IMG/VR virus record: IMGVR_UViG_3300029349_000003
Location: 13,341-51,155 of that record
Direction: 5' to 3' (one strand)
Length of the DNA stretch: 37,815 bases
From: a virus
Shown: positions 1 through 37,815 of the stretch, one piece after another
How positions within the stretch are numbered: position 1 is the first letter of the stretch
How the letters are laid out: the number at the start of each line of letters is the position of its first letter
Notes under the pieces: generated by a model
The model's database searches: none
What the model was told of the DNA's origin: nothing
What the model saw: only the letters and a program-made list of their open reading frames with translations
Program-made: the position numbers and the translations under genes

Positions 1-19
1 GTAATATAGAGGTAGTGCT

Positions 20-1039
20 TTGATTACAGTTAATGATATACTTTTAAATATAAGAACCTATCTAGAAGCAGAACGTTCTACTCTAGCTACATTTAAGCCA
101 TTTAGTAATATATATTATCTTTTTAGAGCTATAGCCGTAGCCATAGCTGACGTAATTAATACAGCTAATACCCCATTACTCAGTACAGCTGTTAATGAGG
201 AGCTTGATAGAATAGCACAGCAGGAAGGTATTATTAGAATATCAGGTGAGAGGGCGGTAGGTAATGTATTATTAACATCAAGTAGTAGCATTACTATACC
301 TGCTGATACTCTATTATCTGTTAATGGCATACAGCTAAGGACTACGGCTATAGCTTATCTCAATAATATAGATAAGGTTGTTCCTGTTGTAGCTGTGAAG
401 GAAGAGGAGATACTAATACCTGCGGGTCTGCCAGTTCAAATTAGATTATACACTACTGTTCAAGGTGTAGTTGGTTCATATCGTTCCTCTGATGGTTCAG
501 CTAAGGGGGCCATACTAGGTGGGTCATTACCTGAAAGTGATGATGCGCTAAGACGTAGAGTACAAGAAGTACGTCAACTAGGTGAACGAGGTACTACTAA
601 AGCCCTACAAGCCAGTATAATTAATACATTACCTGGCATAGGTAGAGTAGCTATTGTTGATGGTAAACCAGCGCCAGGTTACATAACTGTATTTACTGAG
701 GCAAGTGATGATATTGCATTATCTGCATTGGCCTGCTTAGTTGATCAACATAAACCACTTGGTATTGCTTACTCAATACAGAAGTTAACTACTACACCAT
801 ATAACCTACGTATTAGTATAGAGACAGAGGGGGATGTAAATGAGACTAGGATTAAGGAGGTTGTTGAGCGTTACCTCTCTCTAGTACCACCCCTAGTAAC
901 ACCTAATGATAACGAACTACTGGCTAACATTAGGGCGCTACCTAACGTTAAGACCGCAACATTACTGACACCTATTACCGCATTACCATATGGTACGGTA
1001 GCTATACTTGAATCACTGGAGGTAGTTATAAGTGTCTAA
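20..1039 (+). CDS. Baseplate J/gp47-like protein
   Basis: Likely baseplate wedge component linking the tail baseplate to the fibres. The 339-residue product has the order typical of the baseplate J family: a helical N-terminus, then NEELDRIAQQEGIIR (the 'Ld..a...gi.R' block, about residues 60-75), a beta domain with IPADT (the 'iP.gt' turn), then ESDDALRRRVQEV (about 174-186), GTTKALQASIINTLPGIGRV and a PGYITVFTEA strand. The start is TTG at 20, preceded by AGAGG with about 7 bases spacing; no ATG fits. The upstream gene's end cannot be fixed: TAA at 2, TAG at 7 and TAA at 30 are all possible in different frames. The next gene overlaps by 8 bases. Family assignment is from motif recognition; the wedge role is family knowledge. 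Confidence 0.85.
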   Translation: MITVNDILLNIRTYLEAERSTLATFKPFSNIYYLFRAIAVAIADVINTANTPLLSTAVNEELDRIAQQEGIIRISGERAVGNVLLTSSSSITIPADTLLSVNGIQLRTTAIAYLNNIDKVVPVVAVKEEEILIPAGLPVQIRLYTTVQGVVGSYRSSDGSAKGAILGGSLPESDDALRRRVQEVRQLGERGTTKALQASIINTLPGIGRVAIVDGKPAPGYITVFTEASDDIALSALACLVDQHKPLGIAYSIQKLTTTPYNLRISIETEGDVNETRIKEVVERYLSLVPPLVTPNDNELLANIRALPNVKTATLLTPITALPYGTVAILESLEVVISV

Positions 1040-3335
1040 CTACGATACCTTACTTCGACTACTAGATGCAGGTGGGGTGCTCAATCCTATTAGAAGTAAT
1101 AATGATAACATAAGAGTTAACTTTCTATCGTTATCTAAGGGCTTCGTAACAGGTATTAATCTACCTCCTGATCTTAACTGTGTTGAAGGTGAGTGTATAA
1201 CTAATGGTATAAGGCCGGCCTTATATCGTTCATCTGTAGTAATAGCAAAAAATACAGATAATAGCATACTAGATAGTGCACGTACTGCGCTAGTAGGAGA
1301 GGTATATCCAGATGAATTAACTGCTATAGCTAGGTTCCCGGCCTCTACTACCTCTAGTATAACTAAACCACTACCATTAGTTACTAGCGTACTTAACGAG
1401 ACTACAAGTACCGGCATAACCTTAGTTTTAACTGTTACTACTCCAGTTACTAATATAGAGGAGGAGGAGGAGTTATATGATTTCTATAAGGCACGTCGCG
1501 CATTCATGGATAAGGGTGGTACATTCCTACGTGTACTATTAATAGCAGATGATAGTGGTAGAACAGCTAGTTTACTAACTCGTAATAATCTAGAAGCCTA
1601 TAACTTCAAGGTAATATCTAACCTAACGACTGAGTTATTAACTGAGTTTGAATGTGGTGTAGATCGTAGTGGTATATGGTCTAATGCTGTATTTACGGAT
1701 ATAGTTGATATTCAGGGTAATTACTTTGTGAGGGGCGCGGTAGAAGGTAACGCCTCATGGTCAATTAATATTGGTTCTGTATGTGAGCGTACGGGTTCAA
1801 TTGCTATAACAAATCGAGGTGTAATTCTAGATTCACAAGGTATGTTTAGTTTAGCTACGAACGTACCTGGGCGACCCTATCTAGAAGTTACTAAGGTTAC
1901 ACCTACTACTATTGAATATCTATATAGATATTATGGAATAAATAGATTACCATATCCTGATGTAGTTAGCACTCGTAACCCAGCTAATAGAATAATTAAT
2001 GTGGAATATCTATGCTGGGGGTTACTTGCGTTATCACTATCATCTCTGCCGTCGAGCGCTACTATCACATTAGAAGGAGATAAGGATGCAGCTGTAGAGT
2101 TGTTATTATCACAATCAATAGGTGTATTACGAGAGCTAGTGCAAGTAGATACATCACCTCGTTCTGGTTCTATACCTGCGTATCTGCACGCAGATGCTGA
2201 ACCGAGGTTAGTATATGGTGAAGAAGCAGAGAGAATACGTATTACACCAGAGGTACGCCTAGTAGAAGAGGGGTGCGTATTAGAGGAATGTCTTGAGGTT
2301 AAACCTGACCCATTTAATATAAGTAGAGAAGTAAGTAACCTAGCAGTAGCACTATACGCTATTATATCGAAGGATAGCCGCGCCCTCACCTACTTACATA
2401 ATAGAGGTATTATTGATACTGGTTGGTTAGATGGAATACCACTAGATACATCTGAACCTACAGGTGTATATGATGCTCCAACTCAATTAGTTACTGCACT
2501 TGCATACATTATGTCAGGTGACTATAAGTATCTACCTATGGCAGATACACTCATATCAAATGCGCGATTAAACTACTATAGAAATAATACATGGAATGAT
2601 GTTAGTGGTACTCCAACTGCACGATCTGTAGCAATTGGAGCTCTACTAGACTATATTACTGATAACCCACTTCCAAATAGTGTCCCACCTGGGCCGAGTA
2701 TTTATCAGTCTCTAGCTAGTGCTGTAATTGGTACAACTAATCCAACTGATAATATATTAGGTCTAGTTACATCATTAAACCCTACTTGGTTTAGTGCATT
2801 AGCTCCTATTAGGGAGGTATATCGTAAATATAGCTACAAGAAGGAGAGAGTTCTAGAGCGTATTATGTCAGTTATACCCTTTATAGATAAGAATATAACT
2901 ACTAAGGCATTATTACAATCTATTGCACCTAATATTGCAGTTATACATGATAACGATATACAACCTATATTAAGAAGACCTGGTATATCTATCAGTGCAA
3001 TTAAGGAATACCTAGATAATAGGGGTTATGAAAATGTAATAATTAATGAATTGTGGAGACTAGCTCTATATCCTGAGTTAAATAATCCAACACTAGGATC
3101 ATCTACACTTGGTCTAGCTGTACTAGAGCCACCAGTAGCTAGTGCAGTAATTAGCGTACAAGGTAGATTTGAAGACACACTAGAAGTGGCTATGGGTGTA
3201 GTACTTATTAGAGAGAGTTGTATTGACTCTATAGGTTCACTACCAACCCAGGTAACACTTAATCCTGTAATTGATATACCCCCGTTAGAATGCACCTGGG
3301 AGTTCTGGGCGGGGTTACATTGCTGCCCAACATAA
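1032..3335 (+). CDS. Large tail/baseplate-associated protein of unknown function
   Basis: A 767-residue protein I do not recognise. It starts with GTG at 1032, with a clear GGAGG (1018-1022) 9 bases upstream, and overlaps the baseplate J gene by 8 bases. The N-terminal 250 residues look beta-rich. The middle (about 300-620) is rich in amphipathic helices, including an Ala/Leu-rich part (NLAVALYAIISKDSRALTYL) that could be an all-helical solenoid or toroid. A run of five Glu codons (GAG repeats near 1461) is a local curiosity. Position between the baseplate and fibre genes suggests a baseplate or fibre-attachment component. No catalytic motif is visible. The next gene starts 4 bases after its stop, with no evident ribosome site of its own, suggesting coupling. 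Confidence 0.6.
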   Translation: MSNYDTLLRLLDAGGVLNPIRSNNDNIRVNFLSLSKGFVTGINLPPDLNCVEGECITNGIRPALYRSSVVIAKNTDNSILDSARTALVGEVYPDELTAIARFPASTTSSITKPLPLVTSVLNETTSTGITLVLTVTTPVTNIEEEEELYDFYKARRAFMDKGGTFLRVLLIADDSGRTASLLTRNNLEAYNFKVISNLTTELLTEFECGVDRSGIWSNAVFTDIVDIQGNYFVRGAVEGNASWSINIGSVCERTGSIAITNRGVILDSQGMFSLATNVPGRPYLEVTKVTPTTIEYLYRYYGINRLPYPDVVSTRNPANRIINVEYLCWGLLALSLSSLPSSATITLEGDKDAAVELLLSQSIGVLRELVQVDTSPRSGSIPAYLHADAEPRLVYGEEAERIRITPEVRLVEEGCVLEECLEVKPDPFNISREVSNLAVALYAIISKDSRALTYLHNRGIIDTGWLDGIPLDTSEPTGVYDAPTQLVTALAYIMSGDYKYLPMADTLISNARLNYYRNNTWNDVSGTPTARSVAIGALLDYITDNPLPNSVPPGPSIYQSLASAVIGTTNPTDNILGLVTSLNPTWFSALAPIREVYRKYSYKKERVLERIMSVIPFIDKNITTKALLQSIAPNIAVIHDNDIQPILRRPGISISAIKEYLDNRGYENVIINELWRLALYPELNNPTLGSSTLGLAVLEPPVASAVISVQGRFEDTLEVAMGVVLIRESCIDSIGSLPTQVTLNPVIDIPPLECTWEFWAGLHCCPT

Positions 3336-3339
3336 TATT

Positions 3340-6108
3340 ATGACATCTATTAGCGACTGCCTACCTAATCTACCAACCGTAACTTCACTGACTAATAGTC
3401 AGTCAATTGTAGTATTAAGAGTAATTAATGGGGAACTAAGACCTGCACTTGCATCAGTAGGAACTGTAAGACCTAGTAGTGCCACTGACTCTGTACTAGG
3501 TATTATCAGATTAACTGGTGACCTAGCAGGTACAGCAGAAGCTCCTACTGTACCTGGGTTAGCACTTAAGGCTAACATTAACTCACCTATCTTAACTGGC
3601 ACACCTACAGCACCTACTCCAAGTAGTAATGATAACTCAACTAAGATAGCAACTACTGCTCATGTTAAGGGAGCAATTGAAATTACTCCCCTAAGTGGAT
3701 TAGCAGATACACTTATCACTAACCCTGCTAATGGTCAGGTATTAGCCTGGAACGGAGTTAACTGGGTTAACCAGATGGTAGCAGGAACTGGGGATCTACT
3801 ATCAACTAATAATCTAAGTGATGTTAGTAATAAACAGGTAGCCCTTAATAATCTAATTAACGGTAGTAATAATATATTTACTACTGGCGCTATACGTTGG
3901 AATACTAATTACAATACTATAGTTGACTTACCTAGTGCAGCTACATATCGTGGTATGTTTGCAGTAGCAGGTACTACACCTTATTACTCTACTGGTACTG
4001 CATGGGTTAATCTTAATACTAATATTACTACGTTATCTAGCCTACTAGATGTTAATCTTAGTAACCTAGCACCTAACTTAAATAATCAAGTGCTAGGTTA
4101 TGATATTGCTACAAGTAGATGGATAGCACGTACACTACCACCTACACCACCAGTTAATACGTTTACTAATCTAGGTGCTCTAACTGACGTTAATCTAATT
4201 GGGTTTAACCCATTGCTGAGTAACCAGGTGCTAGGGTATGATACTGTTCAGAATAAGTGGGTAGCTCGTACTGTAACTACTGGAGGTGGCGGGCCAGTTA
4301 CACTTGGCCTGGCAGGTCTAACTGACGTTAATGTAGCTACACTAGATACTAATTTACCTCATCAGGTATTAGGATATGATCACGTACAGGATAAGTGGAT
4401 TCCTAGAGTTATTACACCACCTACCACATCACCAGCACCTGGCCCTGATCAATTAAGTGAACTACTAGATGTTAACCTAAGTACTCTTAATACAGGTGTA
4501 AGTGGTCAGATACTATCTTATAACCCAACCCAGAATAAGTGGGTTCCATTAATTCCACCTACTGTTAATGTCATAAGTGTATTATCTGGTTTAAGTGATG
4601 TTAATCTCACTCAATTAAATACTTCCTTACCTGGGCAGTATCTATCATATAATACTGTTCAGAATAAATGGATAGCTGCAACACTACCAGTACAGACTAG
4701 CATTACATCAACGTCAGACCTACCAGAGGGTAATAACCTCTATTATACTAATGCTAGGGCTGACGCTCGTGTAACTCCTATAGTTAATACACTACCATTA
4801 TCCGCCCTAGCTGATGTAACTAATGAAAGTCCTACAACAGGAATGGTATTAACCTGGACTGGTACTGCATGGGCCCCCGCTGTCATACCTACGTCAGGTG
4901 GTGGAGGTGGAGGCGGGGGTGGAACTGTACCACTACCTCTTACATCTAAGGGGGATATATTAACCTATAGTACAGAAATAGATAAAATATCTGCTGGTGC
5001 TAATGGTTATTTCTTAATGTCTGATAGTGGCACACCGACTGGTCTAGTGTGGTCTCAACCTACCTTAAACCAATTATCTGATGTTGATACCAGTGTTGCA
5101 AATGATAATGAAGTATTAACTAAAATAGGTAATAGCTGGATACCGCGCCCCGTTGTTAGTAATCTTAATAGCCTATCTGACGTTGCTATAGTAACACCTA
5201 CTGATGGTCAGACAATTATATATGATCAGGGTGGGTGGGTTAATGCAAGGTACTCAATTAGTAATCTTGCTGAAGTTAATATCAATGCCCCTGATCTTAA
5301 TGATAGATCAATCTTAGGCTGGTCAACCTCTACATCTAAGTGGGAACTTAAGAATATACCTACAACCACATCTCATATAACTGAGGGTAGTAACCTATAC
5401 TATACTAATGCAAGAGTTTCAACTCAAGTAGGTACATTAAGTATTGATGCTCTAGCAGATGTAACTATTACTTCACCACAGCCAAATCAATACTTAGTTA
5501 GGAATGCTCAAGGTCAATGGGCTAACCAAACTACACCTTTTTCACAATTTATATCAAAGGGAGATCTATTAGTATTTACTGGTACAGATTTTGTTAGATT
5601 ACCACTGGGTAATGAGGGACAAGCTCTAACTGTAGAGACAACAGCCCCTGCTGGTCTTGCTTGGAGAGCCGCAGGTGTTAATCCATCATTAAATAGCTTA
5701 TCTGATACTAATATAACCTTTCCTCTTAATGATTGGTCAGTATTAGCATATAATCCTGCTAGTGGTAAGTGGGTGGATAAGGACTTCTCTAATCAAGTTG
5801 CAATAGAACGTCAGGTTATACTTATTGGCCAGCCTATATTCTTAACGTTAAATAGTCCTGGTAACCAGCACCTTGATCCACTATTTAGTTCTGATCCTAA
5901 TACACCTGAAACCTATATCCGAGAGGTATATTTACCAAGTAACCCAACTATAGGTACAAGGTTTCGTATATTAAATCTTAAGCAGAACTACACTATTAAT
6001 GTACGATCTCAAATTGGTAACGTTGTTATACTCGCTCTAGGTAGCACTACTGCTACATACCAAGCAGAGTTTACATGGGATGGTGTTGGCTGGTACTACT
6101 GGGGGTAG
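3340..6108 (+). CDS. Repeat-built tail fibre protein 1
   Basis: A 922-residue fibre subunit, presumably a trimeric receptor-binding or fibre-shaft protein. It carries about a dozen degenerate units of the form L-x-x-L-x-D-V ... G-Q-V-L-x-Y/W ... K-W-I/V, for example LSGLSDVNLTQL with LSYNTVQNKWIAA, spaced about 45-60 residues apart from about residue 120 to 850. Two inserts carry the EGxNLYYTNAR motif (about 465 and 685) that is common in phage fibres. A nine-glycine linker at about residues 520-528 (bases 4897-4923) makes a flexible hinge. The N-terminus (about 40-110) with TGTPTAPTP and TKIATTAHVKGAI resembles the segment common in tail-collar and fibre proteins. The C-terminal 80 residues lack repeats and may form the tip. 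No ribosome site is obvious before ATG 3340. Confidence 0.88.
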   Translation: MTSISDCLPNLPTVTSLTNSQSIVVLRVINGELRPALASVGTVRPSSATDSVLGIIRLTGDLAGTAEAPTVPGLALKANINSPILTGTPTAPTPSSNDNSTKIATTAHVKGAIEITPLSGLADTLITNPANGQVLAWNGVNWVNQMVAGTGDLLSTNNLSDVSNKQVALNNLINGSNNIFTTGAIRWNTNYNTIVDLPSAATYRGMFAVAGTTPYYSTGTAWVNLNTNITTLSSLLDVNLSNLAPNLNNQVLGYDIATSRWIARTLPPTPPVNTFTNLGALTDVNLIGFNPLLSNQVLGYDTVQNKWVARTVTTGGGGPVTLGLAGLTDVNVATLDTNLPHQVLGYDHVQDKWIPRVITPPTTSPAPGPDQLSELLDVNLSTLNTGVSGQILSYNPTQNKWVPLIPPTVNVISVLSGLSDVNLTQLNTSLPGQYLSYNTVQNKWIAATLPVQTSITSTSDLPEGNNLYYTNARADARVTPIVNTLPLSALADVTNESPTTGMVLTWTGTAWAPAVIPTSGGGGGGGGGTVPLPLTSKGDILTYSTEIDKISAGANGYFLMSDSGTPTGLVWSQPTLNQLSDVDTSVANDNEVLTKIGNSWIPRPVVSNLNSLSDVAIVTPTDGQTIIYDQGGWVNARYSISNLAEVNINAPDLNDRSILGWSTSTSKWELKNIPTTTSHITEGSNLYYTNARVSTQVGTLSIDALADVTITSPQPNQYLVRNAQGQWANQTTPFSQFISKGDLLVFTGTDFVRLPLGNEGQALTVETTAPAGLAWRAAGVNPSLNSLSDTNITFPLNDWSVLAYNPASGKWVDKDFSNQVAIERQVILIGQPIFLTLNSPGNQHLDPLFSSDPNTPETYIREVYLPSNPTIGTRFRILNLKQNYTINVRSQIGNVVILALGSTTATYQAEFTWDGVGWYYWG

Positions 6109-6111
6109 AGA

Positions 6112-8904
6112 ATGACAAAGCAAGTTGGTGAGTGGTTACCAGTTATAGATGTAGGAGGGGCGCGGACTAACTTAATATTCCGCCATCCTATTAATGAATT
6201 ACTTGACGTACAAGTACAGAATCCACTTGAGGGTCAAGTATTAGCTTGGGATGCAGATAATGGTTACTTTGAACCTCGTGGTAGTAATGGAGGTGGTGTA
6301 TCATCTCTATATGCCCTACTGGAAGTATCAATTAATCCTAATACCTTATCTAATAATGCTGTACTTACTTATGATCTAGCTAATAATGTATGGATAGCTA
6401 GTCCAGTTAATATAGCTAATACAATAGCTGAACTTGATGATGTAGCTACTGATATACCACTTCTTAATGGACATATTCTAATTTGGGATTCTAGTATATC
6501 TAAGTGGGAACCTGGGTTTCTTAATGCAGTTGCCTCCATTAATGGTAAAACAGGACAGGTTAATCTAGTTACAAATGATATTCCAGAGTCACCAGGTAGG
6601 TTATTTCTATCTGCTGGTAATCTTAATAATTTATTATCTCAAACATCTATAAATGGTCTATCAGATGTATCTACAAGTGGTTCCTTAAATAACCAAGTAT
6701 TAACATATAATGGTTCAATATGGGTTCCGCGATCAATTGGTTCTATATTTTCATTACGTCTAGAAGACTTAAATAATGTATTTGCACCAACACCTGCTAA
6801 TGGTCAGGTACTTGCGTGGAGCACTGCTAGTAATAGGTGGCAATTATCTTCACCTATTGCTTTTAGTTCAACTGACGATATACCTGAAGGTTCAAATAAT
6901 CTATACTTTACTGAAACCAGGTTAAATACTTTACTATCAAATACTAAAGCTAGTATATTACAAGATGTTAATTATTCTAGTCCATCAGTAGGTCAAGTAT
7001 TAACTTGGAATGGTACTGCATGGGTTAATTCAATTGCAGGAGCAGGTAATACTGATCAACTTCCTGAAGGAAGTAGTAATTTATATTTTACTAATCAGAG
7101 AGTTGCTAACTTTCTAGCAACTACAAGTATAAGTTTCTTATCTGATGTAAGGTATCCTAATACACCGCAAGGTGGACAGGTATTAAGTTGGAATGCAACT
7201 GTAAATAGATGGGAACCTGCAACTATATTAACTTCTCTTACGAATACTGATAGTGTACCAGAAGGAGCAGTTAATAAGTATTTTTTAAACTCAAGAGTTG
7301 ATGCTCGTCTCAACCAAGTATCAATTAATTTACTACAGGATGTAGATACAGTAACTAATCCCCCATTAACTGGGCAGTCATTAGTATGGGATGCAACTAC
7401 AGGTAAGTGGCAGCCAGATGATACTACTGGTGCTACAATTCCATTTGTATTTACTCAAGAAGGAGATACAAATGGTCTAATAAGTTATTTAGGTACTAAG
7501 GGTAATTCATCTACCTTTATTACGCCAACTGGTTTATTTTATCCCTGGTTAGTTACTACTACTCAATCTAGTAACCTAACTGGAGATTCTCCATCTAATG
7601 CTGTTGATCGTAACAATAGCACTATTATTCATACTGCAGGAGTAGAGGACTCATGGTGGAAATTAGATTTAGGAAAAAATAAATCATTTAAGCCAACTAA
7701 ATATACCTTAAGAACTCGTAGTGATACTAACGATAATAATCCAGAGGCTTGGAAATTACAAGGCAGTAACGATGACGTTAACTGGGTTGATATTAGTATT
7801 GAATCTACTTCATTAACTATAGCGAGTTGGTTTGTATCTCAAGATATTAATGCAGTTGAATCATATAGGTATTTTCGTATTTTTCAAAACGGTGTTAACA
7901 CCAGTAATGAGTTATTTCTAGTATTTGCTGGTATTGAATTATATGGTCTATTAAATATAACTGGTGTAACTGCTTCTATTGAGACTACAGATAATTTAAT
8001 AGAAGGTAATATCAATAAGTATTATTCAAACACTAGAGTTAGTTCCTTTCTTTCTACTCAGTCCATTAATATTCTTGGTGATGTAAATGTTATTAATCCA
8101 ATAAGTGGCGCGGCTCTAGTATGGGTTTCTAATCAATGGACGGCCTCTACTAAGAGTCTAGAATCTCTTAAACTAACTGATCTAACAGACGTAAGTGTAG
8201 TATCTACTCCATCTAATAATGATGTTCTAGCCTATGATACAACTACTAATAAATGGAAAGCTAAGACATTTGTACAAGGTGGATTAACCTCAATTAATGA
8301 TTTACCAGATGTTGATACTGCTACAGTTACTCCTAGTGTAAATAATGTATTACTATGGAATGGGTTCTCATGGATACCAGGTAATGCTCCTCAGAGTGTT
8401 CTTAGTGTTAATGGATTAATAGGGGCTGTATCATTAAACGCAGATAATATAAATGAGACAGGTAGTAGGTTTTATTTTACTCGTAATAGATTATTAACTG
8501 AACTACAAACTACATCTATAAAAGAACTATCTGATGTAAGTAATACTCAACCATCAAATGGTCAGGTATTAGTTTGGTCTAATAATCAATGGACTCCACA
8601 ATCTGTAAGTAGTGGAGGTGGTGGTTTATTAGCTGATACTATTAGTACCAGTGGTAATGTTAATGGTAATACGTGGTATGCCTCTACAGGTAACATTATA
8701 GCTACACTACCAATAGGTGTATCAGGTATGGTTATTGCTTTTACGTTATTAAGTGGTAACTTAGATATAAGAGCAGCATCTGGTAATACTATTGGATTAC
8801 CTACTGGAGACGATAACTCATTAATACTAGACATAGTTGGTCAGAGTGTCACCCTTACATTTAATAATAAATGGTACGTAACTGGAGGTGTCATACGTGG
8901 TTAA
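6112..8904 (+). CDS. Repeat-built tail fibre protein 2 with F5/8 type C domain
   Basis: A 930-residue paralogue-like fibre, built from the same L-x-D-V ... GQVLxWN ... W units (about 12) as the preceding gene, with several EGxxNLYFTxxR inserts and two SxNGxxGxVxL segments. At about residues 450-617 the array is interrupted by a discoidin-like (F5/8 type C) domain: SPSNAVDRNNST, then WWKLDLGKNK, WKLQGSNDDVNWVDI and YRYFRIFQNG, ending in FAGIELYGLL. These are the usual landmarks of that carbohydrate- or lipid-binding jelly roll. The C-terminus (GGGGLLADTISTSGN onward) is a repeat-free tip. ATG 6112 follows the previous stop by 3 bases, with a G-rich ribosome site (GGGGG) just upstream. Likely role: host-surface glycan binding. 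Specificity cannot be read from the sequence. Confidence 0.88.
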   Translation: MTKQVGEWLPVIDVGGARTNLIFRHPINELLDVQVQNPLEGQVLAWDADNGYFEPRGSNGGGVSSLYALLEVSINPNTLSNNAVLTYDLANNVWIASPVNIANTIAELDDVATDIPLLNGHILIWDSSISKWEPGFLNAVASINGKTGQVNLVTNDIPESPGRLFLSAGNLNNLLSQTSINGLSDVSTSGSLNNQVLTYNGSIWVPRSIGSIFSLRLEDLNNVFAPTPANGQVLAWSTASNRWQLSSPIAFSSTDDIPEGSNNLYFTETRLNTLLSNTKASILQDVNYSSPSVGQVLTWNGTAWVNSIAGAGNTDQLPEGSSNLYFTNQRVANFLATTSISFLSDVRYPNTPQGGQVLSWNATVNRWEPATILTSLTNTDSVPEGAVNKYFLNSRVDARLNQVSINLLQDVDTVTNPPLTGQSLVWDATTGKWQPDDTTGATIPFVFTQEGDTNGLISYLGTKGNSSTFITPTGLFYPWLVTTTQSSNLTGDSPSNAVDRNNSTIIHTAGVEDSWWKLDLGKNKSFKPTKYTLRTRSDTNDNNPEAWKLQGSNDDVNWVDISIESTSLTIASWFVSQDINAVESYRYFRIFQNGVNTSNELFLVFAGIELYGLLNITGVTASIETTDNLIEGNINKYYSNTRVSSFLSTQSINILGDVNVINPISGAALVWVSNQWTASTKSLESLKLTDLTDVSVVSTPSNNDVLAYDTTTNKWKAKTFVQGGLTSINDLPDVDTATVTPSVNNVLLWNGFSWIPGNAPQSVLSVNGLIGAVSLNADNINETGSRFYFTRNRLLTELQTTSIKELSDVSNTQPSNGQVLVWSNNQWTPQSVSSGGGGLLADTISTSGNVNGNTWYASTGNIIATLPIGVSGMVIAFTLLSGNLDIRAASGNTIGLPTGDDNSLILDIVGQSVTLTFNNKWYVTGGVIRG
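8884..8888 (+). promoter_or_regulatory. Ribosome binding site deciding the oxidoreductase start
   Basis: GGAGG lies 8 bases before GTG 8897 but directly touches the upstream in-frame GTG at 8888, so 8897 is the usable start. The same GGAGG plus 9-base spacing precedes other genes of this operon (1032 and 14514). Confidence 0.75.
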
Positions 8905-9922
8905 GATTAACATAATTGGATTAGGCCCACGTGGATTAGCTGTTGCACTATATGCACTTAGTAGAGGTATAGAAGTAAGAGCATATGACCCCCAGCCATT
9001 ACATGAGTGGAGTAATGCAGTTATACCTGACCTAAGAATGCGTAGTCCAATTACATTTGACCTAGCTACCTATCTAGATGAAGATTATACACTAGCTAAT
9101 TATCTAGGTACTACTACTATTACAAATACACAACAGGATATAGAAGCAGATAATAGGAGGTGTGATAGGTCCACCTTTGAGAAGTATCTTCAGCACTGCC
9201 TATCTCTTGCTATTAAACAAGGATTAGATTTAATACCAGAGAAAGTACTAAAGGTAAATCCAGATGAGCACACTGTAATAGCAACAGGAGATAGATTAGG
9301 ATATAGATTACCTACATGGTTAATCCATAGCGAAGTATATCCCTTATCGTATTATCTACAAATAAATATACAATCACATAGAATATTGGTTGTAGGTAGT
9401 GGTCAAGGAGCAGCAGAAGCAGTGGCGCACCTTAGTCTGAATAATCAGGTTATATGGAGTAAGAAGAAGAGTATTATAGATGAGTATCCTGCGCCTTCCT
9501 ATAGACACTGGAAGGGGTTATCTGCACTTGGCCCATACTATCGTAGTCTATCATCTGATTCATCTAGATTGCGATACCTACAGAGGGTTAAGGCATGGGG
9601 TCCATCTATAACTCCACATATAGCATCTATATTATCTGAGCGTAACTTCTCTACTATTGATGTTATACGTAGTAGTAGCGATATACCTGACGTTGATTAC
9701 ATATGTGTAGCGACAGGTTATAAACCAATACTAGGAGTTGATGTAGAGTACACTTCTCACCTAATGGGGCTACCCAAGATAAAAAGTGGATTCCGCCTTA
9801 ATAATAAGACCTATGTAACAGGCCCGGCCGCTATTCTATATGATGGACCACGACAAAACTCACTTATTAGTGCAGGTATAACCGCAAGAGACATTATTAA
9901 CCAGGTAACATATGCCAACTAA
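8897..9922 (+). CDS. FAD/NAD(P)-binding oxidoreductase (N-hydroxylase-like)
   Basis: A 341-residue flavoprotein with two dinucleotide-binding sites. The N-terminal FAD site is INIIGLGPRGLAVALYAL (GxGxxG at residues 8-13). The second, probably NAD(P)H, site is ILVVGSGQGAAEAVAHL (GSGQGA at 167-172). An ATG-type motif (CVATGYKP) lies near residue 275. The block DLRMRSPITFDLATYL and the later CDRSTFEKYLQ resemble SidA/IucD-type lysine or ornithine N-monooxygenases and related bacterial flavin enzymes. Substrate is unknown. It overlaps the fibre gene by 8 bases and the next structural gene by 11, so it is translated as part of the tail operon. Composition matches its neighbours. It may be a virion component or an auxiliary metabolic enzyme; the sequence does not decide. 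Confidence 0.82.
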   Translation: MVKINIIGLGPRGLAVALYALSRGIEVRAYDPQPLHEWSNAVIPDLRMRSPITFDLATYLDEDYTLANYLGTTTITNTQQDIEADNRRCDRSTFEKYLQHCLSLAIKQGLDLIPEKVLKVNPDEHTVIATGDRLGYRLPTWLIHSEVYPLSYYLQINIQSHRILVVGSGQGAAEAVAHLSLNNQVIWSKKKSIIDEYPAPSYRHWKGLSALGPYYRSLSSDSSRLRYLQRVKAWGPSITPHIASILSERNFSTIDVIRSSSDIPDVDYICVATGYKPILGVDVEYTSHLMGLPKIKSGFRLNNKTYVTGPAAILYDGPRQNSLISAGITARDIINQVTYAN

Positions 9923-10466
9923 CATTATAACTAAAACTCCCAGTAGAGGTAAGGTCACCCTATTACTTGATTGGTTAAGACGAACTAGCATATACGTCGG
10001 TATTGGTCGTCCTAATACCTGGGCTCCTCTTCAGCCAGTACCTATTGATGAGCCTCCAGACTATCCATATAACGAGGATGGGTTAGATGATGTATTTAAC
10101 TTACAGTTATTAGTTAGAGCAGAGAGAGTAATCCCAGTATATGAATCACCATTAGTGGAAGCTGATGTAGTAGTGAGTGGTGTAGGTTGGCGTTATCTCC
10201 TAGATCAGAATGATATAGAAGGTGCTGTTAAGGCAGGTGTTACATCTGTATATATAGAGGCATCTATTAGTGATCAGCAATATTCAGGTACGTATAGAAC
10301 GGCTGGTATATTCACTGACCCTACACTATCTACTGATACTATTGAATCTACATATCCACGTGATCAAGTAGTTGATCCTGGGGCATTACTTCAAGTAGTA
10401 TTCTTCTCACCTATAACAACTGAGCCATCAACTAGATCTCGTTTTCGTTTTATCTTACCATTCTAA
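9912..10466 (+). CDS. Structural protein with IYVGIGRPxxW N-terminus
   Basis: A 184-residue protein. Near the N-terminus (about residues 25-45) is TSIYVGIGRPNTWAPLQP followed by a Pro/Asp-rich segment. This resembles the opening of a class of cyanophage-type structural proteins that carry S-x-x-Y-V-G-I-G-R-P-x-x-W and are usually linked with baseplate or fibre genes. The remainder (VVVSGVGWRYLLDQ, SVYIEASISDQQYSG and a C-terminal LLQVVFFSPIT ... FRFILPF) looks beta-rich. It starts at ATG 9912, overlapping the oxidoreductase gene by 11 bases, with a weak AGG upstream, and its TAA overlaps the next ATG (TAATG). Likely an adaptor attaching a fibre or neck element. That role is inferred from context and resemblance only. 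Confidence 0.6.
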   Translation: MPTNIITKTPSRGKVTLLLDWLRRTSIYVGIGRPNTWAPLQPVPIDEPPDYPYNEDGLDDVFNLQLLVRAERVIPVYESPLVEADVVVSGVGWRYLLDQNDIEGAVKAGVTSVYIEASISDQQYSGTYRTAGIFTDPTLSTDTIESTYPRDQVVDPGALLQVVFFSPITTEPSTRSRFRFILPF

Positions 10467-13400
10467 TGCTGTTATTTAATAATGATGAGGCCTTCCCTGA
10501 TGATTACCAACCAGGGAGTAATACTATCCAGAAGTTATTTCGGGATGGTACACCACTTAGAACTAAAGACTTACATGAAATGCAGAGTATTACCTTTGAT
10601 ACTCTACGAAGAGGATTTGATGCGTTATATCGTAATGGGACTGTCCTAGAAGGATTACTAGCCACTACACAAGCAGCGGTAGAGTCAAGTATAGAAGTAA
10701 ATATAAGTTCAGGTGTTATCTATGCTGATGGTGCAGTATTAGATGTAAAGGGGGCGCGTTTCTTTGTACCATCCATAGGTAGTACTCGTATTGCTGTAAC
10801 TATCAGTACTAGATATGAAGATGAAATAGTAGATGGATTACCAACTGCTACTAGATTAATACTTGATACTGCACTTAACATTAACCCATCAGACGGCTAC
10901 CCAGTTATATGTATTACAGATGGTGTACTTACATACTTAGGTAGAGGTGTAGATAATGCCCTAGAAGATGCACTTGCCCTAGCTGCTACTGAAAGACATG
11001 GTAATTTTCTAGTAGAGGGTTACTCTGTTACACTAGATAATCCAGTAACTGGTATTGCTACAACTCAATTAGATAGTGTAGAGAGAGAGTATTCGTTACT
11101 ATCGGAGAAGTCTAATGATGCTCGTGCTCGTTACCTAGAGGCCCGCGCTAGATTTGATGGTCTGAAGGTCAGATTAAGAGATGCAGAGATAGTTGCCTCA
11201 GTATCTCCAACTGCTGCTAATATTAACCTTCGTACTGACCTACAGCAGAGAGTTAGTTCTGAAGAAAAGTTAGTGGCTAGATATGAAGATGAATACCTAA
11301 GACAGCAGGCCGCTTCAGTTGATGCTTTATCTAGACTAGAGGAAGCTAAGGGTACAGCACTAGGTGGAGCTACTATTACAGTTGGAACAGGTGTCGCATA
11401 TATAGATGGTAAGCGCGTCGTTATAGATGCTCCTAAGACAGTTATATTAGATAGAACTACAGCGTCGCAAGAGACATCAGGTCTAACTATTACATATACA
11501 GGTATATCCAGTAGAACACTCCGCACGTTCAGTACCAATGTTGCATGGTCTAGTGTAGTAGCTAGTAGCACCCTTGTTACTATGACCATAACTGGGTTAC
11601 TAGAGGGAGTTAATGTTCTAACAGCAACTATTACTGCTTCCACATCTGGCACTACTAGCCTAGATAACTTTATTGAGTTTATATTAACTCGCACCCTGAG
11701 TAATACTGCTAATGATGCTAACTATAGCCTATCTATACCAGGTCGTTCTCTAGAACAGGCTCGCGCTATTCTAAAGGATAATATATCACTAGAACGTGGT
11801 ATATTTCCTAACTCTATACTAATTACAGCAGTTGGCCCTACCACTACTACTAATACAATTGGTGTTAGTATTGATATTACAGGTACTGCATTATCTATTG
11901 ATATACCGTTTGCTAATCTAACTGGCGCATCCTCCACTAATACCTTCCCACTACCACGAAGACCAGTAAGAGAAATTAATAGATTAAATGCCGTAAGGGA
12001 GGAAAATCTTCGCCCTATAGTTAGAGGTGTTGCACCAGGTACTACTGATGATCTAGGTAAGGATACTATTCAATCTATAACTAGAGTTATTAGTGGTAGT
12101 ACTACGTATAGATTTGGTATAGATTATACTCTTATTGATGGTGCGCGTATTGATTGGTCACTATCAGGTATAGAACCTGCACCAGGTACTACATACTTTG
12201 TATCATATAAGTATAATGAGGATTTAATATTAGATAAGGATTACAAGTTAGATAGGCCGAGTAATTCCCTTATGTTTATAGGTCGCACACCAGTTATTAA
12301 TGGCACATTTACTGTTGACTATACATATTACCTAGCTCGTATTGGTATGGTAACTTTAGATAGACAGGGGCGTGTTGCAGTTGTATATGGTGAACCATCT
12401 GTTAACCCATTACCACCTCCTATATCCAATACAGTTCTACCATTAGCAGCAGTAACCATCAGCGGAATTGATGCTACTATTCGTGCTGTAGATACCCGCC
12501 CACTTACGTTTAGTAATACACGTGATCTAAGAGATGCAGTTACTGCTTTATCACAGGATCTACTAAGTCTAAGAGCAGAGACAAGAGCAGAACGTCTTGC
12601 AGTTGAAACAACTGGCACACTACCAACTGGTATTCATTCTGATATATTTAATAATTTAGATAAACTTGATTTATCTGCTACTACTGGCTCACTATCACCT
12701 ATATCCCAGAGCCTGGATTCTAATTACCAGCATGAGGATGTACTTACTAAATATGTAGGTAGTGGTACTGTTAAGTTAGTAACTGATGATGCAAGTCAAC
12801 GTTCCGCTACAATTACATATACAGAGAGTACATACCTAGAACAATCTAAGGCCACTAGAACTAGGGAGGTAACCGCCCGGCCTACACCTATCATCACACT
12901 ATCACATCCATTAGTATTTGCTAATAGGGGTGCTAATAGACTTACACCTCTTGATACACTAGCATCTAAGGTTACAGGTAGTGGTGAGAATCCACTATAT
13001 GATTTTGTTAACGAATCAACTCGTTCTGAGTTTACTAGGTTAGGTGAGACAGTACGTAACTCTATTGCAACAGGTACGGCGCTGGGTAGAGTTGATACTG
13101 GTATTGCAGGTAATGAATATCTATTTGAACCACTGGCGCGTAACGTACGTATAACCGTGCGAGTAGAGAATGTGAAACCAAATGGCGATGGTTATCAGTT
13201 CTTCTTTGATGATAAGTTAATTACTAATGGTGCACCTGGTGTAGGTTATCCAATTAGCACATTACGCCCACATAGCTATAGGTCAGAAGGTAATGGTTCA
13301 TTAGAGATGTACTTCTTCCTTCCACCTGTACCTCCAGGTACATATCCAATTGAAGTACGGGGTAATGGTGAGGTAGTTAGAACTAGCATTAGTATATTTA

Positions 13401-14524
13401 ATACTCTACTTCATCATATAGCACTAGGTGGTGAGAGTACCTGGACTACGAATATTGTTACACCTTCTGCTAGAGATGCTCAACCCATTGCGTGTGGTGT
13501 AGAACCAGAGGCTCTATGTCAGACGTTCCGTGTAGAACAAGACCTATTTATAACTGCTATTAATGTTAAGATAGCTGAGTTACCTGCTGATGGTATGCTA
13601 CAGGTAACACTTAGAGATAGTAAGGATGATAGACCAGGACGTAATATACTAGGTCGTGCAGTTGTATCAGGTGTAGCAATAGCCGATAAGAGAGCTCGGC
13701 GATGGACTAGACTTAACTTTGATAGACCTATTCTACTAAGGGGAAGGCGTACCTATACCCTGGGTTTCTCTACTACAGGTGACCCCTTTGTTCTTCATTC
13801 ATCGGAGATTGGTAGGGCTGATGTACTAGATGCAAGTAAGTTAGTAGGTGGGCAACTATTAGTAGAGGGTAACCTCTGGTTAAATAATGCACCACTAGAA
13901 CGTGAGGACATAGCCTTCCGTATTCAACGTGCAGTATTCCCAACTAATACGGCAACCGTTGATCTAGGTATATATGAAGATTCTCTATTCAATGCAATTA
14001 CGATTAATACGAGAGATTTAGTACCACCTAGCTGTCGTATTGATTATGAGTATAAGCTAGATGAGGATATTACATGGCGGCCCCTAACTCCTAATAAGTT
14101 AGATGTTATGAATGTGCCTCGGCGTAAGTTAAGTTTACGTGCGAAGCTAACTGGTACATCGTTCCTATCTCCTCAGATATATGTAGGTAGTACTGTCTCC
14201 TTATATTGGAAGAAGGCCCCTAATACATTTACCTCTAAGTACGTAACACTACCACCTACACTTAATTACGTTGTAGCAGTTACCGCAGCAGAACCACCTG
14301 GCTCAGTTATTCAGGTACAGGTACAGTTTAGAGGTGATGCAGTACCAACTAACTTAGTGCAGGACAATATATTCACAAGTCTAGATCCATCTATAGGTCT
14401 AGTACGGCGATTATATCGTCTGTCATTACCAGCAGAGAGGGGATCTGATATACGTTACTTCATTAATGCTATTGGTGTTAATGGAACACCAACTATAACG
14501 GAGGTGTTGCTATATGGCTACTAA
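10466..14524 (+). CDS. DUF4815-type tail/fibre protein
   Basis: A 1352-residue structural protein. The N-terminus matches the DUF4815 family: a short acidic lead (about residues 5-20), then LFRDGTPLRTKDLHEMQSI (about 24-42), the 'F..g.pLq..ELhe.Q' block, then GTVLEG and SSGVIYADGAVLDV. At about 160-195 the family's 'RHGNFLVEGYSV' segment follows, and at about 300-320 VGTGVAYIDGKRVVI. Between them (about 200-298) is a charged, Arg/Glu-rich predicted coiled coil unusual for the family, which may trimerise. The C-terminal third contains CQTFRVEQDLFITAINVKI and 'FDRPILLRGRRTYTLGF', a beta-sandwich segment often found in these proteins. It starts with ATG in a TAATG overlap. Role: large tail-tip or fibre-base component by family context; exact position in the virion unknown. 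Confidence 0.8.
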   Translation: MLLFNNDEAFPDDYQPGSNTIQKLFRDGTPLRTKDLHEMQSITFDTLRRGFDALYRNGTVLEGLLATTQAAVESSIEVNISSGVIYADGAVLDVKGARFFVPSIGSTRIAVTISTRYEDEIVDGLPTATRLILDTALNINPSDGYPVICITDGVLTYLGRGVDNALEDALALAATERHGNFLVEGYSVTLDNPVTGIATTQLDSVEREYSLLSEKSNDARARYLEARARFDGLKVRLRDAEIVASVSPTAANINLRTDLQQRVSSEEKLVARYEDEYLRQQAASVDALSRLEEAKGTALGGATITVGTGVAYIDGKRVVIDAPKTVILDRTTASQETSGLTITYTGISSRTLRTFSTNVAWSSVVASSTLVTMTITGLLEGVNVLTATITASTSGTTSLDNFIEFILTRTLSNTANDANYSLSIPGRSLEQARAILKDNISLERGIFPNSILITAVGPTTTTNTIGVSIDITGTALSIDIPFANLTGASSTNTFPLPRRPVREINRLNAVREENLRPIVRGVAPGTTDDLGKDTIQSITRVISGSTTYRFGIDYTLIDGARIDWSLSGIEPAPGTTYFVSYKYNEDLILDKDYKLDRPSNSLMFIGRTPVINGTFTVDYTYYLARIGMVTLDRQGRVAVVYGEPSVNPLPPPISNTVLPLAAVTISGIDATIRAVDTRPLTFSNTRDLRDAVTALSQDLLSLRAETRAERLAVETTGTLPTGIHSDIFNNLDKLDLSATTGSLSPISQSLDSNYQHEDVLTKYVGSGTVKLVTDDASQRSATITYTESTYLEQSKATRTREVTARPTPIITLSHPLVFANRGANRLTPLDTLASKVTGSGENPLYDFVNESTRSEFTRLGETVRNSIATGTALGRVDTGIAGNEYLFEPLARNVRITVRVENVKPNGDGYQFFFDDKLITNGAPGVGYPISTLRPHSYRSEGNGSLEMYFFLPPVPPGTYPIEVRGNGEVVRTSISIFNTLLHHIALGGESTWTTNIVTPSARDAQPIACGVEPEALCQTFRVEQDLFITAINVKIAELPADGMLQVTLRDSKDDRPGRNILGRAVVSGVAIADKRARRWTRLNFDRPILLRGRRTYTLGFSTTGDPFVLHSSEIGRADVLDASKLVGGQLLVEGNLWLNNAPLEREDIAFRIQRAVFPTNTATVDLGIYEDSLFNAITINTRDLVPPSCRIDYEYKLDEDITWRPLTPNKLDVMNVPRRKLSLRAKLTGTSFLSPQIYVGSTVSLYWKKAPNTFTSKYVTLPPTLNYVVAVTAAEPPGSVIQVQVQFRGDAVPTNLVQDNIFTSLDPSIGLVRRLYRLSLPAERGSDIRYFINAIGVNGTPTITEVLLYGY

Positions 14525-16775
14525 GATTCTATTTAGTAAGAATAAGATTCTATATGCTAATAAGCTAGAGCAATTGCAGGAGGTAGGGCGCGAGGCCTTA
14601 TTACGTTCCTTATCCTATCGCTATCCATTCTATACTCTTAAGCCGCCAAGTCTGGTTATAAGAGATGGTATTTTATATGGTAATAGCGGAAGGATATACC
14701 TGGAACCATATGGCTGGTTAGTATATCCTGACTTCTCATTATCAATTAATACTGGTTATAATGTATTAGTTTTAGTACCTACTGAGATAGATGATACTCT
14801 CTATCTAGATGCACAACTTAATGTAGATGGTTATCCACTAGCTTATATTAATAATAGAGTTATAACTCCTTATGTACCTCGCGACTATAGAACAGAAGAT
14901 ACCATTGCTCGTGTTGAGAGAGAAATCTATGGTGATTATATAGTTAGTGGTATAGAAATGCGTTATGAAGATGATCATATTAAGGTAACGCCTGGTATTG
15001 CAGTTATCAATGGTTATGAGGTTAGTCTTCTTAATTCAGTTACCCTCAGTGCAGAACCAGGGATCATATATATGTCTCAGGATGGTAGTGTATCTAGGGT
15101 AGGTGAGTTTCCTATTGCTACTGTGAGTACTAATGGTATTATTCCTACCAGAGAGAGGTACATCCAGGAGAATCCAGCTGATTTAATTAATACTCTTAAT
15201 AGACTAAGAGTTGATATATTAGATACTGCACTAGAGAGACGTAGAGTGGCACTACAAGGTGGATTCATAGAGACATTTACTGATACTAATGGTAGTGATA
15301 TTAATGCTACTGGTTATAACGCATTATTAGATGGAAGAGCGCAACCAGCTAGAGATGGTATTACACTTGAGCCTGCGGCATTAACTCTAGCGGCCTCTGT
15401 TAATGTTCAAGCTATATTCAATGGTGAGGATATACGCTCAGTTACACCTCGTTACCAGGATAATGAATTACTTGTGCAGTTACCTGGTACTCAAGTTATA
15501 CCTCTACTGGCTACTAGGCGCGCTCCATCTATATCAGTTTTATCCCCTAGTAGGTTATTACTAGATAATCTAGTACCTAATGAACGTAATATAACTATAC
15601 GAGTTGATGGGGCCCTCTTAAAAACTATTGCTATTCAAGGTACTAGCGATGGCGGAGGTTATGTTGCATCTTCAACTGGAACATTATCTCTAGATATACC
15701 GCCTTCAGCATCTATCATTGAGGTAGCAGGTGACTTTAATATATCACTTACGATACCCCCTAGAGTTGTACCTGGTGTAGTAGCTCCACCTGTATCCAGA
15801 TTAGTAGCTAGTGATAATACTATAGCTAGAACCTTCACCCTTACTAATCCAACTGTTATTACTAAGATACGTCTATTCACTAATCAACCTATTAGCGGCA
15901 CTATATCTATAGTAGATGCAGCAGGTACACCCCTAGATAGAGAGCGCGCATCCGCTAGGGTTAGTGGTAATGGTACAGTTGAGGTATCTATGGCTCCTGC
16001 CCCTTACCTAGAAGCAGGGGAGTATGCCTTACTTATTAGACCAGAGGTAAATACGTCACTTAAGAAAGCCTCATCTATTACTATACCTGGCTCCTTATAT
16101 ACTAAGGTTGGGGGTAAGTGGGTTACATCAAGTAATGATATTGCATTTACATTACTTAGTGGTACTGGCTCTAATACTGGTTATGTTGAGTATCTATATG
16201 AGGGTCAGGATACGCTATCCAGATGGGAAACCTATATAACGGCGGCTATACCACCTACATCTAGCGTTCGTTGTCTATATAGACTACCAGAACAGGACGT
16301 GTGGGCTCCTCTTGATCCAATAGTAGATAAATTACCTAATAAGTTATTTCTTCGATTTGAGTTAATACCTAATGTAGTGGGCCCTACTATCTACTTTGAT
16401 CGTTCAATATTTAATGTAGGTAATGTAAGAAGAGAGATGGTGTGGATTAGTAAGGAGTACACCCTACGGGCTTACCGTAATATAAGAGTAATTCTGGATC
16501 GTTACCTACCTAATGGATCTACTATTAGCATTAGCTATTCTTCTGATAGTGGTATTACCTGGGTATCTCTACCAGATGGTAACTTATCCATAGCAGATGG
16601 GAATATACCACTTATAGAGCAAAATACAACAGCTATTAACTTATCTCCTACAGTTAACTTACCAAATCAAGTTATTAATCGTACTAAACTTAAGATAAGA
16701 GTTATATTAATTATGGACGATGCTGCAACTGATATACCATATATTAAGAATTTAAGGGTAGCCACATGGAGTTAA
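14514..16775 (+). CDS. Second DUF4815-like tail protein
   Basis: A 753-residue protein that reads as a shorter paralogue of its upstream neighbour. Residues about 130-180 contain IARVEREIYGDYIVSGIEM followed by VTPGIAVINGYEVSL, which align with the RHGNFLVEGYSV and VGTGVAYIDGKRVV blocks of the larger protein. The C-terminal half again has a beta-sandwich sequence (ARTFTLTNPTVITKIRLF, then YLEAGEYALLIRP) matching the larger protein's C-terminal domain in order and spacing. The coiled coil of the larger protein is missing. ATG 14514 has GGAGG about 9 bases upstream and overlaps the previous gene by 11 bases. The two probably assemble together or form alternative arms of the same tail structure; that is an inference. 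Confidence 0.7.
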   Translation: MATKILFSKNKILYANKLEQLQEVGREALLRSLSYRYPFYTLKPPSLVIRDGILYGNSGRIYLEPYGWLVYPDFSLSINTGYNVLVLVPTEIDDTLYLDAQLNVDGYPLAYINNRVITPYVPRDYRTEDTIARVEREIYGDYIVSGIEMRYEDDHIKVTPGIAVINGYEVSLLNSVTLSAEPGIIYMSQDGSVSRVGEFPIATVSTNGIIPTRERYIQENPADLINTLNRLRVDILDTALERRRVALQGGFIETFTDTNGSDINATGYNALLDGRAQPARDGITLEPAALTLAASVNVQAIFNGEDIRSVTPRYQDNELLVQLPGTQVIPLLATRRAPSISVLSPSRLLLDNLVPNERNITIRVDGALLKTIAIQGTSDGGGYVASSTGTLSLDIPPSASIIEVAGDFNISLTIPPRVVPGVVAPPVSRLVASDNTIARTFTLTNPTVITKIRLFTNQPISGTISIVDAAGTPLDRERASARVSGNGTVEVSMAPAPYLEAGEYALLIRPEVNTSLKKASSITIPGSLYTKVGGKWVTSSNDIAFTLLSGTGSNTGYVEYLYEGQDTLSRWETYITAAIPPTSSVRCLYRLPEQDVWAPLDPIVDKLPNKLFLRFELIPNVVGPTIYFDRSIFNVGNVRREMVWISKEYTLRAYRNIRVILDRYLPNGSTISISYSSDSGITWVSLPDGNLSIADGNIPLIEQNTTAINLSPTVNLPNQVINRTKLKIRVILIMDDAATDIPYIKNLRVATWS

Positions 16776-17098
16776 TTAATCAAATAATAGCTAAGATTCC
16801 TGCCCGCCATTTAGCACCATTAGTACTAGGTACATTATATGAACGTACACGCCTAGTTCTTAGTAAGCGCGGGCGCACTAACCCTGGCCTAGCACTACTA
16901 CTACAAGGTTTAGATATATCTATATTTACTGAAGAAGAGCTAGATACACTAGAACTACTTCCTTTACATACACTTGAACGCGCTGGGCCAATATCAATTA
17001 ACAATACAATAGTATTTATACCAGCATATTTAAATAAAAGTACCATAGGAGGGTGGTTATGGGCGACCAAACAATTAAGCTTACAAACAATATACTAA
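16766..17098 (+). CDS. Small tail-operon protein, unknown
   Basis: A 110-residue protein I do not recognise. It has a Leu-rich helical N-terminal half (LINQIIAKIPARHLAPLVLG, then a Lys/Arg-rich segment) and an acidic Leu-rich middle (EEELDTLELLPLHTLE). It overlaps the previous gene by 10 bases and the next by 40 (46 if the GTG at 17053 were used). The long overlap at its 3' end means the next ribosome site (GGAGG, 17048-17052) sits inside it. The lack of hydrophobic runs argues against a holin. Probably a small tail assembly or baseplate subunit by position. Confidence 0.6.
   Translation: MELINQIIAKIPARHLAPLVLGTLYERTRLVLSKRGRTNPGLALLLQGLDISIFTEEELDTLELLPLHTLERAGPISINNTIVFIPAYLNKSTIGGWLWATKQLSLQTIY
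17048..17052 (+). promoter_or_regulatory. Ribosome binding site fixing ATG 17059
   Basis: GGAGG is followed by 6 bases and ATG 17059. The in-frame GTG at 17053 abuts the site and is too close to be used. Confidence 0.7.
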
Positions 17099-19014
17099 AT
17101 ATAAACTCTGCTGTTCTAAATGCTGCAACTCTTACATACCCTGAAGTAGATGAAATATATAGTTTTAGTGAATTAATTGATCTAATAAAAGTTGACCTTA
17201 ATAGATGGTATAATAACCAACCTGGTGATATTACTGCTGAACAAAGAAATCTTGTTATTAATCTTATAAATACTGCTTATACTAATACAAGTAATGATGC
17301 TCGTGTATTATTAGTTAATACAATTAAAGACTCTCCTCAAATATTTAAATCTAGTCCTGAGTACAAACAACTAACATTTATACCACCTGTTAATATACCA
17401 GCACCAGCACCCCCACCTGTAGCTACTACTCCTCCAGCTAATGAGAAACCACCAGTACCTAGCTTACCTAATGCAGGTGAGACTAATACCGTAGCTGGAA
17501 CTCCTAATACTAACCTTCCTACACGAGAAAGTTCAATTGAAGAACCTGCACGTTGGGGTATGAAGGTAGTTGGTAGTGAGACATTCTACTTTAACTTACT
17601 ACCTGCGATGGATTCAGTTATCCCCCTACAGGGATCTAAGGAAGTACCTAATGCTATGCCTGGTATAGCGACTACAATTAAGAGTGCTATACGTAAGTTA
17701 TCTGTACCTGGTAGTAAACCTATATATCAGCATTTAGGTATTGATAGTATTCTTATAACAATAGTAGGTATGTTCAGTGGTAATGATGGTACTGATCCTT
17801 CTGTTGTAGGTATAAGTGATTTAGCTATGCGTAGTGATTTTATAGTTGATACCTATAGTCCATTTCTTAGGTTTCAATCTCTAACTAATAGGCAGAAACT
17901 ATCAGTTGAAATTAATATGGCTCGCTACGGTGGAGTTAATATGGTATTCACTGGATACCTTAAGACAATTGAAACTTACTTATCAAGGTCTAACCGTAAT
18001 TATTATACTATTCAATTTGAAGTTGATAAGTTAATTAGTGAGGAGGAATGTACTGCGGTTAAAATTGATTATATACCTGAGTCAATTAAAGAGGACATTA
18101 AGGCAGCTAATAGTAAAGAAGTACAAGTAGCTAATGCTGTAATTCAAACTAAAGAGTGCTTACGATCTAATAATATAAATCCATCTGGTAATTGGGTTGT
18201 ACCACAATCTAATATTGAGAACCTACCGAATAGGGCAAGTGGAGATGCTGCAGTAACTGAATATAAGGTAGATAGACAAATAAAATGTTCAAATATAACT
18301 GTTAATCCAGGAACCCTATTAATAGTAGAATATGTAAATTCTAAGGGTGTGAGAACTGGTTATATGCCAAAGGCTAGTGATGTTGAGTTAATTACTGACC
18401 TATATCGCAATAATCCTCGTATTGAGTTTAGTCGTGATGGCGGGCAAGATGCTACTACTGTTCTTTCTATAGCTGCCACAGGTTTAAGTATAATAGGCGG
18501 TGCAGCAGCTGTAATACAAGGTATAGCTGCTGTAACAGCTGCTTCTACAGTTGGTGCAACAGCTGCTGCAGCAGGAGGTATTGCGTTAGGAGTAGTAGGT
18601 GTGGGTGCAGGGGCAGTTGAGTTATTTGGTGCAGGTCAAGATCTACTATCAGGTAGAGAAATAACCTGGGGTGATAGGACCTCTCAGGCCATTAGTGGAG
18701 TTCTAGGTGCTGCATCAGGTGGATTTGCTCTTATAAGAAAAGCAGGATGGTTTGGTAAGGCAGCCGCCCCTGTTACACCACAAGCAGTCGCGCCAGTTGC
18801 ATCACAGCCAGTAATTGTATCAACGGCTATTAGAGATAAGGCTATTAAAATTTTACAAGCAGTAGGTTCTACACCATCCATAGTCGTAGATAAAGTAAAA
18901 CAACTATATAAGCCACCATATACAAATGAAAACGTAATAGCAGTATTACAAGATCTCAAGTTGCCATATGATTCTGATGTAGTTCAATATATTAGGTATT
19001 TATTAACTTTATGA
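17059..19014 (+). CDS. Tail/baseplate protein with Pro-rich linker and hydrophobic Ala/Gly tract
   Basis: A 651-residue protein. After a helical N-terminal domain (1-110) comes a Pro-rich linker (PAPAPPPVATTPPANEKPPV, about 113-135). A compact domain follows (about 170-345) with GIDSILITIVGMFSG and INMARYGGVNMVFTGYLKTI ending in YYTIQFEVDK. That layout resembles tail proteins in which a beta domain of the form 'G.i......r...Y.i.fev' occurs, but I cannot name the family. Residues about 467-527 are a long Ala/Gly-rich hydrophobic stretch (GLSIIGGAAAVIQGIAAV and onward) able to span or insert in a membrane. The gene ends in an ATGA overlap with the next. Possible roles are a baseplate hub or a membrane-active tail protein. 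Confidence 0.55.
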   Translation: MGDQTIKLTNNILNINSAVLNAATLTYPEVDEIYSFSELIDLIKVDLNRWYNNQPGDITAEQRNLVINLINTAYTNTSNDARVLLVNTIKDSPQIFKSSPEYKQLTFIPPVNIPAPAPPPVATTPPANEKPPVPSLPNAGETNTVAGTPNTNLPTRESSIEEPARWGMKVVGSETFYFNLLPAMDSVIPLQGSKEVPNAMPGIATTIKSAIRKLSVPGSKPIYQHLGIDSILITIVGMFSGNDGTDPSVVGISDLAMRSDFIVDTYSPFLRFQSLTNRQKLSVEINMARYGGVNMVFTGYLKTIETYLSRSNRNYYTIQFEVDKLISEEECTAVKIDYIPESIKEDIKAANSKEVQVANAVIQTKECLRSNNINPSGNWVVPQSNIENLPNRASGDAAVTEYKVDRQIKCSNITVNPGTLLIVEYVNSKGVRTGYMPKASDVELITDLYRNNPRIEFSRDGGQDATTVLSIAATGLSIIGGAAAVIQGIAAVTAASTVGATAAAAGGIALGVVGVGAGAVELFGAGQDLLSGREITWGDRTSQAISGVLGAASGGFALIRKAGWFGKAAAPVTPQAVAPVASQPVIVSTAIRDKAIKILQAVGSTPSIVVDKVKQLYKPPYTNENVIAVLQDLKLPYDSDVVQYIRYLLTL

Positions 19015-20117
19015 TTAAAAGCTCTCTAAGAAAAGCCTCTGCTATTATTACTGTTTTATTTAACGATGATGGTAAGCCCCGTAGTATTACTGGTAACTGG
19101 ATATATAATACTGACCTAATAGTAGGTGACACAGTTATATCCACTGCATTAATTGAATCTATAATATCACAAGGAAGTGTTATATATACTAGAGTAGAAA
19201 AGCTATTTCCTTCTCCAATACCACTATCATTAGCTGCTCCATATGATAATGTAGATGATGCTCTTAATGCTATTAAAGATGTATTAGCGCTGGGTAAGGT
19301 GGCTCTCGTAACAGTACAACGTAATGATAATACAGCTGAATATACTGAGGTAATTGATGTAGAGGGAGTTAGGTTATCGAGATTACGTATAGTACTTGAG
19401 TCAGCTATAGGTGATACATCATATACAGTTAATGAAATATTAAAGGTAGAAGAAGGTGGAAGAAGTAAGTGGGGGCCTAGTATTGTATCCCTTAGTAGTT
19501 TCTTGCTTAATGAGGGACCTTATACAGTTGATGCAGCTAATCAGGTTGTTGTAGTTGAGGCTATGATAGTAGGTAGAGATGTTATCTTACTTAATGAAGG
19601 TATGAGAGTACGTTCTATTCGTATAGATTCTATATTATCAATTACAGCAGGTAGTAAGAAATGGCTTAACCCTATCACTACTAGCGTAACTAAGGCTGCT
19701 GAGGTTATTAATATTACACAACCTATATTGCCATCCTTACTTCCATATGGAATACCAGATGCTAATTACTATACTGTTATACTACTTGATAATACTAAAT
19801 TAGAAGGAAAGCTACTACGTGAGGCAAGTAAGTATTTACTATATAGTAGTTATGTTACATATGTAATTAGTCAAGAAGATATTAAACTTATTCTAGCCCA
19901 TAAGGACAATAAGGTTATACAGCTGAGTAATATTATTAATAAGACACTATCAGATAAGGTATTACCTATACAGCAGGGGGCAGGTAAGATATTTACTGAT
20001 AAGGGTAGTATTCAGTTCTTATGGTTATATCGTCAGGGCCTATATCTATATGTTGTTAATGCGGTATCAGTATTTATAGTACCAGTCACTTGTGTCATTT
20101 CAATTCAATATGTATAG
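19011..20117 (+). CDS. Unrecognised tail-operon protein
   Basis: A 368-residue protein without a family I can name. It starts with ATG in a 4-base ATGA overlap with the preceding gene, so translation is probably coupled. The sequence alternates short beta stretches (RLRIVLESAI, VVVVEAMIVGRDVILL) with helices, and the C-terminus (FLWLYRQGLYLYVVNAVSVFIVPVTC) is markedly hydrophobic and aromatic, more like an intersubunit strand pair than a clear transmembrane helix. No catalytic or metal-binding motif was seen. Context says structural. Confidence 0.5.
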   Translation: MIKSSLRKASAIITVLFNDDGKPRSITGNWIYNTDLIVGDTVISTALIESIISQGSVIYTRVEKLFPSPIPLSLAAPYDNVDDALNAIKDVLALGKVALVTVQRNDNTAEYTEVIDVEGVRLSRLRIVLESAIGDTSYTVNEILKVEEGGRSKWGPSIVSLSSFLLNEGPYTVDAANQVVVVEAMIVGRDVILLNEGMRVRSIRIDSILSITAGSKKWLNPITTSVTKAAEVINITQPILPSLLPYGIPDANYYTVILLDNTKLEGKLLREASKYLLYSSYVTYVISQEDIKLILAHKDNKVIQLSNIINKTLSDKVLPIQQGAGKIFTDKGSIQFLWLYRQGLYLYVVNAVSVFIVPVTCVISIQYV

Positions 20118-20967
20118 CAAATTAATAGAGAGACAGCGCCGCCTTAACCCATCTAGACCTAAACTACCTATACCAGGTGAGTTCTCATATAAGTCTATTG
20201 ACTTAATTCATAAGGAAGTAAAGACTCAGAATTATAATTTTACTGGTTGTCACTATCTAGGTGCAGAACTATGGTTAGAGGATAATAGACCTTTCCTCAT
20301 TGGTGCAGCAGAGTTTATGCGTATTACAAACAATCAGTGGGAGGATAGGCGCTATTTATACTTACCATTAAGTAGATGTCAGGACTTACTACCATTTATT
20401 AGAGTAGGTAATGTATATTTATCACATAGATACCCTACTGCAGATGATTTAATTATACGTTCTACCGATAGTTACCCAGTTGTGTATAACGCCTCAGCTA
20501 GAGGTAGTAATATACTTCTACCTGGATTTCAGTACACAGGTGTAGTAGTGCAGAACATTAATAGTACTCTATATAAATACATAGATGTTGTAGGTGACTA
20601 TAGTGAACCAGGTTCCACTTACCTATCACCCTTAAGACCAGTAGGACTAGATAACCCACTAGGTGATATTAACTTTAATTATCTAATTGAGAATATAGCA
20701 GAAATAGGTAGTTATCCGAAGCGGTTAGAGCGCGGATGGATAGGTGAATACACGGGTTACATCGTAATTGATATATTAGGTAAGAAGTGGTATCAATATA
20801 GAGATAATAATAGATATTTCCTACTAGATAGTCCACCTGACCCTAATTCTCGTTCTTACTACTATTACTGGAATAGACTAGATAATCCTAGTATAGCTAT
20901 TACTGCACGTACTATAGATTATGTACAATACCTTCAAACAGGCGAGGCCTCACTTAACCTAACATGA
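20110..20967 (+). CDS. Unrecognised tail-operon protein, Tyr-rich
   Basis: A 285-residue protein (291 from the alternative GTG at 20092). Neither start has a convincing ribosome site. ATG 20110 is preferred because it overlaps the previous gene by only 8 bases, as is usual here. The product is rich in Tyr and Asn, with YYYYWNRLDN near the C-terminus and LPGFQYTGVVVQNIN in the middle, consistent with a beta-rich virion protein. Cys pairs are sparse and no enzyme motif is evident. It ends in an ATGA overlap with the next gene. Function unknown. Confidence 0.5.
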   Translation: MYSKLIERQRRLNPSRPKLPIPGEFSYKSIDLIHKEVKTQNYNFTGCHYLGAELWLEDNRPFLIGAAEFMRITNNQWEDRRYLYLPLSRCQDLLPFIRVGNVYLSHRYPTADDLIIRSTDSYPVVYNASARGSNILLPGFQYTGVVVQNINSTLYKYIDVVGDYSEPGSTYLSPLRPVGLDNPLGDINFNYLIENIAEIGSYPKRLERGWIGEYTGYIVIDILGKKWYQYRDNNRYFLLDSPPDPNSRSYYYYWNRLDNPSIAITARTIDYVQYLQTGEASLNLT

Positions 20968-21425
20968 GTTTCACTAACGAATACTATACTGGAATCATTA
21001 ACTATACGACAAGTAATCTAGTAGCCTTACTTATTAATAGACCAGAGCTAGGACTAAGTAATTCACCTACTCTTCCTCAACTAGAGGCGCGGCTTAACTT
21101 AAATATGACTACTGCAGTTACATGGGAGTTAAATCAAGCTACCTATTCTCGTGCTATAGTTACTAATCCAATTATTAACTTACCTACATCTAATGTTCTA
21201 ACTGCGGAACTAACTGCTAGTGTCTCATTCAATGGCACTATTGGTCCATTTACTCACATAGTATTTACGCGAGGAGCTAACGTAGCAGGAGCAAATCCCG
21301 CTAATGGTAATAATAAAGGGTCTAATCAAGGTACTATTGTGTGGATAGAAGCAGTGTTATCTGCACCTCTTACTGTTACAGCACCTGCTACCTATACATA
21401 TACTTTAACAATGCCGATCCAATAA
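20964..21425 (+). CDS. Small beta-rich virion-type protein
   Basis: A 153-residue protein starting with ATG in an ATGA overlap. The N-terminal 50 residues are helical (NLVALLINRPEL). The remainder looks like an all-beta fold with alternating Thr/Ala/Val and ends in TAPATYTYTLTMPIQ. The pattern of a hydrophobic strand (SFNGTIGPFTHIVFTRG), an Asn/Gly-rich loop and a final Thr-rich strand fits a small tail or decoration subunit. The specific family is not recognised. Its TAA overlaps the next ATG (TAATG). Confidence 0.55.
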   Translation: MSFTNEYYTGIINYTTSNLVALLINRPELGLSNSPTLPQLEARLNLNMTTAVTWELNQATYSRAIVTNPIINLPTSNVLTAELTASVSFNGTIGPFTHIVFTRGANVAGANPANGNNKGSNQGTIVWIEAVLSAPLTVTAPATYTYTLTMPIQ

Positions 21426-22180
21426 TGCAAACTCTATCTAGTCTTTTAGCAAGGCGCGCCCCTATTCTACTAACTATACCTAACCTGGATAGTATTCTAG
21501 ACCTTAGATCAATATCAGCATTAATTAGCACTACTAGACCTGTCATTCTATTAACCCTTGATAATCCATATATAGTATTTGATGATGGAGATATAGAAAT
21601 AACGGCCCCTTGCCCATATATAGTTAGAGATTACATGGGTAATACTATCCATGTAGGTAAGGATTGGGGGTTTGGTCTTAATAATACGGATAGAGCTTTA
21701 TTAGCCTCAGTAGTACCTAATTCTATTGAGCCATTTCATATTGAATATGAATACAATAATAATCCTCGTAGTATTCTAGTTTTATTTTACTCTGCTAATC
21801 GGGCTATACCGAGCGTAGAAGCCGCGCCTAAGTTAATAAATATAGTACCTACTATACTTATTAATTCAAGTCAACCATTTGAACTATCTTATTTAGAGAG
21901 TGCACCTAACCTAGCATTATCAAGTATAGAAGACCATCCACGTGCAGTTAACTATGTATATGATGAAATCTACTCTAGTGTATTATTATATCCAAGTACA
22001 TCTATATATCTAGAAATAAACCGCCCTGCTACCTGCAGTAGTCCGCGTTGGTTAGTACAGGGTTCTATATACTACGTAGCAGTTGATGGTCCTACTAATG
22101 CTCTATTAACTATATCTCCTAACCTTAATATTAATGCTTATAAGAACGCGCCCTTAACATTGGAGGTGAATCTTGGTTAA
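21425..22180 (+). CDS. Unrecognised protein upstream of terL
   Basis: A 251-residue protein. ATG 21425 sits in a TAATG junction, the same arrangement as at 10466, so the longer reading from GTG 21341 is unlikely. The sequence has a Leu/Ile-rich N-terminus (LSSLLARRAPILLTIPNLDS), a central aromatic region (HIEYEYNNNP) and a C-terminal beta-like stretch. A GGAGG near its end (22162-22166) serves the terminase gene. No family recognised; structural by context. Confidence 0.5.
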   Translation: MQTLSSLLARRAPILLTIPNLDSILDLRSISALISTTRPVILLTLDNPYIVFDDGDIEITAPCPYIVRDYMGNTIHVGKDWGFGLNNTDRALLASVVPNSIEPFHIEYEYNNNPRSILVLFYSANRAIPSVEAAPKLINIVPTILINSSQPFELSYLESAPNLALSSIEDHPRAVNYVYDEIYSSVLLYPSTSIYLEINRPATCSSPRWLVQGSIYYVAVDGPTNALLTISPNLNINAYKNAPLTLEVNLG

Positions 22181-23969
22181 GAAGAATACATTTGATATAA
22201 ATAACTTATTTGCAGATATAGCCAATAAGGGATTAATGGGGGTATCTAAGGCGGCCCCTGCTGGTGTAGTTGAATTTGCTGAGGAATATCTTCTTAATGG
22301 AGAAGAGAAACTATACACTACACAGCGTGCATGGTTGAAGTCATTCTATAATGAACCTCTCAATAGTGATGAGCGTAGTGTCATGCAACGTTGGGCCTCT
22401 GAAAATCGTACAACATGGGTTGAGGGTAGAAGATACTCATCTATGGCTCTAGAGATAGGAAGAGGTGGTTCTAAATCCACTATGGGTTCTATATGTGCTC
22501 TATATGAATTTTATAAACTTATATCATTAGATAACCCATCTAAACACTACAAGCTCTTTACTAATTCACCTATTGCTATATTTGTTATAGCGCGCTCTAT
22601 GGATCAAGTAAAGAATACTCTATTTGGTGCAATTAAGGGTTATGCAGAGAATAGTCAATACTTTAAATCACTAGCTGATGCAGGTATTATATCTATTCAG
22701 GAGATGAGTATTAAGTGTAGATCTAAAAATATAGCTATATTTCCTCAACATACTAACTCACCTTCCTTAGTAGGTTATAACCTTAAATTATTAATATTAG
22801 ATGAGGCCGCCCGCTTTGGTTATGATGACACAGGATACTCACTTGGTGACCTAATATGGGATAACGTTGGTGCTGGTACTAAACGCTTTGGTAATGAGGG
22901 CAGGAAGATAGCTATATCATCTGCATGGGAACCAGGTGATTTTATTGAAAACCTATATTCATTATCTCAGAGGGATCAAAGATTACTAGGAGGCCGCTTC
23001 CGTACCTGGGATATGAATCTTAATCCAGAAGTGGGCGAGAGTGTACTTAAATCAGATACTGATTATATTAAGAATCCAATTAAGGCCTCTCTTGAATATG
23101 AGGGTATGCGTTTTAATAAACAAGATGCTTATTTGACAAGTCATAGTATTCAATTAGCTATGAGGGGTTATAGTGTTGTAGATGCAAGACCAGAGGTATT
23201 AAATATATCTAATGCCGAAGGTGATACTAGACACTACGTAGGAGTTAATATATCTAGAATAGAACAACTATATAAGGGATATAGTTATGTACATACTGAT
23301 TATGGTATTAAGAAAGACTCAGCAGCTACAGCTATTGTACGCGCTGAAGTAATAGAAGGTGTACCTAGTGTTATTGTAGATAGTATATTAGTATGGAAAC
23401 CTTACATTGATAAGGATGAACATAATCAGGCAATTTCTCGTGTTGTTTCTTTCATAGATGTAGAAGAAAAGTTAATTCAATTATGTAAGTTAAGAAGAGT
23501 ATCCCTATGCTCTTTTGATACATATCAGAGTCAAAGTACAATACAACGACTCCATATGCTAGATATACGCACTAAAGAAATGGGTGTATCTAATGCCCTA
23601 CAGTTAAGATACTATGCCCTAACTAAGAATCTGCTAGATAGCGGTCGTTTAATATTACCGAAAGACTCCTCATGGTCTCCTACTCTACAGCAAGAATTAT
23701 CTCAACTGATACAGAGGTCTAATGGTAGAATAGACCATCCACGTAATGGATCGAAGGATATAGCAGATGCCGTAGTTAACGCTGTATTTAACTGTGTAAA
23801 CTCCAATGCTTATATACTAGATAGTAAAGGAAATCCCTTATCTAGTAGTGTTAAGGTAATAGAAGGTGGAACTCTACAACGTAATAAAGATAAATTAACT
23901 GGCCTACGTAAGCTCACAAATAACCGTTCCGCCGTGAATAAACTGAGAAATACAAATACCGGGATGTAG
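22173..23969 (+). CDS. terL: Terminase large subunit
   Basis: Packages DNA into the prohead. The 598-residue product has an ATPase domain with Walker A GRGGSKST (residues 96-103), Walker B LKLLILDE (Asp210, Glu211) and the coupling motif AISSAWE (about 247-253). The C-terminal RNase H-like nuclease has candidate acidic residues in HTDYG (Asp376), SFDTYQSQ (Asp449) and SKDIADAV (Asp529/Asp532). Length is normal for TerL. The start is TTG 22173, with GGAGG 6 bases upstream, overlapping the previous gene by 8 bases. Its last codons and stop are also the first ten bases of tRNA-Pro. Lying inside a tail-gene operon rather than beside portal and capsid genes is a little unusual; no portal or small subunit is adjacent. 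Confidence 0.95.
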   Translation: MVKKNTFDINNLFADIANKGLMGVSKAAPAGVVEFAEEYLLNGEEKLYTTQRAWLKSFYNEPLNSDERSVMQRWASENRTTWVEGRRYSSMALEIGRGGSKSTMGSICALYEFYKLISLDNPSKHYKLFTNSPIAIFVIARSMDQVKNTLFGAIKGYAENSQYFKSLADAGIISIQEMSIKCRSKNIAIFPQHTNSPSLVGYNLKLLILDEAARFGYDDTGYSLGDLIWDNVGAGTKRFGNEGRKIAISSAWEPGDFIENLYSLSQRDQRLLGGRFRTWDMNLNPEVGESVLKSDTDYIKNPIKASLEYEGMRFNKQDAYLTSHSIQLAMRGYSVVDARPEVLNISNAEGDTRHYVGVNISRIEQLYKGYSYVHTDYGIKKDSAATAIVRAEVIEGVPSVIVDSILVWKPYIDKDEHNQAISRVVSFIDVEEKLIQLCKLRRVSLCSFDTYQSQSTIQRLHMLDIRTKEMGVSNALQLRYYALTKNLLDSGRLILPKDSSWSPTLQQELSQLIQRSNGRIDHPRNGSKDIADAVVNAVFNCVNSNAYILDSKGNPLSSSVKVIEGGTLQRNKDKLTGLRKLTNNRSAVNKLRNTNTGM

Positions 23970-24031
23970 CGCAGAGGTAGCGCGCCTGCTTTGGGAGCAG
24001 GATGTCGCAGGTTCAATTCCTGCCATCCCGA
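23960..24031 (+). tRNA. tRNA-Pro (anticodon TGG)
   Basis: A complete cloverleaf reads directly: acceptor CGGGATG (23960-23966) pairs with CATCCCG (24024-24030); D stem GCGC/GCGC around AGAGGTA; anticodon stem CCTGC/GCAGG around TTTGGGA, with anticodon TGG at 23992-23994; a 5-base variable loop; T stem GCAGG/CCTGC around TTCAATT; discriminator A at 24031. No CCA is encoded. The anticodon reads CCA and, by wobble, other proline codons; CCA and CCT codons are common in the surrounding genes. The first 10 bases overlap the end of terL. Confidence 0.95.
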
Positions 24032-24037
24032 TCCTAC

Positions 24038-24080
24038 CACTAATGATAAGGCTATATATATGGTTTGCAAGGTATTAGTG
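24038..24080 (+). repeat. Inverted repeat in the tRNA/24090 gap
   Basis: In the only real gap of the plus-strand operon (24032-24089), CACTAAT (24038-24044) pairs with ATTAGTG (24074-24080) around a 29-base AT-rich loop. It could shape tRNA 3' processing or attenuate transcription. There is no U-tract, and the long loop makes this tentative. Confidence 0.3.
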
Positions 24081-24089
24081 TAAAACCCT

Positions 24090-24461
24090 ATGCGCGCAAT
24101 TAGACAAGACCTAGTTGAAAACCTTGCTATAGAAAAAGGTTCTCTATGGGATCAGATGACTATACTAATTAAAGGTGATTATACATCTTTAAGTTGTAGA
24201 GGACAAATAAGGGATGAAGAAGATGGAGAGTTATATGCTAACTTTCAATTTGAACCACTTATAACGGTTATTAGAGATGGGGAAGTTTATACTAGAGTTC
24301 GACCCTATCTAGGAGCTACGAGAACTAAGTCATTACCCACGACTAAACCTCGGCAGTTCTTGAAGTATGATATTGAGTTATTTGATGCTCTTAACCTAGA
24401 TATTGTATATAGGTTAGCGTTAGGTGACGTAGAAGTAAGCCTAAACATAACTCTCCCATGA
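24090..24461 (+). CDS. Small tail-type protein preceding the collagen-like gene
   Basis: A 123-residue protein with a layout seen in many phage and prophage proteins that precede collagen-like or fibre genes: [18 protein letters not shown], then [18 protein letters not shown] (about residues 38-55), a proline-containing segment, [11 protein letters not shown] (about 92-102) and a final [16 protein letters not shown]. The pattern 'R.qIR....g.l.a.f.f ... YDiel ... v.Rll.G.v.v...vT' is familiar, and it probably forms a small beta domain that anchors the following protein. Start is ATG 24090, without a clear ribosome site. It ends in an ATGA overlap with the collagen-like gene. The domain assignment is by resemblance. 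Confidence 0.65.
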
Positions 24462-24775
24462 TTACACTTATTATTGACGACTATAATCAAGAGGTGGTAG
24501 TTACGCCACCTTCTGATCTAACATACATACTACCTGCTGATCCTTATGTATATATACAAGGTCCACCCGGTTCTCAAGGTGAGCCGGGTGTAGAAGGTCC
24601 TCCTGGCCCTGCTGGTGAAGTAGGACCTCAAGGTGAACCGGGGCCTGCTGGGGAGCAAGGAATACCTGGTTTTCAGGGTGAGCCTGGTGTAGAAGGTCCT
24701 GTTGGTGAGATAGGACCTCAAGGCCCAGCAGGACCTGCTGGTGAGGTAGGTCCGCAACTCATAAGTGGGCGCTGA
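24458..24775 (+). CDS. Collagen-like tail protein, frame interrupted near its 3' end
   Basis: Residues about 31-98 are uninterrupted Gly-X-Y triplets ([20 protein letters not shown] and so on, about 22 triplets), which form a trimeric collagen-like shaft. The N-terminal 30 residues are an anchoring segment. In the zero frame the protein stops at 24775 after an abrupt LISGR. In the -1 frame, from ACT 24757 onward, an open frame reads a fibre-like segment and stops at TAA 24835-24837, exactly forming a TAATG junction with the next gene. That is the arrangement used elsewhere in this operon, so the intended protein probably runs from 24458 to 24837. Insertion of one A (CAA|CTC to CAA|ACT) would restore it. 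Confidence 0.8.
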
Positions 24776-24837
24776 CTGCCAACTTGCTTCTCGCGCATCC
24801 TTTTAAAAATCGTCCACCTTTAGTAACGGATGTATAA
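24757..24837 (+). other. Out-of-frame C-terminal segment of the collagen-like protein
   Basis: This 26-codon frame begins directly where the collagen frame is at CAA 24755-24757. It encodes [16 protein letters not shown], then NRPPLVTDV and TAA. The pattern 'TH.W ... HpF..rP.LVTDV' resembles the tail segment that follows Gly-X-Y repeats in many phage fibres. It is separated from the collagen frame by a -1 (or +2) shift. No classical slippery heptamer is visible at the junction. Confidence 0.65.
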
Positions 24838-25433
24838 TGATTTATCTATATTATAATTTTAAGTTAGCTACTAATGCTACAGATAGCTGGAAGTATTATA
24901 TTAAAGTATTACCACCTAAAACGACTAATACTATACCTGCTCTATCTGATAGGTTATATTTACAAAATGGACACCTACGCCTATGGGTAGAGCCATCTAA
25001 GGTAGGAGCAGACTTTCCTATTTGGGATACGTATAATAACTACCCTACCTTGCGTTTAGATAATGCGTATAAAGTTGACTTATATAGGTGGAAAGAAGCA
25101 ATTAATATACCAGGTAAACGTACGTCTAGAAAGGCAGATGATGAACTTATAACTACATATTACTGGGTAGTACTTCCAATCTTTCCACAGGTAAGTAGTA
25201 TCACCTTACCTGTTGTAGAAGGTGTAGTTGACTTAAAAGCTCATCCTACTGTATTTGATATAAATAAGGTAACTGCTGATCAAGTTGATATACAATACAC
25301 TTTTGTAGATAATGCTATGGCTACACCTAATAAGTCATATCGTCACCGTATCCTAGTTAATGAAGAGATAAGTGAGGTAAGTATTGAGTATAATCAGCCT
25401 ACCCTACCTATACAACTGTGCTTACCTTACTAG
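24837..25433 (+). CDS. Unrecognised protein between collagen-like and giant genes
   Basis: A 198-residue protein starting at ATG in a TAATG junction. Aromatic residues are abundant (IYLYYNFKL, YLQNGHLRLWVEP, YYWVVLPIFP), and the order of short strands suggests a beta-sandwich virion protein. The C-terminal part ends in a run of hydrophobic strands (SIEYNQPTLPIQLCLPY). It overlaps the giant gene by 16 bases. No family recognised. By position it may link the collagen-like fibre to the giant protein. Confidence 0.5.
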   Translation: MIYLYYNFKLATNATDSWKYYIKVLPPKTTNTIPALSDRLYLQNGHLRLWVEPSKVGADFPIWDTYNNYPTLRLDNAYKVDLYRWKEAINIPGKRTSRKADDELITTYYWVVLPIFPQVSSITLPVVEGVVDLKAHPTVFDINKVTADQVDIQYTFVDNAMATPNKSYRHRILVNEEISEVSIEYNQPTLPIQLCLPY

Positions 25434-28400
25434 AGCAATTAAGTCAAGATAGAGCCGCGCCTAGAGCTACAGAAGGGCGCGAACGTTCATTTGGGTTCTA
25501 TAGTATAGAGTCACTAGAGAAGACTGTATCTAACCTAGATAATCCTCTTGTCACTCAGTTCTCATTTGATGATATTCAGGTAGAGAGCAATATATATGGT
25601 GAGGCTGATGTTCTAGAACAATATAATGTTCCAGTCTTAACTGACTATACCATTAATAAAGATAAATATAATATTCTTAGAGAGTCAGGTCTAAACGTAT
25701 CCCCCTATATGGCCGAGAAGAGTCCTGATAATATAAGATTACTTCACTCTAAATTAATATCTGGTACTAGAGAGGGGCGTGGTATTGCTAGAATTGATAG
25801 TAGTATGTTTGGTACTACTAGAGTGAAAGGAGATAGTTTATCTTCTAGTAACGAGTCTGTTGATATATACTATGAGAGTTCTAACCCTACATTATATAAA
25901 GAGGTTAGGCAGCATCAAGAGGCTCTTACTAGAAACGAGTTAGTAGTTGGTTTCTCAGGTGAGTACTTAAAGACAGGTAATGCTATATTTGATAGTCTAT
26001 ACACTGATCTTCTTAAGGCGCAAGGTGATGTAGCAATAGTAAGTGCAGGTATAAACGCACCTAATGAGAAACCTAGCTTTAGTGATATAGATGTAGCTAA
26101 TGCTAGTAAACAGCAATTAATTATTAATAAGCTAATTGAAAGATCTGGTGAAGGTAAGGTAAATATATTAGCTGCTTCTGAGAGTGACCTTGCTAAGACC
26201 AAACTAGATGAACAGCTTCAACAAGCTGGTAGTATTATTGGTATTGCGAAGGGTAAAAATCCTCACTACAACATATTTTATTTAGAAGATATAGATGATA
26301 AGGGAACTGACGTAGCTTATTTTGGTACTAGACGGTTTACTCCTGGTTCACATGAGGAGTCAATGATACGTCTAACCAGTAAGGATGATGCAGAGTTTCT
26401 TGACTTCCTTAAGTTAGCAATAGCTAATGATTATAATTTTAATCCAGAAGCCGCGCTACTTGCTTATAAGGGATATACAAATACAAATCTTATAGCATCT
26501 ACAAGCGGTGATGTAGTTACTCAGCTACCTAGTAATCTAGGCCCTAGTTACTTCCACTCTATAGCAAGAGATAATACTGCACGTGAGTGGAACCCATCTA
26601 CGTCATTTAGTAGCTATGTAAATAGACCAGGTATAGCCACCTATAATTATCTAATGAATAATCAAGGAGCTACATCAGTACCAGGTCAAATTAAAGATTA
26701 TGATGTAGCATTAATGACTCCAGGTTGGGGGTCTATTATTAATGAGTACTTCATGTCACATGGCATGGGTAGAATATATAAGAGTGAACTAGGGGCGCTG
26801 CCATCTGCAACTGGATTAATAGGTGCATTATTAGATCGTACGTTAACTTATTATGGTGGTTTTCTGGAACATGATCCATATAGGGTAAAACCTATAAATC
26901 AAGAACCTAAACCAGGTATGTATGAGTCGGCACTTAGTAATATAACCTCATTTGCTATTACTACTGGTATTGCATTAACCACTTACTTCTCTATAGGGAT
27001 ACCAGCTTCCTTTATTACTTCTGAACTAACACGATTAGGTTTAGAAGAACAACTGAATAATGCTCTAAGTGCTACTGATAAGAGAACTAGATTAGCATCT
27101 TCAGTATTATCACTAGGATACGGCGACCCAGATAATCTAGATAACTATATAACTACATGGAAGCAGAAACATAATATTTCAACTAGCTTCTTACAGGGTT
27201 ACTATGAAGAGCACTTTAGCTTACCTTTCATCAATAACCTCCTGTATAGAGAAAGAGGAGGTATATTCTTTGATAAGGTAACGCAGCCGTTCTTACTTGG
27301 AGTAGTAGATCCATATGAACCATCATCGGAGCTATCAATTAAATATAGAGATTCAATAGATAGTTTATCTAGAACTATTCGCTCTCCTATTGGATTAATG
27401 GAAGTAAGAGAGGAAGGAGTATTAAAACGGCTAATACCAACTAATGTAGGTTTTAATAGACAGAAGGAAATAGCTAAGTTAGTTGATGAAGTAGGTTCAT
27501 ATGTGCCTATTAATATCTTTTGTTGGGGTTGGGGTAATGGTAAAGCTAGGGCACGTGACTTTATATCAGTAGCTGAAGTATTCTCATTTACTGATATTGT
27601 TAATACATTTAATCAGGTAGTAGGGGCTAGTAGTCGTAGTGCAATGAGCTTATCTGCTGCATCAGAAGTAACTGTAGGTGGTATGTCAGGTTTAGTACAG
27701 AGAGCAGGTAATATAATTAGTGCTGTAACTCGTGCTACATGGACAAGAATACGCACGGGTAATAACCTATCATTCATACTAGGTGATAGTGAAGTTAACA
27801 TAGCAAGTGAACGCCTACGCCTTAAGAAGTTAGAGAATCAGATGTTAGCGGAGGGCTTACTATATTGGGATCCATCTGATGGTGGTAGTCGAATGATAGG
27901 TAATATATCTGGTAATGCAGAGGAGATGGCTAGGAAGCAGGACCTAACGCGTCGCTTTATTAATCAGTTAGTTGTGTATAATGAAGCAATTGAGGGTACA
28001 ACTGGTTATAGAGAGGCGGTGCAACGTGCGACAGAATATACAGCATCGCAAGCTAATCTATTTAATCAACTAGCTGCACGTAATTCTAGATTTCTTAGTA
28101 ATTGGTTTCATCGTAGTAAGAGTTCAATTGGAACTACATTTTTTGTAGCACTTAACGTTCATGCAGGACTTACTAGCATACTAGATGCTAGTGGCCCCAG
28201 CCTTATTCGTACTATTGGAATGCAGCTGAGGAATGATGTAGATGATCCTCGATTCAATACACGTAATGTACTGTTAGAAGGTAGTCTAGCCACTGCAGGT
28301 TACGTAGCATTTTCATTTGCAGCGGGGTATGCTGCTTCACATCTATTTGGTTCTCTTACTTATGAACGATATAGAGTAGATACTAATATGATAGCTGCGG

Positions 28401-31400
28401 GTAAGATGGCATCTCTAACTCCTGAAGCAGCTAACCTTATGAATAGAGGTGTGCTTAGGGTCAGAGGTAAACAGTTATTTGCAGCATCAGCTGTTACGTT
28501 TGCCTTATTAAGTTTACCACGGTTAATAACTACTGTAGGTAATACAGTATTTAACGCTCTTAATAGGTTAACTGGTACAGAGGGGCACGTATTAACTGAA
28601 AACTATGGGTTTGTAGCATCTCTAGAACAATATCGTCAGAGTGTATTAGAAAGAGTACAAACTGGTCAGCTACCAGAGGATGTAACAGATAGATCATTAG
28701 AGGTATGGGCGGCCTTCAGTGCAGGACAATTAGTATCACCTATGTCTATCTATCGTAATATTAATACCTCTGGTTCAGTTAAAGTATATGCTTCTCAAGC
28801 ACCTCTTAATTGGTTACAGTTCTTTGCAGCAGAGACTATTCAGAAGAAGACTGCTAGTCAGAAGGGAGTAGTTAGTTACTCTGTAGGGATACAGGCCGCG
28901 CCTGTACTTGGCTTTTCTATATCACTTGGGTTACCTATTTCATATGACCTAGATAGAAATACTATTGTCTATAATCAGGAAAATAATAATATTATTAATT
29001 CTCTTAGAGCTCTAGGAGATATAGGTAACGCGTCTATTCTTGCATTTGGAACTATAGCTGGTTTTATGAACCTAGCTCCTTATGCTATGCGTTTAATTAA
29101 GAGAGATAGTTCATATATTGACTCAGGTGCTAAATCAGTTACTAATGAGCTTGTTACTATAGCACGTACAATTGACACCATAGGGGGTAACTTAGGTTCT
29201 ATACCAGTGGCTGGTGCTCGTATATTTAAAGCTACATTTTATGATACTCATCTATCTGTACTTAAGGCCACAACTAGAATAGTGCGAGCTAGGAGATCTA
29301 AAATGGACTTTGCAGAGGTTCTACTAGGGGGTGCTGGTATAGCGTTAGTTGGTATCCTTACTAATCAGATTAAGTATCTATTTGATCCTACGGAACAGTT
29401 TAGTTATACTCCTATTGATATAGCTTTAGCACTTGGAGGTGGTATAGCAGGGGCTGTGCTATACACTAGCTTATTACCTCCTGCATGGAAAGAGAGTGTA
29501 GATAAAATAGGTGGTCGTATTATAAAAAGTTTCTCTACTAAGGAATTATCTATAGCAAAGGGGGCCTTTAGTCGTATAAGATTACCACGTTATCCCTTCT
29601 TAATAGCAGGTCTAAGCGCCTTAGCTATGACTACTACTGGTTGGGGTATAAGTGAAGGTATGGACGCTGACCCATTACAGAGACTAGGGACAATTGGATT
29701 ATATACTCTAGCTGTAGGTGGGGCGGCCGTTGCACTAGGTGATATAGGATTAGACCCTATTAGCACTGTAGAGAAGTATCGCAGGATTAAGCAGCGCGGT
29801 CTTAATATGAGCGAGCATAATCCACTGAGGTTTCTACAGAAGATAAGAGAGGCTCAACTAGAGGGTGATATAAGATCTGACTTTAAATCTCTATCTAATT
29901 ACACACGTGAGTATCTTAATAATCGTTCTCAATACCATAGCTTCCAGTTACTAAGAGATAATCTAGCAGATGAGAATAATCTAAAGGCCTTCAATGAAGC
30001 TATAAATGAGTTTAACTTACGTAGTAATGATGTAAGTAATATATTTGACTATGCAGATGGTAAGGTAAGGTTAAATAAGACAGGTCTATCGGCGGTGCAC
30101 CTGCTAGATAATAGGGATTATCTACGTTGGCGTAATGCTAGACTTGAGGGCCCGGCTGGTCGTCGATTATTCAGAGCAGCTATGAGTTATGGTGTTGTAG
30201 CTGCTGCTGCTTCAGCTGTAATGATAGGAGCAGGCTGGTTATTTGGTGCAGGTGATGATAACGCTGCAGTTGATAGATTCTATGGAGCTATAGATGGTAC
30301 TCCATTTCAGTTCATATCTGATACCTTCCGTTTATTAACTGGTAAGGATGTTAATGTAGCTACTAACTCCATTGAACCTATGTTAGTTCAGATGGACGGC
30401 ACTATAAAGCGACGACGCGGCGTTAGACTTATAGCTCCTATGGATCAGCAAGTTAATTCCATAACCCGTGCTATAGGTGACTTATCTAATGCTATGGTAT
30501 TCAATGCTACTAACCCATTTTTATCTGTTCTTATATTTGGTACAAGTATCAGAGAGGGGGAAATGGGTACTAGATTCTCAGGTTATATTCAGTTTCAAAG
30601 TGCTAACCAGGATTTTAATGCTGCTATATACTCAACTAATTTTTCATTCTTATATAGATTAGCGGGTAGAGGTAGAATAGCCGCCGCATGGTCAAGAGTT
30701 AATAGACAAGGACGTATTAATGATGCCACATATCGTAATATAACTGATGATCAACGCCGCTTCCTAGCATTATCTATAGTAAGTCTAGCTAATCAGTTAG
30801 AACCATTATCTGATAAAAACAGAAGACGTATATCTACTCCTGTATCTAAAAAGGCATTGGCTCTCTATCGTTCAGATTCATTAATGAATATAGCTCTATC
30901 TGAAAGATTAAAGGATATACGACGATTTTCCTATAGATCCCTAGAGTCACTAATGATGGAGAATACTGACCTGAGTAATCCTCAGAATATAGGATTAAAG
31001 GATGGCGGTACATCTCCCTTAGCTCTATTATTTCCTAATCTTTCTAAAACAGATCGTACATTAATAGAGAATGGTAACTTCTCATCTTTATCATCTTACT
31101 TAAGTAACCCTCTTAATGGCATAAAAATTGATAATACTATTCGTATAGTTAATAGTAAGGCAAGAGGTTACGTAGGTACAGCAGAAACAGGTGATTGGGT
31201 TGACGCTACAAGAGGGTCTCTTGCTCCTCCTAAGTTAGCTAATCCACTATCAGATATGTATCAGACTATGTATCATTTAATGTCTAAGATACCAATTATA
31301 GGTAGTTCTAATATAGCTATTATGCTTGGTATAACTACTGCAATGATGGTAGGAGGATTATACACCTTTAATGCTATATCGGCATATACAGGTAGGGCCT

Positions 31401-33718
31401 CTGGTTCATCTATAGATAAGGTTGTAACTACACTACGTCACTTCTGGGATGATAGCTCTAGACCTGACTTCTATGTTGCAAATGTAGGTACAAATGCACC
31501 TACCTATGAAATTAAACGTGGGCGCTTTACTTATTCTATTAGACCTGATGGTTTAGACTTAGCTTCGTCAAATAACTTTGCTCAGGCATTAAGTAACTTC
31601 CTTAATGTTGATTTTAAAATGACAGCTAAGGATCATATGTCTAAGTTAATTAGTAACGTATATGATAATCCATTAATGAACATAGATGACTACTATGATC
31701 GTAATGCGCTTGTGAGAGATGTAAAAGCTGGTATGAAATTAGAAGTTGATACCATGCTAGATGGATTATTTAGTAAATTAAGACAAACAATTATATCTGA
31801 TAATTATTCTAAGCCTGCATACCATGCTATAGGATTAGATGAAGAGTTACTTACTAATATTGAACAATCCTATAGAAAGAAGGTAGCAGAGGTTATTGAG
31901 AGTACGTTAGAACGAGAAATTGTAGGTGAGATTAAGGGAGATCGTATAGCTCGCCGCTTTGCTAACTTAGGTAGGTCAGAACAAATAAGATTAATTGCAG
32001 GGTCAGTATTAAATGAATTAACTCCTATATTTCAACAAGTGAAGGAGAAGGCCCTTATACTTGATATAGTTAGTGCAGACCCAGCTATGATTAACCAACG
32101 TGATACTGCCCTAATGAACTGGGTTAAATCACTAGGTGGTATTGTAGATATTAACAGAACTGAAAAGGCCAGATGGAGAAATATAGTACGTTGGAATGAA
32201 GGTAAGATACAGTTACCTGCTCTAAGTAAGGAGGTATCTACCTACTCATTCTTCAGTAATGTTAGAGCTACACGTTGGGATACACTAGGTACTATATGGA
32301 ATGTTGCTGGTTCAGCTATGACTGTAGTTGAGTCTATAGATATAGGTGGGGCATATGTAAGACTAGGGGCCGCCCAGCGTAATGATCTATATTCTGAAGC
32401 TGAACGTGAGATGCTAGAGGAGTATGCTGGTATGGTTACTAGACAATCTGCAACTGGTATAGCAATTGGATGGGGTGTATCACATACTATTTCTAAGCTA
32501 GGTTCAGGTGCGATGTCACTTGCTTCTAAGACAGGAACTAAGGGCGGTAAGATAGGTATATTAATAGGCCTAGCTGCATTAGCTGTTGCAGGTGCAGTAT
32601 TTAGTATTAAGGCACTGCAGGGTGCAATGGATAACCCAGGTGTTAAGAATTTCCTTGATAAGAGTGATCAGTTCTTCTCTACTGTAGATAAAGGTATAGG
32701 TAATGTATTAGGTGATGTTATACCTGGATTACTTAGCTTTGGTAATAATGAGGTGAAGGGGTTTCTAACTGGTCTAATGGGTGGACTACTAATGGGGGCC
32801 ACCCTACTAGGCGGGGTTAAGGCTTGGTTTGGTAAGATGGTCACATGGGGTATTCTAGGTAGAGGGGCAGTTGCAGGTGCTACTGCTATTGGTCTTACTA
32901 CTATACATCCAGATGCCCATCAGGGTATAGCGCGGTTAAGTGGCTCTTACCTTGATTATGTATCTAAGATGGTTGGTGTAGGTGACTTCCTAGTAACACC
33001 TATGGATAGACTACTACAGCGCTATAAGACAGGTCCAGATGGGTTTCAGTTAGCTCTACCTAATCGTTCATTCCAGGCTAATGCTGAGATGTGGTATGAG
33101 GCATCTAATGATCCATCTGGTTCCTCAACTGCATCTATATTAATTAGTCCATTAGTAGATGGAGGTGGAACTGGAAGAGAACCTAAGCGTGTTATTGATA
33201 ATCTAGATGCCTTAACTACCAGAGAAATAAAGAGAAGAAGCCGCGACTTCAACTCAGATGTATTTGGACTTAGTAACTGGCTTAAGGCCGTACGTGGTTC
33301 TAATAATTGGAGTAAGTATAAGACCTTTGCTTATGATAAGATAACTGGTAAGTATATAAGTAACATTAAGGCTATACGTAATCAGGAGCAGGTAGTAGTA
33401 TTAGCATTACCTGATACAGCCGCCCTAGCTCGTGCAGTTAGTCAGGTAGCGAGAGTACCTAGACCTATGGAGGCACAGAAGGTAGCTATTGTACCTAAGC
33501 AGCAGTTTAATCCGGCACTACATGAACAAGTAGTTAATAATGCACGTCAACTTGGTTCTCTAACTCTCATAAGTAAGGTTACTAAGTCAAGTGCAAATAA
33601 AGAAGCAGCTGTAATCACAACTGCTCCTGATACTGATAATGCTATGTGGGCCACCCTCCTACATGATAAGGTTAGTGTTAAGGAACTAGCACAACGCGGC
33701 TATAGCCTAGTAACCTAG
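25418..33718 (+). CDS. Giant virion protein with N-terminal phospholipase-D-like tandem fold
   Basis: A 2766-residue protein. Residues about 80-330 read as two PLD-type halves. The first has LLHSKLISGT (His110, Lys112), IDSSMFGTTRV (126-136) and SSSNESVDIYY. The second has FDSLYTDLLKAQGDVAIVSA, a helix and 'GKVNILAA' strand, HYNIFYLED (His283, Asn285), then VAYFGTRRFTPGS and EESMIRL. The second HxK is HxN, so catalysis is uncertain. The rest carries about 13 hydrophobic segments (near residues 506, 954, 1019, 1206, 1302, 1335, 1394, 1427, 1590, 1966, 2379, 2447 and 2481) between long helical parts. This suits a tape-measure or DNA-ejection protein. The start is GTG 25418, without a clear ribosome site. 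It is the last gene of the plus unit. The enzymatic reading is an inference from motifs. Confidence 0.8.
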   Translation: MLTLLEQLSQDRAAPRATEGRERSFGFYSIESLEKTVSNLDNPLVTQFSFDDIQVESNIYGEADVLEQYNVPVLTDYTINKDKYNILRESGLNVSPYMAEKSPDNIRLLHSKLISGTREGRGIARIDSSMFGTTRVKGDSLSSSNESVDIYYESSNPTLYKEVRQHQEALTRNELVVGFSGEYLKTGNAIFDSLYTDLLKAQGDVAIVSAGINAPNEKPSFSDIDVANASKQQLIINKLIERSGEGKVNILAASESDLAKTKLDEQLQQAGSIIGIAKGKNPHYNIFYLEDIDDKGTDVAYFGTRRFTPGSHEESMIRLTSKDDAEFLDFLKLAIANDYNFNPEAALLAYKGYTNTNLIASTSGDVVTQLPSNLGPSYFHSIARDNTAREWNPSTSFSSYVNRPGIATYNYLMNNQGATSVPGQIKDYDVALMTPGWGSIINEYFMSHGMGRIYKSELGALPSATGLIGALLDRTLTYYGGFLEHDPYRVKPINQEPKPGMYESALSNITSFAITTGIALTTYFSIGIPASFITSELTRLGLEEQLNNALSATDKRTRLASSVLSLGYGDPDNLDNYITTWKQKHNISTSFLQGYYEEHFSLPFINNLLYRERGGIFFDKVTQPFLLGVVDPYEPSSELSIKYRDSIDSLSRTIRSPIGLMEVREEGVLKRLIPTNVGFNRQKEIAKLVDEVGSYVPINIFCWGWGNGKARARDFISVAEVFSFTDIVNTFNQVVGASSRSAMSLSAASEVTVGGMSGLVQRAGNIISAVTRATWTRIRTGNNLSFILGDSEVNIASERLRLKKLENQMLAEGLLYWDPSDGGSRMIGNISGNAEEMARKQDLTRRFINQLVVYNEAIEGTTGYREAVQRATEYTASQANLFNQLAARNSRFLSNWFHRSKSSIGTTFFVALNVHAGLTSILDASGPSLIRTIGMQLRNDVDDPRFNTRNVLLEGSLATAGYVAFSFAAGYAASHLFGSLTYERYRVDTNMIAAGKMASLTPEAANLMNRGVLRVRGKQLFAASAVTFALLSLPRLITTVGNTVFNALNRLTGTEGHVLTENYGFVASLEQYRQSVLERVQTGQLPEDVTDRSLEVWAAFSAGQLVSPMSIYRNINTSGSVKVYASQAPLNWLQFFAAETIQKKTASQKGVVSYSVGIQAAPVLGFSISLGLPISYDLDRNTIVYNQENNNIINSLRALGDIGNASILAFGTIAGFMNLAPYAMRLIKRDSSYIDSGAKSVTNELVTIARTIDTIGGNLGSIPVAGARIFKATFYDTHLSVLKATTRIVRARRSKMDFAEVLLGGAGIALVGILTNQIKYLFDPTEQFSYTPIDIALALGGGIAGAVLYTSLLPPAWKESVDKIGGRIIKSFSTKELSIAKGAFSRIRLPRYPFLIAGLSALAMTTTGWGISEGMDADPLQRLGTIGLYTLAVGGAAVALGDIGLDPISTVEKYRRIKQRGLNMSEHNPLRFLQKIREAQLEGDIRSDFKSLSNYTREYLNNRSQYHSFQLLRDNLADENNLKAFNEAINEFNLRSNDVSNIFDYADGKVRLNKTGLSAVHLLDNRDYLRWRNARLEGPAGRRLFRAAMSYGVVAAAASAVMIGAGWLFGAGDDNAAVDRFYGAIDGTPFQFISDTFRLLTGKDVNVATNSIEPMLVQMDGTIKRRRGVRLIAPMDQQVNSITRAIGDLSNAMVFNATNPFLSVLIFGTSIREGEMGTRFSGYIQFQSANQDFNAAIYSTNFSFLYRLAGRGRIAAAWSRVNRQGRINDATYRNITDDQRRFLALSIVSLANQLEPLSDKNRRRISTPVSKKALALYRSDSLMNIALSERLKDIRRFSYRSLESLMMENTDLSNPQNIGLKDGGTSPLALLFPNLSKTDRTLIENGNFSSLSSYLSNPLNGIKIDNTIRIVNSKARGYVGTAETGDWVDATRGSLAPPKLANPLSDMYQTMYHLMSKIPIIGSSNIAIMLGITTAMMVGGLYTFNAISAYTGRASGSSIDKVVTTLRHFWDDSSRPDFYVANVGTNAPTYEIKRGRFTYSIRPDGLDLASSNNFAQALSNFLNVDFKMTAKDHMSKLISNVYDNPLMNIDDYYDRNALVRDVKAGMKLEVDTMLDGLFSKLRQTIISDNYSKPAYHAIGLDEELLTNIEQSYRKKVAEVIESTLEREIVGEIKGDRIARRFANLGRSEQIRLIAGSVLNELTPIFQQVKEKALILDIVSADPAMINQRDTALMNWVKSLGGIVDINRTEKARWRNIVRWNEGKIQLPALSKEVSTYSFFSNVRATRWDTLGTIWNVAGSAMTVVESIDIGGAYVRLGAAQRNDLYSEAEREMLEEYAGMVTRQSATGIAIGWGVSHTISKLGSGAMSLASKTGTKGGKIGILIGLAALAVAGAVFSIKALQGAMDNPGVKNFLDKSDQFFSTVDKGIGNVLGDVIPGLLSFGNNEVKGFLTGLMGGLLMGATLLGGVKAWFGKMVTWGILGRGAVAGATAIGLTTIHPDAHQGIARLSGSYLDYVSKMVGVGDFLVTPMDRLLQRYKTGPDGFQLALPNRSFQANAEMWYEASNDPSGSSTASILISPLVDGGGTGREPKRVIDNLDALTTREIKRRSRDFNSDVFGLSNWLKAVRGSNNWSKYKTFAYDKITGKYISNIKAIRNQEQVVVLALPDTAALARAVSQVARVPRPMEAQKVAIVPKQQFNPALHEQVVNNARQLGSLTLISKVTKSSANKEAAVITTAPDTDNAMWATLLHDKVSVKELAQRGYSLVT

Positions 33719-33970
33719 TATGTCATCTAGGTTGTCCTTATCAATTAGCAGGTCACTGGCCACCTCTACTTCAGCTTCTCTCTTAGTTGGTGCAAATACA
33801 TAACCATGCTTCAAACAGCACTGCATAGTGGCATATCCCTTGCTGGCTCCCTTCAATACATCAGGTCGATAGCACCTACTAGATTGGTAGTGCTTCCAAC
33901 CACTACCTTCATCCACCTCTAGATAGCTATTCTGGTAGTTACCACTTGCTATGTTCCAACGTATTCTCAC
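33707..33970 (-). CDS. Small protein of unknown function
   Basis: An 87-residue protein, last of the minus-strand unit. GTG 33970 overlaps the upstream gene's TGA by 4 bases (GTGA), arguing for coupled translation. It has three Cys (one in SSRCYRPDV and a Cys pair in MQCCLKHGY) and His/Trp residues but no recognisable zinc-finger spacing. The C-terminal half is acidic. Its 3' end overlaps the giant gene by 12 bases in convergent orientation. Function unknown. Confidence 0.55.
   Translation of the reverse strand: MRIRWNIASGNYQNSYLEVDEGSGWKHYQSSRCYRPDVLKGASKGYATMQCCLKHGYVFAPTKREAEVEVASDLLIDKDNLDDILGY
33712..33733. terminator. Palindrome at the convergent operon junction
   Basis: AACCTAG (33712-33718) and CTAGGTT (33727-33733) form a perfect 7-bp stem around an 8-base loop. 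The plus-strand stop TAG is 33716-33718, within the left arm, and the minus-strand stop is 33707-33709, just beyond it. The position suits a bidirectional terminator, but neither strand has a U-tract. Confidence 0.4.
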
Positions 33971-34665
33971 GGCCTTAAACTCCCTACTATATTCTTCATT
34001 GAGCTAATTCTTCGCCATATTTTCGTAGCAGTCATGGGTTCTAACTTATTAACCTCCTCAATTACTATCTTCATCCTGTCCTCAAACTCACGCTGGAGGT
34101 GAAGTGACTCTAGTAGGTTCTGTGCTGCTATAATTAACTGTCGCCGCTCCTTTATGTATTCTAGTTTCTCTCTTTCCTTAATTGTCTTAGCACGATAGAA
34201 GTCCTCATCATCTCGCTGCTCTATTAGCTTCATACCAAGAATTAGTTCTTCTAGTAGTTCCTGCATCCTTGCCTGAGTATCAAATATGCTGTTGTGTTCG
34301 AAGCCACTACGCTCAGTGATTGGCAATGATGAATATTGCTTATGCCAACTACGTATCTCAGCAGTAGTAACAATACAACCTTGCTCACCCAGAACCTTAG
34401 CAATTTCCTTATACTCTAATCCATTTTCTATTAACTGAATAACTAATCGAGACATACCAAACTTATCTATAGTATGTATTTTCTCAAGGCTGAAGTTATC
34501 TAAGGGTTTAGATATAACTGGGTCATTGAGCATCTTCTCAATTAATAAAAACCTTTCTAGTAGATCTGCATATGGTTCTAGACCATATAGTTCAGCTTCA
34601 TGAAGTGCATCACTGAAGTCTGATCTCCACTCACTTACTAGATGTAGTAGATTATTATAGTTCAA
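33967..34665 (-). CDS. HTH and coiled-coil protein
   Basis: A 232-residue protein. Residues about 74-110 contain LVIQLIENGLEYKEIAKVLG followed by TTAEIRSWHKQY, a typical helix-turn-helix as found in small phage DNA-binding proteins and some small terminase-like proteins. The region about 130-215 is a long charged helix (ELILGMKLIEQRDDEDFY and KEREKLEYIKERRQ), probably an oligomerising coiled coil. This architecture, an HTH followed by a helical oligomerisation domain, could fit a terminase small subunit or a DNA-binding regulator. The terL gene is 10 kb away on the other strand, so assignment stays open. The start is TTG 34665 with AGGAG 6 bases upstream, overlapping the preceding gene by 11 bases. 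Confidence 0.55.
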   Translation of the reverse strand: MNYNNLLHLVSEWRSDFSDALHEAELYGLEPYADLLERFLLIEKMLNDPVISKPLDNFSLEKIHTIDKFGMSRLVIQLIENGLEYKEIAKVLGEQGCIVTTAEIRSWHKQYSSLPITERSGFEHNSIFDTQARMQELLEELILGMKLIEQRDDEDFYRAKTIKEREKLEYIKERRQLIIAAQNLLESLHLQREFEDRMKIVIEEVNKLEPMTATKIWRRISSMKNIVGSLRP

Positions 34666-35254
34666 CCTTTTCTCCTAGTTTGTCTGAAACTTGAATGTCA
34701 ATTAGTGGAATAGCTGGAATGAGATCAGGACTACTCAATATGCTGAGAAGGTGGACAATGAATGTGTCAAACTTACCTTTAACTGTACTGATATGTGGAG
34801 CGTTAATACTAGGTATAGTTATACCCTTACTTAAGAAGTAATCTGCAGCTGTATATACTGAACCATCTTCATTAAACTGAGGTAGGCCGCCGCCCTTAGT
34901 TATCTCTTCATCCATCTGAGCTCGAAGATCGATTAGTGGTACAATAGGAATAAGGTCAGGATGCACTAATATATTAAGTAAGTAAATAATGAAGGTATCG
35001 AACCTACGCTTAACAGTGGATGAGTCCTTAAGTAACCCATCTGCAATTGAATTACGACTACGGGTAGTACCCCAGAAGTACCAAGAATCTGAATACACAC
35101 TGGGGTCAACTCGTTTAATTAGATAGAGGGCTTCCTTAACCATCTCGTATGGAAAGGTTGCTTGATAACACTCACTCTTAAAGTCCTCCCTCATCATAAA
35201 CTTCTTGCGTAAGTATTGCTTGGCTTCATCAATAAATCTATTAGGGCGTGGCAT
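34655..35254 (-). CDS. Protein with an internal 32-residue tandem duplication
   Basis: A 199-residue protein. Residues 79-110 and 156-187 are copies of one unit: STV-K-x-x-F-D-T-F-I ... L-L-x-I-L ... P-D-L-I-P-x-x-P-L-I-D, with 22 of 32 positions identical and an exact 77-residue offset. The N-terminal 78 residues are basic then aromatic (SDSWYFWGTTRSR) and lack a family I recognise. It is the first gene behind a strong promoter (35281-35309), with a 5' leader of about 20 bases and only a weak GGA before ATG 35254. The unit looks like a helix followed by a hydrophobic Pro-rich strand turn. Function unknown. Confidence 0.55.
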   Translation of the reverse strand: MPRPNRFIDEAKQYLRKKFMMREDFKSECYQATFPYEMVKEALYLIKRVDPSVYSDSWYFWGTTRSRNSIADGLLKDSSTVKRRFDTFIIYLLNILVHPDLIPIVPLIDLRAQMDEEITKGGGLPQFNEDGSVYTAADYFLSKGITIPSINAPHISTVKGKFDTFIVHLLSILSSPDLIPAIPLIDIQVSDKLGEKVEL

Positions 35255-35280
35255 ATGTCATCCGTAGGCTTTACACCTCT

Positions 35281-35309
35281 AATATATTATTTGAATCCTA
35301 AGTTGTCAA
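35281..35309 (-). promoter_or_regulatory. Near-consensus sigma70 promoter
   Basis: Read on the minus strand, TTGACA (35309-35304) is followed by 17 bases and TATATT (35286-35281). This is a perfect -35 with a five-of-six -10 at optimal spacing. It overlaps the last codons of the nuclease gene. It faces the duplicated-domain gene (ATG at 35254), giving a predicted start near 35274. It implies host RNA polymerase use for the last three minus-strand genes. Confidence 0.72.
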
Positions 35310-36407
35310 CCTGTACATCTCTAACAGATCACTTTCATTACTTGGATGACATATATCAATGTACGCGCAGGCCTTACCAAAGCAGTTTAAACAAGGTGAG
35401 TAACTATCCTCTGGTGTATGTCCTATGAATATATTTGCTTTAATGGCATCGTGTATCTTAAAGAAGTTATTCAAGGTGCTATTCATTAACTTAGTGTCTA
35501 GGGGTACGAGTACTAGATTACCTGCCCTAATGTTATATATACCAATGTACTTAACATCCTCTCCAGTTAGACACTTATAAGCATATACGTAAGTGTATAG
35601 CTGTACGTTATATCGCACTTGTTCTTCAGTATATGCTGTCTTACTAGACTTATAATCTATGATAGCTAGTCCATCACTAACTTCAGCTACAAGATCAATG
35701 AAGCCATGTATTAGTTTATCTCCATTAGGTATGTTAACTAAATTATTAACTACACCTGTATATGGATCGTATTGACTAAATGGTAACTCTACGTGTCTTA
35801 CCTTCTTAATGTTATTAATATTTACAAATGAGTCAGCTATATATACTGCTTCACTATACGCACTAATTACATCAACGTCATCAAGGTTAGGATTAATTGA
35901 ATATCGAATTAAGTAATTAATGTGAGCCCGACGATTATCTCCATCTATCCCTTTCTCAGCAGACTTCCATGCAGTAGTTGATTGATAGCTAGTACTAACG
36001 CCGCCATCCTTCTTTCTTATAGCATCCTTACCTTTATAATTAATATCTGCTCGTTTATGCAGGTTACATACATCATTAGCTAGACTGTATAATTCATTTA
36101 GTAATTCATCAACTAGGTTATACGCTGTATTAATTGGTATAACCCCTGTACTTCTAAATGTATCCTCTGCTGTCTTATATAAACATAACTTAAGTGTTTC
36201 TAATCCAGTACCATCAGGTGAATAGTATAACTCAAGTGCATCGTGTAATAAGTTACCTAATAAGGTAGATGTACTCATCTTAAACTTATTAATCTTATCT
36301 ATGTATTTATGATAGTATTCAAGGCCACAACGTTTATAAGTCTTAAGGGCAGATACACTATAATAATCAGGTTTATCTAAGACAGCAGTAGTAGTTAGAA
36401 TATTCAT
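35298..36407 (-). CDS. PD-(D/E)XK nuclease, RecB/Cas4-like with Fe-S cysteines
   Basis: A 369-residue nuclease. The N-terminus reads VSALKTYKRCGLEYYHKY (Cys27), then GNLLHDALELY (Gly51, His55), the RecB-family GxxxH...LE motif. HGFIDLVAE (Asp238), AIIDYKSSK (Asp251, Lys253) and YNVQLYTYVYA are motifs II, III and the Q-x-x-x-Y helix. Near the C-terminus CLNCFGKACAYIDIC supplies four Cys (339, 342, 347, 353) that with Cys27 fit a 4Fe-4S cluster as in Cas4 and AddB proteins. Likely exonuclease in recombination or DNA end processing. No Cas genes or arrays are nearby, so this is not evidence of a CRISPR system. The gene follows the RuvC-like gene with a 23-base gap. Confidence 0.85.
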   Translation of the reverse strand: MNILTTTAVLDKPDYYSVSALKTYKRCGLEYYHKYIDKINKFKMSTSTLLGNLLHDALELYYSPDGTGLETLKLCLYKTAEDTFRSTGVIPINTAYNLVDELLNELYSLANDVCNLHKRADINYKGKDAIRKKDGGVSTSYQSTTAWKSAEKGIDGDNRRAHINYLIRYSINPNLDDVDVISAYSEAVYIADSFVNINNIKKVRHVELPFSQYDPYTGVVNNLVNIPNGDKLIHGFIDLVAEVSDGLAIIDYKSSKTAYTEEQVRYNVQLYTYVYAYKCLTGEDVKYIGIYNIRAGNLVLVPLDTKLMNSTLNNFFKIHDAIKANIFIGHTPEDSYSPCLNCFGKACAYIDICHPSNESDLLEMYRLTT

Positions 36408-36430
36408 TTAAGTATAGATAAGTTGCACTT

Positions 36431-36919
36431 CTATTCTAACATACCGTAGTGTGCTAATAGTAGAGCTTCAGCCATTCCATCACTTGGTTTATTACTTCGC
36501 TTAGTAGGAATTAACGATACATCTGGATAAAGATACATAGCTAAACCCACCGAACGTTGCTTAGTTTCCTTACTATACTTCCAGGCGCTAGTATCAGCAC
36601 AAGGTACATCCTTATATATGCCTTGCCATGTCTTAGCATCTACAATTTCATATGGTATGCGGAGAGATATTAATATACCTATTAGGACACCAAATGAGTA
36701 CATTGTCTTAGCACTAGCGGCAAGGTTCTGAGCTACTATTACTATCTGACGTTCAATGATAACTCTATTAGGCCGCGCCTTCTCTAGGTAATCTCTTACA
36801 CCTTCGTAATCTACTTCACCTCCCCATAGTGGCATAGGTGATAGATTAACAACACCTCTATCATTAATTAGACATAACCCACCCTTGAGGCCTGGATCAA
36901 TGCCAACTATTGAAACCAT
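36431..36919 (-). CDS. RuvC-like Holliday junction resolvase
   Basis: A 162-residue RNase H-fold resolvase. Visible motifs are VGIDPGLKGG (Asp8), RVIIERQ (Glu56) and SDGMAEALLLAHY (Asp147, Glu151), the acidic set expected for a divalent-metal RuvC family nuclease. Length is normal. It would cleave branched DNA before or during packaging, or during recombination. ATG 36919 has AGGAAGG 5 bases upstream and is preferred over an in-frame TTG at 36937, which lies before that ribosome site. It heads the minus-strand unit and pairs with the adjacent nuclease gene. Confidence 0.85.
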   Translation of the reverse strand: MVSIVGIDPGLKGGLCLINDRGVVNLSPMPLWGGEVDYEGVRDYLEKARPNRVIIERQIVIVAQNLAASAKTMYSFGVLIGILISLRIPYEIVDAKTWQGIYKDVPCADTSAWKYSKETKQRSVGLAMYLYPDVSLIPTKRSNKPSDGMAEALLLAHYGMLE

Positions 36920-37049
36920 CTGTACCTTCCTGATCAATACTGTTCGTGAATACTATCCTAATCTATCTGATGAAGAGTGTTTGCAAGAAGCTTGGTCAAT
37001 CATTGAACTTAAATTTCCTATCTGCTATGGCGACAAAAAAAAGATTTAA
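36900..37049 (+). CDS. Possible 49-aa leader ORF overlapping the DUF6321-type gene
   Basis: An ORF from ATG 36900 (GAGG at 36887-36890, 9 bases upstream) to TAA 37047. The product is acidic and helical, with FLINTVREYYPNLSDEE and AWSIIELKFPICYGDKKK as its most protein-like parts. It overlaps the divergent resolvase start by 20 bases and the next gene's ATG 37027 by 23 bases in the other frame. It ends at an A8 run (37035-37042). It could be a real small protein, a translational leader, or the displaced N-terminus of the next gene. Confidence 0.4.
   Translation: MPTIETICTFLINTVREYYPNLSDEECLQEAWSIIELKFPICYGDKKKI
36925..36931 (-). promoter_or_regulatory. Ribosome binding site fixing the resolvase start
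   Basis: AGGAAGG on the minus strand, 5 bases before ATG 36919. The alternative TTG at 36937 would lie upstream of it and has no site of its own. Confidence 0.75.
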
Positions 37050-37551
37050 TCTAAAGGCAAAGCATAAGAACCCAAAGGGAGGACTTAATGCTGCTGGTCG
37101 TAGAGCATATAATCGTGCTACTGGTAGCAACCTGAAAGCTCCGCAGCCCCAGGGTGGTAAACGACGTGATAGCTTCTGTGCCCGTATGAAAGGTATGAAG
37201 AAGAAACTCACCAGCGCTAAGACTGCCCGTGATCCTAATTCTCGCATTAATAAGGCTCTTAGGATATGGAACTGTTCCTTACGTTCTAAGAAAGGAAATG
37301 TTACTGCTGAGGCTAGAGCAAAGCATGGTACTATAGGTGATCGCTATCCTATCTTTGATAAGCGTTCTGCTATATCTGCTGTGAAGCTGAGAGGGCATGG
37401 TAACCTATCAGCAGCAGAACGTGCTAAGGTACTTCGCCGTGCTGCACAGTATGCACCAGCGGCAGTAGCAAAGGCACGCTTAGTTGATAAAAAGTATGGA
37501 GTATCTATGGTAGCTAAACCTAAGAAGTATAGCATGGCGAGAAAAAAGTAG
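37027..37551 (+). CDS. Basic DUF6321-type protein
   Basis: A 174-residue, strongly basic protein. The N-terminal half carries landmarks I associate with the DUF6321 family of viral proteins: KNPKGGLNAAGRRAYNRATG, then SFCARMKGMKKKL and DPNSRINKALRIWNC. The C-terminal half has a further Lys/Arg/Ala-rich segment (RAKHGTIGDRYPIFDK and AAERAKVLRRAAQYAP). The family's function is not known to me; the charge suggests nucleic-acid or virion DNA binding. ATG 37027 lacks a clear ribosome site, so translation may be coupled to the overlapping upstream ORF. The longer reading from 36946 adds 27 residues that lack family character. Two spread-out Cys are probably structural. Confidence 0.72.
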   Translation: MATKKRFNLKAKHKNPKGGLNAAGRRAYNRATGSNLKAPQPQGGKRRDSFCARMKGMKKKLTSAKTARDPNSRINKALRIWNCSLRSKKGNVTAEARAKHGTIGDRYPIFDKRSAISAVKLRGHGNLSAAERAKVLRRAAQYAPAAVAKARLVDKKYGVSMVAKPKKYSMARKK

Positions 37552-37583
37552 GGGTGAACGCAGCTGGTAATTATACCCACCCC
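37551..37583 (+). repeat. Bulged hairpin directly after the DUF6321-type gene
   Basis: GGGGTG (37551-37556) and GGTA (37566-37569) pair with TACCCACCCC (37574-37583) across a 4-base loop, with a 9-base bulge on the left arm. It starts at the last base of the stop codon and could protect or end the upstream mRNA. No U-tract follows. Confidence 0.45.
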
Positions 37584-37612
37584 GGTATGCGTAAGTCTCT
37601 TTACCTTGAAAT

Positions 37613-37658
37613 GTCGGCTTGAAGGCTCTCGGTTTTACCGATGAGATGAAAAGCCGAC
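37613..37658 (+). repeat. Compound hairpin in the right-end gap
   Basis: An outer 8-bp perfect stem, GTCGGCTT (37613-37620) with AAGCCGAC (37651-37658), encloses an inner stem CTCTCGGT (37626-37633) with ACCGATGAG (37637-37645). The inner stem has a TTT loop and one bulged T. Sixteen pairs in 46 bases is unlikely by chance. It might be an insertion-element end structure or a structured RNA. The region 37552-37786 holds no ORF beyond this and the following promoter. Confidence 0.55.
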
Positions 37659-37747
37659 CAATATAAAAGAGCGAAGCACGATTGATACTTAGGGGAGGGA
37701 AGTCTAATTAAATTTATTTCATACCCTGAACGGTTTGCACAGTGATA

Positions 37748-37756
37748 TGGTATAAT
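37748..37756 (+). promoter_or_regulatory. Extended -10 promoter
   Basis: TGG followed by TATAAT (37751-37756) is a perfect extended -10. TTGCAC (37735-37740) lies only 10 bases upstream and cannot be its -35; CTGAAC at 37726-37731 is 19 bases away and weak. It precedes the partial gene at 37787 with an untranslated leader of about 25 bases. Confidence 0.6.
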
Positions 37757-37786
37757 GATAACATAACACATTGAGAGGTCGGGTCA

Positions 37787-37815
37787 ATGCGAGTCATAGA
37801 GTTTAAGGTTAAAGC
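37787..37815 (+). CDS. Partial gene, N-terminus resembling TnpB-type proteins
   Basis: Only nine full codons are in the window: MRVIEFKVK. ATG 37787 has GAGAGG (37773-37778) 8 bases upstream and its own promoter, so it is a genuine start. The opening M-x-V-x-E-F-K-x-K resembles that of many TnpB (IS200/IS605-type RNA-guided nuclease) proteins, particularly cyanobacterial ones. Nine residues cannot prove it. The structured DNA just upstream would suit an insertion-element left end. Confidence 0.4.

Follow-up and report, generated by a model that had tools for sequence, protein, structure and literature searches.

The window analysed here is a 37,815-nt stretch of the IMG/VR record IMGVR_UViG_3300029349_000003, which is itself a 51-kb virus fragment; all coordinates refer to the window unless another contig is named. 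The gene set of the record resembles those of Microcystis phage Ma-LMM01 and related Fukuivirus phages. The features that define the locus are:

22173..23969, plus strand: large terminase subunit (TerL), 54% identical to Ma-LMM01 gp118, marking the synteny to the left of the giant gene
24837..25433, plus strand: upstream partner gene, 198 amino acid residues, homologue of Ma-LMM01 gp119, with a 16-base overlap with the giant gene
25418..33718, plus strand: giant protein gene, GTG start, 2766 residues, homologue of Ma-LMM01 gp120
26489..33715, plus strand: conserved body of the giant protein, residues 358-2766, common to relatives that have another nuclease in front

The 2766-residue protein and gp120 are 36% identical across 98% of the length (a global alignment of the two gives 38% identical columns), and their N-terminal parts are 28% identical (E 5e-20). 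The giant protein matches phrog_29513 with 1784 bits, and a neighbouring PD-(D/E)XK nuclease is 45% identical to its Ma-LMM01 counterpart. Both full-length similarity and a common gene neighbourhood place the protein in the gp120 family, for which the only annotation of gp120 is hypothetical protein and that of PHROG family 29513 is function unknown. The Fukuivirus orthologues (YP_851134.1, UWV19772.1, AGR48684.1; phrog_29513) share the full-length homology, the neighbourhood and an HSK...HYN domain, and differ in having a two-helix hydrophobic insert within this domain and a longer N-terminus.

Several other features of the region were recorded. A tRNA-Pro (TGG) gene at 23960-24031 (plus strand, Rfam 73.4 bits) shares 10 bases with the end of the terminase ORF. 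Two ORFs, one at 24090-24461 and one for a collagen-like protein of 105 residues at 24458-24775 (plus strand, 63 bits), sit between the terminase and partner genes; no counterpart of either is annotated at the corresponding place in Ma-LMM01. Two adjacent fibre-like ORFs (3340-6108 and 6112-8904, plus strand) contain repeats of the type LxDVN...NGQVLxWD...KW. A gene resembling FAD-dependent lysine/ornithine monooxygenases (8888-9922, plus strand) lies within the structural gene cluster, and Ma-LMM01 has the same gene as gp106.

The giant body as a tape-measure candidate

The giant protein has a single cysteine and about eight predicted membrane-length hydrophobic segments, every one of them in the body. 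No Pfam domain was found in the body, and no known tape-measure family matched it, the only match being phrog_29513. Between the tube and hub genes no tape measure was recognised. Given the large body, the membrane-length segments, the single cysteine and the lack of another recognised tape measure, we regard a tape-measure or pilot protein as the most likely identity of the body. Our search found no proteomic support for the giant protein in the virion; we nevertheless consider it to be probably virion-borne.

Ma-LMM01 also encodes a second giant protein, gp80 (contig L044, 101-10789, minus strand; 3562 residues, no Pfam match), which is an alternative tape-measure candidate. On another contig (L042, 4957-6621, plus strand) we observed a baseplate spike-like protein, the C-terminal part of which appears by eye to have a serine beta-lactamase-type fold.

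Phospholipase D-like features of residues 58-345

The region in front of the body contains the following features, all on the plus strand:

25589..26452, plus strand: phospholipase D (PLD)-like domain, residues 58-345
25589..25930, plus strand: PLD-like half 1, residues 58-171, with a profile match at residues 77-117 (score 22)
25745..25753, plus strand: motif 1, H110-S-K112, with Thr117 in the usual place of Asp
25811..25816, plus strand: G132-T133 turn after the first motif strand, just beyond which the Ma-LMM01 clade has its two-helix hydrophobic insert
25931..26452, plus strand: PLD-like half 2, residues 172-345, with a profile match at residues 185-311 (score 30.3)
26264..26272, plus strand: motif 2, H283-Y-N285, with Asn for Lys and with Glu290 in the usual place of Asp, both conserved
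26324..26329, plus strand: G303-T304, part of GTRRF, which lies where conservation within the domain is highest; these residues match the G-S/T of PLD in the alignment

The HSK and HYN motifs are 173 residues apart. After each of them comes a hydrophobic strand containing Gly-Thr (132-133 and 303-304), and after that an acidic strand (D149-E153 and E313-E314); this is the arrangement that the original prediction had described with a spacing of about 170 residues. Both tripeptides are invariant in all ten aligned sequences, nine of which belong to one close clade. Just four of 26 histidines (110, 283, 1507 and 2501) are kept between the 2766-residue protein and gp120 in the global alignment, and no other HxK or HxN tripeptide is conserved between the two proteins; for this reason, the motif pair appears to be more than a product of chance. 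The best-conserved stretch of the domain, IDDKGTDVAYFGTRRF, comes soon after HYN, and the next best are ESMIRLTSKDD and LLHSKLISGTRE.

A catalytic-type histidine is present in each half, H110 and H283 being invariant in all aligned relatives. A lysine is found only in the first motif: the predicted change from Lys to Asn in half 2 was confirmed, and the HSK and HYN pair is kept in this form across the clade. The Asp of HxKx4D is absent from both halves (Thr117 and Glu290) in every sequence of the clade formed by the 2766-residue protein and Ma-LMM01. By the strict signature, residues 58-345 are, as far as their sequence tells, not a canonical HKD enzyme, and their activity could be lost or altered. 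The main rival to an enzymatic role builds on these substitutions: a decayed PLD fold that no longer catalyses a reaction may serve as a DNA-binding or assembly module, for example by holding the end of the genome at the neck. The replacement of HxK by HxN and the loss of both motif Asp residues throughout the clade favour such a module, whereas the retention of both catalytic-type histidines and Lys112, when most other histidines are not retained, speaks against it; on all the evidence, including that given below, we regard it as rather unlikely.

Within the corresponding domain of gp120, residues 186-228 (contig L001, 20268-20396) form two membrane-length hydrophobic segments that are absent from the 2766-residue protein.

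No PLD (PLDc) call for residues 58-345 was obtained from Pfam, NCBIfam or PADLOC. By BLAST-type scoring, pairwise similarity of this region to a Microcoleus phage PLD domain (see below) was at chance level, and a profile made from few PLD sequences likewise gave no link. A PLD-half profile was constructed from 21 halves of 11 proteins outside the giant-protein family (E. coli ClsA, ClsB and ClsC and eight proteins from phage-collection records) and compared with sliding windows over the whole alignment of the 2766-residue protein and gp120. The top score (30.3, single-comparison E 1.9e-4) fell on half 2, and the next best distinct region (score 22) was in half 1, with HSK on the HxK columns. 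The other 151 windows had a mean of 13.0, a standard deviation of 2.4 and a maximum of 19.7, and the highest scores after column shuffling were 20.8 for half 2 and 16.2 for half 1. In the half 2 alignment GTRRF falls on the G-S-x-N turn of the profile; H283 does not lie exactly on the motif histidine column, probably because the following loop is longer in the 2766-residue protein. When the 2766-residue sequence was used alone and compared with 185 control windows taken from other proteins, half 2 scored above 184 of them, and half 1 was not distinctive.

Two AlphaFold2 runs yielded models of low confidence (pLDDT 32-36) because there are too few diverse relatives; the order of strands and helices in them is as the motif pattern predicts. 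For half 2 the predicted order is helix, strand, helix, strand, helix, strand, strand with the His, strand with the GT, strand with the Glu, and helix, which we take to be that of a PLD half. In a Foldseek search with this low-confidence model, PLD3/PLD4 appeared about ten times among the top 50 matches, with E values of 0.04 or worse, none of them significant. The tandem PLD-like fold originally proposed is therefore supported by the profile, clearly for half 2 and more weakly for half 1, and is not carried by the predicted structures or by Foldseek at these values.

A different alpha/beta fold, in which the two histidine motifs are coincidental, would agree with the lack of any PLD call in the family libraries, with the poor AlphaFold models and with a weak match to GDSL lipases (E 0.03-0.05, well under the cut-off). 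We consider such a fold quite improbable, since the PLD profile score lies far over both the internal background and the shuffles, and PLD3/PLD4 recur, although not significantly, among the top Foldseek matches. The GDSL lipase reading itself was rejected: the match is below threshold and covers no GDS block.

Residues 58-345 resemble the PLD (HKD) superfamily, which includes cardiolipin synthases, DrmC and PLD3/PLD4, in their probable two halves, the His in each, the predicted order of strands and helices and the profile similarity, and depart from it in the HxN of the second motif, the missing motif Asp and the lack of a library match. PLD ancestry of this region is probable on this evidence. 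It is likely a derived PLD-like domain that keeps both histidines.

Nuclease domains in front of the body in relatives

Searches of IMG/VR for relatives of the giant protein brought the number of lineages to five in all; no relatives of the body were found in a bacterial and archaeal genome collection. The body is common to the distant relatives and begins at about residue 358 of the 2766-residue protein. All five lineages have homologous TerL and PD-(D/E)XK genes in the neighbourhood of the giant gene, so the giant proteins are probably true orthologues. The terminase ORF of the lineage L040 (2729-7747, plus strand; 1672 residues) is broken by intein/LAGLIDADG endonuclease sequence, apparently by more than one insertion.

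In Microcoleus phage My-WqHQDG, protein WOL31340.1 has a homologous body and, directly before it, a domain that Pfam assigns to PLDc_2 (38.7 bits, cut-off 27) and that resembles DrmC and cardiolipin synthase. This protein differs from ours in that its PLD domain is recognised by Pfam and has no significant pairwise similarity to residues 58-345, and in its size (4151 residues, with a long glycine-rich N-terminal stretch). The metagenomic relatives L024 and L025 have a staphylococcal nuclease (SNase) domain at the same place (47 bits as scored on L024, cut-off 21), and so does L040, a third and more distant lineage (28.9 bits, cut-off 21). The SNase residues DxDT, R...D-(A/S)-P-E and (F/Y)-G-R are visible in both the L024/L025 and the L040 versions.

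The Microcoleus and L024 proteins have identities of 70% for the body and 82% for a 22-residue N-terminal leader; the domain between leader and body is PLD in the former and SNase in the latter. An assembly error is an unlikely cause, because the giant proteins of L024 and L025, two contigs of separate metagenome records, agree in length and start. In a tree of the bodies, the PLD-bearing Microcoleus protein groups with the SNase-bearing L024, the SNase-bearing L040 stands on a long separate branch, and the 2766-residue protein groups with Ma-LMM01. The tree is out of step with nuclease type, which implies at least one change of type and probably two.

Because relatives with the same body carry either PLD or SNase at this position, the N-terminus of the giant protein is, on comparative grounds, an exchangeable phosphodiesterase slot. 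This bears out, indirectly but strongly, the earlier suggestion of a phosphodiesterase or nuclease role for this position. It also counts against the decayed module discussed above, as relatives have enzymes with visible active-site residues at the corresponding position. A further alternative is an enzyme of membrane phospholipids, aiding passage of DNA through the cell envelope by transphosphatidylation or lipid hydrolysis. The membrane-length segments of the body, the hydrophobic hairpin that the Ma-LMM01 clade has within the domain and the likeness of the Microcoleus domain to cardiolipin synthases (members of the same superfamily) as well as to DrmC would suit such an enzyme; yet a close relative of the Microcoleus protein has SNase in place of PLD, and SNase is a nuclease for which we know of no lipid activity. 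A lipid enzyme is accordingly the least probable of these readings, and we give it very little weight.

Proposed role and comparison with known systems

On balance we lean towards a derived PLD-type phosphodiesterase that occupies the exchangeable nuclease slot of a giant tape-measure-like or pilot-like protein and is delivered with the genome; its location, delivery, activity and substrate are what we infer. The giant body would sit in the tail or neck and leave together with the genome. In phage 80alpha the tail completion protein binds the DNA end, and the N-terminus of the tape measure is located directly beneath it, in the neck (PMC11661146). By analogy, the N-terminal enzyme may start beside the genome end and exit with it, although the same proximity to a DNA-end-binding protein would also suit a decayed module that holds the genome end. 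The substrate of the enzyme would then be nucleic acid met where the genome enters or a little way into the cell, such as DNA or RNA of the host or of a competitor. With HxN in this lineage, the activity of residues 58-345 is possibly reduced, restricted or changed.

During Ma-LMM01 infection only 0.17% of host genes show a significant change in expression (PMC5780444). Host transcripts that remain nearly unchanged are in keeping with a decayed, non-catalytic module, and they argue against wholesale destruction of the host chromosome by an active injected nuclease. For the PLD-type phosphodiesterase that we favour, more fitting targets than the host chromosome are DNA of rival phages or plasmids, RNA, or the end of the phage's own DNA.

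The swapping of two unrelated nuclease folds at a fixed site of a giant, virion-type protein would point to some phages bringing an enzyme that cuts DNA or RNA into the cell along with their genome; such a nuclease could most obviously be turned on rival phages, on plasmids or on the nucleic acid of the host. This offers a functional hypothesis, directly testable in cultured Ma-LMM01 and MaMV-DC, for a gene that is among the largest unannotated ones of Microcystis phages. More tentatively, and with somewhat less confidence than in the reading of our own protein, the family as a whole may be one of tape-measure or pilot proteins with an exchangeable N-terminal nuclease warhead (PLD or SNase) that the virion would carry and deliver as the genome enters; they would be the phage equivalent of polymorphic toxins and Sle1-type effectors.

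The enzymes known to be fused to tape-measure or pilot proteins are mainly cell-wall hydrolases. The original prediction did not recognise the fusion as a described phage system, and the literature searched, mostly without subscription journals, likewise yielded no paper on the giant protein or on PLD or SNase fused to a phage tape measure. Polyvalent proteins are also very large and multidomain and are thought to enter with phage DNA; PLD and SNase are not named in the text describing them (PMC5512222). They have several enzymatic-type domains per chain, whereas at most one was found per giant protein, the body of which has no Pfam domain. The nearest described idea to the nuclease-slot protein is that of the Sle1-type effectors of contractile injection systems, which are tape-measure-related and have functional domains that vary between species, one of them presumably acting on nucleic acids (PMC13277306). 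Like them, the phage protein joins a variable functional domain to a large carrier that is probably related to tape measures; the Sle1-type effectors differ in belonging to a bacterial injection particle rather than to a phage and in having the variable part at the C-terminus (PMC13277306).
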